Source: Rhizorhabdus histidinilytica (GTDB taxonomy: Bacteria > Pseudomonadota > Alphaproteobacteria > Sphingomonadales > Sphingomonadaceae). From it: a DNA stretch of 64,000 nucleotides. The DNA lies in the NCBI RefSeq assembly GCF_900167915.1, contig NZ_FUYM01000006.1:248001-312000 (forward strand). Reading direction: 5' to 3'. Shown here piece after piece: positions 1 through 64,000 of the stretch. Under the pieces are notes generated by a model, which worked only from the letters and a program-made list of their open reading frames with translations, searched no databases and was not told the origin of the DNA. The stretch's first letter is position 1, and every line of letters starts with the position of its first letter. The position numbers and the translations under genes are program-made.

Positions 1-652
1 GGTCATATTCGTAGATGAAGATGCCCTGCACCGCGACCGAGGTGGCGAGCCGCGCCTCACTCAGCCGCAGCGCCTCCTCCGCCCGCCGCCATTCGGTGAC
101 GTCGGTGACGGCGATCACCGCCGAATGGCGGTCGCCGCCATGACCGATGATCTTTGCGTGGTCGTGGATGATAAGCTCATGGCCGTCGCGGTGGCGCTCG
201 ATCAGCTCGATGCTGACCCGCCCGGCGGTGCGGAGCCGGTGCCACAGCGCCTCGACCGGCTCGGGCGTCTGGGTGTCGAGCAGGTCGACGCGCCGGCGGC
301 CGACCGCGGCCGCGGCGGGCCAGCCGTACAGTTCCTCGCAGCCGCGCGACCAATGGCGGATCGTCCCCTCCTCGTCGACCACCATCACCGCCGCGAGCTC
401 CGCCGCATCGACCAGCTCGCGCCGCTCGACCCGGTCGCGCTCGACAAGGTGCGAACGCCACGACCAGACCATCGCCGCCGCCGACAGCAGGCCCGCGAAG
501 ATCAGCAACGCTATCTCGACGGTGCCGGCCTGGCCGAACGGCGGGGTCAGGTGGGCCGCCTTGAGGATCGCCACGACGATGATGGCCGCGAACAGCGCCG
601 TGAACCCGATGGTCCGGCGATCCGTGGCCATGCGCGGCCAGCCACGCGGCAT
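1..652 (-). CDS. PAS-domain membrane sensor protein, C-terminus outside window
   Basis: Reads off the left edge without a stop, so only the N-terminal part (about 217 codons) is visible. Two hydrophobic segments (about residues 14-32 and 42-62) form a membrane hairpin. A PAS domain follows (about 75-190), with the typical 'IRHWSRGCEELYGW' opening and 'VTDVTEWRRAEEALRLSE' closing linker, and a second PAS-like segment appears to begin at the edge. Such proteins usually end in a histidine kinase, GGDEF or EAL output, which cannot be seen here. The start could be the ATG at 652 or the in-frame ATG at 631. The signal sensed is unknown. Confidence 0.7.
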   Translation of the reverse strand, partial: MPRGWPRMATDRRTIGFTALFAAIIVVAILKAAHLTPPFGQAGTVEIALLIFAGLLSAAAMVWSWRSHLVERDRVERRELVDAAELAAVMVVDEEGTIRHWSRGCEELYGWPAAAAVGRRRVDLLDTQTPEPVEALWHRLRTAGRVSIELIERHRDGHELIIHDHAKIIGHGGDRHSAVIAVTDVTEWRRAEEALRLSEARLATSVAVQGIFIYEYD

Positions 653-830
653 CAGGTCCTGGGCACGCGTCGGCGTAGTCCCCTCTCGTCCTTGGTGAGC
701 CTTGTCGCGTTGAGAGTATCACCCGGGCAAAACAGCGGAAAGACGAACATTTACGGCCTTTACGCCGGCCGCGCCGCCGCTTAGACGCTGATCCTTTCCG
801 GCTGTTCGGTCCGAAGCCGGGCCATCGGCC

Positions 831-1682
831 TCAGCCGATATCCGCCATCGCCAATATCGCCCGTGCCTGGTCGAGATGCAGCCGCTCGACCATCTCGCCG
901 CCGACCCTGATCGCGCCCTTGCCGGCATTTTCGGGGGCGGCGAAGCCGTCGACCGCGGCGCGCGCCCAGGCGATCTCCGCCGCGTCGGGGCTGAACGCCC
1001 GGTTGGCCGGGTCGATCTGGCGCGGATGGATCAGCGTCTTGCCGTCGAAGCCATAGGCCTTCGCCTCGGCGCATTGACGATCGAGGCCGGCCTCGTCGTC
1101 GAACGCGTTGTAGACGCCGTCGAGGATGGCGAGGCCATGGCCCTTCGCCGCCGCGACCGCCATCGCCATCATGCCGAGGAACGGCGTCCGCTCGACGGTG
1201 AGGCGCGCGCCCATCTCCTTGGCGAGATCGTTGGTGCCGAGCACGAATGCCCCCGGCCGGGCCGTCATCGCCTCGGCGATCGCGTCGAGCCGGAAGATCG
1301 CGCGGGTCGTCTCGACCATCGCCCAGAAACCGGTCGCCGCCGGCGCGGCCGCGATCGCCGCATGGTAGCGGCGGACGCTCTCCGGGTCGCTGACCTTGGG
1401 GGCCAGGATCGCATCGGCGCCCGACGTCGCGGCGGCGGCAAGGTCATCCTCGGCCCAGGGGGTGCCGAGCGCATTGACCCGGATCACCAGCTCGCGGTTC
1501 CCGAAGCCCCCGTCGCGCACTGCCGCCACCGCATTGGCGCGCGCCTCGGTCTTGGCCTCGGGCGCGACCGCGTCCTCCAGGTCGAAGATCACCACGTCGC
1601 AGGGCAGCGAGCGCGCCTTATCGATCGCGCGCAGATTCGAAGCGGGCATGTAGAGCGCGCTGCGGCGCGGGCGGATCGTCAT
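831..1682 (-). CDS. HpcH/HpaI aldolase / citrate lyase beta-like CoA-ester lyase
   Basis: 283-residue protein of the CitE/malyl-CoA lyase family, which cleaves or forms C-C bonds in short 3-hydroxyacyl-CoA or aldol substrates with a divalent metal. Visible motifs are the N-terminal 'RSALYMPASN', 'DLEDAV' (metal ligand), 'RVNALGTPW', 'PKVSDPE', 'MVETTRAI' (metal Glu) and 'GFDGKTLIHPRQI' near the end. No citF/citD-like subunits are nearby, so a stand-alone lyase is more likely than a citrate lyase subunit; the substrate is not determinable. The ATG at 1682 is preceded by AGAGGGAAG. It lies 44 nt downstream of the LytTR regulator gene on the same strand, with a hairpin between them, so co-transcription is plausible. 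Confidence 0.85.
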   Translation of the reverse strand: MTIRPRRSALYMPASNLRAIDKARSLPCDVVIFDLEDAVAPEAKTEARANAVAAVRDGGFGNRELVIRVNALGTPWAEDDLAAAATSGADAILAPKVSDPESVRRYHAAIAAAPAATGFWAMVETTRAIFRLDAIAEAMTARPGAFVLGTNDLAKEMGARLTVERTPFLGMMAMAVAAAKGHGLAILDGVYNAFDDEAGLDRQCAEAKAYGFDGKTLIHPRQIDPANRAFSPDAAEIAWARAAVDGFAAPENAGKGAIRVGGEMVERLHLDQARAILAMADIG

Positions 1683-1695
1683 GGGCTTCCCTCTC

Positions 1696-1724
1696 ATTCC
1701 TCCCCTGCATCGCAGGGGAGGAAT
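1696..1724. promoter_or_regulatory. Perfect 13-bp hairpin between LytTR gene and CitE-like gene
   Basis: ATTCCTCCCCTGC (1696-1708) and its exact complement (1712-1724) flank a 3-nt loop. It lies directly after the LytTR stop and directly before the ribosome-binding site of the lyase gene. There is no T-run on the lyase side, so it may act as an attenuator, an mRNA-stabilising stem or a short repeat rather than a full terminator. Confidence 0.5.
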
Positions 1725-1726
1725 TA

Positions 1727-2527
1727 TCAATGGACGAAGCGCGCGACGACCTCGCGATAGGAGCGGCTGACCTTCACCTGCGCGCCCGAATCGAGCACCA
1801 GGAAGCATTCGCCGTTGGTGTGCGGCTTGACCTGGCGGACCAGGTCGAGATTGACGATCGTCGAGCGGTGGACGCGCTGGAAGCGGCGCGGATCGAGCCG
1901 CTTCTCCAGGTCCTTCATCGTCTCGCGCAGGATCAGCGTGTTGTCGCCGGTGTAGATGCACATATAGTCGCCGGCCGCGTCGATCCGCTCGATCGTGTCG
2001 ACGTCGACGCGGAAGATCTGGCCGCGATCCTTGATGTTGATCATCTTCTCGAAGCGGTTCGACGCGGGCGCGTCGTCGCTCTCGCTATAGCTGTCGGCCG
2101 CGTCGGGGGCGACCTCGGCGAGAACCTCCTTCAAGCGGCCGACCTCCTCGACGCCCTTCTTCTCGGCGAGGCGCTGGCGCACGCGGTCCAGCGTATCGGC
2201 CAGCCGCTGCTCGTCGACGGGCTTGAGCAGATAGTCGAGCGCCTGCGCCTGGAAGGCGCGGATCGCGTGATCCTCATAGGCGGTGCAGAAGACGAACAGC
2301 GGCGGCTCGACCTCCATCAGCCCCTGGATCACGGAGAAGCCGTCGAACCCGGGCATCTGGATGTCGAGGAAGACGAGATCGGGCTTGTGGGTCTTGATCG
2401 CCCGGATCGCCTCGCGGCCGTTCAGGCAGGTTTCGATGATTTCGACATCCTCGTGTGCCGCCAGCCTCAATCTCAAGCCCTGAATGGCGAGCGGCTCGTC
2501 GTCGACGAGAATGGTTCGGATCGTCAT
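1727..2527 (-). CDS. LytTR-family response regulator
   Basis: 266 residues. The N-terminal receiver domain (1-120) has the acidic pair 'VDDEP', phospho-acceptor Asp in 'VFLDIQMPGFDG' and Lys in 'LLKPVD'. The linker (about 125-160) is acidic and low in complexity. The C-terminal LytTR DNA-binding domain (165-266) shows 'ERIDAAGDYMCIYTG' and 'RRFQRVHRSTIVNLD'. It is the partner of the histidine kinase just upstream, whose stop overlaps this start by ATGA. LytTR pairs usually control envelope, autolysis or carbon-uptake genes; the target here is unknown, the adjacent lyase gene being one candidate. Confidence 0.93.
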   Translation of the reverse strand: MTIRTILVDDEPLAIQGLRLRLAAHEDVEIIETCLNGREAIRAIKTHKPDLVFLDIQMPGFDGFSVIQGLMEVEPPLFVFCTAYEDHAIRAFQAQALDYLLKPVDEQRLADTLDRVRQRLAEKKGVEEVGRLKEVLAEVAPDAADSYSESDDAPASNRFEKMINIKDRGQIFRVDVDTIERIDAAGDYMCIYTGDNTLILRETMKDLEKRLDPRRFQRVHRSTIVNLDLVRQVKPHTNGECFLVLDSGAQVKVSRSYREVVARFVH

Positions 2528-3633
2528 GCACTATCCTTGCGCTGTTTCGCGGACTGGAAGGGGATGTCGATCACGACTCCGAAACCTTCCTGTCGGTCAG
2601 TCTGGACCTCAAATCGGTGGTCCGTGCCATAGGCCTGCGCCAGCCTGTCGCGAATATTCGCCAGACCGACGCCCGTGGAGTAGGTGGGACGCGTCAATCC
2701 ATCGTTCAACCCCGGTCCGGTGTCCGTGACCGTAATGATCAGGCGACGATCCGGTTCCATGCCCGCCAGACGGGCGGTGACGACGATGTCGGCGCCCTGT
2801 TCGAGCGGGGTGACCGCATATTTGATCGCATTCTCCACCAGCGGCTGGAGCAGCAGCGAGGGCAGCCGCGCTTCCGACGCCGCCGGATCGATCTCGAAAT
2901 CGGCGCGCAGCCGGTCCTCGAAGCGCATCTTCTCGATGTCGAGATAGAGCTTCAGCGTCTCGATCTCCTGGGCGAGGCTGACCGTGCCCTCGGGCTCGTT
3001 GGCGAGCGTGTAGCGCAGGAAGGAGGACAGGCGCGACAGCATCGCGTTGGCGCGCTGGGTCTCCTTCAGCAGCACCAGCGTCGATATCGAGTTGAGCGTG
3101 TTGAACAGGAAATGGGGGTTGAGCTGGTAGCGCAGCATCGCCAGCTGCGCCGAGCTCGCCTGGCTTTCGAGCCGCTCGACCCGGTCGGACTGCTCCTCGA
3201 GCAGCAGGTAGAAGTTGATCCCGTAATAGAGCGAGGACCAGGCCGCGAGCAGCGCGAGGTCGAGCAGGATCGCGCCGAAGAACTGGATGCCCTTGGGCAT
3301 CTCCTGCGGCCGGTAGAAGGTGGCGTGCGCCCAGGTCTCGATCGACGAGAACACCGCCGCCGCCAGCACCAGGATCAGGATCGACACCGTCCAGGTGACG
3401 ATCGGCTTGAGCTTGATCAGCCGGCGGAAGGCCGATGCCATCAGCAGGGTCAGCGAATAGCCGGTCGCGGTGGTCAGCGCGGTCGGCACGATGAACAGCA
3501 GGCCCATGTTGTTGGCCAGGCCGCCGAGCGCGCGCAGCACGAAATAGCCGCTCCACCCTGCCGACTGGAGCACCCAGAAGGCATGGTTCTTGTCGTCGAA
3601 GAACGGCTTTGAGCCGATAAGGGAGAGTACCAT
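2524..3633 (-). CDS. LytS-like sensor histidine kinase (His_kinase family)
   Basis: 369 residues. The N-terminal half has about four membrane segments (roughly residues 20-155, including 'MGLLFIVPTALTTATGYSL' and 'IVTWTVSILILVLAAAVF'). A short coiled coil precedes the phospho-acceptor motif 'QLNPHFLFNTLNSISTL'. The ATP-binding part carries the N-box 'LLQPLVENAIKYAV', the G-box 'DTGPGL' and 'GVGLANIRDRL'. This arrangement is that of the LytS/YehU group, which works with LytTR regulators, and the cognate regulator follows with an ATGA overlap. The input signal is unknown; no extracellular sensor domain is evident. Confidence 0.92.
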   Translation of the reverse strand: MVLSLIGSKPFFDDKNHAFWVLQSAGWSGYFVLRALGGLANNMGLLFIVPTALTTATGYSLTLLMASAFRRLIKLKPIVTWTVSILILVLAAAVFSSIETWAHATFYRPQEMPKGIQFFGAILLDLALLAAWSSLYYGINFYLLLEEQSDRVERLESQASSAQLAMLRYQLNPHFLFNTLNSISTLVLLKETQRANAMLSRLSSFLRYTLANEPEGTVSLAQEIETLKLYLDIEKMRFEDRLRADFEIDPAASEARLPSLLLQPLVENAIKYAVTPLEQGADIVVTARLAGMEPDRRLIITVTDTGPGLNDGLTRPTYSTGVGLANIRDRLAQAYGTDHRFEVQTDRQEGFGVVIDIPFQSAKQRKDSA

Positions 3634-3727
3634 CGGGCGATGGTCTTACTGGAAAGCCGCGGCGGGATGAAGCCTGTCGCGCAGGGAACGCTACCAGCCG
3701 CCCCACAGTATAATGCGGATATGACAT

Positions 3728-3828
3728 CCGCTCATCCTGAGGAGGGGCTGAGCGAAGGCGAAGACCCGTCTCGAAGGATCCTTCGAGATGCCATTTCGCC
3801 AGGCTCAGTGGCTCCTCAGGATGAGCGG
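3728..3828. repeat. About 100-bp imperfect palindromic intergenic repeat
   Basis: Begins CCGCTCATCCTGAGGAGG and ends CTCCTCAGGATGAGCGG, with inner arms around TCTCGAAGGATCCTTCGAGA and the matching 'ggctgagcgaaggcga' / 'tttcgccaggctcag' blocks. The whole unit can fold as one long hairpin. A diverged second copy lies at 14652-14770. This is a dispersed chromosomal repeat, not a gene. Confidence 0.75.
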
Positions 3829-3890
3829 ACGAGGCCTGGTTGGCGATCCAGTCTGGCATGGCGGGCCCGGTCTGGCATAAGCGGGCGCCG

Positions 3891-5483
3891 ATGACCGCCG
3901 CCAAGCTCCCCCGCCCCGCCCTGTTCCTTGCCGCCGCGCTGATCGCGGGGTTCGCGCTGTGGGCGCGGGCCTGGAACCTCGGCGCCGAGCCGATGTGGCT
4001 CGACGAGGGCTACAGCGCCTATGCCGCGGCGCAGGGCTGGGACTTCCTGTGGAACATCGTCCCCCGCTACGAGACGCATCCGCCCTTCTATTATTCGCTG
4101 CTGCGCGCCTGGACGCTGGTGGCGGGCGACGGGCTGCTCGCGCATCGCATGCTCGGCCTGCTGTGCGGGCTGGCGACGCTGCCGGTCGCGGCGCTGGCGG
4201 CGGCGCGGCTCGCGCGAATCGCTGGGGTCGACCGCGCGCGGGTCGCGCTCGCCGCCGCGGCGCTGGTCGCGGCCTCGCCGGTGCTGGTCTGGATGACGCG
4301 CGAGATCCGGCCTTATCCGCTGATGATCCTGGCCTATGCCGGCGCGACCCTCGCGCTGCTCGCGATCGCCGAGCGGCGCGCGGAGGGCCGGCCGCTGGCG
4401 GGGGCCGCCTTCGCCGGCTGGCTCGGCTGCGGGACGCTGATGCTGTGGCTCCACAATCTCGGGCCCCTCTATGCCGGAGCAATGGGCCTCGCGCTGCTCT
4501 GCATCGTCCGGGTGCGGACGATGACGCGCGCCGACTGGCTGTGGTTCGTCGGCGGCCATGTGCTGGCGATCGCGCTGTGGCTGCCGGCGCTCCTCATCCT
4601 GCTCGACCAGGCCCCCGAATGGGTCAAGGCGACCTGGCTCAAATTCTCGACTGTCGACCTTTGGCGGCGCGCGACCTACATGTTCACCGGCCCGCGCGAC
4701 GATATCCGCGCGGCGGCAGCGATCCTGGCGCTGTGCGGGGCCGCGCTGCTGTGGCGCATACGGCGGCGCGACCTACTCGCCGCGCTGCTCATCCTCGCGC
4801 TGTTGCCGGTCGGCGTCTCGCTGGTCGTCTCGGCGCAGATCACGCCGGTCTTCATCATCCGGACGATGACCGCGCTCGCCGTCCCGGCGCTGCTGCTGAT
4901 GGCGCTCGGGATCGCGTGGGGATGGAGGCGATTCGGCTGGCTGCTGCCGGTCGGCGCGCTCGCCTGGATGCTGGTCGGGCAGGTCGGCATCGACATCGAA
5001 TCGCGCGGCCATGTCCGCCGCGACTGGTATGAGGCGGTCGCCTGGCTCGCCCCGCGCTTCCAGCCCGGCGACGTCGTCCTCGCCTATCCCAACGAGGGCG
5101 CGCTGCCGTTCGACCGGGCTGTGCGCGACCGCCGCCTGGCGATGCCGAGCCGTCCGATCCCGACCCCGGTCCCCAGCCTCGATCCGCCGCCGGGGAGCTG
5201 GTACGTCAGCGGCTCGCGCGGCGTCCCCTCGCTCGACCGGGCGCATCTGCGCGCGATCGCCGAGGCTCCCGCGACCCGCACGGTCCCGACCGTCTGGCTG
5301 CTCCGCCTCGGTCCCTGGGCCTATGACAAGGGCGACGTCTTCCTGGAGGAACTGTCCCGCGACCGCGTCGAGGTCGGCCACTTCAGGGACGGCGCGATCG
5401 ATATCGTCGGATTGCGCCAGAAAGAAAAAATCCTCCCCGAGCGCAGCTTGGGGAGGATTTCAGGACCTACCGCCCACCGCTAG
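3891..5483 (+). CDS. Glycosyltransferase family 39-type integral membrane protein
   Basis: 530 residues with about ten hydrophobic segments. The N-terminal region has the GT39/ArnT-like catalytic acidic motif 'PMWLDEGYSAY' after the first membrane segment, followed by 'ETHPPFYYSLLRAW', the usual HPP motif of polyprenyl-phosphate sugar transferases. The product probably moves a sugar from a lipid carrier to an envelope acceptor on the periplasmic side; donor and acceptor are unknown. The ATG at 3891 puts the first membrane segment near the N-terminus. The reading frame runs through a strong terminator-like hairpin (5428-5460) and stops only at 5481, so the last 15-20 residues are unusual and may be non-native. 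Confidence 0.82.
   Translation: MTAAKLPRPALFLAAALIAGFALWARAWNLGAEPMWLDEGYSAYAAAQGWDFLWNIVPRYETHPPFYYSLLRAWTLVAGDGLLAHRMLGLLCGLATLPVAALAAARLARIAGVDRARVALAAAALVAASPVLVWMTREIRPYPLMILAYAGATLALLAIAERRAEGRPLAGAAFAGWLGCGTLMLWLHNLGPLYAGAMGLALLCIVRVRTMTRADWLWFVGGHVLAIALWLPALLILLDQAPEWVKATWLKFSTVDLWRRATYMFTGPRDDIRAAAAILALCGAALLWRIRRRDLLAALLILALLPVGVSLVVSAQITPVFIIRTMTALAVPALLLMALGIAWGWRRFGWLLPVGALAWMLVGQVGIDIESRGHVRRDWYEAVAWLAPRFQPGDVVLAYPNEGALPFDRAVRDRRLAMPSRPIPTPVPSLDPPPGSWYVSGSRGVPSLDRAHLRAIAEAPATRTVPTVWLLRLGPWAYDKGDVFLEELSRDRVEVGHFRDGAIDIVGLRQKEKILPERSLGRISGPTAHR
5428..5460. terminator. Intrinsic bidirectional terminator inside the 3' end of the glycosyltransferase frame
   Basis: AAATCCTCCCC (5428-5438) pairs perfectly with GGGGAGGATTT (5450-5460) around an 11-nt loop. 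A-rich sequence lies upstream and T-rich sequence downstream, as in a terminator usable from both sides. It lies between the convergent glycosyltransferase and argG genes but overlaps the last codons of the former. Confidence 0.75.
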
Positions 5484-5490
5484 AATAGAG

Positions 5491-5579
5491 CAGTCATCCC
5501 GGCGAAAGCCGGGATCTCCCTTGTTCTTTCCGGTCGCAGAAAGAAGGCAATGAGATTCCAGCTTTCGCTGGAATGACGA
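5491..5579. repeat. Short palindromic repeat pair (GTCATCCCGGC type)
   Basis: The left end GTCATCCCGGCGAAAGCCGGGAT and the right end ATTCCAGCTTTCGCTGGAATGAC are each self-complementary, and the two outer ends are complementary (GTCAT / ATGAC). It is one of several related elements in the window and sits in the convergent gap downstream of argG. Confidence 0.7.
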
Positions 5580-5588
5580 TGTTTGGCC

Positions 5589-6806
5589 TCAGCGCCCGTC
5601 GCGACGACCGAGCAGGCGGAGGCGCAGCGCGTTGAGCTTGATGAAGCCCGCCGCATCGCGCTGGTCATAGGCGCCGGCGTCGTCCTCGAAGGTGACGACC
5701 TTCTCCGAATAGAGCGTGTAGGGCGACTTGCGGCCGATCACATGGACTCCGCCCTTGTAGAGCTTGAGCCGGACGGTGCCGGTCACCTTCTCCTGGCTGT
5801 GGTCGATCGCGGCCTGGAGCATCTCGCGCTCGGGCGAGAACCAGAAGCCGTTGTAGATCAGCTCGGCATAGCGCGGCGCCAGCTCGTCCTTGAGGTGCGC
5901 GGCGCCGCGGTCGAGGGTGATCTGCTCGATGCCGCGATGGGCGAGATGGTAGATGGTGCCGCCCGGCGTCTCGTACATGCCGCGCGACTTCATGCCGACG
6001 AAACGGTTCTCGACCAGGTCGAGCCGGCCGATGCCGTGCTTGCGGCCGAGCTCGTTGAGCGCGGTCAGCAGCGTCGCCGGGCTCATCCCCTCGCCGTTCA
6101 GCGCGACGCCGTCGCCGCGCTCGAAGTCGATGGTGATGATCTCGGGCTGGTCGGGCGCGTCCTCCGGATTGACGGTGCGCGAATAGACATAATCGGGCAC
6201 CTCCTCCCACGGGTCCTCGAGCACCTTGCCCTCGGACGAGGTGTGGAGAAGGTTCGCGTCGGTCGAGAAGGGCGATTCGCCGCGCTTGTCGCGGGGGATC
6301 GGGATCTGGTGCGCCTCGGCGAACTCGATCAGCCGGGTGCGGCTGGTCAGGTCCCATTCGCGCCACGGCGCGATCACGCGGATGTCGGGCGCGAGGCCGT
6401 AATAGCCGAGCTCGAAGCGGACCTGGTCGTTGCCCTTGCCGGTCGCGCCATGGCTGACCGCATCGGCGCCGACCGCCCTCGCGATCTCGATCTGGCGCTT
6501 GGCGATCAGCGGCCGGGCGATCGAGGTGCCGAGCAGGTACAGCCCTTCGTAGAGCGCGTTGCCGCGCATCATCGGGAAGACATAGTCCTTGACGAATTCC
6601 TCGCGGAGATCGTCGATGAAGATGTGATGGTCGGGCACGCCCATCAGCTTCGCCTTGGCGCGCGCCGGCTCCAGCTCCTCACCCTGGCCGAGGTCGGCGG
6701 TGAAGGTGACGACCTCGCACTGGTAGGTCTGCTGCAGCCATTTCAGGATCACGCTCGTGTCGAGCCCCCCCGAGAAGGCCAGCACCACCCGCTTCACATC
6801 GCTCAT
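5589..6806 (-). CDS. argG: Argininosuccinate synthase
   Basis: 405 residues, the normal length for the short bacterial class. Catalyses ATP-dependent condensation of citrulline and aspartate to argininosuccinate in arginine synthesis, in the cytoplasm. Visible signatures are the N-terminal PP-loop '[15 protein letters not shown]', 'TADLGQGEE', '[13 protein letters not shown]' and '[15 protein letters not shown]', all typical of ArgG. The start chosen is the ATG at 6806, giving [14 protein letters not shown], with GGAGACAGAG upstream; longer in-frame extensions are Arg-rich and unlikely. It is transcribed alone, opposite to its neighbours. argB lies at the other end of the window, so the arginine genes are scattered. 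Confidence 0.98.
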
Positions 6807-6922
6807 CTCTGTCTCCGTCAGCCCCGTCGACCGGGCGCGGCGGCGCCTTGCCATGCGTTAGGCCGCCGTTCAAGCCGATAGCGGTACGAGAGGACGAAAC
6901 GGTTGCAACGAGGGAGAAGCCC

Positions 6923-7402
6923 ATGCGCCTCGGCGCGATGATCGCGATGCTGGCGCTCGCCGCGCCCGCGACGGCGCAGGAGCTGCCGATGACCCGCGAG
7001 GGACTCGACAGCGCGCTCGCCCAATATTTCGCGGGCGCCGACCGCAACCGTGACCGGCGGATCGACCGCGGCGAGGCGGCGGAGGCGCTCGGCTATGCCC
7101 GCTCGCTGCTGCTCGACCGGCGCGATATCGAGCCGTTCCTGATGGATGTAGCCCCCGACGGCACGCCGCGCCTGTCGCTGAACGAGAACGGCCCGCTGAG
7201 CACCGCCGGGATGATCGACATCGCCTATCGCCTGGCCGACCGCGACGGCGACGGGCTGCTCTCGCTCGCCGAGGTGCAGGCCGCGGGCGGCGCCGCCTTC
7301 GACGCCGCGGACAAGGACCATGACGGCATCCTCGACGATCGCGAGCGGCAGGCGGCGATGGACAGGCTGGCGCTGTTCCGCAGGGCGCTGTCGCGGGGGT
7401 AG
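6923..7402 (+). CDS. Secreted EF-hand calcium-binding protein
   Basis: 159 residues with a signal peptide (1-19, cut after 'APATAQ'). EF-hand-type loops are visible: 'ADRNRDRRIDRGE' (about 40-52), 'ADRDGDGLLSLAE' (about 105-117) and 'ADKDHDGILDDRE' (about 129-141). The product is probably periplasmic or exported and binds Ca2+; its function is not known. ATG at 6923 with AGGGAGA upstream. A second EF-hand gene follows in the same direction 208 nt later, with different sequence between the loops, so this is a pair of related rather than recently duplicated genes. Confidence 0.8.
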   Translation: MRLGAMIAMLALAAPATAQELPMTREGLDSALAQYFAGADRNRDRRIDRGEAAEALGYARSLLLDRRDIEPFLMDVAPDGTPRLSLNENGPLSTAGMIDIAYRLADRDGDGLLSLAEVQAAGGAAFDAADKDHDGILDDRERQAAMDRLALFRRALSRG

Positions 7403-7541
7403 GTCCCCCCGCCGTCCCCTGCCATGCTGAACGTCCATTCAGCATCGGGCCCAGGAAACGGCGATATATTTCAACCGCGACACGCGGATTTCAGCGCCGA
7501 ACTATCGGTGCAAGATTCGGCTTCTAGACCGCATCACAGGG

Positions 7542-7573
7542 CGGACCGGCACTTCCCTGTTGTTGCCGGTCCG
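7542..7573 (+). promoter_or_regulatory. 10-bp stem-loop in the leader of the second EF-hand gene
   Basis: CGGACCGGCA (7542-7551) pairs perfectly with TGCCGGTCCG (7564-7573), loop 12 nt, ending 37 nt before the ATG at 7610. No T-run follows. It could be a terminator remnant for the gene before, an mRNA-stability stem or a regulatory leader. Confidence 0.45.
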
Positions 7574-7609
7574 TCCACCCCATCATGTAACGCTTATGAA
7601 GGATGCCCC

Positions 7610-8236
7610 ATGAAGAAGACCTCCCTGATCGCCGGCGCCACGCTTGCCGCCCTGCTGGCCGGCGTCGCGGTCGCGCAGCCCGGCCCGCGCGGCGACGGTC
7701 CGCCCCCGCCACAGACCCGCGCGGAGCTGCAGGCGAAGATCGCCGACCATTTCAAGAAGGCCGATGCCAATGGCGACGGCTTCGTCACCAAGGCCGAGGC
7801 CGACGCGGCCCGCGCCAAGATGCGCGCCGCCTTCGCCGAGAAGCGCCAGGAACGGAAGGGCGAGCGCTTCGCGATGCTGGACAAGGACGGCAACGGCACG
7901 CTGTCGAAGGACGAGTTTCTCGCGCCCCCGCCGCCGCGCGGCGACGCCAGGGACGGCGGCCGTCCCGATCGCGACGGCAAGCATGGCCGGCACGGCTGGC
8001 GTGGCGGGCACCATCGCGGCGGCATGGCGATGATGGGCCATTGGTTCGATCGCGCCGATGCGAACAAGGACGGCAAGGTCAGCCTCGCCGAGGCGCAGGC
8101 CGGCCCGCTGGCGATGTTCGACCGGGTCGACGCCAACCATGACGGCACGATCAGCCCCGAGGAACGCCAGGCCGCCCGCACGGCGATGCGCGCCAAGTGG
8201 CAGGAACGCCGCGACGCGGCCAAGAACAGGGGCTGA
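7610..8236 (+). CDS. Secreted EF-hand domain protein with His/Gly/Arg-rich linker
   Basis: 208 residues. Signal peptide 1-22 ('LLAGVAVAQ'). Four EF-hand loops: 'ADANGDGFVTKAE' (about 52), 'LDKDGNGTLSKDE' (about 90), 'ADANKDGKVSLAE' (about 150) and 'VDANHDGTISPEE' (about 175). The two pairs are separated by a Pro-rich then His/Gly/Arg-rich stretch (about 104-140, 'HGRHGWRGGHHRGG'), which might bind metals such as Ni or Cu (inference). Common in sphingomonads; no demonstrated role is known to me. Start ATG at 7610. Confidence 0.85.
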   Translation: MKKTSLIAGATLAALLAGVAVAQPGPRGDGPPPPQTRAELQAKIADHFKKADANGDGFVTKAEADAARAKMRAAFAEKRQERKGERFAMLDKDGNGTLSKDEFLAPPPPRGDARDGGRPDRDGKHGRHGWRGGHHRGGMAMMGHWFDRADANKDGKVSLAEAQAGPLAMFDRVDANHDGTISPEERQAARTAMRAKWQERRDAAKNRG

Positions 8237-8251
8237 CCCCCAGCAGACACG

Positions 8252-8282
8252 GCGTCATCCCGGCATCCGCCGGGGTGACGTC
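8252..8282. repeat. Single GTCATCC...GGTGAC palindromic repeat
   Basis: GCGTCATCCCGGC and GCCGGGGTGACG form a short hairpin in the 44-nt gap between the convergent EF-hand and TetR genes. It belongs to the same repeat family as 5491-5579, 14111-14138 and 16773-16854 and may act as a terminator. Confidence 0.6.
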
Positions 8283-8880
8283 ATTTTTGGGCCAGCGCCA
8301 CCCGGAACCCGGCCGCCGCCGCATCGGCGAAGGCGCGGAGCTCCTCGGCACTCGCGCCGTCGCGCGCCGCCGCCGACAATCCCTTGAGCGCGGTCACGAC
8401 GATCGAGGCGAGCCGGTCGGCGCGATCGGGCGCCTCCACGGCGATCCGGGACGCGATCAGCGCCTGGCTCTCCTCCATCTTCCGCCGGGTCATCGCGACA
8501 GCCTCGGCGTCGCCGCTGCTGCGCGCGCCGTCGAGCACCAGGCAGCCGGCGATCCCGTCCTTGCGCGCATAGAGCCGCGCGGCGTCGCACAGTACCCGCT
8601 CGATCGCCTCGGCGACTCCACCGCCGCCGTCGAGAGCATCGGGGACGAAGCGGCCGAAGCTGCCTGCGTAGCGGTCGAGCACCTTGTCGAACAACGCTGC
8701 CTTGCTGCCGAAGGCGTTGTAGAAGCTGGGCGGCGTGATGCCGAGCGCCTTGCCGATGTCGGCGACGCCGACCCCGTCATAGCCCTTCTCCTGGAACAGC
8801 GCCTGCGCGGTCGCGATCGCCTGCTCGGGGTCGAATCCGCGCGGCCGTCCCCGCCCCTGCGATTTTTTTGTAGTGATCAT
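8281..8880 (-). CDS. TetR/AcrR family transcriptional regulator
   Basis: 199 residues. The N-terminal helix-turn-helix (about 15-60) reads 'FDPEQAIATAQALFQEKG' then 'VADIGKALGITPPSFYNAFG', the canonical TetR DNA-binding domain with the recognition helix at 'TPPSFYNAFGSK'. The C-terminal ligand-binding domain is variable. Divergent from a short-chain dehydrogenase gene, with two similar near-palindromes in the 74-nt gap, one of which overlaps its own ATG. It therefore probably represses both itself and the dehydrogenase; the ligand is unknown. Confidence 0.92.
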   Translation of the reverse strand: MITTKKSQGRGRPRGFDPEQAIATAQALFQEKGYDGVGVADIGKALGITPPSFYNAFGSKAALFDKVLDRYAGSFGRFVPDALDGGGGVAEAIERVLCDAARLYARKDGIAGCLVLDGARSSGDAEAVAMTRRKMEESQALIASRIAVEAPDRADRLASIVVTALKGLSAAARDGASAEELRAFADAAAAGFRVALAQK

Positions 8881-8884
8881 TATA
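8869..8884. promoter_or_regulatory. Probable TetR operator 1
   Basis: TGTAGTGATCATTATA, a near-palindrome centred on GATC. It closely matches the second site (8918-8933) and overlaps the TetR start codon at 8878-8880, as expected for autorepression. Confidence 0.65.
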
Positions 8885-8917
8885 AAAACCCTTGCATCGG
8901 CTGCATGGCCATATTTA

Positions 8918-8933
8918 TATAGCGATCACTATA
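8918..8933. promoter_or_regulatory. Probable TetR operator 2
   Basis: TATAGCGATCACTATA, palindromic except for one base pair. Its reverse complement TATAGTGATCGCTATA aligns with operator 1. It lies 22 nt before the dehydrogenase ATG, where it would block the promoter or early elongation. Confidence 0.7.
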
Positions 8934-8954
8934 GAAATGAAAAGGAGCTTTCCG

Positions 8955-9668
8955 ATGTCCGACAATGCTTCGCGCAAGATTCTCGTCCTCGGCGGCAGCC
9001 GGGGGATCGGCGCCGCGCTGGTCCGCCGCTTCGCCGGCGCCGGCGACCATGTCGTCTTCAGCTATGCCGGATCGGCCGAGGCTGCCGCCGCGCTCGCCGC
9101 CGAGACCGGCGCCCGCGCGATCCAGGTCGACAGCGCCGATCGCGACGCGCTGGTCGCCGCGGTCGCGGCCGAAGGGCCGGTCGACGTGCTGCTGGTCAAT
9201 GCCGGCACGCTCGCGCTCGGCGATCCGCTGACGATCGACGCGGACGCGGTCGACCATATGATCGACGTCAACGTCCGCGCGCCCTATCACGCCGCGGTCG
9301 AGGCCGCCCGGACGATGCCCGACGGCGGCCGCATCCTCGTCATCGGATCGACCAATGGCGACCGCATGCCCTTCGCCGGTGGCGCCGCCTATGCGATGAC
9401 CAAGTCGGCGATCCAGGGCATGGTGCGCGGCCTCGCCCGCGACCTGGGCGGGCGCGGCATCACCGTCAATTCGATCCAGCCGGGGCCGACCGACACCGAC
9501 ATGAACCCGGCGAGCGGTCCGATGGCCGAGACGATGCACGGCTTCATGGCGATCAAGCGCCATGTCCACGCGTCGGAGATCGCCGACTATGCCGCCTTCC
9601 TCGCCAGCCCCTCGGCGGCGATGATCACCGGATCGATGCAGACCATCGACGGCGGTTTCGGGGCCTGA
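8955..9668 (+). CDS. Short-chain dehydrogenase/reductase (SDR)
   Basis: 237 residues, classical SDR size. The Rossmann motif 'VLGGSRGIGAALVRRF' is at 10-25, 'VLLVNAG' (NAG motif) about 78-84, the catalytic Ser in 'VIGSTNG', and Tyr/Lys in 'AAYAMTKSAIQG' (YxxxK). The C-terminal 'ITGSMQTIDGGFGA' is typical of the FabG-like subgroup. An NAD(P)-dependent oxidoreductase of unknown substrate, likely de-repressed when the divergent TetR protein binds its ligand. ATG at 8955 with AAAGGAG upstream. Confidence 0.93.
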   Translation: MSDNASRKILVLGGSRGIGAALVRRFAGAGDHVVFSYAGSAEAAAALAAETGARAIQVDSADRDALVAAVAAEGPVDVLLVNAGTLALGDPLTIDADAVDHMIDVNVRAPYHAAVEAARTMPDGGRILVIGSTNGDRMPFAGGAAYAMTKSAIQGMVRGLARDLGGRGITVNSIQPGPTDTDMNPASGPMAETMHGFMAIKRHVHASEIADYAAFLASPSAAMITGSMQTIDGGFGA

Positions 9669-9685
9669 GCGCCCCGGCCACGCGC

Positions 9686-10009
9686 TCACCCCTGCCGGAA
9701 CAGCTCGGGATCGTCGAGGTTCATCGGGAAGGCCCAGAGCGGCTTGGGACCCGCCTTCATCGCCGGATCGGCGACGCGCATATAGTCGGTGCAGAGCGCG
9801 TCCCATTCGGCGACGATCGCGCGGGTCTCGTCCGAATCGGGGTCGAGCGGCAGCGCCGCCTGCACCCGCGCATTGTAATCGGCCCAGGCGGCGGCATGGC
9901 CATCATGGTCGAAGCCGGGGCCCAGCCTCTCCTTCGCCGCCTTCCATTCGGCCAGCTCGTCGCCGACGAAACATTCCGCCAGGACCCGTTTCCACGCACC
10001 ATCCGCCAT
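9686..10009 (-). CDS. Small protein, possibly TipAS-like ligand-binding domain without DNA-binding part
   Basis: 107 residues, helical and acidic, with 'DELAEWKAAKERLGP' and 'SDETRAIVAEWDALC' patterns. The spacing recalls the C-terminal TipAS drug-binding domain of MerR-type regulators (inference, weak). No helix-turn-helix is present. A single Cys lies in 'AECFVGDE' and another in 'ALCTDYM'. Good ribosome-binding site (AGGAGAG) before the ATG at 10009. Its stop lies 18 nt from the convergent SDR stop, and the cyclopropane synthase gene lies beyond its start on the same strand. Function unknown. Confidence 0.6.
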   Translation of the reverse strand: MADGAWKRVLAECFVGDELAEWKAAKERLGPGFDHDGHAAAWADYNARVQAALPLDPDSDETRAIVAEWDALCTDYMRVADPAMKAGPKPLWAFPMNLDDPELFRQG

Positions 10010-10053
10010 CGCGCCTCTCCTCTTGGTGGAGGAGCCTTAGCATGGCGCCGCGG

Positions 10054-11280
10054 TCAGCGCGGCAACGCCGCTTCGGTTTCCGCCATATAGGAACGGGTGA
10101 TCGGCAGCGCGCGGCGATCGCGGACGTACTGGATCTGATAATTGCACAGATTGCCGTGGTAGAAGGCCGCCCGTGCACCGGCCAGGTAGAAGGTCCACAT
10201 GCGGAAGAAGCGCTCGTCGTAAAGGGCGACGATCGCGTCCTTCGCGGCGACGGTGCGGTCGTACCAGCGGTCGAGCGTCATGCCGTAGTGAAGGCGCAGC
10301 GGCTCGACGTCGGCGACGATCATCCGCGCCGGCTCGCTGGCCGAGACGATCTCCGACAGCGCCGGATTATAGCCGCCGGGGAAGATATATTTGAGGGTGA
10401 AGGCGTCGGTCTTGCCCGGCACGCCGAGCCGCCCGATGGTGTGGAGCAGCATCACCCCGTCGTCGGCGAGCAGGTCGCGGCACTTCATGAAGAAGGTCTC
10501 GTACTGCGGCACGCCGACATGCTCGAACATGCCGACCGAGACGATCCGGTCGAACTTGCCCTCCAGCGCACGATAGTCGATCAGCTCGAAGCGGACCCGG
10601 TCGGACACGCCTGCCGCCGCCGCCCGCTCGCGCGCGACCTTGAGCTGCTCCTCCGACAGGGTGATGCCGAGCACGTCGACGTCGGCGACGCGGTTCAGAT
10701 AGAGGGCCATGCCGCCCCAGCCGCAGCCGATGTCGAGCACCTTCTGCCCGGGCTTGAGGTACAGCTTGGCCGCGATATGCGCCTTCTTGTCGGCCTGCGC
10801 CTGTTCGAGGCTGTTGTCGGGATCGGTGAAATAGGCGCAGCTATACTGCCGGTCGGCGTCGAGGAAGAGGTCGTAGAGCCGATCGCTCAGGTCGTAATGA
10901 TGCGCGACATTGGCCTTGGAGCGGCTCGCCCAGTTGACGCTGGTCAGCGCGGCGCGGAGCCGGTCCCTGACCAGGTGGCCGAACGTGCCGCGCAGGGTGA
11001 CGCGGCCCTCCTCCCACTTGCCGTTCGCGCGGACCAGGTCGACCAGGTCGCGGATGTCGCCCTGTTCGATCACCAGCCGGCCGTCCATGAACGCCTCGGC
11101 GGCGTGCAGGTGCGGATTGCGCGCGATGAAGCCGGTGACGCCCTTGTCGGCGAAGCGGATGGTGACGGGCTTGATCGCCGGATCGGGCGTGCCGTAGCGG
11201 CGGACGTCGCCGTCGGCCATGATGATGGTCATTTCGCCACGCTTGAAGAGATGGCCGGCGAAGCGATCGAATAACGACAT
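10054..11280 (-). CDS. Cyclopropane-fatty-acyl-phospholipid synthase family methyltransferase
   Basis: 408 residues. The N-terminal part (1-110) is the small lipid-binding region of Cfa proteins. The catalytic part carries the SAM-binding motif 'VLDIGCGWGGMALYL' (about 175), 'GITLSEEQLKVARERA', 'YRALEGKFDRIVSVGMFEHVG' and 'FPGGYNPALSEI', all diagnostic of CFA synthases, which add a methylene group to unsaturated phospholipid acyl chains in the inner membrane. It could instead be one of the related Cfa-like enzymes modifying other lipids. Lies downstream of an AT-rich upstream gap (11281-11419) that probably holds its promoter. Confidence 0.92.
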   Translation of the reverse strand: MSLFDRFAGHLFKRGEMTIIMADGDVRRYGTPDPAIKPVTIRFADKGVTGFIARNPHLHAAEAFMDGRLVIEQGDIRDLVDLVRANGKWEEGRVTLRGTFGHLVRDRLRAALTSVNWASRSKANVAHHYDLSDRLYDLFLDADRQYSCAYFTDPDNSLEQAQADKKAHIAAKLYLKPGQKVLDIGCGWGGMALYLNRVADVDVLGITLSEEQLKVARERAAAAGVSDRVRFELIDYRALEGKFDRIVSVGMFEHVGVPQYETFFMKCRDLLADDGVMLLHTIGRLGVPGKTDAFTLKYIFPGGYNPALSEIVSASEPARMIVADVEPLRLHYGMTLDRWYDRTVAAKDAIVALYDERFFRMWTFYLAGARAAFYHGNLCNYQIQYVRDRRALPITRSYMAETEAALPR

Positions 11281-11419
11281 GGTCAGGTTCTCCGGGAACC
11301 CATAAGACCGCCGTGCGCGAAACGATGCAAGAGGGGATACGGCTAAAATTTAACCGTTAAGCCTCTGGAATATTTCGGAGCGGCCTGCGTAGCCGGCCTC
11401 CAGCGATCGAGAGCGGACG
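11281..11419. other. Intergenic region upstream of the cyclopropane synthase gene
   Basis: 139 nt. Contains an AT-rich segment (AAAATTTAACCGTTAA, about 11345-11360) likely to hold the promoter read leftwards, and a short GC hairpin near 11381-11400 (GGCC...GGCC) that may end transcription of the small HTH gene. No coding feature seen. Confidence 0.4.
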
Positions 11420-11602
11420 TCAGCGCAGCTTGGCGATGCTGAGGCCGTCGGCCTTGGCGCGGTCCTTGGTCGATTCCTCGCTGCGCTTGAGCGCCTTGGC
11501 GATCGCCTTGAGCGCCATGCCCTTCTTCGCCAGGGTATGGAGCTTCTGGACCTCGTCGGGGGTCCAGGGCTGGCGATGCCGTTCGAAGCGGTCCCCCGAC
11601 AT
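11420..11602 (-). CDS. 60-residue helix-turn-helix-like protein coupled to rlmN
   Basis: 60 residues. Begins '[21 protein letters not shown]' and continues with 'AKKGMALKAIAKALKRSEES', which looks like a Myb/SANT or sigma4-like helix-turn-helix with basic surroundings. Its ATG overlaps the rlmN stop by one base (TGATG), so it is probably translationally coupled. Too short for assignment beyond a possible nucleic-acid-binding protein; no known partner is recognisable. Confidence 0.7.
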   Translation of the reverse strand: MSGDRFERHRQPWTPDEVQKLHTLAKKGMALKAIAKALKRSEESTKDRAKADGLSIAKLR

Positions 11603-12810
11603 CAGCCGAGCGCCGCCTGCTTCTCGGCCGCCATGCGGTCGAGCTCGGCGCGGCTCTTCTTCTCCGCCGCCGACTTGAGCTGGCCGCAGGCAGCCATGAT
11701 GTCGCGCCCGCGCGGGGTGCGGACGGGGGCTGAGATGCCCGCCTTGAAGATCAGATCGGAGAAGCGCGCGACCCGGTCGGGGTCGGAGCATTCATAGGGC
11801 GCGCCCGGCCAGGGATTGAACGGGATCAGGTTGACCTTGGCGGGCAGCCGGTACTTGCGGATCAGCCGGACCAGCTCGAGCGCGTCCTCGTCGCGGTCGT
11901 TCTTGTCCTTGAGCATGACATATTCGAAGGTGATGCGCCGCGCATTGTTGGCGCCGGGATAGTCGGCGCAGGCCTGCAGCAGCTCCTCGATCCCATATTT
12001 GCGGTTGAGCGGCACGATCTCGTCGCGCACGTCCTTGGTGATCGCGTGGAGCGAGACGGCGAGGTTGACGCCGATCTCCTCCCCCGCGCGCGCCATCATC
12101 GGCACGACGCCGGCGGTCGACAGGGTGATGCGCCGCTTCGACAGCGCGAGGCCGTCGCCGTCCATGACCAGCTTGAGCGCGTCGCGGACATTGTCGAAAT
12201 TGTAGAGCGGCTCGCCCATCCCCATCATCACGATGTTGGTGAGCATCCGCCCCTCGGGCTGCGACGGCCATTCGCCGAGCGCGTCGCGCGCCAGCATCAC
12301 CTGCCCGACGATCTCCCCCGGGGTCAGGTTGCGCACCAGCTTCATCGTGCCGGTGTGGCAGAAGCGGCAGTTGAGCGTGCAGCCGACCTGGCTGGAAACA
12401 CAGAGAGTGCCCCGGTCCGCGTCGGGGATGAACACCATCTCGTAATCCTGCCCGTCGTCGGAACGGAGCAGCCATTTGCGGGTGCCGTCGGTCGACACCT
12501 GCGCCTCGACCACCTCGGGCCGCGAGACGACGAAGCGCTGGTCGAGCCAGCCGCGCATGTCCTTGGCGATGTCGGTCATCACCGTGAAGTCGGTCGCGCC
12601 GCGATTGTAGATCCAGTGCCAGAGCTGCTTGGCGCGCAGCTTCGCCTGCTTCGGTTCGAGCTGGGCGGTCTCCAGCGCCATCCGCAGGTCGTCGCGCGAC
12701 AGGCCGAGCAGGTCGATCCGGCCGTCCACGCGCGGCTTCAGGTCGCGCGGAACCGGCACAGGATCGATGTGGCCGGGAATCGGCATGGTGATGGGCTGCG
12801 GGTGATTCAT
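11602..12810 (-). CDS. rlmN: Dual-specificity 23S rRNA (A2503-C2) / tRNA (A37-C2) methyltransferase RlmN
   Basis: 402 residues. Radical-SAM methyltransferase that makes 2-methyladenosine in 23S rRNA and some tRNAs. The [4Fe-4S] motif CxxxCxxC is seen as '[11 protein letters not shown]'. The cysteines used in catalysis are present as '[11 protein letters not shown]' and, near the C-terminus, 'MAACGQL'. Other family blocks are '[17 protein letters not shown]' and '[13 protein letters not shown]'. The ATG at 12810 was preferred over an in-frame GTG at 12846 because of a GGGACGG upstream; an internal ATG about 8 codons later is also possible. Confidence 0.96.
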
Positions 12811-12867
12811 CGCCGTCCCATAGTCGATCGCGGCCCGATTTTCCACCGTGCCCCGTTTCAGGGCCGC

Positions 12868-14037
12868 TCAACCATGGTGGCCGGGGTGGCGATGGCCCAG
12901 CCGGGCGCGGATCGCCGCCGCCAGCGCCGCCAGCGCAGCGATCGCCTCCAGCGCGGGAAAGGCGAAGGGCAGCGCGACGATCGCCAGCGCGAACAGCGGC
13001 AGGACGAGGCCCGCCGGCCCGGCCAGGACGAAGCGGTCGCGGACCAGCCAGAGCCCGGCCATGTAGAGCGCGAGCGGGATCGCCACCGCCATGTCGCCGA
13101 CGCGCAGCGGGACATGGGCGTGGCCGGCGACGATGTCGACCAGCACCGCGAAACCCGCACCGACCGCCGCACCCGCCGCGAAGATCGGCAGATGGCCATA
13201 GCCCCACAACAGCGCGCGGCGCAGGCCCGAACCGTGGAGCTGTTCCTCCTCGCAGAAATAGAGCCACCACATCGCGAAGGTGATCACCAGCGCCGACAGC
13301 GCGACATGGACGAGCCGCACGTCGAACGCCTCGCGCGCCGCCGCCTGGAGCGCGAGCGATGCGCCGAGCAATATCTCGCCGAGGACGATCAGCGTCAGCA
13401 GGCCGTAGCGCTCGACGATATGGTGGCGGTGCCAGGGGGTGGTCGTCGCACGCTCGGCGAAGGCGGGCACGCCGAGCTCGAGCAGGAAACCGAGCAGCAT
13501 CAGCGGCACGAAGGCGGTGGAGCCCGGCGATCCGAGCACCACCAGCAGCACCCAGTAGAGCTGGACGACCGCGATCCCGCCGGCATAGCGCAGATTGGTC
13601 GTCCGCCGCGCCGGATCAGCCCCGGCGGCGCGCAGCCACAGCAGCACCATGGCGAGCCGCATCACGACATAGCCGGCGACCACCAGATGGATGTCGAGCG
13701 CGCGGAACAGCGCGTCGACCCCGGCCGCCAGCGCCAGCGAGCCCGCCATGATCACCATCGTCAGCAGCCGGAAGACGGCATCGTCATTGTCATAGGCCGA
13801 GGCGAACCAGGTGAAGTTCATCCACGCCCACCAGATCGCGAAGAAGGCGAGCGCGAAGCGCAGCACCCCCTGCCCCGCATGCGCCTCGGCGATCGCATGA
13901 TGGAGCCCCTCGGCCGCGGCGGCGATCGCGATCACGGTGACGAGGTCGAACAGCAGCTCCAGCGCGGTCGCGGCGCGATGCGGCTCGGCCGGGTCGCGGG
14001 GATGCATCGGCCGGATCGCCCTCTTCCGCTCGGTCAT
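12868..14037 (-). CDS. Low temperature requirement A (LtrA) family membrane protein
   Basis: 389 residues, mostly hydrophobic, with about ten membrane segments. The N-terminal 'ATALELLFDLVTVIAIAAAA' and 'FFAIWWAWMNFTWFASAYDNDD' are signatures of the LtrA family (PF06772), named for a Listeria gene needed for growth in the cold; the molecular role is unresolved. A central segment 'HHIVERYGLLTLIVLGEIL' is also characteristic. Start ATG 14037 with AAAGGGA upstream. The stop lies 58 nt upstream of the rlmN start on the same strand, so the two could be co-transcribed. Confidence 0.9.
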   Translation of the reverse strand: MTERKRAIRPMHPRDPAEPHRAATALELLFDLVTVIAIAAAAEGLHHAIAEAHAGQGVLRFALAFFAIWWAWMNFTWFASAYDNDDAVFRLLTMVIMAGSLALAAGVDALFRALDIHLVVAGYVVMRLAMVLLWLRAAGADPARRTTNLRYAGGIAVVQLYWVLLVVLGSPGSTAFVPLMLLGFLLELGVPAFAERATTTPWHRHHIVERYGLLTLIVLGEILLGASLALQAAAREAFDVRLVHVALSALVITFAMWWLYFCEEEQLHGSGLRRALLWGYGHLPIFAAGAAVGAGFAVLVDIVAGHAHVPLRVGDMAVAIPLALYMAGLWLVRDRFVLAGPAGLVLPLFALAIVALPFAFPALEAIAALAALAAAIRARLGHRHPGHHG

Positions 14038-14110
14038 GCCGTCCCTTTCCGTCGTTCCGCATCCTGCCTGCCAGCAAGGCGCGCACGGCGTCAATCGGCG
14101 ACTCCAACTC

Positions 14111-14138
14111 CGTCATCCCGGCGGAGGCCGGGATGACG
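14111..14138. repeat. CGTCATCCCGGC palindromic repeat
   Basis: CGTCATCCCGGC / GCCGGGATGACG hairpin with a 4-nt loop, located between the divergent LtrA and 131-residue hypothetical genes. Same family as 5491 and 8252. Confidence 0.7.
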
Positions 14139-14219
14139 AGAGCATATTTCGCTTCCGCCCGTCCCGGCAGGCTGTATAGCGGCCCGGTCGTCGGAACCGC
14201 GTCGAATCCGGAGGAAGAA

Positions 14220-14615
14220 GTGACCAAGTCCGCATCCGAGGTCATGCACGACGTGATCGTTGCGGCCGTGATCGACGGGCTCGGCGCGCTGCGCACCGCG
14301 TCGAAGGGCGTGCCCAACGCGCTGCTGCGCGACCTGGGCGCGATCCACCCCAACACCACCTTCCAGGACCTGCCAGCCGAGCTGCAGGCGTCGATCCAGA
14401 CCAGTGTCCGCGCCGCCTTCACCCGGCTCCAGTCGGAAGGCTATACCGTGCTCAACCCCAAGGTCGCCGGCGTCGCGCCACGGCCGCAGCCCCGGCCCAC
14501 GGGGGGACCGGGACGCGGACCGGGCGGCGGCGGGGGACGTCCGGGCGCGCCCCGCGATCCGCGCCGGCCGAGGCCGGACCGCCCGCCGTCGGGCAAGCGG
14601 CCGCCCCGGTCCTGA
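14220..14615 (+). CDS. Hypothetical protein with Pro/Gly/Arg-rich tail
   Basis: 131 residues from the GTG at 14220, which has GGAGGAAGAA directly upstream; an internal ATG 9 codons later is an alternative. The first 85 residues are helical ('VMHDVIVAAVIDGLGALRTA', 'AELQASIQTSVRAAFTRLQ'), followed by a low-complexity, highly basic Pro/Gly/Arg tail (about 95-131) that suggests nucleic-acid or acidic-polymer contact (inference). I do not recognise the family. It stands alone between two intergenic repeats. Confidence 0.6.
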   Translation: MTKSASEVMHDVIVAAVIDGLGALRTASKGVPNALLRDLGAIHPNTTFQDLPAELQASIQTSVRAAFTRLQSEGYTVLNPKVAGVAPRPQPRPTGGPGRGPGGGGGRPGAPRDPRRPRPDRPPSGKRPPRS

Positions 14616-14651
14616 CCGTCCCTCCTGAGAGTCTGACCGGAAAGTGCCTTA

Positions 14652-14770
14652 CCGCTCATCCTGAGGAGGGACTGAGCTTTGGCGAAGGCCCATATCGAAG
14701 GATATTTCCAGCCTTGAAGGCCCCTTCGAGACAGCATTTCGACCAGGCTCAAGCTTCCTCGGGGCGAGCG
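14652..14770. repeat. Second copy of the long CGCTCATCCTGAGGAGG repeat
   Basis: Starts CCGCTCATCCTGAGGAGG and contains 'actgagctttggcgaagg' and 'atttcgaccaggctcaagc', clearly homologous to 3728-3828 but about 20 bp longer and more diverged at the right end (CTCGGGGCGAGCGG). It fills most of the gap between the convergent hypothetical and oxidoreductase genes. Confidence 0.7.
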
Positions 14771-14790
14771 GGGACTTTTGCGTCAGACTC

Positions 14791-15996
14791 TCAGGGGACG
14801 ATCACATAGTCGGGATTGGCGATCCCGAACACAGCGTCGCGATCGGGCGCGGGCGGGTAGATCCACACGCCGTTGATCTCGCGCTTGATCGCCTTGCCCT
14901 CGTCGCCGACGAAGCGGACCGCGCGCTCCCAGCCCTCGGTGTAGAGCGCGCCCCACGGGCCAAGGTCGAGGCAGGTGACATATTTGGGCTGGCTGTAGGG
15001 ATGCAGCGGCAGGCCGACCAGTTCGGCCGCGGCATTGTGCCCGGCGACGCGGCCGAGGCTCATCGCATGCTGGCACGACATGACGTTGAAGTTGCCCTGG
15101 TCGTCGGTCGCCGCCTTGACCGTGTCGCCAGTGACGAACACCCCCGGCGCGTCGGGCGCATGGAGGAACGGGTCGCCGACCACGCGGCCGAGCGGGTCGT
15201 GCTCGCCCGGGATCGTCGCCGCCAGCGGGTGGGCGCGCATCCCGGCGCTCCACACCACCGTGTCGGTCTCGATCCGCTCGCCCGAGGAGAGCACCACCGC
15301 GCCCGGCTCGATCGCGGCGACGCGGACGCCAGCACGCGATTCGACGCCCGCCTGGCCCAGCGCCTCGTGGATGTGCGGCACCGCCTCGGCGCCCATCGCC
15401 GCGCCGATCGTCGGCGCGGTGTCGACGATGACGACGCGGATAGCCGCATCGGATCCCAGCGCGGCGCGCAGCCGGGCGGGCATCTCGGTCGCGGTCTCGA
15501 GCCCGGTCAGGCCGCCGCCCGCGACCACCACCGTGTTGCGTGCAGGCGTCTCCGGCGCCTCGGCCAGCGCCTTGAGATGACGGTCCAGCGCGTGCGCCGA
15601 GTCGTGCTGGTCGGCGTCGAACACCAGATCGATGCCCGGAATGTCCGGGCGGAACAGCCGGCTGCCGGCGGCGAGGATGAAGCGATCATATCCAAGCGTC
15701 GTCCAGCCACCGTCATGGGTGCGGACCGTGACGGTGCGCGCCGCGCTGTCGATCGAATCGACCAACCCGGCGAGGTGGCGGACGCCGACCGCGTCGAGCA
15801 GCGCCGAGATGTCGGGGTGCATGTTGGCGAGGTCGATCTCGTAGAGGCGCGGCCGGATCGCGACATTGGGAGTGGGCGATACGATGGTTACCTCGACATC
15901 GTCCTCCCGGCCGGCGAGCGACACGGCGCGCGCGGCGGACAGGGCGGCCCACAGGCCGGCGAAGCCGGAGCCGGCGATCAGGATCTTGCTGGTCAT
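14791..15996 (-). CDS. NAD(P)/FAD-dependent oxidoreductase, type II NADH dehydrogenase-like
   Basis: 401 residues. The N-terminal FAD-binding Rossmann motif is 'ILIAGSGFAGLWAALSAARA', and the second (NADH) dinucleotide-binding motif is 'VVVAGGGLTGLETATEMPAR' (about 165-184). 'GVFVTGDTVKAA' near residue 295 is the FAD-contacting ATG/GD motif. The architecture is that of NDH-2 and related disulphide-oxidoreductase-like flavoenzymes, which would feed electrons to quinones at the membrane; the exact acceptor cannot be told. Start ATG 15996 preceded by AAAGGAAA. Lies 149 nt downstream of an Rrf2 regulator on the same strand and is its most likely target. Confidence 0.85.
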   Translation of the reverse strand: MTSKILIAGSGFAGLWAALSAARAVSLAGREDDVEVTIVSPTPNVAIRPRLYEIDLANMHPDISALLDAVGVRHLAGLVDSIDSAARTVTVRTHDGGWTTLGYDRFILAAGSRLFRPDIPGIDLVFDADQHDSAHALDRHLKALAEAPETPARNTVVVAGGGLTGLETATEMPARLRAALGSDAAIRVVIVDTAPTIGAAMGAEAVPHIHEALGQAGVESRAGVRVAAIEPGAVVLSSGERIETDTVVWSAGMRAHPLAATIPGEHDPLGRVVGDPFLHAPDAPGVFVTGDTVKAATDDQGNFNVMSCQHAMSLGRVAGHNAAAELVGLPLHPYSQPKYVTCLDLGPWGALYTEGWERAVRFVGDEGKAIKREINGVWIYPPAPDRDAVFGIANPDYVIVP

Positions 15997-16145
15997 GACG
16001 ATTTCCTTTCGATGGTCGCCGGACATGAGGGATCGTTCCCCGCCGCCATCGATCATGGCGCACGGAGGGGCTTTCTCGGAACGTCCGGCGGCGCCGAGAA
16101 AGAGGTCGGGAAAGGGGAGGAACGCCCCGCTACGGGGCGGTCAGG

Positions 16146-16685
16146 TCAGCCCGGCGATTCGCGCGCCGGCCGGGCGCGGCCGGTCCGCCCGCTGATACGA
16201 TCGCCCACCCACGCCTCGACGCTGCCGAAGAAATCGTCGGGCACCTTGCGTCCGAAGCGGGTGGCGACGTCCTGGAGCGACTGGGCGGCGAGCGCGTCGC
16301 GCATCGCCTTTTCGGCCTGGAGCATCACGGCGTGGACCGCGCAGACGCCGTCGGTCGCCCAGGCGGGGGTGCCGCCGGCGAAGAGGGCGCAGCGCTCGCG
16401 CACCTCCTGGCAATCGAACAGGGGCTTCTCGCCCTCGATCGCGTCGACGATGTCGAGGAAGCTGATCGCATCGGCCGGGCGCGCCAGCCGATAGCCGCCG
16501 CGCACCCCCTCGCTCGCCGCGACGATCCCAGCCTTTTCGAGCTTGGGGAAGATCTTCGCAAGGAAGCTGGGTGAGACGCCCTGCAGCTCGGCAAGGTCGC
16601 GGCTGCTCATCGCCCGGTCGCCCGATCCGACGAGCCACAGCAGGCAATGGATGCCATATTCGATACTGGTGGTGATGTGCGCCAT
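16146..16685 (-). CDS. Rrf2 family transcriptional regulator
   Basis: 179 residues. N-terminal winged helix: 'HITTSIEYGIHCLLWLVG', 'MSSRDLAELQGVSPSFLAKI', 'GVRGGYRLARPADAISFLDI', the typical Rrf2 pattern. Cysteines at 'FDCQEVRERCALF' and 'GVCAVH' could hold an Fe-S cluster or act as redox sensors, although the spacing (C-x6-C-x15-C) differs from IscR. The C-terminal tail is longer than usual. The upstream gap carries two matching inverted repeats (CGGA-N9-TCCG), indicating autoregulation and control of the oxidoreductase behind it. Confidence 0.9.
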   Translation of the reverse strand: MAHITTSIEYGIHCLLWLVGSGDRAMSSRDLAELQGVSPSFLAKIFPKLEKAGIVAASEGVRGGYRLARPADAISFLDIVDAIEGEKPLFDCQEVRERCALFAGGTPAWATDGVCAVHAVMLQAEKAMRDALAAQSLQDVATRFGRKVPDDFFGSVEAWVGDRISGRTGRARPARESPG

Positions 16686-16710
16686 AACGCGGACTAGTAC
16701 ACTCCGCGTT
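16686..16710. promoter_or_regulatory. Rrf2 operator site 1
   Basis: AACGCGGA (16686-16693), 9-nt spacer, TCCGCGTT (16703-16710): perfect 8-bp arms. It begins one base upstream of the Rrf2 ATG and is centred 42 bp (about four helical turns) from site 2. Confidence 0.65.
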
Positions 16711-16722
16711 TGATTCGTCAAG

Positions 16723-16757
16723 CATAAAACACGGAGTTAGATAGTCCGTGTTTTATG
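16723..16757. promoter_or_regulatory. Rrf2 operator site 2
   Basis: CATAAAACACGGA (16723-16735), 9-nt spacer, TCCGTGTTTTATG (16745-16757): perfect 13-bp arms. The core AACACGGA-N9-TCCGTGTT matches site 1 with one changed position per arm. It is probably the main operator of the adjacent Rrf2 protein. Confidence 0.7.
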
Positions 16758-16772
16758 TCCCCCTCCCGACAA

Positions 16773-16854
16773 ACGTCACCCCGGCGGAGGCCGGGGTCTC
16801 GGGAGGCAAGAGAGCGAACCTCTCCCGAGATACCGGCCTCCGCCGGGATGACGC
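16773..16854. repeat. 82-bp composite palindrome of the CGTCATCC family
   Basis: Outer ends ACGTCACCCCGGC... and ...GCCGGGATGACG, with inner complementary arms TCTCGGGAG / CTCCCGAGA around a short AG-rich centre. It can fold as one long hairpin or as separate end hairpins. It lies just downstream of ohr and may end its transcript. Confidence 0.7.
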
Positions 16855-16868
16855 CGCGGGAGGACGCC

Positions 16869-17294
16869 TCAGGCGACGCTGAGCTTCACCTCGATATTGC
16901 CGCGCACCGCGTGGCTGTAGGGGCAGATGGTGTCGGCTTCGGCGACCAGCGCCTCGGCCGCGGCGCGGTCGACGCCGGGGAGGCTGATCTCGAGCGCGAC
17001 GGCGAGGCCGAAGCCCTTGTCGGCGCGCGGGCCGATGCCGACCGTGGCGGTGACGGTCGCGTCGGCGGGCACCTTGGCATGCTGGCCCTGCGACGCGGCG
17101 AACTTCATCGCGCCGAGGAAGCAGGCCGCATAGCCCGAAGCGAAGAGCTGCTCGGGATTATTGCCCTGGCCGTTGCCGCCGAGTTCCTTCGGCGTGCCGA
17201 GCGTGACCTCGAAACTGCCGTCGGCGGTGCGGGCGCGGCCGTCGCGGCCTCCGGTGGCGGTCGAGCTGGTGGAATAGAGAATCTTGGTAGCCAT
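16869..17294 (-). CDS. ohr: Organic hydroperoxide resistance protein (OsmC/Ohr family peroxidase)
   Basis: 141 residues, the normal Ohr length. Reduces organic (lipid) hydroperoxides in the cytoplasm through two cysteines, seen here as 'GYAACFLGAM' (about residue 60) and 'ADTICPYSHAVRGN' (about 125). 'ELGGNGQGNNPEQLFASGYA' is the Ohr signature that separates it from OsmC. Divergent from an OhrR-type MarR regulator with a clear operator between them, the standard arrangement for peroxide-inducible control. Confidence 0.96.
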   Translation of the reverse strand: MATKILYSTSSTATGGRDGRARTADGSFEVTLGTPKELGGNGQGNNPEQLFASGYAACFLGAMKFAASQGQHAKVPADATVTATVGIGPRADKGFGLAVALEISLPGVDRAAAEALVAEADTICPYSHAVRGNIEVKLSVA

Positions 17295-17342
17295 GGTCCT
17301 GTTCCTCATCGGGGGGCTCGGGGAGAGCCCTTTTCAATCTTC

Positions 17343-17357
17343 CACGATTTAATCGTG
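17343..17357. promoter_or_regulatory. Probable OhrR operator
   Basis: CACGATT-T-AATCGTG, perfect 7-bp arms around one base, with a further half-site TACGATT directly after it. The 7-1-7 layout and the ohr/ohrR gap fit the known OhrR operator architecture; binding itself is inferred. Confidence 0.7.
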
Positions 17358-17431
17358 TACGATTTATTTAGGTGAGTCGCGGCGCCGTGTCAACGCTTGC
17401 GATCATATCGCGCGCGATCTATATTTGCGGC

Positions 17432-17893
17432 ATGACGAACGACGCTTCCGGGACGGCGGGTCCCTTCGACAATCTGCTATGCTTCGCGGTCTATGCGGCG
17501 GGCCACGCGTTCAACCGCGTCTACAAGCCGCTGCTCGACCGGCTCGGCCTCACCTATCCGCAATATCTGGTGATCCTGGCGCTGCGCCATGCCGACGGCC
17601 AGACGGTCGGCGCGCTCGGCGAGCATCTGTTCCTCGAATCGAACACGCTGACCCCGCTGATCAAGCGGCTCGAGGCGGCGGGCTTCGTCCAGCGACGCCG
17701 CGACGCCGCCGACGAGCGGGTGGTGCGCGTCCACCTGACCGACCAGGGCCGCGCCGCCGGCGACGCCGCCGCCTGCCTGCCGCCCGAGCTGTTCGATTCG
17801 ATCGGCCTGCCGGCCGAGGAGATCGCGGCGCTCCAGCAGCGTCTGGTCACCCTCGGCGACAATCTGCGCCGCAGCGCCGAGGAGCGGGACTGA
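17432..17893 (+). CDS. ohrR: OhrR-type MarR family regulator
   Basis: 153 residues. The N-terminal 'NLLCFAVYAAGHAFNRVYKP' contains the conserved reactive Cys of OhrR (about residue 16). The winged helix follows with 'YLVILALRHADGQTVGALGE', 'LESNTLTPLIKRLEAAGFV' and the wing 'RRRDAADERVVRVHLT'. Organic peroxide oxidises the Cys and releases the protein from DNA, inducing ohr. A second Cys in 'AAACLPPE' (about 119) might make a disulphide as in two-Cys OhrR proteins. Start ATG at 17432. Confidence 0.93.
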   Translation: MTNDASGTAGPFDNLLCFAVYAAGHAFNRVYKPLLDRLGLTYPQYLVILALRHADGQTVGALGEHLFLESNTLTPLIKRLEAAGFVQRRRDAADERVVRVHLTDQGRAAGDAAACLPPELFDSIGLPAEEIAALQQRLVTLGDNLRRSAEERD

Positions 17894-17898
17894 GGCCC

Positions 17899-18537
17899 CT
17901 ACCGCCCCGCCGTGAAGTCGGGGAAGCCGTAGCTCTGCGCGACGAGCATCGTATGGGTACCGGCGATGTGCGCCACCACCTGCACCACCTCGCGCGTGTA
18001 GCGCAGCAGGTTGTAGGGGTTGCGGTACTGCGCGCTGATCAGGATATCGAAGGCGTTCGATCCGTGGATGATGCTGGCGTTGACCAGCAGCAGCGGCAGC
18101 TTGTCGCCGTCCATGTTCTGCTCGATCCAGACGCGTGAGCGGTCGACGATCTCGCTGACGATCCGCTCCTGGCTCGGCTCGGCGCCCTTGCGCTCCGCCT
18201 CCCAGGCGAGCCGCTCCTCGCGCAGCGAGCCGAGGTTGACCGACACCGCGATCATCCCCTGTTCGGGAAGCTGCACCTTGTCGCTGTCGCCCGAGGGCCA
18301 GAGCGTCTCGGCGACCGTGCCGTCGCTGATCAGCCGGGTCAGCGCACGGGCGGCCGCCTGGCGCTCATTGTCCGACAGCGCGGCGCCGTCCTCCTTGTCA
18401 TATCCGGCACGCAACGCCGCGCTGTCCAGGAAGGACTGGCGATCGTGCAGGCGCGGAAATTCCGCCGCCAATGCCCGTAGGATACGTTCGGCCGCGCCGA
18501 TGGAGCGCCCGGCGCCCGATTCGTCTTTCCCCCGCAT
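17899..18537 (-). CDS. Hypothetical protein, 212 residues
   Basis: No family recognised. Soluble, with no signal peptide or membrane segment. The N-terminal half is helical ('GAAERILRALAAEFPRLHD', 'SDNERQAAARALTRLI'); the middle has 'MIAVSVNLGSLREERLAWEA' and the C-terminal third has 'LLLVNASIIHGSNAFDILIS'. Codon use and GC match the surroundings. Its stop is 6 nt from the convergent ohrR stop. Divergent from the two-component system on its other side; there is no evidence linking it to either neighbour. Confidence 0.7.
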   Translation of the reverse strand: MRGKDESGAGRSIGAAERILRALAAEFPRLHDRQSFLDSAALRAGYDKEDGAALSDNERQAAARALTRLISDGTVAETLWPSGDSDKVQLPEQGMIAVSVNLGSLREERLAWEAERKGAEPSQERIVSEIVDRSRVWIEQNMDGDKLPLLLVNASIIHGSNAFDILISAQYRNPYNLLRYTREVVQVVAHIAGTHTMLVAQSYGFPDFTAGR

Positions 18538-18782
18538 GGCGGCCTAGAGATCAATTTTCGGCGGCTGTAACAATCGAAAAGCGGCCGGCGCCTCGCGACG
18601 ACCGAAATCGGACGAGTGTATGGCATATATGCAACAGTAATACGGTTGCGCAGTGCGCGGCCTTTTCGGCCCTTCCCGGGCCGTCTCTGAACCGGACATG
18701 GCGGCGATGCTGCACTATGATGACAATCGCGCTTTCCCCCGGCGCCGGCTTCTGCTGGAGCGGACCGGCGAGTGAGGATGAG
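18538..18782. other. Divergent promoter region between hypothetical gene and response regulator
   Basis: 245 nt with a locally AT-richer stretch around 18600-18650 that probably carries promoters for both directions. I see no operator-like palindrome or small gene that I can support. Confidence 0.35.
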
Positions 18783-19463
18783 ATGGGCCTGAACCTGCTG
18801 CTGGTCGAGGACGACGCCGCGCTGGTCGCGATGCTGGAGCGCGACCTTCGCGAGATGGGCCACCATGTGTCGGTGGCGACGGACGGGCGCGCGGCGATCG
18901 AGGCGGTGACGCGCGATCGGTTCGACGCGATGATCCTCGACCTGATGCTGCCGACGGTCGACGGCCTGTCGGTGCTGCAGCGCATCCGGCAGGACGGCAT
19001 GGGCCTGCCCGTGATCATCCTCAGCGCGCTCGGCCGGCCGGTCGAGAAGGTCGAGGGGCTCGACGCCGGCGCCGACGACTATGTCGTCAAGCCGGTGACG
19101 GCGGCCGAGCTCAACGCCCGGCTCAACGCGATCCTGCGCGGCCGCCGCCAGCCGGCGCAGGACGGCGACACGCTGCGCGCCGGCGACATCGTCGTCAGCC
19201 CCGCCCGCTTCCGCGCCTGGCGCGACGGCAAGGCGGTCGACCTCAGCAAGATCGAGTTCAACCTGCTGCTCGAACTGGTCCGCAACGTCGATTCGATCGT
19301 CACCCGGGCGATGCTGCTCGAAAAGGTGTGGGGTTACGACTTCGAGCCCGCGACCAACCTGGTCGACGTCCATATCCGCCGGCTCCGTGCCAAGCTCACC
19401 GCGAACGGCGGCGACGACCCGATCAGCACGGTGCGCGGCGTCGGCTACCTCCTGCCCGGATGA
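18783..19463 (+). CDS. OmpR/PhoB-family response regulator
   Basis: 226 residues. The receiver domain (1-115) has 'LLVEDDAAL', phospho-Asp in 'AMILDLMLPTVDGL', Thr/Ser in 'VIILSALG' and Lys in 'YVVKPVTAAEL'. The C-terminal winged helix (about 130-226) has 'LSKIEFNLLLELVRN', 'LLEKVWGYDFEPATNLVDV' and 'ISTVRGVGYLLPG'. Overlaps the kinase gene by ATGA. Targets are unknown; the secreted peptidase gene downstream is the only nearby candidate. Confidence 0.95.
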   Translation: MGLNLLLVEDDAALVAMLERDLREMGHHVSVATDGRAAIEAVTRDRFDAMILDLMLPTVDGLSVLQRIRQDGMGLPVIILSALGRPVEKVEGLDAGADDYVVKPVTAAELNARLNAILRGRRQPAQDGDTLRAGDIVVSPARFRAWRDGKAVDLSKIEFNLLLELVRNVDSIVTRAMLLEKVWGYDFEPATNLVDVHIRRLRAKLTANGGDDPISTVRGVGYLLPG

Positions 19464-20818
19464 AGCGGCTGCGATCGCTCCACGCGCTGACCGCGGCGTT
19501 CCTCGTCGCGTTCATCACCGCCACGGGGCTGACCGGCCTGGCCGTCTACCGGGCGACCCACGGCACGATCGTCGCCCTGGTGGACCGGCGCATCGCCAGC
19601 GTCAGCGGCGAGCTGGCGGCGATGGGCACGCACAGCGGCACAACCGAGCTGATCCGCCAGATCGGCGCGCTGACCAGGGAGCGCGACACCGGCGACCTGG
19701 GCCTGCTGCTGACCACCGCCAACAGCCGCTTCCTCGCCGGCAACATCCGGCTGCGGCGTCCGCTGCCCGAGGGGTTCTCGACGGTCGACCGCGCGCTCGG
19801 CGTCAAGGGGCTGTCGACCGGCCGCGCACTGGTCCGTCCGATCGGCGACGGCCTGATCCTGACGGTGGTCGCCGAGACCGAGCCGTTCGACGACTATAAC
19901 GCCGCGCGGGCCCGCATCTATCTGTTCGGCTTCGGGTCGATCATCCTGGTCGTGGTCGCCGGGGTCGCGACCTTCGGCTTCGTCATCGGCCGCCGCATCG
20001 TCGCGATGCGCCGCACCGTCGAGGCTATCGTCGACGGCGACATGCAGCGCCGCGTGCCGGTCGACGGGTCCGGCAGCGCGTTCGACCAGCAGGCGCGCGC
20101 CTTCAATGCGATGCTCGACCGGATCGCCGGATTGATGGCCGAGATCAGCAACGTCTCCAACGACATCGCCCACGACCTGCGCACCCCGCTCGCACGGCTG
20201 CGCGGGCGGCTGCAGGCGCTGGCGCGGCGCGCCGAGAGGGGCGACGCCCCACCTGCGGAGATCATAGCCGAGATCGAGGGGGCGATTGCCGATAGCGACT
20301 CGCTGCTGGCGATGTTCGCCGCGATCCTGCGCATCGCCGAGATCGAAGGCGGCGCGCGGCGCGCCGGGTTCGAGCGGGTCGACCTGGGCGCGATCGCCCA
20401 TCATGTCGCGACGACGATGCAGCCCGCCGCCGCCGATGCCGGCCGCTCCCTCGTCGACGGCGATCCCGTCCACCTGCCGGTGGCGGGCGACCGCCGGCTG
20501 CTGGCCCAGGCGCTGATCAACCTCGTCGAGAACGCGATCCGCCATACCCCCGAGGGCAGCCGCATCCGCATCGTCGCGGCCCGGGCCGGCGACCAGGCAC
20601 TGGTCAGCGTCGAGGACGATGGCCCGGGCATCCCCGCCGCCGAACGCGCCCGCGCGCTGCGCCGGTTCGGCCGGCTCGACGGAAGCCGGGCCAGCAGCGG
20701 CCACGGCCTCGGCCTGCCGCTGGTCGAATCGATCGCGCGGCTCCACCGGGGGACGTTGGCGCTCGGCGATGCCGGGCCGGGCCTGCGGGCGGTGATCGCC
20801 CTGCCGATCGCGCCGTGA
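19460..20818 (+). CDS. HAMP-containing sensor histidine kinase
   Basis: 452 residues. TM1 about 9-30, periplasmic sensor loop about 31-155, TM2 'IILVVVAGVATFGFVIG' about 160-180, HAMP about 180-235. The H-box is 'SNDIAHDLRTPLARLRG', N-box 'ALINLVENAIRHTPEG', G boxes 'EDDGPGIPA' and 'GHGLGLPLVESI'. An EnvZ/QseC-like kinase for the overlapping OmpR-type regulator. The periplasmic domain is not recognised, so the signal is unknown. The unusually complete 'DLRTPL' rather than the common 'ELRTPL' is a normal variant. Confidence 0.95.
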   Translation: MKRLRSLHALTAAFLVAFITATGLTGLAVYRATHGTIVALVDRRIASVSGELAAMGTHSGTTELIRQIGALTRERDTGDLGLLLTTANSRFLAGNIRLRRPLPEGFSTVDRALGVKGLSTGRALVRPIGDGLILTVVAETEPFDDYNAARARIYLFGFGSIILVVVAGVATFGFVIGRRIVAMRRTVEAIVDGDMQRRVPVDGSGSAFDQQARAFNAMLDRIAGLMAEISNVSNDIAHDLRTPLARLRGRLQALARRAERGDAPPAEIIAEIEGAIADSDSLLAMFAAILRIAEIEGGARRAGFERVDLGAIAHHVATTMQPAAADAGRSLVDGDPVHLPVAGDRRLLAQALINLVENAIRHTPEGSRIRIVAARAGDQALVSVEDDGPGIPAAERARALRRFGRLDGSRASSGHGLGLPLVESIARLHRGTLALGDAGPGLRAVIALPIAP

Positions 20819-20902
20819 CGGTTTCGCACCCGTAAAGCCCCCGGGGTTGAGCCCGATCGCGAAACGCGCAACGGTGCGGCATCCACAAGATCGAGGTCCT
20901 CC

Positions 20903-23005
20903 ATGCCGAAACCGACCCTTTCCGCGCTGATGCTCGGCGCGGCGCTGCTCGCCATGCCCGCCTTCGCCCAGAACATCTCCGCCGCCCCGGCCGCCGCGGC
21001 CGCGCCCACCCTCTCCAGCCGCTTCGAGGGGCGGGACATCTTCGCGCTGCAGGTCGTGTCCGATCCGCAGATCAGCCCGGACGGAAAGACGGTCGCCTAT
21101 GTCCGGCGCCAGGCCGACATCATGACCGACAAGGTGAAGGGGACGATCTGGCTGGTCGACGTGGCCAGCGGCACGCAACGCCCGCTGGTCGCCGACGCCA
21201 GCCAGCCGCGCTGGTCGCCCGACGGCAGGCGGCTCGCCTATGTCGCCGCCGATCCCAAGGGCAAGCCGCAGCTGTTCGTCCGCTGGCTGGCCGACGACGC
21301 GACGGCGCGCGTGACCCAGCTTCCCGACGGCCCGCAGGCGATCGCCTGGTCGCCGGACGGGCGCAGCATCGCCTATGTCATGCGCGTGCCCGGCGAGCCG
21401 ATGAAGCTGGGCAAGGCGCCCGACAAGCCCGAGGGCGCCGACTGGGCCAAGCCATTGGAGGTGATCGACCGGGTCGACTATCGCGCCGACGGCGGCGGCT
21501 ATGTCGAGCCCGGCTACGACCATGTCTTCGTCGTCGCGGCGGACGGCGGGCCGCCCCGGCAGCTCAGTTCCGGCGACTATCAGGACGGCGGCCCGCTGAG
21601 CTGGACGCCCGACGGGCGATCGATCCTGTTCAGCGCGGTGCGCAAGCCCGACTGGCAGCGCAATGTGTTCGATCCGGAAATCTACGCGCTCGACGTCGCG
21701 ACCGGCGCGATCCGCGCGCTGACCGACCGCGCGGGCCCCGACGTCGCCCCGGTGGTCTCGCCCGACGGCTCGAAGGTCGCCTATCTCGGCTATGACGACA
21801 AGCGGCTGTCCTGGCAGACCACGCTGCTCTACGTGATGAACCGCGACGGCAGCGGCGCGCGGGCGATCACCGCCGGCTTCGACCGGAGCATCGACAAGGC
21901 CGAATGGGCCGCCGACGGCCGCTCGCTCTACGCCCAGTATGACGATCGCGGCGTCAACCGGATCGCGCGCGTCACCCTCGACGGCAAGGTGACCGAGCTG
22001 GCGGGCGGGCTGACCGGGACCAGCCTCGACCGGCCCTATAGTGGCGGCGACTTCAGCGTCTCCAGGACCGGCGCGATCGCCTTCACCAGCGGATCGGCGC
22101 TGCGCCCCGCCGACCTGTCGGTGGCGAGCGGCGGCCGCATCCGGCAGCTCACCCGGCTCAATGAGGATTTCCTCGCCGCCAAGAGCCTGGGCCAGGTCCG
22201 CGAGCTGGCGGTCAAGGCGCCCGACGGTCGCGCGATCCCGGCCTGGCTGGTGACCCCGCCCGGCTGGCGCGAGGGGCAGCGGGTGCCGCTGGTGCTGGAG
22301 ATCCATGGCGGCCCGCACAGCGCCTATGGCCCGCATTTCTCGACCGACGACCAGCTCTACGCGGCGGCCGGCTATGCGGTGCTCTACACCAACCCGCGCG
22401 GCTCGACCTCCTATGGCCAGGAATTCGCCGAGCTGATCCACCACAAATATCCGGGCGACGACTATGGCGACCTGATGGCGGCGGTCGACGCGGCGATCGG
22501 CGCCGGGGTGGCCGATCCCGACAATCTGTTCGTCACCGGCGGATCGGGCGGCGGCGTGCTGACCAGCTGGATCGTCGGCAAGACCGACCGATTCAGGGGC
22601 GCCGCCACGCAGAAGCCGGTGATCAACTGGATCAGCGAGGCCCTGACGATGGACGCGACGCTGTTCACCTCGCGCTACTGGTTCGCCAAGCTGCCCTGGG
22701 AGGACCCGACCGGCTATTGGGCGCGCTCGCCGCTCAGCCTGGTCGGCAACGTCAAGACGCCTACCCTGGTCGTCGTCGGCAGCGAGGATTACCGCACCCC
22801 GGTCAGCGAGGCTGAGCAATATTATGCCGCGCTGCAGATCCGCGGCGTGCCGACCGCGCTGGTCAAGGTGCCGGGCGCCAGCCATGGCGGCATCGCCGCC
22901 CGGCCGTCGCAGGCGGCGGCCAAGGCGTCGGCGATCATCGCCTGGTTCGACCGCTACCGGACCCGGCCTGTAGCGGGCGCCGCGACCGCCGCCGCCGCAC
23001 CCTGA
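20903..23005 (+). CDS. Secreted S9 family (prolyl oligopeptidase / acylaminoacyl) peptidase
   Basis: 700 residues with a signal peptide (1-23, 'ALLAMPAFAQ'). The N-terminal beta-propeller of WD40-like/TolB repeats ('DPQISPDGKTVAYVRRQ', 'SPDGSKVAYLGYD') spans about 45-400. The C-terminal alpha/beta hydrolase has oxyanion motif 'LEIHGGPHSAYG', nucleophile Ser in 'TGGSGGGVLTSW', Asp in 'GSEDYRTPV' and His in 'PGASHGG'. Probably a periplasmic or exported peptidase acting on short peptides. The nucleophile elbow reads GGSGGG rather than GGSYGG, a known variant. It starts 84 nt after the kinase gene, so co-transcription is possible. Confidence 0.93.
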   Translation: MPKPTLSALMLGAALLAMPAFAQNISAAPAAAAAPTLSSRFEGRDIFALQVVSDPQISPDGKTVAYVRRQADIMTDKVKGTIWLVDVASGTQRPLVADASQPRWSPDGRRLAYVAADPKGKPQLFVRWLADDATARVTQLPDGPQAIAWSPDGRSIAYVMRVPGEPMKLGKAPDKPEGADWAKPLEVIDRVDYRADGGGYVEPGYDHVFVVAADGGPPRQLSSGDYQDGGPLSWTPDGRSILFSAVRKPDWQRNVFDPEIYALDVATGAIRALTDRAGPDVAPVVSPDGSKVAYLGYDDKRLSWQTTLLYVMNRDGSGARAITAGFDRSIDKAEWAADGRSLYAQYDDRGVNRIARVTLDGKVTELAGGLTGTSLDRPYSGGDFSVSRTGAIAFTSGSALRPADLSVASGGRIRQLTRLNEDFLAAKSLGQVRELAVKAPDGRAIPAWLVTPPGWREGQRVPLVLEIHGGPHSAYGPHFSTDDQLYAAAGYAVLYTNPRGSTSYGQEFAELIHHKYPGDDYGDLMAAVDAAIGAGVADPDNLFVTGGSGGGVLTSWIVGKTDRFRGAATQKPVINWISEALTMDATLFTSRYWFAKLPWEDPTGYWARSPLSLVGNVKTPTLVVVGSEDYRTPVSEAEQYYAALQIRGVPTALVKVPGASHGGIAARPSQAAAKASAIIAWFDRYRTRPVAGAATAAAAP

Positions 23006-23006
23006 G

Positions 23007-24008
23007 TCACAGCGGCAGGGCGTAAAGATAGTCGAGCCGTGCGTGGCGCTCGCGCGCGATGGCGAGCGCCACGCACAGCCCGGCGGGCACGACGAAGCAG
23101 ATCGCGCTGATCGCCGGGACCGAACCGAGCCCCAGCGCCAGGCACAGCGCGATCAGCCCGTAGATCAGCGGATAATGGAGGCTGAAGAAGACGATCGAGT
23201 GGCGGCCGACGAAGCGCAGCGGCGCCCATAGCCTTCCTTCGGCATGGCGCCGCGCCAGCCCGATCACCAGCAGGATCGCGATGCCGACCGGCAGGCACAG
23301 CTCGATCTTGTAGTTGATCCCGCCCGCGATCGCCGATCCGGCGGCGAGGATCGCGACGACCGGGACCGCCAGCCAGATCAGGCGGCGGTCGTCGGCGACG
23401 GCGATCCGGCCGGGATCGCGCGCGAGCAGGTAGCCCAGGAAGAAGAAGGCCATGAGGAAGAAATAGCGTTCCTCATATTTGCTGTCGTCGGGCGACAGGA
23501 AGGACAGCAGTGCGGCGGCCAGGATGATCGCGGCGGGCGGCACCCGGCGCAGCAGCAGCGCCCAGACATAATAGGTGAACAGGAACAGGATGAACCAGAG
23601 GTAGCTGCCGCCCATCCACAGCTTGACGTGGGGCAGCCCGGCCGGCTCGATCATCAGGCCGTAGGCGAGCGTCCACAACAGATAGGGATAGAGCAAGGTG
23701 CCGGTCTTGCGCAGCAGATAGGTGCGCGGCGGCTTGGCGAGCGCCTTGGGTACCAGCAGCCCCGACAGCACCATCAGCATCGCCATGCGGAACGGCGTGA
23801 AGAGATGGTTGAGGTGCAGCAGCGGCGGCCAGGGTTCGAGCCCGTGGCGGCCGACCACGACCGATGCGTGGAACAGGATCACCAGCATCGTGGCGAGCCC
23901 GCGCAACGAATCGATCCAGTCCATCCGCGGCCGGGCGGCGGCCATGTCGGGGGCGTGAGCCGGCGAGGCGACGGATTCGCCTGGCGCGCGCTCGATGGTC
24001 TTCTTCAT
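23007..24008 (-). CDS. Acyltransferase 3 family membrane protein
   Basis: 333 residues, about ten membrane segments. 'RMDWIDSLRGLATMLVILFHAS' carries the catalytic His of the OafA/acyltransferase-3 family, followed by the conserved Arg region 'FRMAMLMVLSGLLV'. Such proteins transfer acetyl or other acyl groups to sugars of LPS, exopolysaccharide or peptidoglycan; here the acceptor is unknown. ATG at 24008 chosen; a GTG 31 codons upstream would add a non-conserved leader. The stop lies one base from the convergent S9 peptidase stop. Confidence 0.85.
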   Translation of the reverse strand: MKKTIERAPGESVASPAHAPDMAAARPRMDWIDSLRGLATMLVILFHASVVVGRHGLEPWPPLLHLNHLFTPFRMAMLMVLSGLLVPKALAKPPRTYLLRKTGTLLYPYLLWTLAYGLMIEPAGLPHVKLWMGGSYLWFILFLFTYYVWALLLRRVPPAAIILAAALLSFLSPDDSKYEERYFFLMAFFFLGYLLARDPGRIAVADDRRLIWLAVPVVAILAAGSAIAGGINYKIELCLPVGIAILLVIGLARRHAEGRLWAPLRFVGRHSIVFFSLHYPLIYGLIALCLALGLGSVPAISAICFVVPAGLCVALAIARERHARLDYLYALPL

Positions 24009-24258
24009 CGCGGGTCCAGCGGCAGCCGCGAACGCCTGTTGCCCGGTCGTCAGGTCGGCGAACGCGCGGTTGTCCCGGGGATAGGCGCCGGGAGGAGCCA
24101 CCCGGCGCAGCCGGGTCCGACGGAGAGCCCGACCTTAGCCTCCCCGGCCGCGACCACAGTATCCGACAGCACAGTTCGCCGAAAAAAGCCGGACCGCCGA
24201 ACCCATCCTCGCTCTTGCGGGGATGGGCCGGCGGTCCGGCGCAGGCCTGGGAACCCGA

Positions 24259-26811
24259 TCAGAAGTGGACGGAAATCTCGCCGCCGAAGGTGCGCGGCGG
24301 ATTGAGGTTGGCATAGTCGCCCAGCACGCCGCCATAGTTGGTCGAGACCAGCGTGCTGCCGTTATAGTTCTGCACCGGCGAGGAATTCGCCGCCGAGCGC
24401 CGATAATAATAGGTGGTGTTGAACAGGTTGCGCGACCAGACCGAGAAGGAGACCTTGCTGTTGCCGCCGACCGCGATGTCGCCGAGGGTGATGCGGCCGT
24501 TGACGACGAAGCTCGAGTCGGTCCGGGTCGGCTCCAGCTGGAAGCTGTACTGCCGTCCCAGATAATTGCCGTCGAGGTGGAAGCGAATGTTCGCGTCGCC
24601 GGCGATGGCGGGAACGGGCAGGACATAGTCGATCGCGCCCGACGCCGCGTGCTTCGGCGTGTAGACGATGTAGAGCTGCTGCGGCCGGCCGCCGGTGATC
24701 GGGTTCACCGCCGACGGCGCCTTCCAGTGGGTGTAGGCGTAGGAGCCCGTCAGGGTCAGGTTGTCGACCGGCATGACCGTCAGGTCGACCTCGACCCCGC
24801 GGATCTTGGTCTTGCCCGCATTCTGCGTCTGCTCGATGTGGCTGCCCAGCGTCGGGCTGCCCGATGCGGTATCATAGAGGTCGAAGTCGAACTGGGTGTT
24901 CGAGCGATCCATGATGTAGCCGGCGACGTTCAGGCGGGCGCGGTGCTGCCAGAAGTCCATCTTCGCGCCGACTTCGTACGACTTCACCGTCTCCGGGCCG
25001 AAGGCGTTGAACTGCTGCGACCGGTCGTTGGCCCCGCCGGCGCGGAAACCGGTCGCATATTTCGCATAGGCGTGGACGTCGCTCGACACGTCGACCGCGA
25101 GGTTCAGCATCGGATCGAAGCGGCTGATGCGGTTCTTGAAGGTGAAGGGCTGCGCCGTGTTGTTGACGACGTAGAGCCGGCCGCGCCGCCGATCCTTCGT
25201 CCAGCGGCCGCCCGCGGTCAGGTGGACGATGTCCAGGCCCGCCGGCGTGTAGGTGACGTTGCCGAACAGCGAATAGCTGTGGTCATGCGCCTCGCTGGCG
25301 CGGGCGATGAACTGGCAGCTGTTCGCGGATTCCGGGACGGTCGCGGCCAGGGTGTTGATGCACGACGGATCGAAGGGCTGGTAGCCCGAGTTCGCACTGG
25401 TGACCGTGCCCGACACGATCGGGCTGCGGACCGTGTAGCCGGTGCCGTCGGCGTTCCAGAGGTTGCTCAGCGGGGTCGCCGCATGCTCGGTGGCATGCTC
25501 GGTGTAATAATAGGCGCCGACCACATAATCGAACTGGTCGACGCTGCCGACCGCCTGGAATTCCTGGCTGAACTGGTTCTGGCGCAGGAAGGAGAGGCTG
25601 TAGCGGCTGAAGTTCGCCGAAGGCGAGAAGGTCTGGCGCGCCGCACCGCCGCTATTGTCCCACTGATCGGTCGAGACGCCGCGCCACGCGGTGATCGAGC
25701 GCAGTTCGAGCCAGGGCGCCGCTTCATATTTGACGTTGGCCGAGAAGCCGTGGGTGATGTCGACGCTCGGCTGCTGCGGCACGCCGATATCGGACGAGGA
25801 CTGACGCCCGGGGTGCGGCACGACGGCCGGCGCCAGCGGGGCGATGCAGGCGGGGCGGCTGGTGCCGGCGGCGATGGTTCCGCCACAGGGAGTCGTCGTG
25901 CCCGGCAGGAACAGCGCGGTGCCCGTGGTGGCGCCGTTGTACGAGCCGACCACATAGCCGTTCGGGTTGTAGTTGATCAGCTGGCTGAAGTTCGGGGTGT
26001 TCTCGTCCTTCGCATAATCATAGGCGAAGTCCGCGGTGAGGCCGCTGACCGGCGTCCAGCGCGCCGCGACGCGGCCGCCCTTGCGGTCGTAATAGTTCCA
26101 GCCCGTCGCGCCGGCGAGCGGGTTCTTCACCGTCGGGTCCTGGTGCTGGTAGACGCCCTCGAACTTCAGGGCGAGGTTGGCGAACGCCGGCAGGTCGACA
26201 TGGGCGTCGGCGCTGCGGCTGCCGTAATTGCCGATCCCGGCCTCGATATGGCCGCCGAACTGGCCGGTGGGCGCCTTGGTGACGATCGACAGCGCGCCGC
26301 CTTCGGTATTGCGGCCGAACAGGGTGCCCTGCGGCCCCTTGAGCACCTCCATGCGCTCGATGTCGAACAGCGCGGCGTTGAGGCCCTGGGTCTTACCCAA
26401 CGCGACGCCGTCGATATAGACGCTGACGCCGCCATCACGGGCCGTCTGGTTCTGGTCGTAGGGGACGATGCCGCGGATGCCGATCGTCAGTGCCGACTGG
26501 CGCGCCTCGAAGGTGGTGACGCGCAGCGACGGGATCGAGCCGTCGGTCAGGTTGTACAGGCTCTGGATGTGGCGGTCCGCGATCCCCTGGGTGCCGATCA
26601 CCGAGATCGAGATCGGCGTCTTCTGCAGGTCGGTCTCGCGCCGGGTGGCGGTGACGACGATGGCGCCGAGGCCGCCGTCGGCATCGTCGGCGGCGAGATC
26701 CTCGGCCGCCGAGGCGGCGGGAACGGCCGCCTGCGCGAAGACCGGCGCGGCGATCGCCAGCGCGGCCGAGGCCGAGAGCAGGCGGAGATGAAACCGGGTG
26801 CGGGACCGCAT
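24259..26811 (-). CDS. TonB-dependent outer membrane receptor
   Basis: 850 residues. Signal peptide 1-27 ('ALAIAAPVFAQ'), TonB box-like 'GAIVVTATRR' (about 50), plug domain about 60-165 with 'IRGIVPYDQNQTARDGGVSV', 'YIDGVALGK', 'IERMEVLKGPQGTLFGRNTE' and 'GGALSIVTKAP', then the beta-barrel ending in 'PPRTFGGEISVHF', a terminal aromatic suited to BamA insertion. Imports an unknown substrate; the barrel resembles the large sphingomonad receptors for organic compounds rather than a specific siderophore type. Transcribed alone, behind a long AT-rich upstream region. Confidence 0.95.
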   Translation of the reverse strand: MRSRTRFHLRLLSASAALAIAAPVFAQAAVPAASAAEDLAADDADGGLGAIVVTATRRETDLQKTPISISVIGTQGIADRHIQSLYNLTDGSIPSLRVTTFEARQSALTIGIRGIVPYDQNQTARDGGVSVYIDGVALGKTQGLNAALFDIERMEVLKGPQGTLFGRNTEGGALSIVTKAPTGQFGGHIEAGIGNYGSRSADAHVDLPAFANLALKFEGVYQHQDPTVKNPLAGATGWNYYDRKGGRVAARWTPVSGLTADFAYDYAKDENTPNFSQLINYNPNGYVVGSYNGATTGTALFLPGTTTPCGGTIAAGTSRPACIAPLAPAVVPHPGRQSSSDIGVPQQPSVDITHGFSANVKYEAAPWLELRSITAWRGVSTDQWDNSGGAARQTFSPSANFSRYSLSFLRQNQFSQEFQAVGSVDQFDYVVGAYYYTEHATEHAATPLSNLWNADGTGYTVRSPIVSGTVTSANSGYQPFDPSCINTLAATVPESANSCQFIARASEAHDHSYSLFGNVTYTPAGLDIVHLTAGGRWTKDRRRGRLYVVNNTAQPFTFKNRISRFDPMLNLAVDVSSDVHAYAKYATGFRAGGANDRSQQFNAFGPETVKSYEVGAKMDFWQHRARLNVAGYIMDRSNTQFDFDLYDTASGSPTLGSHIEQTQNAGKTKIRGVEVDLTVMPVDNLTLTGSYAYTHWKAPSAVNPITGGRPQQLYIVYTPKHAASGAIDYVLPVPAIAGDANIRFHLDGNYLGRQYSFQLEPTRTDSSFVVNGRITLGDIAVGGNSKVSFSVWSRNLFNTTYYYRRSAANSSPVQNYNGSTLVSTNYGGVLGDYANLNPPRTFGGEISVHF

Positions 26812-26874
26812 CGTATAAACCCCTTTGTTGAACTGGTTCGCCGGGGCCTATAGGTTTTCGTCACGACACTTATG

Positions 26875-26889
26875 TTACGGTCACAGTAA
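26875..26889. promoter_or_regulatory. 15-bp near-palindrome upstream of the TonB receptor
   Basis: TTACGGTCACAGTAA: six of seven base pairs around the central base are complementary (TTAC-x-GT-x-AC-x-GTAA). Located 64 nt before the receptor ATG, in a place suited to an operator. The regulator is not identifiable. Confidence 0.4.
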
Positions 26890-27190
26890 AACTCATGAAA
26901 TCATGCGTTCATTCTCGCTTCATTTTCAAATATATAGAAGGTATCAGGCGTTATCACCTGTCGGTACCGTAGAATATATTCAATCGCTTTCGTGAAACAA
27001 TTTTATACACCACTTTAAAATATTCGCGGTCAACAGAAGATCACCCGTCATGATGTCGAAATAGTTCGACACGACCTCAAGACGAAGCGTGGCGCCGCGC
27101 GGCATCGCCAGCCGCCGATATTACAATTCGACGAAGAATCCGCGTCGCAGCAATGGCGGCGACGCTACAGTTCCCCGTCCCCACGGTTTC

Positions 27191-27290
27191 TCGTCATCCT
27201 GACGCAAGTCAGGATCCCTCTTCTTTTCGTCCCTATGCTCCAAAGGCGCGGAAAGGCAGGGAGATCCCGGCTTTCGCCGGGATGACGGAG
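27191..27290. repeat. 100-bp palindromic repeat of the CGTCATCC family
   Basis: Left hairpin TCGTCATCCTGACGCAAGTC-AGGAT and right hairpin GATCCCGGC...GCCGGGATGACGG, with a non-repeat centre. It lies just downstream of the acyl-CoA ligase stop. Confidence 0.65.
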
Positions 27291-27297
27291 AAGGCGC

Positions 27298-29073
27298 CTA
27301 CCCCCCGTAAAGCGCATCCATCCGGTCGCCATAGACCGCGCGGATCGCGTGGCGGCGGTTCTTCATCGACGGGGTCATCTGCTCGTTCTCGATCGAGAAG
27401 GGCTCGTCGGCGACGGCGATGCGGCGGACTTTCTCGATCACCGACAGATCGGCGTTGACCCGGTCGACCGCCGCCATCAGCGCACGGTGGAAATCGGCAT
27501 TGCCCTTGAGCTGCGCCAGCACCGGCGGCAGGCCGCGTTCACCGGCCCAGACCGCCAGCCATTCCTGGTCGGGGACGACGAGGCCGACGATATAGGGCCG
27601 CTTGTCGCCCGCCACCATCGCCTGGGCGATCTCGGGCTGGAGGGTCAGCATGCCCTCCACCTTCTGCGGCGCGATATTGTCGCCCTTGTCGTTGACGATC
27701 AGGTCCTTCTTGCGGTCGGTGATCTTGAGCCGGCCCTTGTCGTCGAGATGGCCGACGTCGCCCGAATGGAGCCAGCCGTCCTTCAGCACCCGCTCGGTCT
27801 CGGCCTCGTTGCGCCAGTAGCCGGCCATCACCAGCTCGCCGCGGATCAATATCTCGCCGTCCTCGGCGATCTTGACCTCGACCCCCTTCATCGGCGGGCC
27901 GACCGTGTCGAGCTTGATCCCCGCCTTCGGCCGGTTGCACGAGACCACCGGCCCCGCCTCGGTCTGGCCATAGCCCTGGAGCAGGGTGAGGCCGAGCGAG
28001 GAGAAGAACTGCCCGACCTCGGGGTTGAGCGGCGCGCCGCCCGAGACGAGCGCCTTGATCCGCCCGCCGAAGCGCTTCTGCACCTTGGGCTTGAGCAGCA
28101 GGTCGATTGCCAGCTTGTACGGATAGTCGGCCAGCCGCAGCTTCTCGCGCGTGCCGAGCTCGAGCGCCTTGTCGAGCAGCTTCTGGCCGATCCCGCCCTG
28201 CTTCTCGACCGCCTTGATCAGCCGCGCGCGCAGCAGCTCGAACAGGCGCGGGACGACGACCATGATCGTCGGCCGGGTCTCCTCGATATTGGCGGCGAGC
28301 TTCTCCAGTCCCTCGGCATAATAGATCTGCCCGCCCAGCGCGATCGGCAGGAACTGCCCGCCCGAATGCTCATAGGCGTGGCTGAGCGGCAGGAACGACA
28401 GGAACACCTCGTCGTCCCAGCCGAAATCCTCGGCGATGATGTCGACGCATCCCTCGACATTGCACAGGATCGCACCGTGATGCTGGCGCACCCCGCGCGG
28501 CGCGCCGCCGGTGCCGCTGGTGTAGATCAGGCAGGCGAGATCCTCGCGCCGCAAGTCGGCGACGGCGGCCTCGGCTGCGGCGACATCGGCGGCCGGATCG
28601 CCGGCGAGCGCCGCGAAATCGAGGGTGCGGACCGCGGTCGCGGGCAGCGGCTCCATGCCGATCAGGAATTCGCAGGTCGAGGAGCGGACGATCGCAGGCA
28701 GCAGCACCTGCGCCAGCTTCGCGGTCGAGACGATGGCCGCGCGCGCGCCGCTATTCTCCAGGATGTGGGTGTGGTCGCGCTCGGTGTTGGTGGTGTAGGT
28801 CGGCACCGTCACGCAGCCCGCGGTCATGATCGCGAGGTCGGCGATGCAGAATTCGGGACGATTCTCCGACACCAACACGACGCGATCGCCCTCGCGCAGC
28901 CCCTGCGCACGCAGCGCGGCGGCGAGCGAGGCGACCCGGCGCGCGACCTCCGTCCAGCTCAGCGGCGCCCACGCCCCGCCGCGCTTCGCCCACAGGAAGG
29001 GGGCGTCGCCCTTCTCGCGGGCGCGCGTGAAGAACATGGTGACGAGGTTCGGAAATCGCTCGAAGGTCCGCAT
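27298..29073 (-). CDS. Long-chain-fatty-acid-CoA ligase-like AMP-dependent synthetase
   Basis: 591 residues. Adenylate-forming motifs: A3 'LIYTSGTGGAPRGVRQHHG', A5 'QGYGQTEAG', A7 'LHSGDVG', A8 'ITDRKKDLIVNDKGDNIAPQ'. The N-terminal 'NLVTMFFTRAREKGDAPFLW' and the large insertion typical of long-chain synthetases place it with the FadD15/ACSL group. It probably activates fatty acids to acyl-CoA in the cytoplasm or at the membrane. The glycine-rich loop SGTGGAPRG has Ala-Pro where TGxPKG is usual (PRG instead of PKG, found in some ligases). Start ATG 29073 preceded by AGGAGAG. Confidence 0.93.
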   Translation of the reverse strand: MRTFERFPNLVTMFFTRAREKGDAPFLWAKRGGAWAPLSWTEVARRVASLAAALRAQGLREGDRVVLVSENRPEFCIADLAIMTAGCVTVPTYTTNTERDHTHILENSGARAAIVSTAKLAQVLLPAIVRSSTCEFLIGMEPLPATAVRTLDFAALAGDPAADVAAAEAAVADLRREDLACLIYTSGTGGAPRGVRQHHGAILCNVEGCVDIIAEDFGWDDEVFLSFLPLSHAYEHSGGQFLPIALGGQIYYAEGLEKLAANIEETRPTIMVVVPRLFELLRARLIKAVEKQGGIGQKLLDKALELGTREKLRLADYPYKLAIDLLLKPKVQKRFGGRIKALVSGGAPLNPEVGQFFSSLGLTLLQGYGQTEAGPVVSCNRPKAGIKLDTVGPPMKGVEVKIAEDGEILIRGELVMAGYWRNEAETERVLKDGWLHSGDVGHLDDKGRLKITDRKKDLIVNDKGDNIAPQKVEGMLTLQPEIAQAMVAGDKRPYIVGLVVPDQEWLAVWAGERGLPPVLAQLKGNADFHRALMAAVDRVNADLSVIEKVRRIAVADEPFSIENEQMTPSMKNRRHAIRAVYGDRMDALYGG

Positions 29074-29233
29074 CGTCTCTCCTGTTTCGGCGGCCACGTC
29101 CGCTCTTCCCCATGGCTATAACCCAGAAACCGGGGGAATGTACCGCCGATGTTCCCGGGCGATGACGACGCCCCGCCCGCTTCCGATTTCCGCAATGGTC
29201 CGTTCAGCCGTTCGGCGCTACAGGGGAAGGCTT

Positions 29234-29764
29234 ATGGCCCGATCCTCTTCCCGTTCGAACGACTGGGGTTTTCCCCGCTGGCGCGGCTATGGCAGCGAAC
29301 GCGGCGCGACCAAGGTGCGCATGTGCGACCGGCACGGCTGCGACCAGCCGGGCGACTGCCCGGCGCCCAAGGCGCCGAACAGCCGCGAACGCTGGTATTT
29401 CTGTCCCCGCCACGCCGAGGAATATAACCGCAACTGGGACTATTTCGCCGGCCTGTCGGCCGAGGAGGCGGCGAAGCGCGCCGAGCAGGAGCGCCAGGCC
29501 TCCTCGGGCTATGCCGAACAGGCGCATTATGGCTGGGGTGGCCCCGGCGACGGCCGTTGGACCCGCGACGAGCTGCGCGCCTTCGAGACGCTCGAACTCG
29601 ATTCCGACGCCGATTTCGAGGCGGTGAAAGCCGCGTGGCGCCGGCTGGCCAAGGCCAACCACCCCGATGTCCGCCCCGGCGACGCCGATGCGGCGGTGCG
29701 GTTCCAGGCGGTTCAGGCCGCGTTCGAGGTGCTTCGGCGCGCGGAGGAGCGCCGGCCGCGCTGA
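29234..29764 (+). CDS. DnaJ-domain protein with N-terminal Cys/His cluster
   Basis: 176 residues. A C-terminal J domain (about 115-172) has the HPD motif in 'AKANHPDVRPGD', but helix I is short. The N-terminal part has 'MCDRHGCDQPGDCPAP' and 'WYFCPRHAEEYN', a Cys/His set that could bind zinc (inference). No G/F or DnaJ zinc-finger regions, so it is a type III J-protein recruiting Hsp70 (DnaK) to an unknown client. ATG 29234 with AGGGGAAGG upstream; divergent from the acyl-CoA ligase gene. Confidence 0.88.
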   Translation: MARSSSRSNDWGFPRWRGYGSERGATKVRMCDRHGCDQPGDCPAPKAPNSRERWYFCPRHAEEYNRNWDYFAGLSAEEAAKRAEQERQASSGYAEQAHYGWGGPGDGRWTRDELRAFETLELDSDADFEAVKAAWRRLAKANHPDVRPGDADAAVRFQAVQAAFEVLRRAEERRPR

Positions 29765-29877
29765 CGGCGGGATCGATCCGGATTGGAACCGAATTGCCTC
29801 GACACGCGCTTGCCGATACGATGACGTAACGGCGGACCATGACGATCTCGTAACGATCTTTCCGCCGAGGGAGGTTC

Positions 29878-30246
29878 ATGTTGCGTATCCTGTGCGTCGA
29901 CGACGATGGGCTCGTCCTCTCCATCACCTCGGATCTGCTGCGCGCGCTCGGCCATGAGGTGGTCGAGGCGATCGGCGGCGCCCCCGCGACGCGGACGATC
30001 GAGGAAGGCGACGGATTCGACCTGCTCGTCACCGACATCCATATGCCCGGCGGCCCCGGTGGCCCGGACCTTGCCCGGCTCGCGCGCCGGACCCATCCCG
30101 AAATGCCGGTGATCTTCTTCAGCGGCGTCGACCAGTTCACCCCCGCGGAAGCGGGCGACCAGGTGCTGCGCAAGCCGTGCACCCTCGGCGAGCTGCAGCT
30201 GGCGATCGAGGCCGTCCAGCCGCGGCCGGGAGTCGCGCCGCTCTGA
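29878..30246 (+). CDS. Single-domain response regulator
   Basis: 122 residues, receiver only: 'ILCVDDDGLVLSI', phospho-Asp in 'LLVTDIHMPGGPGGPD', Ser/Thr in 'VIFFSGVDQ', Lys in 'VLRKPCTLGEL'. With no output domain, it probably works as a phospho-relay intermediate, a CheY-like effector or a sink, as in alphaproteobacterial general-stress and kinase networks. ATG 29878 with GGGAGG upstream; no kinase gene adjacent. Confidence 0.92.
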   Translation: MLRILCVDDDGLVLSITSDLLRALGHEVVEAIGGAPATRTIEEGDGFDLLVTDIHMPGGPGGPDLARLARRTHPEMPVIFFSGVDQFTPAEAGDQVLRKPCTLGELQLAIEAVQPRPGVAPL

Positions 30247-30261
30247 CCGGAGCGGCCGGGA

Positions 30262-31221
30262 TCAGATCCGGCCGGTCAGCACTGCCAGGCTCGCCCGCTC
30301 GTTCGCGCGCAGGCTGCGCGGCGTGGCCGGGATCGTCTCGATCCAGCGACCCGCCTTGGCCATCTCGATGAAGACCGGGGCGACATAGGATTTGCGGCAC
30401 ACCGCCGGCGTGTTGCCGAGCTGGCGCGCCACCTCGCCCAGCAGCGTCTTGACCGAGGTCCGCCGCCCGCGCGCGAGCATCCCCGCCGCGACCGCGCAGG
30501 CACGCCAGGTCCGGAAGGTCTTGGCGGTGCCGCTGCCATCGGTCAGCTCGGCGATCCACTGGTTGATATCGGCGGCGCGCACCCGCACCCCCGACCGCAT
30601 CGCGAACAGCTCGCCCGCCCCCGCCTGCTTGAGCTCGGCGAGCGCCGCCGCCAGCGCCGCGTCGCGCCCCGACAGGTCGGCGCGGATGCCGTGCTTGCCG
30701 AAGAAGCAGAGCCGGATCGCGTCGCCGTCGATCCGGGCATGGCGGTTGAGCAGCGTCGTCGCGCCGAAGCTGCCGCGCGCCGCCGAATCGTCGGAACCGA
30801 CCCGGATCGCGAAACCGTCGAGCAGCCGCACCGCCGCCGCCCGCGCGCGCTCCCACGGATCGTCGCTGCGCAGCGCGCGGCGGACGACGGCGCGCAGGCG
30901 GGGCAGGTGCGCGGCGAATTCGGGAAGGGCCGCGAATTTCTCCTCGTCGCGCGCCTCGCGCCACGCGCTGTTATAGCGATATTGCTTGCGCCCGGCGGCA
31001 TCGATGCCCGTCGCTTGGACCGGCGCGTCCGGATCGGGGTTGATCCATACCCGGCGCCAGGCGGGCGGGATGCCGAGCGCCAGTATCCGCATCCGTTCGT
31101 CGGGGTCGCGGACCGTCGACCCGTCGGGGGCGACGAAGCGCCACCCGCCGCCGCGTCGGATGCGGGTTATGCCGGGAACGGAATCGATCGTGTCGGGCGG
31201 GTCGATCGGGCGGCGCGGCAT
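30262..31221 (-). CDS. DNA topoisomerase IB (poxvirus-like type)
   Basis: 319 residues. Small bacterial type IB enzyme that relaxes supercoils through a 3'-phosphotyrosine. The N-terminal domain has 'GWRFVAPDGSTVRDPDE', 'GIPPAWRRVWINPDPDAPVQ' and 'GRKQYRYNSAWRE'. The catalytic domain has the Lys/Arg/His set ('FFGKHGIRADLSGRD', 'TFRTWRACAVAAGMLARG') and the active Tyr in 'VCRKSYVAPVFIEM'. Starts at ATG 31221; a TTG 6 codons upstream is possible. Its stop lies 16 nt from the convergent regulator gene. Common in sphingomonads as an accessory topoisomerase. Confidence 0.93.
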   Translation of the reverse strand: MPRRPIDPPDTIDSVPGITRIRRGGGWRFVAPDGSTVRDPDERMRILALGIPPAWRRVWINPDPDAPVQATGIDAAGRKQYRYNSAWREARDEEKFAALPEFAAHLPRLRAVVRRALRSDDPWERARAAAVRLLDGFAIRVGSDDSAARGSFGATTLLNRHARIDGDAIRLCFFGKHGIRADLSGRDAALAAALAELKQAGAGELFAMRSGVRVRAADINQWIAELTDGSGTAKTFRTWRACAVAAGMLARGRRTSVKTLLGEVARQLGNTPAVCRKSYVAPVFIEMAKAGRWIETIPATPRSLRANERASLAVLTGRI

Positions 31222-31287
31222 GACGGGAGAACGCGGCAAGCGGCATCGGGTGCCACCGCCTCTCTCTCCGACGGGATGACGGGGTTT

Positions 31288-31713
31288 CTATTCCGCCGAG
31301 AGGTCGTCGGGCAGCGGGTCCCTGCCGGAGATGCGACGGGCAAGCGCCTCGCCGTCGGTCAGGTTCCAGCGGCCGGGAATCTCGATCACCCCGTCGGTGA
31401 CCGGCTTGCGGACCAGCTCGGCGGCGAGCGTCTTGCCGTCGAGCGCGACCAGCATCGGCTTGCCGACCAGCGATCCGGTGATCGCCTCCAGCCGCCGGGC
31501 GGCGGCGGGGGTCAGGGTCAGCATGATGCCGACCTTGCCGTTGACGTCGGGCAGCGCGCGGGCGTCGAGCACCTCCGACGGCGCGAACGCTTCCCCGGCG
31601 ATGGCGAGCTTGCCGGTCTCGAAAGCGGTCGCCTGGGCGGGCGGCTCGGCGGCGCAGGCCGGCATCGTCAGCGGCAGCGCGGCGAGCAGCAGGAGGGCAA
31701 GCCGGCGCTTCAT
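31288..31713 (-). CDS. Stand-alone SecD P1-head-like periplasmic protein
   Basis: 141 residues with a signal peptide (1-22, 'ALPLTMPACAAE'). The mature part ('IMLTLTPAAARRLEAITG', 'VGKPMLVALDGKTLAAELV', 'GVIEIPGRWNLTDGEALA') matches the P1 head subdomain of SecD in order and spacing (established family pattern, my alignment by eye). No SecD membrane domain is present. Its ATG overlaps the sufE stop (ATGA), so the two are probably translated together. Possible role: an exported binding or modulator domain; function unknown. Cys at position 20 might be a lipid anchor but the lipobox is poor. Confidence 0.65.
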   Translation of the reverse strand: MKRRLALLLLAALPLTMPACAAEPPAQATAFETGKLAIAGEAFAPSEVLDARALPDVNGKVGIMLTLTPAAARRLEAITGSLVGKPMLVALDGKTLAAELVRKPVTDGVIEIPGRWNLTDGEALARRISGRDPLPDDLSAE

Positions 31714-32123
31714 GCGTAGCGCTCGGCGGTCGAGCGGATCAGCGCGATCATGTTCGGTATCCCCTGGGTTCGGTTCGAGCTGAGCTGGTTCTTGAGGTCG
31801 AAGGGTTCGAGCAGCGCGGCGATGTCGGTATCGCGGATCTCGGCGGCTGGCCGATCCTGCACGGTCGCCAGGACGAGCGCGATGATCCCCTTCGTGATCG
31901 CGGCGTTGCTGTCGGCGAGGAAGTGGAGCGTGCCGTCTCCCGCCACGGTCGGATAGACCCACACCGAGGCCGAGCAGCCGCGCACCAGCGTCGCATCGGT
32001 CTTGAGCGCGTCGGGCATCGGTTCGAGCGCGCGGCCCAGTTCGATCAGCAGGCGATAGCGGTCGTCGCCATCGAGGAATTCATATTCTTCACGGATGTCG
32101 GCAAGACGGGCAGGCTCGGTCAT
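31710..32123 (-). CDS. sufE: SufE family sulfur acceptor / cysteine desulfurase activator
   Basis: 137 residues. Takes persulfide sulfur from SufS and passes it to the SufBCD scaffold. The acceptor Cys is in 'LVRGCSASVWV' (about 49), and the C-terminal 'SSNRTQGIPNMIALIRSTAE' is the usual SufE tail. Its partner genes sufS and sufBCD lie about 24 kb away in this window. Followed with ATGA overlap by the SecD-P1-like gene. No strong ribosome-binding site is seen before the ATG at 32123. Confidence 0.92.
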   Translation of the reverse strand: MTEPARLADIREEYEFLDGDDRYRLLIELGRALEPMPDALKTDATLVRGCSASVWVYPTVAGDGTLHFLADSNAAITKGIIALVLATVQDRPAAEIRDTDIAALLEPFDLKNQLSSNRTQGIPNMIALIRSTAERYA

Positions 32124-32197
32124 GGCGAGCGGACTAGAGGATTTTCGGGTCCGCGTCATCCGGATCGACGCGCGCCGTTGCCCGGGGCGTCCCATGG

Positions 32198-32217
32198 TGT
32201 ATTATCGGAATAATACA
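32198..32217. promoter_or_regulatory. TGTATTAT-N4-ATAATACA palindrome between sufE and DUF4386 genes
   Basis: Perfect 8-bp arms around CGGA in the divergent gap, 17 nt before the downstream TTG start. AT-rich in a GC-rich setting, so it may be the core promoter plus an operator for the DUF4386 gene. The binding protein is unknown. Confidence 0.5.
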
Positions 32218-32234
32218 TCCAGAGGGAGAGCCGC

Positions 32235-32942
32235 TTGCCCAGGACCCTGAACGCCGGCGCCGCCGTCGCGCCGCCCGGTATCTCCGGGGCGGCCGCCCGA
32301 TGGGCCGGCGCGCTCTACCTCGGGACGATCGCATTCGGACTGTTCGCCGAAATCGGGGTGCGTGCGCGCGTCCGCGCTGCCGACGCCGCGACCACGGCGT
32401 CCAACATCGTCCATCAGCAAAGCTGGTACAGGCTGGGCGAGGCGGCCGACCTCGCCATGCTGGGCTGCTACATCGCCGTCACCGCGCTTCTCTACAGGCT
32501 GTTCGCAACCGGCGCCCGGTCCCTGTCGCTGGTCGCGGCCGGCTTCAGCCTGATCGGCATCGCCGTCCTGGCGGTCGCCGGGATGCTCCATCTGGCTCCC
32601 CTCGCGCTGTCGGAATATCAAGGTCTCGCGCGGCCGGACCTGCTCGCGCAACTGGCTCTCGACCTCCATGGCGACCTCTATGGGATCAGCCTCGTCTTCT
32701 TCGGCGTCTATTGCCTTCTGATCGGCATCCTATGCGTCACGAGTCGCCTGCTGCCGCTTCCGATCGGCCTGCTGATGATGGCCGGGGGGCTGGCCCATAT
32801 CGTGACCCGGCTGCTCTGGATCGCGGCCCCTGCCGCCCGGCACGCCCTCCCCGGCGCACTGGACATGCTGCCGCTGGCGGGCGAGGCCGCCCTGGCCGCC
32901 TGGCTGCTGCTGGCCGGCCTTCCCCGCACGCGGAGCACCTGA
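32235..32942 (+). CDS. DUF4386 family multi-span membrane protein
   Basis: 235 residues with about six membrane segments ('WAGALYLGTIAFGLFAEIGV', 'LAMLGCYIAVTALLYRLFA', 'SLVAAGFSLIGIAVLAVAGM', 'GISLVFFGVYCLLIGILC'). The pattern 'RWAGALYLGTI' followed by 'ARVRAADAATTASNI' is the DUF4386 signature; function unknown. It starts with TTG at 32235, with AGAGGGAGAG just upstream; no ATG lies nearer that keeps the first membrane segment. Expected to be controlled through the palindrome before it. Confidence 0.85.
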   Translation: MPRTLNAGAAVAPPGISGAAARWAGALYLGTIAFGLFAEIGVRARVRAADAATTASNIVHQQSWYRLGEAADLAMLGCYIAVTALLYRLFATGARSLSLVAAGFSLIGIAVLAVAGMLHLAPLALSEYQGLARPDLLAQLALDLHGDLYGISLVFFGVYCLLIGILCVTSRLLPLPIGLLMMAGGLAHIVTRLLWIAAPAARHALPGALDMLPLAGEAALAAWLLLAGLPRTRST

Positions 32943-32983
32943 GCGGCGCCCGCCAACGATCGGTCAAGACCGGAACGATCGCC

Positions 32984-33229
32984 TCAGAGGTCGACCCCGG
33001 CCGCGATCGCCTCCAGCTTGCGGATGCGTTCCTTGAGATCGGCCAGCTCGATGCGGGCGGCGGGCGAAGGGCCGCCGGCAGGTTCGGCCGCCGGTACGGG
33101 CCGGCGTTCGAGCTTCATCCGCTCGAGCTCCAGCCAGCCGCGCCAGCCGCTCAGGCCGGCCCAGGCGACGACGCACAGGCCGAACAGCCCGGCGCCGCTG
33201 ACTGTCATCCAGATAATGGGATCGCTCAT
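32984..33229 (-). CDS. Small single-pass protein, fifth in the Psp-linked series
   Basis: 81 residues. One membrane segment ('WMTVSGAGLFGLCVVAWAGL', about 7-26), a Pro/Ala spacer, and a C-terminal coiled coil 'IELADLKERIRKLEAIAAG' (about 59-78). The coil begins like those of the three genes upstream ('LKERVAVLERI', 'VKDRLATVERI'), but the final EIDxLR element is missing, so it is either truncated or diverged. 16 nt from the preceding member. Last gene of the Psp-like array; its stop is followed by the convergent DUF4386 gene. Confidence 0.75.
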   Translation of the reverse strand: MSDPIIWMTVSGAGLFGLCVVAWAGLSGWRGWLELERMKLERRPVPAAEPAGGPSPAARIELADLKERIRKLEAIAAGVDL

Positions 33230-33245
33230 CGTTCTCGTTCCCTAC

Positions 33246-33500
33246 TCAATCGCGGTGCCGCAGCGCTTCGATCTCGCGATCGAGCGACAGCCCGCGGTCA
33301 TTCTCGGTGGCGATCCGCTCGAGCACCGCGACCCGCTCCTTGAGCGCACGCAGTTCCTCGCGGAGCCGGTCGTTCTCGCCGGTGTCGGGGCGGACGAATT
33401 CCTCGCCCTTGCCGCGCCGGACGACGCCATATTTGGCCCGCATCACGCTCGCGATCGCGGTGATCGCGACGATCAGCACCACCATTTCGAACGGATTCAT
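33246..33500 (-). CDS. Small single-pass coiled-coil protein, Psp-linked
   Basis: 84 residues. Membrane segment 'EMVVLIVAITAIASVMRAKY' (about 5-24), then a basic patch, then the coil 'LREELRALKERVAVLERIAT' and C-terminal 'LSLDREIEALRHRD'. The coil ending LERIxT and the tail EIxALR recur in the two genes upstream. ATG at 33500. Expected to sit in the inner membrane with the coil in the cytoplasm, as PspB does. I do not know a named family. Confidence 0.8.
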   Translation of the reverse strand: MNPFEMVVLIVAITAIASVMRAKYGVVRRGKGEEFVRPDTGENDRLREELRALKERVAVLERIATENDRGLSLDREIEALRHRD

Positions 33501-33523
33501 GGTCTCTCTCCGAAATCGGACGT

Positions 33524-33781
33524 TCAGTTGAGCGGCTGATCGCGCAGTCGGTCGATCTCGTCGGCCAGCACGGTCGAGCGGTCGGTGAGGATGCGCTCGA
33601 GCACCGCGACCCGCTGTTCGAGCCGTTCGGTCTTGGCCGCATATTGCGCGGCCTTCTCGGCGGCTTCGGCGGAGATCGCCTGGATCTGCCGTTCCTTGAG
33701 GCGAAACCAGTCGGTCACGACCCAGGCGAGGATGCCGAGGATCGGGATGCTGAGCACGGTGAAGGCGAAGACGTTGATCAT
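33524..33781 (-). CDS. Small single-pass coiled-coil protein, Psp-linked
   Basis: 85 residues. Membrane segment 'FAFTVLSIPILGILAWVVTD' (about 5-24), basic 'RLKERQIQ' after it, long coil 'EAAEKAAQYAAKTERLEQRV' and the shared C-terminal block 'AVLERILTD' ... 'LADEIDRLRDQ'. PspB has the corresponding sequence 'GTLERILDS'. 17 nt to the neighbour on either side of the operon; likely co-transcribed and produced in a complex with the others (inference). Confidence 0.8.
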   Translation of the reverse strand: MINVFAFTVLSIPILGILAWVVTDWFRLKERQIQAISAEAAEKAAQYAAKTERLEQRVAVLERILTDRSTVLADEIDRLRDQPLN

Positions 33782-33798
33782 GGTGGTACCCTTCGCGA

Positions 33799-34113
33799 TC
33801 AGTTGGCCGGGCCGCGCAGCGCGTCGATCTCGCGATCGAGGCGATAGCTGCCGTCGGTGACGATCCGCTCGACGGTGGCGAGCCGGTCCTTGACCGCCGA
33901 CAGTTCGGCGCGGAGCTGGGCGTTCTCGGTCGAGAGCAGCCTGACCCGCTCGGTCGTCTCGTCACTGGTGCGCGGATAGACCGCCTTGCCCCAGCTGTTC
34001 TCCAGCGGATAGCCGTGGCGGATACGGAGCCAGGTGGTGAACACCCAGGCCCCCAGGCCGAGCACGCCGAGCAGCGCGGCGACGGGTGCGAAGGCTTCGA
34101 ATGGGAAAGTCAT
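33799..34113 (-). CDS. Small single-pass coiled-coil protein, Psp-linked
   Basis: 104 residues. Membrane segment 'VAALLGVLGLGAWVFTTWL' (about 11-29), then 'RIRHGYPLENSWGKAVYP', then a coil 'LLSTENAQLRAELSAVKDRL' and the shared end 'ATVERIVTDGSYRLDREIDAL'-type motif (LDREIDALR at the tail). The coil and tail match the next two genes best. Preceded by a 150-nt gap after pspC that contains a short hairpin and a direct repeat, so it may also have its own promoter. Confidence 0.8.
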   Translation of the reverse strand: MTFPFEAFAPVAALLGVLGLGAWVFTTWLRIRHGYPLENSWGKAVYPRTSDETTERVRLLSTENAQLRAELSAVKDRLATVERIVTDGSYRLDREIDALRGPAN

Positions 34114-34263
34114 CGTCGGAACCCCTAAACCCTGAGTCGATCCCTATTTACATCAATGTCTGTCTAATTTTTTTCGACGAACGGCATGGCGCGTCGACGA
34201 ACGGCGCTGGTCGTGTAATCCTGTTTCCTGGTGAGCCGGACCGGTGAAATATCCGGTCGCGAT
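34114..34263. promoter_or_regulatory. Gap between pspC and the small-protein array
   Basis: 150 nt. Contains GACCGG...CCGGTC stem (34239-34258), a direct repeat CGACGAACGGC at 34175-34185 and 34195-34205, and an AT-rich stretch (34140-34175) that could be a promoter for the next gene. It therefore may divide the array into a core Psp part and a separately controllable part. Confidence 0.4.
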
Positions 34264-34644
34264 TCAGCGCAGAGCGTCGATCTCGCGGGCGAGAGCCGAG
34301 TTGTGGCTGGTCACGTGCGCCTCGATGTCGGCGATGCGGCGGTCGATGTCGCGGAACCGGGCGCGGACGTCGCGGACCGAGGCACCGGGCCGGGCGCGGA
34401 CCGCCTGCCAGAATTTCTCGTCCTCGCGACTGGTGCCGTAGAACTCGCCCGGCTTGTCGTTGGCCAGCCAGTTCACCACCAGATAGGCGACCAGCGCCCA
34501 GGGAAAGGTGACGAAGGTCAGGATCACAACGCCGACCCGGATCAGGGTGACGTCGATGCCGGTGTAGTCGGCCAGTCCGGCGCAGACGCCCAGCCATTTG
34601 CGATTGCGCTTGTCGAGGTAGAATTTGGTGCGGCGAGCGGACAT
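34264..34644 (-). CDS. pspC: PspC-domain envelope stress protein
   Basis: 126 residues. PspC domain (about 5-60): 'FYLDKRNRKWLGVCAGLADY', 'VTLIRVGVVILTFVTFPWAL' (membrane segments) and 'VAYLVVNWL'. The C-terminal cytoplasmic coil ends 'LAREIDALR', the same tail as in the small proteins downstream. Inner-membrane partner of PspB in phage-shock signalling. Lies 36 nt downstream of pspB on the same strand. Confidence 0.9.
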   Translation of the reverse strand: MSARRTKFYLDKRNRKWLGVCAGLADYTGIDVTLIRVGVVILTFVTFPWALVAYLVVNWLANDKPGEFYGTSREDEKFWQAVRARPGASVRDVRARFRDIDRRIADIEAHVTSHNSALAREIDALR

Positions 34645-34680
34645 TTCGAACTTCCTTCCTGTTGCGGGGGCTGCCTGCGA

Positions 34681-34950
34681 TCAATTGTCGCGGCGCCACT
34701 CCTCCTCACGGGCGCGGTCGACGCTCTGGCGGGGGCGCCAGGCGGGATCCTGGCTGTCCAGGATCCGTTCCAGCGTGCCGAGCCGATCGTCGAGCCGGCG
34801 GGCCATCTCATGCATGTCGTCGAGCAGCTTCTCGTCCTCGACCGTCAGGCCGCCATTCTTCTTCCACTGGGTGACGTAGTGGAAGATCAGCCAGGGCAGG
34901 CCCAGGAAGAGGATGCCGACGACGACGATCGGAACGAGGATGTCTTCCAT
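34681..34950 (-). CDS. pspB: PspB-type phage shock protein
   Basis: 89 residues. N-terminal membrane segment 'DILVPIVVVGILFLGLPWLI' (2-21), 'FHYVTQWKKNGGLTVEDEKL' and a coiled coil 'MHEMARRLDDRLGTLERILD', the PspB signature. It helps relieve PspA's block on PspF under inner-membrane stress. 4 nt after pspA on the same strand; no overlap. Confidence 0.92.
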   Translation of the reverse strand: MEDILVPIVVVGILFLGLPWLIFHYVTQWKKNGGLTVEDEKLLDDMHEMARRLDDRLGTLERILDSQDPAWRPRQSVDRAREEEWRRDN

Positions 34951-34954
34951 GGGG

Positions 34955-35626
34955 TCAGGCTCCCTTGCCCGATGCCTTGGCCTTCAGCGCGGCCAGCTCG
35001 GCATCGACCTTGTCGGAGGAGCGCAGCTCGGCGATCTCCTCCTCGAGCGTCTTGGGCGCGCCGCCCATGCCCGCCGCTTCGGCGCGGCCCTCGGCATAGT
35101 CGACCCGGCGTTCGAGCAGCTCGAAGCGCGAGAAGGCCTCATCGATCTTCGGGCCGGCGTACATCTCGCGCATGCGGGCGCGGTTGTTCGCCGATTCGAG
35201 ACGGGTGACGATGCTGTTCTGGCGGGCGCGCGCCTCGCGCAGCTTGCCCTGCAGCTTGGCGATGTCGGCCTCGGACGCCTTGAGCGATTCGTCGAGCAGC
35301 GCGATCTCCTCGTTGAGCTGCTCGGCCAGGTCGGCCGCCTTCTGCTTCTCGACCAGCGCCGCCTTGGCGAGGTCCTCGCGGTCCTTCGACAGCGCCAGCT
35401 CCGCCTTCTCCAGCCAGTTGGCCTGGACGGTGTCGAGCTTGGCGATCTGGCGGCGCAGCTCCTTCTGGTCGGCGATCGTGCGCGCCGCCGAGGCGCGAAC
35501 CTCGACCAGCGTCTCCTCCATCTCGAGGATGATCATGCGGATCATCTTCGCCGGATCCTCCGCCTTGTCGAGAAGGTCGGTGACGTTGGCGGCGATGATG
35601 TCGCGGGTTCGGGAGAAAATCCCCAT
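34955..35626 (-). CDS. pspA: Phage shock protein A (PspA/IM30 family)
   Basis: 223 residues, normal size. '[19 protein letters not shown]' (amphipathic N-terminal helix that binds damaged membrane), then '[20 protein letters not shown]' and a long coiled coil (about 25-190), typical of PspA/IM30. Negatively regulates PspF and stabilises the inner membrane as oligomers. ATG 35626 with AAGGAG upstream. First of the core Psp genes, downstream of a 48-codon gene and a hairpin. Confidence 0.96.
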
Positions 35627-35671
35627 CTCAAGGCTCCTTGGACTACGCTCTGTACTGCTGGTTCGAAGGGA

Positions 35672-35712
35672 GGCGTCCGGTGGGCATCCTATACCCGTCG
35701 AAGCCGGACGCC
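35672..35712 (-). promoter_or_regulatory. 9-bp stem-loop between the 48-codon gene and pspA
   Basis: GGCGTCCGG (35672-35680) pairs perfectly with CCGGACGCC (35704-35712), loop about 23 nt. It falls right after the stop of the small upstream gene (35718) and before the pspA ribosome-binding site. It may be a partial terminator or mRNA-processing signal letting the first gene be expressed more than pspA. Confidence 0.5.
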
Positions 35713-35717
35713 ACGGC

Positions 35718-35864
35718 TTAGTTGACGACCTGGACCACCGTGGCGGCGACCATGTCGGCGCGCGCCGGAGCGACGGCACCGGTCACGCAGATCACGGACA
35801 GGATCGCGGCACCGATCGTCGAGACGGTGATCCGCTGGAGGTCGATCTTGTCGAACTTGAACAT
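35718..35864 (-). CDS. 48-residue signal-peptide-like small protein, first gene behind the sigma-54 promoter
   Basis: 48 residues: basic start '[13 protein letters not shown]', hydrophobic core '[18 protein letters not shown]', then 'APARADM', a good signal-peptidase site after ARA. Cleavage would leave about 12 residues. It may instead stay anchored. ATG 35864, with AGGAATGAAG upstream, about 50 nt from the predicted start of the sigma-54 transcript. Sphingomonads have similar small proteins, but I know no function. As the first gene of the stress operon it may be an envelope-stress peptide (inference). Confidence 0.7.
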
Positions 35865-35921
35865 GGCTTCATTCCTGGTCTGGCGTTTCGATCCCGGCCT
35901 GCGCCGGTGTTGCGAATAGCT

Positions 35922-35938
35922 TTGCAGGGACCGTGCCA
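35922..35938 (-). promoter_or_regulatory. Sigma-54 (RpoN) promoter of the psp operon
   Basis: Read on the minus strand: TGGCACG, four bases, CTGCA, the consensus -24 (GG) and -12 (GC) spacing with 12 nt between the GG and GC pairs. It lies 58-74 nt upstream of the 48-codon gene and in the gap opposite pspF, exactly where a PspF-controlled promoter is expected. Confidence 0.8.
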
Positions 35939-35986
35939 ATTTCGGGAATCGCGGAAATCCGAGCGTTTTCGCACCGGCCACCCGGG

Positions 35987-36019
35987 TTGGCACGATTTCC
36001 TATTGCCAAGACTTGGCAA
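35987..36019. promoter_or_regulatory. PspF enhancer-like palindromes upstream of the sigma-54 promoter
   Basis: TTGGCA (35987-35992), and TTGCCAAG-A-CTTGGCAA (36003-36019, perfect 8-bp arms). All share TTGGCA/TGCCAA, located 50-95 nt upstream of the sigma-54 promoter and directly before the pspF ATG. Likely PspF upstream activating sites, also able to autoregulate pspF. Confidence 0.65.
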
Positions 36020-36038
36020 AAAATACCAACTGTCGGCC

Positions 36039-37084
<1,046 letters not shown>

Positions 37085-37088
<4 letters not shown>

Positions 37089-37843
37089 CCAGGATCGCGG
37101 CGACGGCGGAAAGGCTCTTCCGCAGCTTCGACCGCCTCTATGTCGTCAACCTGCCCGACCGCGCCGACCGGCGGCAGGCGATGGCGGGGGAGCTGGCGCG
37201 GCTCGGCACCGGCTTCGACGATCCGCGCGTGCGGCTGTTCGCAGCGGTCCGTCCGACCGACGCGGGGCCGTTCCGCAGCGTCGGCGCGCGCGGCGCCTTC
37301 CTCAGCCAGCTCGGCGTGCTGCGCGAGGCACGCGAACAAGGCCATCGCCGCATCCTGATGCTGGAGGATGATTGCGACTTCGTCCGGACGATAGGCCGGC
37401 GCCTGCCACCGCTGCTCGACCGGCTCGATGCGGAGGGCTTCGGCCTGTTCTACGGCGGCCATCTGCTGCCCGAGCCGCCCGGCGGCACCCACCCGGCGGA
37501 CGAGCCGCTGCTCCGCGCCGATCCCGCCCTGACGATCCGGCTCGCCCATTGCCTGGGCTTCGGACCGGCGGCGATCGACGGCCTGCCGGGCTTTCTCGAC
37601 GCGATGCTCGGCCGTCCGGCGGGGAGCTCCGATGGCGGGCCGATGGATGTCGACGGCGCCTATAACTGGTTCCGCCGTGCCAGGCCCGACCTCGCGACCT
37701 GGCTCGCGGTGCCGCCGGTCGCCCACCAGCGGCCGTCGCGGACCGACATATCCGCGCCCGGCACGCTCGACCGGCTGCCCGTCCCGCTCGTCCGCTTCGT
37801 GCGCGGCGCCCGCCGTCGGCTCAACGGCTGGATGCGGGGCTGA
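37085..37843 (+). CDS. Glycosyltransferase family 25 (LPS biosynthesis-type) protein
   Basis: 252 residues. '[20 protein letters not shown]' and '[13 protein letters not shown]' are the GT25 hallmarks (the DxD-like 'EDDCDF' metal site), with '[13 protein letters not shown]' in the C-terminal half. Probably adds a sugar to LPS or a surface glycan in the cytoplasm. The ATGA overlap with pspF makes it part of the pspF transcript, an uncommon link between stress control and surface glycosylation. Confidence 0.85.
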
Positions 37844-37870
37844 GGAGGTCCCATCAAGCGTTCATAAGGA

Positions 37871-37900
37871 AAGGGCCGGAGGATCGATCCCCCGGCCCTT
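37871..37900. terminator. Intrinsic terminator between GT25 gene and PuuD-like gene
   Basis: AAGGGCCGG (37871-37879) and CCGGCCCTT (37892-37900), 12-nt loop, followed on the plus side by CGTGTTT. It lies in the convergent gap, so it can serve both sides. Confidence 0.75.
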
Positions 37901-37921
37901 CGTGTTTCCGTCCAGCGACGA

Positions 37922-38488
37922 TCAGCCGAGATTGGCGTTGGTCATCGCATAGAGCATCGGGATCGACAGCAGCGTGTTGAGCCGCGAGAAGATCATCGCG
38001 GTCTTCGCCGCCTTGGCCTTGGTGTCGGCGTCGGCGTCGACGATGCCCAGCGCCTTCTTCTGCGCCGGCCAGATCACGAACCAGACGTTGAACGCCATGA
38101 TCAGCGCCAGCCACATGCCGATGCCGATCAGGCGATAGTCGGCTGACAGCATCAGCGCCTGGTGGACATAGCCGGTGACGTAGGCGACCGCGAGGCCGGT
38201 CAGCACCGTGAACGCCGCACCCCAGCGGAAGAAGAACAGCGCCTTGGGAGCGATATATTTGCTCACGCCCGGCTTCAGCTCGGCGGGGACCGCCGGCATG
38301 GTCGGGATCTGTACGAAGTTGAAATAGTAGAGCAGGCCGATCCAGGTGATGCCGAAGAAGACGTGCAACCAGCGCAACACATAGTTCACCAGCAACGACT
38401 GGTCCGGATGGACATAGGCGATCAGGGCGATCGCGGCGGCCAGGCCGACGATCAGCACGAGATGCAGATTGGCGAAGAATTTATCCAT
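37922..38488 (-). CDS. PuuD-like integral membrane protein (urate-oxidase N-terminal domain family)
   Basis: 188 residues with about four or five membrane segments: 'LVLIVGLAAAIALIAYVHP', 'LRWLHVFFGITWIGLLYYFN', 'WGAAFTVLTGLAVAYV', 'GIGMWLALIMAFNVWFVIWP'. Matches the N-terminal membrane part of PuuD urate hydroxylase (PF06181), but the cytochrome c domain that follows in true PuuD is absent. Whether it acts on urate is therefore doubtful. It may be a heme-binding or redox membrane protein. No purine-catabolism genes lie next to it. Confidence 0.8.
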   Translation of the reverse strand: MDKFFANLHLVLIVGLAAAIALIAYVHPDQSLLVNYVLRWLHVFFGITWIGLLYYFNFVQIPTMPAVPAELKPGVSKYIAPKALFFFRWGAAFTVLTGLAVAYVTGYVHQALMLSADYRLIGIGMWLALIMAFNVWFVIWPAQKKALGIVDADADTKAKAAKTAMIFSRLNTLLSIPMLYAMTNANLG

Positions 38489-38639
38489 GGCGTTCCCCTG
38501 CTTGTTGCGTCCGCCCCTTCACCCGGCGGATCGCTTCCAGGGACCAGTGTATGAATTCGCCGCGCCATTGTCACACATTATGATGCCGGGGGCGTAACGG
38601 CGGAAATCCGCCACAAAAGCGATTTTTTGCTGGACCTGA

Positions 38640-38663
38640 CCCCCTTGGGAATCGTTAAGGGGG
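38640..38663 (+). promoter_or_regulatory. 7-bp hairpin in the sodB leader
   Basis: CCCCCTT (38640-38646) and AAGGGGG (38657-38663), 10-nt loop, 27 nt before the sodB ATG. Possible site of post-transcriptional control, or a terminator from transcription entering the region; no regulator identified. Confidence 0.4.
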
Positions 38664-38690
38664 CACCCCTCATCACGTGGAGATTCCCCC

Positions 38691-39323
38691 ATGGCCTTTT
38701 CGCTTCCCCCGCTGCCGTTCGATCGTGCCGCGCTCGAACCGGTCCTGTCCGCCGAGAGCTTCGACTATCATCATGGCAAGCACCACAAGGCATATGTCGA
38801 CAAGGTCAATGGCTGGATCGAGGAGAAGGGCCTCGAAGGCAAGTCGCTGGTCGAGGTGATCCGCCTCGCCAAGGATCGCAACGACCGGGCCCTCGCCAAC
38901 CAGGCCGGCCAGATCTGGAACCACGACTTCTTCTGGCAGGGCCTCGCGCCCGAGGGCTCGACCCGGCCGTCCGACAAGCTCGCCAGGCTGATCGAGGCGA
39001 GCTTCGGCGGCCAGGACGGGCTGGTCGAGAAGATGGCCGAGGCGGCCGTCGGCCATTTCGGCAGCGGCTGGGCCTGGCTGGTGCTCGCCGGCGACGCGCT
39101 CAAGGTTACCTCGCTCCACGACGGCGACACCCCGCTCTCGCTCGAGAACGTCAAGCCGCTGCTGACGCTCGATGTGTGGGAGCACGCTTATTATATCGAC
39201 TATCGCAACGAGCGCCCGCGCTTCGCCAAGACCGTGCTCGGCAAGGTCGTGAACTGGGATTTCGTGTCGCAGAACATCGAGCAGGACTCGATCGCCAAGG
39301 CCGACCAGCTCGTCGACGCCTAA
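38691..39323 (+). CDS. sodB: Superoxide dismutase, Fe type
   Basis: 210 residues. Metal ligands: 'SFDYHHGKHHKAYVDKVN' (His), 'IWNHDFFW' (His), 'DVWEHAYYIDYRNERP' (Asp, His), with 'HFGSGWAWLVLAG' between. The 'AYYIDYRNERP' form and the lack of a signal peptide fit a cytoplasmic Fe-SOD; Mn use cannot be excluded by eye. Single gene with its own promoter region and a terminator-like hairpin behind. Confidence 0.97.
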   Translation: MAFSLPPLPFDRAALEPVLSAESFDYHHGKHHKAYVDKVNGWIEEKGLEGKSLVEVIRLAKDRNDRALANQAGQIWNHDFFWQGLAPEGSTRPSDKLARLIEASFGGQDGLVEKMAEAAVGHFGSGWAWLVLAGDALKVTSLHDGDTPLSLENVKPLLTLDVWEHAYYIDYRNERPRFAKTVLGKVVNWDFVSQNIEQDSIAKADQLVDA

Positions 39324-39334
39324 GCCGACGTGAA

Positions 39335-39357
39335 CCCTCTCCCCACCGGGGAGAGGG
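39335..39357 (+). terminator. Perfect 10-bp hairpin after sodB
   Basis: CCCTCTCCCC (39335-39344), loop ACC, GGGGAGAGGG (39348-39357), 11 nt after the sodB stop. No T-run follows directly. A second copy (39466-39487) lies at the far end of the gap, so the pair also forms a larger inverted repeat. Confidence 0.6.
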
Positions 39358-39465
39358 CAGGGTGAGGGGCGCGAGGGCATAGCCCGAGCGTCCCGCACTC
39401 TTCCCAAGGGCGAGGCCAAGGCTCTAGCGTGCCCTCTCCCTCCCATTGCTGCGCAATGGGCCCCT

Positions 39466-39490
39466 CCCTCTCCCCAAGGGGAGAGGGTTT
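39466..39490. terminator. CCCTCTCCCC-AA-GGGGAGAGGG hairpin with TTTT tail
   Basis: Perfect 10-bp arms (39466-39475, 39478-39487) followed by TTT(T), the strongest terminator candidate for sodB-side transcription. It lies one base after the stop of the convergent chemoreceptor-like gene. Between it and 39357 lies a spacer containing CCCATTG...CAATGGG, a third short hairpin. Confidence 0.65.
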
Positions 39491-39491
39491 T

Positions 39492-40799
39492 CTACGCCCC
39501 CTCTATCTCCTCCAGGAAACGGCCGAGCCGCTGTTGCAGCCGGTCCGCGCCGACGCTCAGCGACCGCGCGATGTCGAGCACCGCGCCCGATCCGGCGGCG
39601 GCGTCGCTCGCGGTCGCGCTGATCTCGGCGGCCTGCTCGCGGATATGGGCATTGGCGCCCGCCGCGTCGCGGACGTTGGCGCTGATCATCGCGCCGGCCG
39701 CATGGTTGCGCGCGACGGTATCGTCGATCGTCGAGGCGAGGCCATCGAGCGCGACGATCGCCGCCTCGATCCCGGCCTGGCCGGCGGCGACCTCGCCCAC
39801 CCCGCTGCGCACCCCCATGATCCGTCCGGCGACGTGCCGCGCCGCCTCGCGCGTCTGCTGGGCGAGCGCCTTGACCTCCGCTGCGACCACCGCGAAGCCG
39901 CGCCCGGCCTCGCCGGCATGCGCCGCCTCGATCGTCGCGTTGAGCGCAAGCAGGTTGATCCGCCGCGCGATCGTGTCGATCGTCTCGACCACCGCGCCGA
40001 TCTCGCGCGCCGCGTCCTGGAGCTGGCGCGCCTTGATCCCGCCCTCCTCGACCAGCCCGCCGACCCGAGCGGTCGAGGCGCGCGCCTGGCCGACCTCGCG
40101 GCCGAGCGCCTCCAGCTGTTCGACCAGGCTATGCCCCTGGTCGGCGATCGCGCCCACATTGTCGGCCGCCTGCGCCGCCGCCGCCATCACCGACAGGCCC
40201 TTGGCGCCCGCATCGCCGGCGCGGTCGTTCATGGTCCGGGCGGCATCTTCCAACTGCGCCGAGGCTCCCGCCATCTCGCGCGACAGCAACGCGGCCTCGC
40301 CACGCATAGCCTCCGACGCCTGGCGGATCCGGCGCAGCCGCGCCGCGCGTCCGGCCGCCAGCGCCGCTTCGCGATCGGCCGCCAGGCGCAGCAGGTTGCG
40401 TCCGCTCACCACCCCGCGGAACCGGCCTTCGGCGGTCAGGATCACCGCATCATGCCCTTCCCCGCCCGAGATCAGCGCGAAGAGATGGCCGAGTCCCAAG
40501 CCGATATCGGCGACCGGCACCTGGCTGACGAAACCGTCGAGCCGGCGGTAGAGGCTGTGGTTGCACAGCAGCGCATGGCCGAAGGGATTGAGTAGCAACC
40601 GGCGGACATCGCGTTCGAGCACCGCGCCGACCGGACGATCGCCCTCGGCGACGACGGGCAGAACCTCCATCTCGGGCTGGTCGCGGAAACGCGCGATCAC
40701 CTCGCGCAGATTCGCGGTCGCGGCGATCGTGTCGGTCGTCATCGCGGCCTCGATCGGATCGGGCCGGGCCGGTCGGGCAATCGCGTCTTGGCGGCTCAT
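39492..40799 (-). CDS. Soluble CBS-domain / methyl-accepting chemotaxis-type signalling protein
   Basis: 435 residues. The N-terminal 20-150 holds a pair of CBS-like units ('[19 protein letters not shown]', '[20 protein letters not shown]'), which usually bind adenosyl ligands. The C-terminal part is a chemoreceptor signalling domain with the hairpin tip '[20 protein letters not shown]' and '[20 protein letters not shown]'. No membrane segment, so it is cytoplasmic. Combines nucleotide sensing with a kinase-controlling coil. No cheA/cheW genes lie in this window. Confidence 0.85.
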
Positions 40800-40920
40800 C
40801 GTCGGGCTCCTTGCCCGGCGACGCCTAGCCCCCGCCCGGTAAATAGCGGGTAAGCATAGTGTGACAGATTGATGAAAGTTCGATGAAAATCAACGATTTA
40901 CATCGAGCTTTGGTCGCCCC

Positions 40921-41547
40921 TCACCCCTGTGGGGGCAATGCCGCGTCTTCGGCCTTCTCGGTGGTCAGGCCGTGCTTCATCAGCATCGGCACATTGGCGA
41001 GCGCGAACAGGATCGTCGCCGGCATCGCTCCCCACAGCTTGTAGCCGAGCCAGAACTCCATGCTGGTCGTGCGCCACACCGCCTCGTTGGCGATCGCCAT
41101 CGCGACGAAGAACAGCGCCCAATTGCGGGTCAGCTTGGTCCAGCCGAGGTCGGACAGCCCGGGATAGGCCTGCCCCAGCACGAGCTTCAGCGTCGGCCGG
41201 TCGGTGAACAGGCCGAAGCCGAGGATCGCCGCGACCATCAGATAATAGACGGTCGGCTTCATCTTGATGAAGGTCGCGTCGTGCAGCCAGACGGTGAGCC
41301 CGCCGAACACCAGCACCATCGCGCCCGAGAAGAGCAGCATCGCCGACACCCGCCGGACGGTGATCCACGACCCGACGATCGCGGCGAGCGTCGCCGCCAT
41401 GAAGATGCCGGTCGACAGCACGATGTTCTTGGTCGCCCAATAGGCGACAAGATAGACGAGCAGCGGCCCGAGATCGATCGCCAGCTTCAGCCCGGCGGCG
41501 GGCTCGCGCTTCTCGGCGGGCGCTTTCACCGCGCGATCACCCGTCAC
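40921..41547 (-). CDS. yciB: Septation protein A / inner-membrane-spanning YciB family
   Basis: 208 residues. About five membrane segments: 'LGPLLVYLVAYWATKNIVL', 'GIFMAATLAAIVGSWITVRR', 'MLLFSGAMVLVFGGLTVWL', 'YYLMVAAILGFGLFTDRPTL'. The blocks 'GLSDLGWTKLTRNWALFFVA' and 'EFWLGYKLWG' are signatures of YciB/IspZ, linked to cell division and envelope integrity. Starts at GTG 41547, overlapping the ftsY stop (GTGA). Confidence 0.93.
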   Translation of the reverse strand: MTGDRAVKAPAEKREPAAGLKLAIDLGPLLVYLVAYWATKNIVLSTGIFMAATLAAIVGSWITVRRVSAMLLFSGAMVLVFGGLTVWLHDATFIKMKPTVYYLMVAAILGFGLFTDRPTLKLVLGQAYPGLSDLGWTKLTRNWALFFVAMAIANEAVWRTTSMEFWLGYKLWGAMPATILFALANVPMLMKHGLTTEKAEDAALPPQG

Positions 41548-42479
41548 TTGCCGATCCTCTCGACCCCGGCGATGGCGCGTGCCACCTCGGCCGGATCGAA
41601 CGGTTTGAGGTCGTCGACCCCTTCGCCCAGGCCGATCGCATGGACCGGCATGCCATAGCGCTCGGCCGCCGCGACCAGCACGCCGCCGCGCGCGGTGCCG
41701 TCCAGCTTGGTCATGATCAGGCCGGTCACGCCCGCGGTCTCCTTGAATATCTCGATCTGGCTCAGCGCATTCTGCCCCGTCGTCGCGTCGAGGACGAGCA
41801 GGACGTCGTGCGGCGCGGCCGGGTTGAGCCGGCCGAGCACCCTCCTGATCTTCGCCAGCTCGTCCATCAGGCCAGCCTTGTTCTGCAGACGACCGGCGGT
41901 GTCGACGATCAGCACGTCGATGCCCTTTTCGGTACCCTGCTTGACCCCTTCGAACACCAGGCCGGCCGCATCGCCGCCCTCTTTCCCGCTGATGATCGGC
42001 ACGCCGATCCGGTCGGCCCACACCTTGAGCTGGCCGATCGCGGCGGCGCGAAAGGTGTCGCCGGCGACCAGCATCACCGCATAGTCCTGCTCCTGCAGCA
42101 GGTGCGCGAGCTTGGCGATTGTCGTCGTCTTGCCCGATCCGTTGACGCCGATAACGAGGATCACCTGCGGGCGCGGGAAAGCCTCGATCTCGAGCGGCTT
42201 GGCGACCGGCGCCAGCACCTTCTCGATCTCCTGCGCGACGATCTCGCGCAGCGCGCGCTCGTCGAGACCCTTGTCGAACATCTCGCCCTTCAGCCGGGCG
42301 CGGATGCGCCCCGCCGTCGCGGGTCCCAGGTCGGAGGCGATCAGCGCCTCCTCGATCTCGTCGAGGGTCGCCTCGTCGAGCGCCGCCTTGCCGAACAGCC
42401 CGGTCAGATTCTCGCCGAGCCGGTCGGAGGTCTTGCGGAAGCCCCCGAACAGCTTCTCGTGCCAGCGCGCTTCGCTCAT
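41544..42479 (-). CDS. ftsY: Signal recognition particle receptor FtsY
   Basis: 311 residues. A short NG-only form lacking the acidic A domain of E. coli FtsY, as in many alphaproteobacteria. The G domain has 'ILVIGVNGSGKTTTIAKLAH' (P loop), 'AAIGQLKVWADRIGVP', 'VLIVDTAGRLQNKAGLMDEL' and 'LIMTKLDGTARGG'. Docks SRP-ribosome complexes at the membrane. Overlaps the mtaB stop by ATGA and yciB by GTGA. Confidence 0.97.
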   Translation of the reverse strand: MSEARWHEKLFGGFRKTSDRLGENLTGLFGKAALDEATLDEIEEALIASDLGPATAGRIRARLKGEMFDKGLDERALREIVAQEIEKVLAPVAKPLEIEAFPRPQVILVIGVNGSGKTTTIAKLAHLLQEQDYAVMLVAGDTFRAAAIGQLKVWADRIGVPIISGKEGGDAAGLVFEGVKQGTEKGIDVLIVDTAGRLQNKAGLMDELAKIRRVLGRLNPAAPHDVLLVLDATTGQNALSQIEIFKETAGVTGLIMTKLDGTARGGVLVAAAERYGMPVHAIGLGEGVDDLKPFDPAEVARAIAGVERIGK

Positions 42480-43735
42480 GCCGTCTCGTCCGTCACTCTT
42501 CCGGTCAGGGCGCCGTCGTCGGCGCCGGTGATGATGATGTCCGCGATCGCACCCGGCACGGGCGCGGTCCCTTCGAAACGCACCCGTGCGAAATTGGGCG
42601 CATGGCCCGCGCCGCCCCGCTCGGCGAGCACCGCCTGGCGGGTGCCGACGAGCGTTCGCAGCCAGCGGTCGCGGCGTGCCTCGGTCCGCGCGCGCAGCTC
42701 GGCGGCGCGGCGGCGCACGGTGGCGCGGTCGAGCTGCGGCATCCGCGCGGCGGGGGTGCCGGCGCGCGGCGAATAGGGAAAGACATGGCCGAAGACGATG
42801 TCGCAATCGTCGATCAGTGCGGCGCTGTTGGCGGCCATCGCATCGTCCTCGGTCGGGAAGCCGGCGATCAGGTCGGCGCCGATCGCGATGTCGGGCCGGG
42901 CTGCCTTGAGCCGCTCGACCATCGCCACCGCCTGGGCGCGGCTGTGGCGGCGCTTCATCCGCTTGAGGATCAGGTCGTCGCCGGCCTGCAGCGACAGGTG
43001 GACGTGCGGCATCATCCGCGCCTCCTGCGTCAACAGCGCGAACAGCCGGTCGTCGATCTCGATCGAGTCGAGCGAGGAGAGGCGCAGCCGCCGCAGCCCC
43101 GGCACATGCGTCAGGATGCGCTCGACGAGCTGCCCGAGGCTCGGAGCGCCGGGCAGGTCGGGACCGTAGCTGGTCAGGTCGACCCCGGTCAGCACCACCT
43201 CGGCATGGCCGTCGTCGACCAGCGCCTTGATGCGGTCGATGACGATCCCCGCCGGAACCGAGCGGCTGTTGCCGCGGCCATAGGGGATCACGCAGAAGGT
43301 GCAGCGATGGTCGCAGCCATTCTGCACCTCGACGAAGGCGCGGGCGTGCGCGGCGAAGGCGGCGGCCATGTGCGGCGCGGTGTCGCGGACGGCCATGACA
43401 TCCGAGACGTGGACGTCGGCGCGCGCGCCGCGATCGAAGGCGAACAGTTCGGCCTGGCCCTTATCGGCATTGCCGATCACGCGGGCGACCTCGGGCATCG
43501 CCGCGAAGCTCGCCGGATCGGTCTGGGCGGCGCAGCCGGTGACGACGATCCGCGCCTCGGGCCGGCGCTTCGCCGCCTGGCGGATCGCCTTGCGCGCCTG
43601 CTTGACCGCCTCGGCGGTGACCGCGCAGCTGTTGACGATCACCAGGTCGTCGGCGTCGGCCATCGCCGCGCGCATCGCCTCGCTCTCGGCGATGTTGAGC
43701 CGGCACCCCAATGTGATCAGCTCGGGACCGCTCAT
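42476..43735 (-). CDS. mtaB: tRNA (t6A37) methylthiotransferase MtaB
   Basis: 419 residues. The N-terminal UPF0004 cluster Cys residues appear as 'TLGCRLN', 'NSCAVTAEAVKQAR' and 'VTGCAAQ'. The radical-SAM motif is 'NGCDHRCTFCVIPYGRGNSR', and the C-terminal TRAM domain follows (about 355-419). The 'SCAVTAEAVKQARKAIR' form is that of MtaB, which methylthiolates t6A at tRNA position 37, rather than MiaB or RimO. Overlaps dapF stop and ftsY start. Confidence 0.93.
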   Translation of the reverse strand: MSGPELITLGCRLNIAESEAMRAAMADADDLVIVNSCAVTAEAVKQARKAIRQAAKRRPEARIVVTGCAAQTDPASFAAMPEVARVIGNADKGQAELFAFDRGARADVHVSDVMAVRDTAPHMAAAFAAHARAFVEVQNGCDHRCTFCVIPYGRGNSRSVPAGIVIDRIKALVDDGHAEVVLTGVDLTSYGPDLPGAPSLGQLVERILTHVPGLRRLRLSSLDSIEIDDRLFALLTQEARMMPHVHLSLQAGDDLILKRMKRRHSRAQAVAMVERLKAARPDIAIGADLIAGFPTEDDAMAANSAALIDDCDIVFGHVFPYSPRAGTPAARMPQLDRATVRRRAAELRARTEARRDRWLRTLVGTRQAVLAERGGAGHAPNFARVRFEGTAPVPGAIADIIITGADDGALTGRVTDETA

Positions 43736-44556
43736 CCGCGGGCGTCGGCCCCGAAGGCGCTCAGGTCGGTCTCGGCGGTGAAGACATGGGTGGCGGGGCC
43801 GGTCATTATGATCGGCCGACCCGGCGCCCAGTCGATCGTCAGCGGCCCGCCGGGCAGCGTCACCCGCACCGGCGAATCGACCAGCCCGGCGCGGATCGCC
43901 GACACCGCGGTCGCGCAGGCGCCGGTGCCGCAGGCGTCGGTCAGGCCGACGCCGCGCTCCCACACGCGCAGGCGGATGTTCGCGCGGTCGTCGACCGTGG
44001 CGACGTTGACGTTGATCCGCGCGGGGAACAGCGGATCGGTCTCGATCTGCGGCCCGAGCCGGTCGAGCGCGACCGCGTCGGTCTCGGGTACGAAGAAGAC
44101 GACGTGCGGATTGCCGACATTGGCGGCCATCGGCGCCTCGAGATCCTCCCAGGCGACTGGCATCGCGCGCGTATCCATCGCATAGGCGAGCGGGATCGCA
44201 TCCCAGTCGAAGCGCGGCTCACCGAGTTCGACCGAGACCTGATCGCCGGCGCTGCGGCCTTCGAGCAGCCCCGCGACCGTCTCGATCCGCGCGCTGCCGC
44301 CGAGCAGGCTGACGACGCAACGGGTGGCGTTGCCGCACGCTTCGACCTCGCTGCCGTCGGCGTTGAATATCCGCATCCGCGCGTCGGCGACGGCGGACGG
44401 TTCGAGCAGGATGAGCTGGTCGCAGCCCACCCCGGTCTTGCGGTCGGCAAGCGCCCGCGCGCGCGCCGCGGTCATCTCGACCGGCGCGGTGACGCGCGCA
44501 TCGATCACGACGAAATCATTGCCGAGACCGTGCATCTTGTGAAAGCGGACCTGCAT
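43732..44556 (-). CDS. dapF: Diaminopimelate epimerase
   Basis: 274 residues. Converts LL- to meso-diaminopimelate for lysine and cell-wall synthesis. Catalytic Cys pair in 'EACGNATRCV' (about 75) and 'DACGTGACATA' (about 220). 'FHKMHGLGNDFVVIDAR' is the N-terminal signature. First of a four-gene overlapping unit dapF-mtaB-ftsY-yciB. dapD lies 18 kb away. Confidence 0.97.
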   Translation of the reverse strand: MQVRFHKMHGLGNDFVVIDARVTAPVEMTAARARALADRKTGVGCDQLILLEPSAVADARMRIFNADGSEVEACGNATRCVVSLLGGSARIETVAGLLEGRSAGDQVSVELGEPRFDWDAIPLAYAMDTRAMPVAWEDLEAPMAANVGNPHVVFFVPETDAVALDRLGPQIETDPLFPARINVNVATVDDRANIRLRVWERGVGLTDACGTGACATAVSAIRAGLVDSPVRVTLPGGPLTIDWAPGRPIIMTGPATHVFTAETDLSAFGADARG

Positions 44557-44607
44557 CGCCGCGCGACTTAAGGATTAGAAGGGCCCGAGTCCATAAGAGC
44601 CGCTGCC

Positions 44608-44741
44608 AAATCCTCCCCGGCCCCGCCGGGGAGGGGGACCACCGCAGGGTGGTGGAGGGGTGCGCCGTGCAACGGCGCTGATCGCGCCGCCCCTCCACCG
44701 CTCCGCGGTCCCGCTCCCCCGCTGCGCGGGGGGGAGGACTT
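44608..44741. repeat. 134-bp nested hairpin repeat between dapF and the GGDEF-EAL gene
   Basis: Outer arms AAATCCTCCCC (44608-44618) and GGGGAGGACTT (44731-44741), enclosing GC hairpins: CTCCCC...GGGGAG, CCACC...GGTGG, and the CTCCACC / GGTGGAG match between the two halves. Nesting suggests a folded RNA or DNA structure; no coding feature seen. Confidence 0.6.
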
Positions 44742-44745
44742 AGGG

Positions 44746-46389
44746 TCACGCCCGCTTGCGGCGGCGCTGGCGCATCGCGACCACCTCGCCGTCGCGGGCG
44801 ATCGGGCTGGCGGCGGAGAGCAGGCCGCGTCCCGCGAGCAGGGCGCGGGTGGTGCGCGCCGGCGCGGGGCGGCCGAAATGCCAGCCCTGCCCCATGGTGC
44901 AGCCGATCGCGGTCAGCATCGCCGCGATCTCGCCGGTCTCGACGCCCTCCGCCAGAACCGGCACGTCGAGTCCCTGGGCGAGCGAGACGATCAGGCGGAC
45001 CAGCGCCGCCGCTTCGGCGTCCTCGGTCATGCGAAGCACGAAGCTGCGGTCGATCTTGATCCGATCGAGCGGCAGGGTGCGCAAATGGGTCAGGCTCGAA
45101 TAGCCGGTGCCGAAATCGTCGAGCGCGACGCGGATGCGCTGGTTCTTCAGGCTGGCGACGATCGATGCGGCGAGGCCGAGATTCTCGAACAGCGCCGCCT
45201 CGGTGATCTCGACCTCGAGCCGCTCGGCCGGGAAGCTCGTCTCGGTCAACAGCTTGACGATCTTCTGGGCAAGCCAGGCGTCGCGCATCTGCGACGGGCT
45301 GATGTTGACGCTGAGCAGCAGCGACGGATCCCAGTGGCGCGCCTCCTCGATCCCGGCGCGCATCACCGACATCGACAGCTCGCCGATCAGGCCCGATTCC
45401 TCGGCGATCGGGATGAACGCCGCCGGCTCGATGATGCCATGGTCGGGATGGTCCCAGCGCGCCAGCAGCTCGAAACCGGTCAGCGCGCCGGTGGCGAGGT
45501 CGATCTGCGGCTCGAACCAGGGGACGATGCGGCCCGAGGGGATGCCGGCGCGCAGGCCCAGCTCGATCTCGTTGCGCAGCTCCAGCTCGCGCTCCATGCT
45601 CGCGTCGAACCAGGCGCGCTGGTTCCGCCCTGCGCGCTTGGCGGCATAGAGCGCGATGTCCGACCGGCGCATCAGCGTGTCGACGGTACGGCAGCCCGCC
45701 TCGGTGCGGGCGATCCCCATCGACGCGCCGATCCGCGCCTCGACCCCGCCGATCAGGAAGGGCTCGGCGATCCGCGCGAGGATCGCGTCGGCGACATGGT
45801 CGACCGCCGCCGGCTGGTCGGGATCGAAGGCGAAGGCGCAGGCGAACTCGTCGCCGCCGAGCCGTGCCGCGAGCGCGTGCGGCGGAAGCGGCGCGACGAT
45901 CGCGGCGGAAGCGGCGCGGAGAAGCTGGTCGCCGGCGAGGTGCCCGTGCAGATCGTTGACCGACTTGAAATGGTCGAGGTCGATCATCAGCATCGCCACC
46001 GGCCGGCGCTGGCCGAGCGACGTCTCGACCAGCCGCGCCCCGCTCTCGCCGAGCGCGCGGCGGTTGAGCAAGCCGGTCAGGGGGTCGCTGGTCGCCAGCT
46101 CGCTGGCCCGCGCTTCGGCGGCGCGGCGCAATGCCACCTCCTGCTTGAGCGCGCGATAGCGGCGCCAGCCGAGCAGGGTCAGCGCGACGTTGAGCAACAG
46201 CACCGAGATGGTCAGATTGTCGGTGACCGACAGCGCGCCTTGGACCGAACGCGCCACCGATCCGGCGACGGTGAAGGCCGAGGCGCAGACCAGCAACACC
46301 GCGGCGATCGTCACCCCGCCGGCCAGCCGGTCGCCATGATCGCGCGGCGGGCGCAGCGGCGGCCCCTCCTCGATCGTCTTGCCGCGCAT
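44746..46389 (-). CDS. GGDEF-EAL bifunctional cyclic-di-GMP protein
   Basis: 547 residues. Two membrane segments (about 23-46, 'GGVTIAAVLLVCASAFTVAG', and 58-76) without a large periplasmic domain. The GGDEF domain (about 95-260) has an intact 'RLGGDEFACAF' active site and 'DPLTGLLNRRAL', so cyclase activity is plausible. The EAL domain (about 280-520) has 'FELLARW' (an ELL form of the EAL motif), 'NISPSQMRD', 'EITEAAL', 'DDFGTGYSSL' and 'AEGVETGE', so phosphodiesterase activity is likely. Its output controls motility or biofilm in other bacteria; here unknown. Confidence 0.92.
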   Translation of the reverse strand: MRGKTIEEGPPLRPPRDHGDRLAGGVTIAAVLLVCASAFTVAGSVARSVQGALSVTDNLTISVLLLNVALTLLGWRRYRALKQEVALRRAAEARASELATSDPLTGLLNRRALGESGARLVETSLGQRRPVAMLMIDLDHFKSVNDLHGHLAGDQLLRAASAAIVAPLPPHALAARLGGDEFACAFAFDPDQPAAVDHVADAILARIAEPFLIGGVEARIGASMGIARTEAGCRTVDTLMRRSDIALYAAKRAGRNQRAWFDASMERELELRNEIELGLRAGIPSGRIVPWFEPQIDLATGALTGFELLARWDHPDHGIIEPAAFIPIAEESGLIGELSMSVMRAGIEEARHWDPSLLLSVNISPSQMRDAWLAQKIVKLLTETSFPAERLEVEITEAALFENLGLAASIVASLKNQRIRVALDDFGTGYSSLTHLRTLPLDRIKIDRSFVLRMTEDAEAAALVRLIVSLAQGLDVPVLAEGVETGEIAAMLTAIGCTMGQGWHFGRPAPARTTRALLAGRGLLSAASPIARDGEVVAMRQRRRKRA

Positions 46390-46641
46390 CGCCTACTCCG
46401 GGGTCGGTTCCGAAACGGCGATTCTAGGCGCGCCAGGTTTCCAAGGATTTAACGCCGGCAGGCTTCATTGCCTTGCCGTAACGGAAGTGCGGATGGCAGG
46501 CCTGTAAACTCCTTACAACTTTTCTTGCGAAACGGTCCTGAATCTCACTGTCCGACCCGATTTTCTGACAATATCGGGCTGACTCCGGACCGGATTCGCG
46601 GTTGTTCGGGCACATAGCTTGTACAGCCCGAGGAAGTGACC

Positions 46642-48237
46642 ATGACCTATCAGGAAGAAATCGCGCAGGCCGAGCAGTTGATCCGCGGCCAGGGTTCGCC
46701 CTGGGCCGGCATCGGTGCCGAGGCGGTTGCCCGCATGCGGCTGCAGAACCGCTTCCAGACCGGCCTCGACATCGCTCGCTACACGGCGAAGATCATGCGC
46801 GAGGACATGGCCGCCTATGATCTCGACCCGGCCAACTACACCCAGTCGCTGGGCTGCTGGCACGGCTTCATCGGCCAGCAGAAGCTGATCTCGATCAAGA
46901 AGCATTTCGGCACCACCAAGCGCCGCTACCTCTATCTGTCGGGCTGGATGGTCGCCGCGCTGCGCTCCGACTTCGGGCCGCTGCCCGACCAGTCGATGCA
47001 CGAGAAGACCAGCGTGCCCGCGCTGATCGAGGAACTCTACACCTTCCTGCGCCAGGCCGACGCGCGCGAGCTGGGCGGGCTGTTCCGCGATCTCGACAAG
47101 GCCCGCGAGAGCGGCAACCAGGTCGAGGAGCAGCGCCTGATCCACGCGATCGACAACCACCAGACCCATGTCGTGCCGATCATCGCCGACATCGATGCGG
47201 GCTTCGGCAATGCCGAGGCGACCTATCTGCTCGCCAAGAAGATGATCCAGGCCGGCGCCTGCGCGCTGCAGATCGAGAACCAGGTGTCCGACGAGAAGCA
47301 GTGCGGCCACCAGGATGGCAAGGTGACCGTGCCGCACGAGGACTTCCTCGCGAAGATCCGCGCCTGCCGCTATGCCTTCCTCGAACTGGGCATCAACGAC
47401 GGCATCATCGTCGCCCGCACCGACTCGCTCGGCGCCGGCCTGACCAAGCAGATCGCCTATTCGGCCGAGCCGGGCGACATCGGCGACCAGTATAACAGCT
47501 TCCTCGATTGCGAGGAGATCACCGACGCCAGCACGATCAACGGCGACGTGGTGATCAACCGCAACGGCAAGCTGATGCGTCCGAAGCGGCTGCGTTCGAA
47601 CCTGTTCCAGTTCCGGGCCGGCACCGGGGCGGATCGCTGCGTGCTCGACTGCATCACCTCGCTCCAGAACGGCGCCGACCTGCTGTGGATCGAGACCGAG
47701 AAGCCGCATATCGAGCAGATCGCCGGCATGGTCGACCGCATCCGCGAGGTGATCCCGGACGCGAAGCTGGTCTACAACAACTCGCCGTCGTTCAACTGGA
47801 CGCTCAACTTCCGCCAGCAGGTGTTCGACGCCTGGGCCGAAGCGGGCAAGGACGTGTCGGCCTATGACCGCGCCAAGCTGATGAGCGTCGATTATGACGG
47901 ATCGGAGCTGGCGGCCGAGGCCGACGAGAAGATCCGCACCTTCCAGCGCGACGCGGCGAAGCGGGCGGGCATCTTCCACCACCTGATCACCCTGCCGACC
48001 TACCACACCGCGGCGCTGTCGACCGACAACCTCGCCAAGGAATATTTCGGCGAGGCGGGCATGCTCGGCTACGTCCTCAACGTGCAGCGCCAGGAGATCC
48101 GTCAGGGCATCGCCTGCGTGAAGCACCAGAACATGGCCGGCTCCGACATCGGCGACGACCATAAGGACTATTTCGCCGGCGAGGCCGCGCTGAAGGCCGG
48201 CGGCGCGCACAACACGATGAACCAGTTCGCGGCCTGA
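46642..48237 (+). CDS. aceA: Isocitrate lyase
   Basis: 531 residues, the long Pseudomonas/Burkholderia-type isocitrate lyase. It cleaves isocitrate to glyoxylate and succinate in the glyoxylate shunt. Catalytic 'DEKQCGHQDGKVTVPHEDF' carries the active-site Cys with the family's QCGHQ variant. 'PIIADIDAGFGNAEATYLL' and 'NNSPSFNWT' are also characteristic. ATG 46642, with GAGGAAG at suitable distance; an in-frame GTG two codons upstream would sit inside that site. The malate synthase gene is not in the window. A terminator follows. Confidence 0.97.
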   Translation: MTYQEEIAQAEQLIRGQGSPWAGIGAEAVARMRLQNRFQTGLDIARYTAKIMREDMAAYDLDPANYTQSLGCWHGFIGQQKLISIKKHFGTTKRRYLYLSGWMVAALRSDFGPLPDQSMHEKTSVPALIEELYTFLRQADARELGGLFRDLDKARESGNQVEEQRLIHAIDNHQTHVVPIIADIDAGFGNAEATYLLAKKMIQAGACALQIENQVSDEKQCGHQDGKVTVPHEDFLAKIRACRYAFLELGINDGIIVARTDSLGAGLTKQIAYSAEPGDIGDQYNSFLDCEEITDASTINGDVVINRNGKLMRPKRLRSNLFQFRAGTGADRCVLDCITSLQNGADLLWIETEKPHIEQIAGMVDRIREVIPDAKLVYNNSPSFNWTLNFRQQVFDAWAEAGKDVSAYDRAKLMSVDYDGSELAAEADEKIRTFQRDAAKRAGIFHHLITLPTYHTAALSTDNLAKEYFGEAGMLGYVLNVQRQEIRQGIACVKHQNMAGSDIGDDHKDYFAGEAALKAGGAHNTMNQFAA

Positions 48238-48263
48238 TCCGCACGAGGTTCGGAGAGGAAGGG

Positions 48264-48293
48264 AGGCCCGGGGCGAAAGCTCCGGGCCTTCTT
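48264..48293 (+). terminator. Intrinsic terminator after aceA
   Basis: AGGCCCGG (48264-48271) pairs with CCGGGCCT (48282-48289) around a GGCGAAAGCT loop, followed by TCTTCC, 27 nt after the aceA stop. Confidence 0.75.
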
Positions 48294-48364
48294 CCGTCAG
48301 GAATGTCTTTGCCTAATCACCGCCATCGGCGTCAGGATGACCCCGACTCGGGACGGGGCAGCCG

Positions 48365-49984
48365 ATGCGAAGACGGACGATCCTCATTGTCGCGGCCTGC
48401 CTCGCCATCCTGGCGGGGCTGCTGCCGATGGTCGCCGTCGCCCATCTGCTGCGCGTCCGGGCGATCGCGGCCGAGCAGCGGCACATGGCGGAATATGCCC
48501 GCTGGACGCTAATGCGTACGAAGCGGGTGTTCGCCGACGCGCGGCGGGTGCTGATCGAGGCCGAGACGCGGCCCGGGACCGAATGCTCCCCCGATCATGT
48601 CGCGCAGCTGCGCCAGATCGCGATGGACGCGCGCAACGTCGAGGATATCGGCTATTTCCGCGATGGCCGCCTCGTCTGCACCAGTCTCGGCCCGATCCGC
48701 CAGCACGTCCCCCGCACGCCGCCCGACGTCGATCTGGGCGGGGGCTTCGCCCTCGTCCTCCACATCGAGCCGCGCACCTTCCGCAGCCAGCCGATGCTGG
48801 CGATGAGCCATGACGGCTATACCGCGCTGATCAAGCCCGAACGGCTGGTCGACGTCCTGACCGACAGCCATATGACGCTCGGCATCGCCGCCGGGCCGGG
48901 GCGGCTGATCGCCATGTCGGGCAAGGGCGATCCGCGGCTGCTCCGCATCCTGACGGCGGGCGCGGCGGCGGGAATCGATGAACGCCATGTCTTCGCGTCG
49001 CTGCGCGAGCCGCCACTGACCGCCTTCGCGTTCAGCGACCGCGCCCAGGCGCTCGGCCGGCTGCGCAACGACTATCTGCTGCTGCTGCCGATGGGCCTGC
49101 TCGTCTCGACCGTGCTGGTCGGGATCGTCATCTGGGTGTCGCGGCAGCGGCTGTCGCCCGAGAAGGAACTGGCGATCGCGATCCGCAGGCGCGAATTCGT
49201 CGTGCATTACCAGCCGATCATCGACCTTTCGAACGGCCGCTGCGTCGCCGCCGAGGCGCTGCTGCGCTGGCGCCGGCCCGACGGCCGCTGGATCAGGCCC
49301 GACCTGTTCATCCCGCTCGCCGAGGACACCGGGCTGATCTCTCCGCTCACCGACCTGCTGATCGAACGGGTGATCGAGGACCAGGCGGAGCTGCTGCGCG
49401 CCGACCGCGGCCTCCACATATCGATCAACATCTCCGCGCGCGACCTGGAGAGCGGACGCTTCCTGCCGGTGCTGAGCGACGCGGTGGCGCGGTCGGGGAT
49501 CGAACCGTCGCAAATCTGGATCGAGGCGACCGAACAGGGCTTCATCCGCGCCGAGATCGCGGCAAGCGCGATCAAGGCGGCGCGCGCGGCGGGGCACATG
49601 GTCGCGATCGACGATTTCGGTACCGGCTATTCGAGCCTGTCGCTGCTCCAGGGATTGCCGCTCGACGCGCTCAAGATCGACAAGTCGTTCGTCGAGGCGA
49701 TCGCCACCGACGCCGCGACCAGCGTGGTGACGCCGCACATCATCGACATGGCGCATGGGCTGAAGCTGCGCATCATCGCCGAAGGCGTCGAGACGCGCGA
49801 GCAGGAGGCCTATCTCAGGGCCGCGGGAGTCCCGCTCGCACAGGGATGGCTCTATTCGCGGGCGTTGCCGGCCGCCGAATTCGCAGCCTTCCGTCAGGGC
49901 CGCAACGCCGAGGGAGACGACAGCTCCACCGATGCCGGCCGGGGCCATGCAGGATCGGGCGACGGCGCCATCACGGCGCGATAG
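48365..49984 (+). CDS. CSS-type periplasmic sensor EAL domain protein (cyclic-di-GMP phosphodiesterase)
   Basis: 539 residues. TM1 about 6-28, periplasmic sensor about 30-225 containing Cys in 'GTECSPD' and 'RLVCTSLGP', close to the CSS motif that forms a redox-responsive disulphide, TM2 'LLLLPMGLLVSTVLVGIVIW' about 235-255. Cytoplasmic EAL domain: 'AEALLRWRRPDGR' (EAL intact), 'NISARDLESG', 'EATEQGF', 'DDFGTGYSSLSLLQG', 'AEGVETREQE'. No GGDEF. Probably degrades c-di-GMP in response to periplasmic redox state. Its last 30 codons overlap, antiparallel, the end of the MFS gene. Confidence 0.9.
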   Translation: MRRRTILIVAACLAILAGLLPMVAVAHLLRVRAIAAEQRHMAEYARWTLMRTKRVFADARRVLIEAETRPGTECSPDHVAQLRQIAMDARNVEDIGYFRDGRLVCTSLGPIRQHVPRTPPDVDLGGGFALVLHIEPRTFRSQPMLAMSHDGYTALIKPERLVDVLTDSHMTLGIAAGPGRLIAMSGKGDPRLLRILTAGAAAGIDERHVFASLREPPLTAFAFSDRAQALGRLRNDYLLLLPMGLLVSTVLVGIVIWVSRQRLSPEKELAIAIRRREFVVHYQPIIDLSNGRCVAAEALLRWRRPDGRWIRPDLFIPLAEDTGLISPLTDLLIERVIEDQAELLRADRGLHISINISARDLESGRFLPVLSDAVARSGIEPSQIWIEATEQGFIRAEIAASAIKAARAAGHMVAIDDFGTGYSSLSLLQGLPLDALKIDKSFVEAIATDAATSVVTPHIIDMAHGLKLRIIAEGVETREQEAYLRAAGVPLAQGWLYSRALPAAEFAAFRQGRNAEGDDSSTDAGRGHAGSGDGAITAR

Positions 49985-51174
49985 GAGTCGGGGCGCAGGC
50001 GCAGGGTCAATCCCGCGACCAGTCCGATCTCGGCGAGGTGGAGCAGCCAGCCCGCCGCGAAACCGCCGGTCCGATCGTGCAGCACCGCCACCACCCAGGG
50101 CGCCGCCCCGGCAATCAGGAAACCGCCGCCCTGCATCAGCGCGGCGAGCGCGCCGGCGTCGGCGGGCCGGGGGAGATGGTCGAGCGCGACGACCAGGGTG
50201 AGCGCGAAGCAACCGCCGAGCCCCGCCCCGGCGCAGCACGCCCAGAGCAGCGGCGCGGCGGCTGGCGCGGCCGCCAGCCCGGCGAAACCGCCGGCCTGGA
50301 GCGCCATGGTCAGCCATAGCCAGGGGCGCCGGTCGCGGTGGCGGCGCGCGAGCAGCGGGCAGAGCAGGGCCGCGACCGCCTGGCTCGCCGCCATCGCCGC
50401 GAGCAGCCGGCCGCTCGCCGCGGCGGTCCAGCCATGCTCCTGGTAGAAGGGCGACAGCCAGGCGACGACCGTCGAATAACCGCCGTTGACCAGCCCGAAG
50501 CTCGCCATCAGCAGCCAGGTGCGCGGGCGCCGCAGCAGCAGGCCGACGGGCGGCGCCTCGCCCCGCACCGGCGCCTCGCCCCTGGGGATCGCGACCAGCG
50601 CGGCGACCAGCGCCGCGAGCGCGGGGAGGCCGAGCCAGCCGATCCCGACCCGCCAGCTTCCGGCGGCGGAGGCGATCAGCGGCGAAAGCTGCGCGCCGAC
50701 CGCGCCGCCACCCATCAGCATCGCCGAATAGAGCCCCATCGCCAGCGGCAGCCGATCGGGGAAATGACGCTTCAATATGCCGGGGAACACCGCCTGGATC
50801 ACGGCGACGCCGAGCCCGAGCAGCGCGGCGGTGCCGATCAGCCCGGCGGTGCTGCCCGCGACCAGGCGGAGCAGCGAGCCGAGCGCGAGCAGCGCGAGCG
50901 ACGCGACCACCGCGCGGCGGGCGCCGACCGCCGCCTCGACCGCTGGCCCGAGGAAGGCGAGCACCCCCATCAGCAGCATCGGCACCAGGGTGAGCGACGC
51001 CAGCACCTGCAGCGTCATGCCGGTATCGGTCCGGATGCCGCCGGCGAGCGGGCCGACCGCGGTCAGGAAAGGACGGAGGTTGAGCCCGACCAGCACCACC
51101 GCGACGAGCAGCGGCCATCGCCGCGGGTCACGCCCCGCGTCACGCAAGGTCGCGCCGCCGCTGCCATTCGGCAT
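49894..51174 (-). CDS. Major facilitator superfamily transporter, CynX/NimT-like
   Basis: 426 residues, about twelve membrane segments ('WPLLVAVVLVGLNLRPFL', 'SLTLVPMLLMGVLAFLGPA', 'LGLGVAVIQAVFPGILKRHF'). Early 'GLNLRPFLTAVGPL' and 'QVLASLTLVPMLLMGVLAF' are typical of the cyanate/nitroimidazole (CynX/NimT) branch. Substrate not known; probably an organic solute tied to the two hydrolytic genes upstream in the operon. The ATG at 51174 gives a 35-nt overlap with the deaminase gene; a TTG at 51147 is an alternative, and neither has a clear Shine-Dalgarno. Confidence 0.85.
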   Translation of the reverse strand: MPNGSGGATLRDAGRDPRRWPLLVAVVLVGLNLRPFLTAVGPLAGGIRTDTGMTLQVLASLTLVPMLLMGVLAFLGPAVEAAVGARRAVVASLALLALGSLLRLVAGSTAGLIGTAALLGLGVAVIQAVFPGILKRHFPDRLPLAMGLYSAMLMGGGAVGAQLSPLIASAAGSWRVGIGWLGLPALAALVAALVAIPRGEAPVRGEAPPVGLLLRRPRTWLLMASFGLVNGGYSTVVAWLSPFYQEHGWTAAASGRLLAAMAASQAVAALLCPLLARRHRDRRPWLWLTMALQAGGFAGLAAAPAAAPLLWACCAGAGLGGCFALTLVVALDHLPRPADAGALAALMQGGGFLIAGAAPWVVAVLHDRTGGFAAGWLLHLAEIGLVAGLTLRLRPDSYRAVMAPSPDPAWPRPASVELSSPSALRP

Positions 51175-51637
51175 AGATGTCGGGCCGCTCCGCACCGTCG
51201 ACCGGCCGGTGGCGGACCGCCATCGCCTGCTCGCCGGCGGGACGGCCGAGATCGGCGAGGATCGCGGCCTGGACGGCGGCGGTCGACAGGCCGAACGGCT
51301 CGCCGTCCTCGTTCGAATAGGCATAGGCGACCGCGCCGATCCCGGCCATCCGCATCGCCGCCATGCACATCGGGCAGGGGTGGCCGCTGGCATAGACGGT
51401 GCAACCGCTGAGGTCGGGCGTGGCGAGCCGGCGCGCCGCAGCGCGGATCGCGCCAAGCTCGGCATGGGCGGTGGGATCGTTGGTGGCGAGAATCTCGTTG
51501 ACGCCGACGGCGACGATCGCGCCGTCCTTCACCACCACCGCACCGAACGGCCGGCCGCCCTGCGCGACATTGTCGCGGGCCAGTTCGATCGCGGCGCGCA
51601 GGAAGCCCTGCTCCGCGTCGGTCGACGACTTTGTCAT
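51140..51637 (-). CDS. Cytidine/deoxycytidylate deaminase-fold nucleoside or guanine deaminase
   Basis: 165 residues. Zinc motifs 'PTAHAELGAIR' (HAE) and 'HPCPMCMAAM' (PCxxC), as in GuaD, CodA-like and tRNA-type deaminases. The size and the final 'IYAEWQRRRDLA' are closest to guanine/nucleobase deaminases (assignment by eye, weak). Overlaps the amidohydrolase stop (ATGA), so a shared catabolic substrate is likely. Confidence 0.88.
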   Translation of the reverse strand: MTKSSTDAEQGFLRAAIELARDNVAQGGRPFGAVVVKDGAIVAVGVNEILATNDPTAHAELGAIRAAARRLATPDLSGCTVYASGHPCPMCMAAMRMAGIGAVAYAYSNEDGEPFGLSTAAVQAAILADLGRPAGEQAMAVRHRPVDGAERPDIYAEWQRRRDLA

Positions 51638-53085
51638 TGCACTGCCCCGGCATCCCAGCGCGCGACCTTCGCCCGCGCCTCGGCGAGCAGCCGGTCGAGC
51701 GCGGCGCGATCATGCGCGATGCCGCGCAGCACCACCGTGTCGACCGACCGGGTCGCGTGGATGTCCTCGAGCGGGTTGCGGTCGAGCAGCACCAGGTCGG
51801 CCTGCTTGCCCGCCTCGACCGAGCCGTAGCGGTCGAGCTTGCCGAACCAGGCCGGGCCGGCGCGGGTCGCGGCCGACAGCGCCTGCGCCGGGGTCAGGCC
51901 GTTCTCGACATAGAGCGCCAGTTCCTGGTGCAGGCCGAGCGCGGGATAGTCGAACGAGTTGAGGAAGCCCGCGTCGGTGCCGGCCATGATCGTCACCCCC
52001 GCCTTCGCCAGCATCGGCAGCACGGCGGCGGTCTGGCGATACTCGCGGTGGCGCGCCTCGATCTGTTCCGGGGTCGCCTTGGCGGCGCGGTCGATCCGCC
52101 ACTGATAGGTCTTGCGCAGCCCCGGCCCGACGTAGGCGAGGAACGGGTCCTTCGAATGATCGTCGCTGTCGAGGAAGGCGAGCGTGCGTTCGATGTTGAG
52201 GGTCGGCGTGACGAACACCTGACGGTCGCGCAGCGTCCGGTAGGCGGCCATCGCAGTCGCTTCGTCGAACCCGGCATCGAGCCGCGCCTGCGCCTCGGCG
52301 CGGGTGATGCGGCCGGCGGCGACATCGGCGGCGATCGCCGCCTCGTCCTTCACCCCGGCCTTGTAGGCATAGCTGAGATGCTCGATCGAGCTGATCCCGG
52401 CATCGACCGCCTGGCCGACCGTCAGCGCCATCGGGATGTGCCCCGAGGCGCGCAGCCCCGCCGCGCGCACCCGGCGAACGGCGTAGAGGAACAGGTCGGG
52501 CTTGAGGGTGCTGTCGGTGATCTTGACGAAGTCGACGCCGAGCCCGGCCAGCTTGTCGACCGCCGCGTCGACATCGGCTTCGGAACCGGTTTCGAGCGTG
52601 CCCTTCCAGACCGGCTTGATTCCTTCGATCTTGGGTCCCGAGCTGAGCAGGGTCGGGCCGAACAGCGTGCCGTCGGCGATCTCGCGGCGCCAGTGCAGCA
52701 CCTCGTTCGGCAGATCGCCCGACGCGTCGCGGACGGTGGTGACGCCATAGGCGACGTAGAGCGGCAGCAACGCCTTGTTCTCTTCGGCCAGCGCTGGGCC
52801 GCCGCCGAAATGGACGTGCATGTCCCACAGGCCGGGGATCAGGTAGCGGCCCTTCGCCTCGATCCGCCGGGGCGCGGTCCACGCCTTGGCCACCGCCGCA
52901 TCGCCGCCGACCGCGACGATGCGGTCGCCCTTGATCGCCACCGCCTGGTCGGGAATCGGCCGGGCGCCCTCGACGTCGATCACCACCGCGTGGCGGATCA
53001 GCAGGTCGGCGGCCTGCTTCGCGGCGGCCGCCGGGATCGGTTGGAACGCCGCCGCCGCGGCCAGTGCGATCAGGAAAGCTTTCAT
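51634..53085 (-). CDS. Exported metal-dependent amidohydrolase
   Basis: 483 residues with a signal peptide (1-21, 'LALAAAAAFQPIPAAAA'-type). Metal-binding motifs: 'DMHVHFGG' (HxH, about 84), 'SGHIPMAL', 'IEHLSYAYKAG' and 'AGTDAGF'. Resembles imidazolonepropionase-like and prolidase-like amidohydrolases found in alphaproteobacteria. It probably hydrolyses a cyclic amide or peptide-like compound in the periplasm, with the cytoplasmic deaminase and the MFS importer then following. Start ATG 53085; divergent from a LysR gene. Confidence 0.88.
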   Translation of the reverse strand: MKAFLIALAAAAAFQPIPAAAAKQAADLLIRHAVVIDVEGARPIPDQAVAIKGDRIVAVGGDAAVAKAWTAPRRIEAKGRYLIPGLWDMHVHFGGGPALAEENKALLPLYVAYGVTTVRDASGDLPNEVLHWRREIADGTLFGPTLLSSGPKIEGIKPVWKGTLETGSEADVDAAVDKLAGLGVDFVKITDSTLKPDLFLYAVRRVRAAGLRASGHIPMALTVGQAVDAGISSIEHLSYAYKAGVKDEAAIAADVAAGRITRAEAQARLDAGFDEATAMAAYRTLRDRQVFVTPTLNIERTLAFLDSDDHSKDPFLAYVGPGLRKTYQWRIDRAAKATPEQIEARHREYRQTAAVLPMLAKAGVTIMAGTDAGFLNSFDYPALGLHQELALYVENGLTPAQALSAATRAGPAWFGKLDRYGSVEAGKQADLVLLDRNPLEDIHATRSVDTVVLRGIAHDRAALDRLLAEARAKVARWDAGAVQ

Positions 53086-53190
53086 CGTCTCATCCGGCTG
53101 GCAATGTCCTGGCGCGATTATCGTCGGCCTTGTCATCATGCGCAAATGGGATATCAGGATGATCATCATTCAGGATATGAATGGTGTTCG
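53086..53190. promoter_or_regulatory. Divergent promoter/operator region of the amidohydrolase operon and its LysR gene
   Basis: 105 nt. The right part holds ATATC...GATAT arms around GATGATCATC (palindromic) within 53150-53190, with T-N11-A type dyads typical of LysR sites. Probably the LysR binding region; exact half-sites not resolvable by eye. Confidence 0.45.
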
Positions 53191-54042
53191 ATGCTCGACC
53201 CCCGCCTGCTCCGCGCCTTCGTGGCGATCGCCGACCATCGCAGCTTCACCAGCGCCGCGGCGGCGCTCAACATGACCCAGTCGACGATCAGCCAGCAGCT
53301 CGCCCGGCTCGAGCAGGGCGTCGGGCGCGCGCTGATCGACCGGGCCGCGCGGCCGGTGCTGCCGACCCCGGCGGGCGAGCGGCTGCTCGGCCATGCCCGC
53401 CGCATCCTCGCGCTGCACGCCGAGGCGGAGCGGCTGCTGACCGACCCGGCCGGCACCCATCCGGTGCGGATCGGCATGCCCGACGACATCGCCACCCACG
53501 CGATGACCGGCGCGCTCGCCGCCTTCGCCGGGCAACATCGCGACATCCGGCTCGACGTGACGATCGGGCTCAGCCGCGAGCTGACCCGCCGCTACCATGG
53601 CGGCGAGCTCGACATCGTCGTGGTCAAGGAGGCCAGGCCGGGGCCCGACCACCGCATCAGCTTCGCCGAGCCGATGGCCTGGTACGAGGGGAGCGCCGCG
53701 CCCGACTGGCCCGATCCGATCCCGCTGGTCGCCTTCCCGGCCGGCGGCCTCTATCGCGACGAGATGTTCGCGCGGATCGAGCGCGAGGGACGCCGCTGGT
53801 ATGTCGCGCTGACGTCGAGCAGCCTGTCGAGCGTGCTGGTCGCGGTCGAGACCGGGATGGGGATATCGCTGCTCCCCTGCCGATCGACGCTGGGCCGCGA
53901 CCTACGCATCCACGCGCCGCTGGGACGCGAGCGGCCGATGGCGGTGTCGCTCTACGGCTGGGAGACGGCGGGGCCGATCGGCGAGCTCGCCGACCGGATG
54001 ATCGCGGTCCTCGCCGGCCGCGACGGGGCGACCACCGAATAG
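53191..54042 (+). CDS. LysR-family transcriptional regulator
   Basis: 283 residues. N-terminal helix-turn-helix (1-65): 'LLRAFVAIADHRSFTSAAAA', 'NMTQSTISQQLARLEQGVG', 'ALIDRAARPVLPTPAGERLL'. The C-terminal ligand-binding domain is about 90-283. Divergent from the amidohydrolase operon, which it probably activates in the presence of an effector derived from its substrate. ATG 53191. Some GDSL-type transport genes share this arrangement, but none is seen here. Confidence 0.93.
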   Translation: MLDPRLLRAFVAIADHRSFTSAAAALNMTQSTISQQLARLEQGVGRALIDRAARPVLPTPAGERLLGHARRILALHAEAERLLTDPAGTHPVRIGMPDDIATHAMTGALAAFAGQHRDIRLDVTIGLSRELTRRYHGGELDIVVVKEARPGPDHRISFAEPMAWYEGSAAPDWPDPIPLVAFPAGGLYRDEMFARIEREGRRWYVALTSSSLSSVLVAVETGMGISLLPCRSTLGRDLRIHAPLGRERPMAVSLYGWETAGPIGELADRMIAVLAGRDGATTE

Positions 54043-54051
54043 GACGGGGCC

Positions 54052-55086
54052 TCAGCCCCGGCCGACCGCGTCTGCGATCGTCGCGAAGCCGTCGCGGTCG
54101 AGCAGCTCGACCAGGCCGGCGTTGATCCGCCTGGCGAGCCCCGGCCCCTCATAGACCAGCGCCGAATAGAGCTGGACGAGGCTGGCACCGGCGCGGATGC
54201 GGGCATAGGCGTCGGCGGCCGAGGCGATGCCGCCCGCCGCGATCAGCGGGATGGCGCCGCCGGTAGCCTTGCGGAAATCGACGAGCCGCTGCTGCGCCAG
54301 GTCGCGCAGCGGCGCGCCCGACAGGCCGCCGCTCTCGCCGGCATGCCGGCTACGCAGCGGCGGGCGCGAGATGGTGGTGTTCGAGACGATCAGCCCGTCG
54401 AGCCGCTGCGCCGCCGCGATCTCGGCGATGTCGTCGATGTCGGCGGGCTCCAGGTCGGGCGCGACCTTCAGGAAGACGGGCGGACCGCCTGCCGGCCGCG
54501 CCGCGGTCACCGCGTCGAGCAGCGCGGTCAGCGCGCCGCGATCCTGCAGCGCGCGCAGCCCCGGCGTGTTGGGCGAGGAGATGTTGACCGTCAGGTAGCG
54601 CGCCACCCCCGCCATTACCCGCACGCCGTTGGCATAGTCGGCGATGCGGTCGACGGCGTCCTTGTTGGCGCCGATGTTGACCCCGACGATGCCGGGGCGG
54701 TCGTTGCGGCGGAGCAGCCGTTCGAGCGCCGCCGCCTGGCCGCCATTGTTGAAGCCCATGCGGTTGATCACCGCGCGGTCCTCGACCAGCCGGAACAGGC
54801 GCGGGCGCGGATTGCCGGGCTGCGGGAAGGGGGTGAGCGTCCCCACCTCGGCGAAGCCGAAGCCCAGCGCGAGGATCGCGTCGGGCACCTGCGCGTCCTT
54901 GTCGAAGCCGGCGGCAAGCCCGACCGGATTGGGGAAGCGCAGCCCGGCGACCTCGATCGCGAGCCGCGGGTCCGACGCGGGCAGGCCCGTGCGCGGCCGG
55001 AGCCGCAACGCGCGGATCGTCGCGCGGTGGGCGCGTTCGGCCTCGAGGGTGAAGACCAGCGGACGGAGGGCGGCATAGAGCGACAT
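54052..55086 (-). CDS. pyrD: Dihydroorotate dehydrogenase (quinone), class 2
   Basis: 344 residues. Fourth step of pyrimidine synthesis, coupled to the quinone pool at the inner membrane. The N-terminal membrane-binding helix precedes 'AGLRFPNPVGLAAGFDKDAQ'. FMN and catalytic motifs: 'RVMAGVARYLTVNISSPNTP' (catalytic Ser), 'FLKVAPDL', 'IPLIAAGGIASAADAYARI'. The Ser base and the membrane helix mark class 2. Convergent with LysR, 9 nt between the stops. Confidence 0.97.
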   Translation of the reverse strand: MSLYAALRPLVFTLEAERAHRATIRALRLRPRTGLPASDPRLAIEVAGLRFPNPVGLAAGFDKDAQVPDAILALGFGFAEVGTLTPFPQPGNPRPRLFRLVEDRAVINRMGFNNGGQAAALERLLRRNDRPGIVGVNIGANKDAVDRIADYANGVRVMAGVARYLTVNISSPNTPGLRALQDRGALTALLDAVTAARPAGGPPVFLKVAPDLEPADIDDIAEIAAAQRLDGLIVSNTTISRPPLRSRHAGESGGLSGAPLRDLAQQRLVDFRKATGGAIPLIAAGGIASAADAYARIRAGASLVQLYSALVYEGPGLARRINAGLVELLDRDGFATIADAVGRG

Positions 55087-55221
55087 GGACGCCCGCTTAG
55101 CGGGACATGCCCGCGCCGTCATGGGGGAAGTTGCTTCCTCCGCCGTCCCGCTTCCCTCCGCCGGGATGACGGGAAAAGGTGGATATCCACCCTTGACCTG
55201 AGCCGCGTCCGCGCCCATCTG

Positions 55222-55250
55222 CCCAATCGGATCGAATCAGTCCGATTGGG
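55222..55250. promoter_or_regulatory. Rrf2 (SUF regulator) operator
   Basis: CCCAATCGGA (55222-55231), 9-nt spacer TCGAATCAG, TCCGATTGGG (55241-55250): perfect 10-bp arms, ending 12 nt before the regulator ATG. It would repress the whole suf operon. The CGGA-N9-TCCG core is the same as in the two sites at 16686 and 16723. Confidence 0.75.
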
Positions 55251-55261
55251 ATCGAAACGCG

Positions 55262-55666
55262 ATGCGCCTGTCCAGCCTGGCCGACTATGCGGTCGTCATG
55301 CTCTCCGCCGCCGCCCGCCACGGCGCCGGCGAACGGCTGACCGCGACGCTGCTGTCCGACGAGACCGGCGTGCCGCTGCCGACCGCGCAGAAGCTGATGG
55401 GGCGGCTCGCCCAGGCCGGCCTGCTCGCTTCGGCGCGCGGCACCGGCGGCGGCTTCCGCCTGGCGCGCGATCCCGGCGCGATCAGCCTCGCCGACATCGT
55501 CGAGGCGGTCGAGGGACCGATCGCCATGACCGCCTGCGTCGACGACCATCGTCACGACTGCGGGCTGGAGAGCGCCTGCCGCGTCAAGCCGCACTGGGGT
55601 GTCGTCAACGACACGATCCGCGGCGCGCTGGGCGGCGTGAGCCTCGCAACCCTGTCGAGGGCCTGA
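55262..55666 (+). CDS. Rrf2-family SUF system Fe-S regulator
   Basis: 134 residues. Winged helix: 'MRLSSLADYAVVMLSAAARH', 'LLSDETGVPLPTAQKLMGRL', 'GTGGGFRLARDPGAISLADI'. The Cys set 'TACVDDHRHDCGLESACRVK' (C-x7-C-x5-C) probably holds the Fe-S cluster that senses cluster supply. Matches the SUF regulator subgroup of Rrf2 (SufR/IscR-like). First gene of the suf operon; its stop lies 3 nt before sufB. Confidence 0.93.
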   Translation: MRLSSLADYAVVMLSAAARHGAGERLTATLLSDETGVPLPTAQKLMGRLAQAGLLASARGTGGGFRLARDPGAISLADIVEAVEGPIAMTACVDDHRHDCGLESACRVKPHWGVVNDTIRGALGGVSLATLSRA

Positions 55667-55669
55667 GAT

Positions 55670-57142
<1,473 letters not shown>

Positions 57143-57181
57143 TCCCTTCCCCCGCAACCGTCACCCCGCTGGAAAGTAACA

Positions 57182-57925
<744 letters not shown>

Positions 57926-57941
57926 GGACGGGCATCTTCTT

Positions 57942-58032
57942 CCGTCATGCTGAACTGGTTTCAGCATCCACTCCTCCGCGAGCGCTGGCGCCTGTGGCCT
58001 GGTGGATCCTGAAACAAGTTCAGGATGACGGG
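57942..58032. repeat. 91-bp palindromic repeat inside the suf operon, between sufC and sufD
   Basis: Left end CCGTCATGCTGAACTGGTTTC-AGCATCCA and right end TGGATCCTGAAACAAGTTC-AGGATGACGG are complementary. A related left-hand form (CGTCATCCTGACGC...) occurs at 27191. It ends 9 nt before the sufD ATG and supplies part of its leader (GGGGTGGGGAA). It is the only long repeat of this family that interrupts an operon in the window. Confidence 0.7.
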
Positions 58033-58040
58033 GTGGGGAA

Positions 58041-59126
58041 ATGAGCGTGCTCACCCTCCCCTCGACCCGTGAGGAAGCGTGGCGCTGGTCCGACCTGTCG
58101 GGCCTCGAAGCGCTGTCCGCCGCCCACGCCACGGGCGTCGCCGCCGACCTCGATTCGCACTGGATCGGCGACGGGCCCCGCCTGCTGTTCGTCGACGGGC
58201 GGCTCGACGCCGGCCGCAGCCGGCCGGGCCCGGTGACGGTCGGCACGGTCGACGCGGCCTCGACCCATCCTCTCGCGCGGCTCGCCGGCGGCGACGGCTG
58301 GACGCTGGCGGTCCACAAGGACGGCGCGACGCCACCGGGCGCGATCGAGATCGTCCATGTCGCGACCGGCGGCGCGAGCCACGTCCCGGCGCGGATCGTG
58401 ATGGCCGAGGATGCGCAGGCGAGCATCGTCGAGACCTATGTGGGCGACGGCTGGGCCAACCGGCTGACCCGGATCGAACTGGGCCGATCGGCGCGGCTGA
58501 TGCGGGCGATCCGGCTGGTCCAGGGATCGGGCTTCACCTCGCTGCGCGACGAAGCGGTGCTCGGCGCGGGCGCGAGCCTCGTCACCACCATCCTGGGTGC
58601 GGGCGCGGGCGGCAGCCGGCTCGACGCCTTCGTCACCCTCGACGGCGCCGGCGCCTATGCCGAGCATGGCGGCGCGCTGCTCGCTCGCGACAGCCAGCGC
58701 CACGATGCCGCGGTGGTCGTCCGCCACGCCGAGCCCGAGGGCACCAGCCGCCAGCTCTGGCGCGCGGTCGCCGACGACCAGGCGACGACGAGCATGGCGG
58801 CGCGGGTCGAGGTCGCCCGCGACGCGCAGAAGACCGACGGCGAGCAGAGCCTGCGCGGGCTGATGCTCAAGCGCACCGCGACGGTGAACCTGAAGCCCGA
58901 GCTGGAGATCTTCGCCGACGATGTGAAGTGCGCCCATGGCGCGACGGTCGGCGAGCTGGACGCGCAGGCGCTGTTCTACATGACGTCGCGCGGCATCACC
59001 CCCGATCGCGCCCGCGCGCTGCTGACTCAGGCGTTCATCGCCGACGCGCTGTCGCGGATCGGCGACGAACCGGTCCGCGACGCCTTCCAGGCCGCGGCCG
59101 AAGCCTGGCTGGAGGAGCGGATATGA
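58041..59126 (+). CDS. sufD: Fe-S cluster assembly protein SufD
   Basis: 361 residues. 'LPSTREEAWRWSDLSGLEAL' is the N-terminal SufD opening, and the C-terminal core 'EIFADDVKCAHGATVGELDA' is the family hallmark with the conserved Cys/His, followed by 'LFYMTSRGI'. Structural partner of SufB. Shorter N-terminal region than E. coli SufD, as common in alphaproteobacteria. Overlaps sufS by ATGA. Confidence 0.97.
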   Translation: MSVLTLPSTREEAWRWSDLSGLEALSAAHATGVAADLDSHWIGDGPRLLFVDGRLDAGRSRPGPVTVGTVDAASTHPLARLAGGDGWTLAVHKDGATPPGAIEIVHVATGGASHVPARIVMAEDAQASIVETYVGDGWANRLTRIELGRSARLMRAIRLVQGSGFTSLRDEAVLGAGASLVTTILGAGAGGSRLDAFVTLDGAGAYAEHGGALLARDSQRHDAAVVVRHAEPEGTSRQLWRAVADDQATTSMAARVEVARDAQKTDGEQSLRGLMLKRTATVNLKPELEIFADDVKCAHGATVGELDAQALFYMTSRGITPDRARALLTQAFIADALSRIGDEPVRDAFQAAAEAWLEERI

Positions 59127-60337
59127 GCAGCGTCGTCGACATCGCCGAGCTGAGCCGCCGCGCCGATTTCCCGGCGATCCCGGACGGCTGGCACTATCTC
59201 GACACCGCAGCGACCGCGCAGAAGCCGCAGGCGGTGATCGACGCGATCGCCCAGGCCTATGGCCGCGACTATGCGACCGTCCATCGCGGCGTCTATCGCC
59301 GCTCGGCCGACATGACGATCGCCTATGAGGCGGCGCGCCAGCGGGTCGCCCGCTTCCTCAACGCCCGCAGCGCCGACGAGGTGGTGTTCGTGCGCGGCGC
59401 GACCGAGGCGATCAACCTCGTCGCGCAGAGCTGGGGCGTCGCCACCCTGAAGCCCGGCGACCGCGTCCTGCTGTCGCAGCTCGAGCATCATTCGAACATC
59501 GTGCCCTGGCAGCTCATCCAGGAGCGGACCGGCATCGAAATCGACGTCTGCCCGCTCACCGCCGACGGCCGCATCGACCTCGACGCGGCCGAGGCGATGC
59601 TGACCGAACGCCACAAGCTGGTCGCGTTCGCCCATGTCTCGAACGTGCTCGGCTCGGTGCTCGACGCCCGCCGCGCAACCGAGCTGGCACATCGGGTCGG
59701 CGCGAAAATCCTGATCGACGGCTGCCAGGCGGTGCCGCGGATCGGCGCGGATGTGGCGGCGATCGGGTGCGACTTCTACGTTTTCTCGGGCCACAAGCTC
59801 TACGGGCCGACCGGGATCGGCGTGCTGTGGGCGAAGGCCGAGCTGCTCTACGCGATGCCGCCCTATCAGGGCGGCGGATCGATGATCGACCGGGTCACCT
59901 TCGGCAGGACGACCTGGGCGCCCGCCCCGCAGCGGTTCGAGGCGGGGACGCCCAACATCGTCGGCGCGCTCGGCCTCCACGCCGCGATCGACTATGTCGA
60001 ATCGATCGGCCTGCCCTTCATCCACGCGCATGAGGCGGCGCTGGTGCGCAAGGCGCGCGCGGCGCTGTCGGGGATCAACAGCGTGCGGCTGTTCGGGCCC
60101 GAGGACTCGGCGGGCATCGTCTCCTTCGCGATCGAGGGGGTGCATCCGCACGACATCGGCACCATATTGGACGAGGAAGGCGTGGCGATCCGGGCCGGGC
60201 ACCATTGCGCCCAGCCGCTGATGGAGCTTCTCGACGTTCCGGCCACCGCGCGGGCGAGCTTCGGCATCTACAATGACGATGACGACGTCGCCGCGCTGGC
60301 GCGGGGAATCGAACGGGTGACGCGGATTTTCGGGTGA
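59123..60337 (+). CDS. sufS: Cysteine desulfurase SufS
   Basis: 404 residues, PLP enzyme that takes sulfur from cysteine. 'YLDTAATAQKPQAVIDAI' starts the fold. The PLP Lys is in 'FYVFSGHKLYGPTGIGVLW', and the catalytic Cys is in 'RAGHHCAQPLMELL' (group II enzyme, short loop). 'LEHHSNIVPWQLI' and 'FAHVSNVLGS' bind the cofactor. SufE lies elsewhere, at 31710. Stop 1 nt before sufT. Confidence 0.97.
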   Translation: MSSVVDIAELSRRADFPAIPDGWHYLDTAATAQKPQAVIDAIAQAYGRDYATVHRGVYRRSADMTIAYEAARQRVARFLNARSADEVVFVRGATEAINLVAQSWGVATLKPGDRVLLSQLEHHSNIVPWQLIQERTGIEIDVCPLTADGRIDLDAAEAMLTERHKLVAFAHVSNVLGSVLDARRATELAHRVGAKILIDGCQAVPRIGADVAAIGCDFYVFSGHKLYGPTGIGVLWAKAELLYAMPPYQGGGSMIDRVTFGRTTWAPAPQRFEAGTPNIVGALGLHAAIDYVESIGLPFIHAHEAALVRKARAALSGINSVRLFGPEDSAGIVSFAIEGVHPHDIGTILDEEGVAIRAGHHCAQPLMELLDVPATARASFGIYNDDDDVAALARGIERVTRIFG

Positions 60338-60338
60338 G

Positions 60339-60830
60339 ATGGACGAAGCGATGAACGAGACGGGGAAGATCGAGATCGAAGAGGTCGACGCGGTGCCGCC
60401 GCCGCCCAAGGCGCGCGTCGACGCGGCGACGGACGCGGGCGCGGCGGACGAGAGCGCGCGCAAGCCCGACTATCTCGAAGGCTTCCTGTCGCAGAAGCCC
60501 GCCGAGGCGGGCACCGGCGAGCCGGGCGGCGATGTCTACGAGGGCGTGATCGCCGCGCTCAAGGAGATCTACGACCCCGAGATCCCGGTGAACATCTACG
60601 AGCTGGGGCTGATCTACGGGGTCGACATCACCGCCGACAACCATGTCGTGGTGACGATGACCCTGACCACCCCGCATTGCCCGGTCGCCGAATCGATGCC
60701 GGGCGAGGTCGAGCTGCGCGTCGGCGCGGTGCCGGGGGTCGGATCGGCCGAGGTCAACCTGGTCTGGGACCCGCCGTGGGACCCACAGAAGATGTCGGAC
60801 GAGGCCAAGCTCGAACTGGGGATGTTGTAA
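60339..60830 (+). CDS. sufT: SufT, MIP18-family Fe-S maturation protein
   Basis: 163 residues. An acidic, low-complexity N-terminal extension (1-60) precedes the MIP18/DUF59 domain: 'ALKEIYDPEIPVNIYELGLI', 'VTMTLTTPHCPVAESMPGEV' with the conserved Cys, and 'VNLVWDPPWDPQKMSDEAKL'. SufT helps deliver clusters to target proteins. The ATG at 60339 is used, though an ATG 4 codons later is possible. Followed 66 nt later by a SufA-type gene. Confidence 0.93.
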   Translation: MDEAMNETGKIEIEEVDAVPPPPKARVDAATDAGAADESARKPDYLEGFLSQKPAEAGTGEPGGDVYEGVIAALKEIYDPEIPVNIYELGLIYGVDITADNHVVVTMTLTTPHCPVAESMPGEVELRVGAVPGVGSAEVNLVWDPPWDPQKMSDEAKLELGML

Positions 60831-60896
60831 GGTGAAACAACCCTTCCCACATGATTCGCAGGGGTCTCGGGGTGAATGGGTTTGGAGTTTGAACCG

Positions 60897-61250
60897 ATGA
60901 CGACGACCACCCGCCCGCGCCCCGCCGCGCTGATCCTGACGCCGTCGGCCGAGGCGCGCATCGCCACGCTGATGGCGGCCGCGCCCGAAGGCACGATCGG
61001 CGTCAAGCTGTCGACCCCGCGCCGCGGCTGCTCGGGCCTCGCCTATTCGGTCGACTATGTCACCGAGGCCGACCCGTTCGACGAGCGGATCGAGACCCCA
61101 GGCGGCACCTTCTACGTCGACGGCGGATCGCTGCTCTACCTGATCGGCTCGACGATGGACTGGGTCGAGGACGACTTCACCGCCGGCTTCGTCTTCGCCA
61201 ACCCCAACGCCAAGGGCAGCTGCGGCTGCGGCGAGAGCTTCACGGTCTAG
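60897..61250 (+). CDS. sufA: A-type Fe-S carrier, SufA/IscA family
   Basis: 117 residues from the ATG at 60897 (a more upstream ATG at 60876 also works). Cys ligands: 'RRGCSGLAYSVDYV' and the C-terminal 'GSCGCGESF' (CxC). 'LILTPSAEARIATLM' is the usual opening. Carries clusters from the Suf scaffold to apoproteins. Last of the suf genes; the next gene starts 22 nt later. Confidence 0.94.
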   Translation: MTTTTRPRPAALILTPSAEARIATLMAAAPEGTIGVKLSTPRRGCSGLAYSVDYVTEADPFDERIETPGGTFYVDGGSLLYLIGSTMDWVEDDFTAGFVFANPNAKGSCGCGESFTV

Positions 61251-61272
61251 CCCCCCTTTCAAGGGAGGGGGA

Positions 61273-61982
61273 ATGAAGTTGCCTCCACCTTCCCCAGAGG
61301 CTACTCGCCCGGCCATGCCGCCCGCGCTCGACCATATCGATGCCTGGATCTTCGATCTGGACAACACGCTCTACCCGGCGTCGGCGGACCTGTTCGGGCT
61401 GATCGACGTGCGGATGGGCCTCTATGTCGAGCGGCTGCTGGGGGTCGATCCGGCCGAGGCCAAGCGCATCCAGAAGCAGTTGTTCCGCGAGCACGGCACC
61501 ACCCTGTCGGGGCTGATGCACAGCCACGCGATCGACCCGCACGAATTCCTCGCCTTCGTCCACGACATCGAGATGGACGTGCTCGCCGAGGACAAGAAGC
61601 TGGTGAACGCGATCGCGAAGCTGCCCGGCCGCAAGCTGATCTTCACAAACGGCGATGCCGACTATGCCGGCCGGGTGCTCCAGCGGCTCGGCCTCTCGAA
61701 AAGCTTCGAGGCGATCCACGACATCCACGCCTGCGCCTATCAGCCCAAGCCGCAGGCGGCGAGCTACGCATCGATGGTCGAGGCGTTCGGCGTCAACCCG
61801 GCGACCTCGCTGTTCGTCGAGGACATGGCCCGCAACCTGAAGCCCGCCAAGGCGATCGGCATGACCACGGTGTGGGTCAACAACGGTTCCGAGTTCGGCA
61901 ACCACGAGGCCGACGCCAGCTTCATCGATATCGAGATACACGACGTCGGCCACTGGCTCGACGAACTCACAAGGGGAATGGA

Positions 61983-61986
<4 letters not shown>
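61273..61986 (+). CDS. HAD-family pyrimidine 5'-nucleotidase-like phosphatase
   Basis: 237 residues. HAD motifs: I '[11 protein letters not shown]', II '[12 protein letters not shown]', III region '[13 protein letters not shown]' and IV '[15 protein letters not shown]'. The 'DLDNTLYP' form is that of the SDT1/Phm8-like pyrimidine 5'-nucleotidases. It sits between the suf operon and dapD and overlaps dapD by ATGA. ATG 61273 directly follows AAGGGAGGGGG from a short GC hairpin (about 61251-61271). An ATG 14 codons later lacks a ribosome-binding site. Confidence 0.88.
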
Positions 61987-62807
<821 letters not shown>

Positions 62808-62814
62808 ACGAACT

Positions 62815-62838
62815 CCCCCTCCCTTTCAAGGGAGGGGG
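62815..62838. terminator. Perfect 11-bp hairpin after dapD
   Basis: CCCCCTCCCTT (62815-62825), loop TC, AAGGGAGGGGG (62828-62838), 8 nt after the dapD stop. First of a row of hairpins filling the gap to argB. Confidence 0.65.
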
Positions 62839-62893
62839 TCGGGGATGGGTGGCGAGCGGTAGCGAGCCTCCCCGGCTACAGCGCAGAACTCCG

Positions 62894-62991
62894 CCAAGGG
62901 GGATCGGCCCCCTTGGTTGCGTACCCTTCAGCGAGGTGAAACATGCCCCCAGCATGTTTCAGGGATTGCCGGGGGGCAATCCCGACCTCGC
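62894..62991. repeat. Nested hairpins, possible three-way junction, between dapD and argB
   Basis: CCAAGGGGG (62894-62902)/CCCCCTTGG (62908-62916) is followed by a nested unit. Outer stem GCGAGG (62931-62936)/CCTCGC (62986-62991) encloses TGAAACATGC (62937-62946)/GCATGTTTCA (62952-62961) and GGGATTGCC (62962-62970)/GGCAATCCC (62975-62983). All arms match perfectly and the two inner hairpins abut, as in a three-way junction. It could be a folded repeat, a small RNA or a DNA structural element. Confidence 0.6.
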
Positions 62992-63000
62992 AGAACTTAC

Positions 63001-63024
63001 CTCCCTCCCCTGAAGGGGAGGGAG
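63001..63024. terminator. CTCCCTCCCC-N4-GGGGAGGGAG hairpin after argB
   Basis: Perfect 10-bp arms (63001-63010, 63015-63024) with loop TGAA, 13 nt from the argB stop. Likely ends transcription from argB. Confidence 0.65.
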
Positions 63025-63037
63025 AGCTTTCGGGGAT

Positions 63038-63943
63038 TCACCCCATTCCGATCAGCGTGCCCGCGCCGCGGCGGGTGAAGGCTTCGATCAGCATCGCGTG
63101 CGGCACCCGGCCGTCGAGGATGACGGCGGCGTCGACCCCGCCCTCGACCGCATGGACGCAGGTCTCCAGCTTCGGGATCATCCCGCCCTGGATCGTCCCG
63201 TCCTCGCGCAGCGCCGTGATCTGGCGCGGGGTCAGGTCGCGGATCAACTTCTTTTCCTTGTCGAGCACGCCGGCGACATCGGTCAGCAGGAACAGCCGCG
63301 CCGCGCCCAGCGCGATCGCGATCGCGCCCGCCATGGTGTCGGCGTTGACGTTGTAGGTGTGGCCGTCCTCGCCGATCGCGATCGGCGCGACCACCGGGAT
63401 CATCCCCGCCTTGGAGATGGTGTCGATCACCCGCCGGTCGATGTCGGCGGGCTCGCCGACGAAGCCGAGGTCGACCGCCTTCTCGATATTGCTGTCGGGA
63501 TCGCGCTGGGTGCGGCGGACCTTCTCGGCGACGACCATCCGGCCGTCCTTGCCCGACAGGCCGACCGCACGGCCGCCCGCCTGGGCGATCCACGAGACGA
63601 TCTCCTTGTTGATCGACCCGCACAGCACCATCTCGGCGACCCGCGCCGTCTCCGCGTCGGTGACGCGCAGGCCGTCGACGAAGCTGCTCTCCACGCCGAG
63701 CGTCTTGAGCATCTTGCCGATCTGCGGCCCGCCGCCATGGACGACCACCGGATTGATCCCGACCGCCTTGAGCAGGACGATGTCCTCGGCGAAGTCGCGC
63801 GCCGCCTCCGGATCGCCCATGGCATGGCCGCCATATTTGACGACGAAGGTCTCGCCCGCATAGCGCTGCATATAGGGCAGCGCCTCGACGAGCGTCTCGG
63901 CCTTGGTGAGAAGGAGCGGATCGGGGCTGTGATCGGTCGACAT
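63038..63943 (-). CDS. argB: N-acetylglutamate kinase
   Basis: 301 residues. Second step of arginine synthesis. '[12 protein letters not shown]' and '[20 protein letters not shown]' are nucleotide- and substrate-binding blocks, with '[18 protein letters not shown]' and '[20 protein letters not shown]' in the C-terminal half. Usual length for the arginine-regulated class. Transcribed towards dapD (convergent). No further gene is visible on its start side before the window ends. Confidence 0.97.
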
Positions 63944-64000
63944 GGCGGCCCCTTAGCGGAGCCGGGCCCCGGGATAAAGTAGCGCGTTCACGCCTCTGCT

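Follow-up and report, generated by a model that had tools for sequence, protein, structure and literature searches.

The relay of stress to PspA has been studied almost only in enterobacteria, where the phage shock (Psp) system has one PspB and one PspC, and where PspD and PspG are additional small membrane proteins of the response. PspC binds PspA through its cytoplasmic C-terminus upon stress, and PspF is thereby freed (PMC5596341; PMC6003685). V105 of E. coli PspC is required for the binding of PspA, and the substitution V105D (the counterpart in Yersinia is V125) abolishes PspC-dependent signaling (PMC6003685). Main-text passages of Ravi et al. 2024 (PMC11237479) list PspB duplicates within psp operons, as well as divergent PspB fused to PspC, so the statement in the first-pass annotation of this DNA that known Psp systems typically contain only PspB and PspC goes too far.

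Organization of the psp locus

Within the window, the whole stretch of 64,000 nucleotides of Rhizorhabdus histidinilytica DNA analyzed here, pspF and, on the opposite strand, pspABC constitute a σ54/PspF-type psp locus that is followed by four small genes, referred to as g1 to g4 (Table 1). The core proteins PspF, PspA, PspB, and PspC all score above their NCBIfam cut-offs, and a sigma-54 promoter-like site is located upstream of the pspA transcription unit, as in phage shock loci of the PspFABC type. Given its position, the small ORF between this site and pspA would head the induced transcript. It has no match in Pfam and a single match below the cut-off in NCBIfam (E 0.024).

Table 1. Features of the psp locus, with positions in the window
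Feature	Position	Strand	Description
pspF	36039..37088	+	sigma-54 activator of the psp operon; TIGR02974, 480.6 bits (cut-off 443.55)
sigma-54 promoter-like site	35923..35938	-	TGGCACGGTCCCTGCA; 1 mismatch relative to TGGCACGNNNNTTGCW
small ORF	35718..35864	-	48 aa; one hydrophobic segment; between sigma-54 site and pspA
pspA	34955..35626	-	TIGR02977, 278.9 bits (cut-off 242.95)
pspB	34681..34950	-	TIGR02976, 78.1 bits (cut-off 51.7)
pspC	34264..34644	-	TIGR02978, 114 bits (cut-off 104)
direct repeat	34174..34201	-	TTCGTCGA-N12-TTCGTCGA; in the pspC-g1 gap
g1	33799-34113	-	104 aa; TM, invariant GYPLEN-WG linker, long helix, PspC-like tail; orthogroup a
g2	33524-33781	-	85 aa; TM, coil, PspC-like tail; closest to PspB
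g3	33246-33500	-	84 aa; TM, coil, PspC-like tail; orthogroup b
g4	32984-33229	-	81 aa; TM, invariant W..W, then RIELADLKERIRKLEAIA-GVDL; last in the set

The four small ORFs are real genes under purifying selection, with pN/pS values of 0.33–0.40 across the set (the value for g1 being taken from a set without paralogs). They had first been described as following pspABC on the same strand with gaps of 16–23 nt. Their coordinates, their ATG starts, and the spacing of about 16–23 nt between them were confirmed, whereas pspC and g1 are about 150 nt apart. The direct repeat of TTCGTCGA in this larger gap has a single occurrence genome-wide and is mostly kept in an alignment of the gap from the genus; it is a possible regulator or control site for g1–g4. 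A search of the gap for a sigma-54 or sigma-70 promoter found none, and no family was matched in an Rfam search.

Each of the four proteins has a single N-terminal hydrophobic segment, in agreement with the one membrane segment initially proposed. Past this segment, Lys and Arg are enriched in 310 of 312 relatives of the g proteins and in 80 of 81 g4 proteins, so that the positive-inside rule predicts a cytoplasmic C-terminus. The AlphaFold model of g1 (pLDDT 75) has a membrane helix at residues 5–33 and a second helix at residues 50–100, with the GYPLEN-WG linker located between the two.

Relationship of the small proteins to PspB and PspC

Searches of known families in Pfam and NCBIfam gave weak matches to PspB or PspC for g1 and g3 and nothing of note for g4, while g2 falls 0.1 bit short of PspB in PF06667 (25.5 bits, cut-off 25.6, E 1.3e-5) and matches TIGR02976 along its membrane segment and coil (30.1 bits, cut-off 51.7, E 4.3e-7). 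None of g1–g4 passes a PspB cut-off, and the PspC domain (PF04024) was not found in any of the four. A single match of g4 to PspM (E 0.032) lies far under the cut-off, and this assignment was rejected.

PspB (PF06667/TIGR02976) is resembled by these proteins in its size, its single N-terminal membrane helix, its cytoplasmic coil with R-x-x-x-L-E-R-I-L, and its position in the psp operon. The differences are that g1–g3 occur as several divergent copies and that they end in L--EI--LR, without the P-x-W-R C-terminus seen in PspB of E. coli and of the window. All the endings quoted in the first-pass annotation are present in the sequence; g1–g3 share theirs, and g4 lacks it. The accompanying claim that one motif runs through the operon holds for the C-terminal helix of PspC (about residues 90–126; a single helix at 90–125 in a low-confidence AlphaFold model, pLDDT 60), whereas PspB contains only the LERIL part. 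With the C-terminal domain of PspC (TIGR02978, about residues 60–121), g1–g3 have in common the helix ER-x-V-T-[SD] ... L--EI--LR, the end point of this helix, and the position of V105, but they stand alone, without the PspC domain and without the first membrane segment of PspC. A sequence search for solved structures of PspB or PspC returned none.

Kinship was assessed by block shuffles and by hhalign comparisons of families built from relatives. No shuffle in 300 reached the real score for g1–g2, g1–g3, or g2–g3, or for PspC with any of the three. Comparisons among the g1, g2, and g3 families gave 98.7–99.6% (g3 against the g1 family, 99.6%), and those with PspB ranged from 50 to 96%, including 94.3% for the g1 family, 94% for the g2 family (95.8% with outgroup PspB), and 85% for the g3 family with outgroup PspB. 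Against the C-terminus of sphingomonad PspC, the values were 90% for the g1 family, 65% for g2, and 48% for g3, and against that of outgroup PspC 17–77%. The alignment of g1 with PspC extends to the last PspC residue, and the value of 90% was reproduced on repeat. E. coli PspB was matched at E 0.0017; E. coli PspC alone matched the tail model only weakly (4.8%), and the link between tail and PspC therefore runs via alphaproteobacterial PspC profiles. The g4 family reached 93% with the g2 family and 83% with the g3 family, and about 1% with PspB and PspC.

The sequences are short and helical, and several random Pfam matches at E 0.01–0.1 were seen, as would suit a chance coiled-coil likeness among unrelated small membrane genes behind pspC. 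Such an origin is highly improbable given the controls: reversed profiles did not exceed about 15%, nor PspA 6.5%, and a tail model of 48 positions from 25 tails, searched against the six frames of the 5.47-Mb genome, placed g2, g1, and g3 on top (E 1e-15 to 1e-17), the C-terminus of PspC fourth (E 0.098), and only noise thereafter (E 0.43 and 1.1). With this ranking, the objection that the motif aligns no better than random coiled coils fails; the shuffles likewise favor kinship, and the reversed-profile, PspA-profile, and whole-genome controls rule out a generic coiled coil as the source of the motif. Linkage to pspA in 78 of 78 loci and perfect co-occurrence with PspA in 41 of 41 genomes, described below, also argue against chance.

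At the level of sequence, g1–g3 are confirmed as paralogs, with PspB and the helix at the C-terminus of PspC as their closest kin; the kinship of g4 to them is weaker and less sure. The proposal that a PspB-type partner had been multiplied is thus borne out for the membrane part and the coil, which are PspB-like, and not for the ending, which is the C-terminal helix of PspC (ER-I-V-T-D ... L--EI--LR), nor by any score above a PspB cut-off. The same evidence bears on whether g1–g4 could be extra copies of PspB proper, pairing with PspC or replacing PspB in PspB–PspC complexes as added sensors, with no contact to PspA. We consider this unlikely: the match of g2 to TIGR02976 at E 4e-7, the 94% of the g1 and g2 families to PspB, and the PspB duplicates on record in main-text passages of PMC11237479 are compatible with it, but the conserved ending of g1–g3 is that of PspC, and no member of the set in the window is accepted as PspB.

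E. coli PspC V105 is located within MERYVTSDT, which aligns with VERIVTDGS of g1, and the equivalent position in tail relatives is A, V, I, or L. Around this position, g1–g3 have a predicted PspA-binding helix of the PspC type. Taken together with the cytoplasmic charges and the helix models, the alignment at V105 suggests that g1–g3 each provide a membrane-anchored copy of the helix that docks PspA. The idea of docking coils for PspA, put forward in the first-pass annotation, gains support from the presence of the PspA-binding residue of PspC inside the shared motif.

The same C-terminal tail is found in a DUF6487-like zinc-ribbon protein encoded in a Sphingomonadaceae genome (L186, 4704-5117). 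This carrier suggests that the PspC-like tail is a portable module.

Conservation in Sphingomonadaceae

In all 24 genomes of the same family first surveyed, psp-linked copies were found, with one to seven tail genes and g4 as the last gene. Eighty named loci were collected via g4 from Sphingomonas, Sphingobium, Rhizorhabdus, Hephaestia, and others. In 78 of these, pspA, pspB, and pspC adjoin the g4 cluster, in which one to five tail genes precede g4; the remaining two lie on short contigs ending ahead of the position of pspA, so that linkage to pspA was seen in every testable locus (78/78). A sigma-54 site with the same core as that in the window is present in 74 of the 78 loci, and 70 have a small hydrophobic ORF in a similar position before pspA, whose hydrophobic stretch is often followed by GAVGPA or SAVGPA.

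Of 187 Sphingomonadaceae genomes sampled, 177 contain g4, and in the 61 other genomes of the order it gave marginal matches only (three, at E 2e-4 to 5e-4), making it a firm marker of the family. Nine of the ten family genomes without g4 carry PspA, and all nine have tail genes; the tenth has neither pspA nor tails. Other families of the order with pspA have a plain pspFABC, except one, in which a single copy is linked to the locus (L058).

The 312 tail proteins are divided among three large orthogroups, which a paralog tree of 86 columns resolves loosely. These orthogroups cross genera, implying that the duplications are old and were followed by gains and losses; some Rhizorhabdus species are without g1 or g2. 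The biggest cluster observed comprises seven tail genes and g4 (L049, about 7600-10000, minus strand). Several of its start codons overlap the stop of the gene before, which suggests translational coupling.

Gain and loss of copies between species, a location downstream of pspABC, and the conservation of g4 despite its lack of likeness to PspB or PspC would also fit effectors, that is, small membrane proteins induced together with PspA that, after stress, stabilize the membrane or act as scaffolds for PspA assemblies and take no part in signaling. Their role would be like that of PspD and PspG, to which the g proteins are similar as extra small membrane proteins of a psp system; E. coli PspD shows no such tail by eye. 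Since the tail keeps the PspC signaling motif at the PspA-binding residue, we regard a pure effector role as quite improbable.

Relatives in other families and co-occurrence with PspA

The tail model matches 41 of 299 genomes of the phylum, and PspA scores above its cut-off in 63. All 41 tail-bearing genomes carry PspA (Fisher p about 1e-34), as do all 25 outside the own family of the window (Fisher p 3e-23), both p-values being inflated by the kinship of the genomes. Counted by family, the tail occurs in eight, all of them among the 12 families with PspA. The association of the tail with pspA expected from the first description is therefore strict in this sample.

The matches outside Sphingomonadaceae are almost all unlinked to psp genes and encode proteins of 64–99 aa that carry the same tail behind a hydrophobic stretch at the N-terminus. 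When compared with 18,950 NCBIfam models, the six unlinked relatives tested all had the C-terminal half of PspC or PspB as the best match, always below the cut-off. Two weak matches of the tail model adjoining pspA are probably PspC itself. In the scanned loci with unlinked relatives, no sigma-54 site was found close upstream of these genes, and co-regulation of these genes is therefore not supported.

Unlinked single genes encoding small membrane proteins of the PspC-tail/PspB-like type are located, in other proteobacterial families, at L053 (7680-7904), L171 (5260-5502), L170 (4971-5201), and L177 (4895-5125), among unrelated neighbors. Tandem pairs of tail genes away from pspA occur at L173 (5227-5724) and L174 (4968-5517), indicating that pairing arises outside Sphingomonadaceae as well. 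In another alphaproteobacterial family, a second PspB-like gene lies about 1.2 kb from pspB (L187, 6069-6314).

Discussion

We regard it as reasonably likely, on the evidence of sequence comparison, that g1–g3 are paralogs that span the inner membrane once and combine a PspB-like anchor and coil with a PspC-like helix for docking of PspA; g4 belongs to this group less surely. Each protein would present this membrane-anchored helix to PspA, by itself or within coiled coils mixed with PspB and PspC. During envelope stress, PspA could then be pulled off PspF by several receptors that each have a membrane and linker part of their own. These receptors may retain PspA at the inner membrane or enrich it there, and their copy number may tune sensing or effector capacity. 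The sharing of the PspC tail by extra proteins thus probably provides several membrane docking points for PspA rather than one; the tails might just as well bind PspC, PspB, or one another. More tentatively, stand-alone PspC-tail proteins may form an unrecognized family of membrane receptors for PspA, present as unlinked singles or pairs in several proteobacterial families and in tandem in Sphingomonadaceae.

The g1–g4 set is best described as a variant of the Psp system and not as members of the PspB family, PspB duplicates and fusions being already known. The closest described arrangement is that of extra PspB-like units in a pspFABC operon, such as AOL22920.1, in main-text passages of Ravi et al. 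2024 (PMC11237479). The tail homology, the orthogroups, g4, the unlinked relatives, and the co-occurrence figures go beyond these passages. In the literature searched, nothing was found on an expansion of psp loci in sphingomonads. As far as the literature found shows, including those main-text passages, the identity of the tail with that of PspC, the orthogroups, the g4 marker, the expansion to up to eight genes, the unlinked relatives, and the finding that these strictly co-occur with PspA are new.

A testable function is hereby proposed for genes that score under the curated Psp cut-offs. Up to eight related anchors in one lineage, together with unlinked relatives found only in genomes with PspA, offer natural variants for dissecting sensing, docking, and copy number. 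If stand-alone PspC-tail proteins do act as such receptors for PspA, the Psp response would have many membrane inputs, in contrast to the single PspB–PspC sensor of the enterobacterial model.
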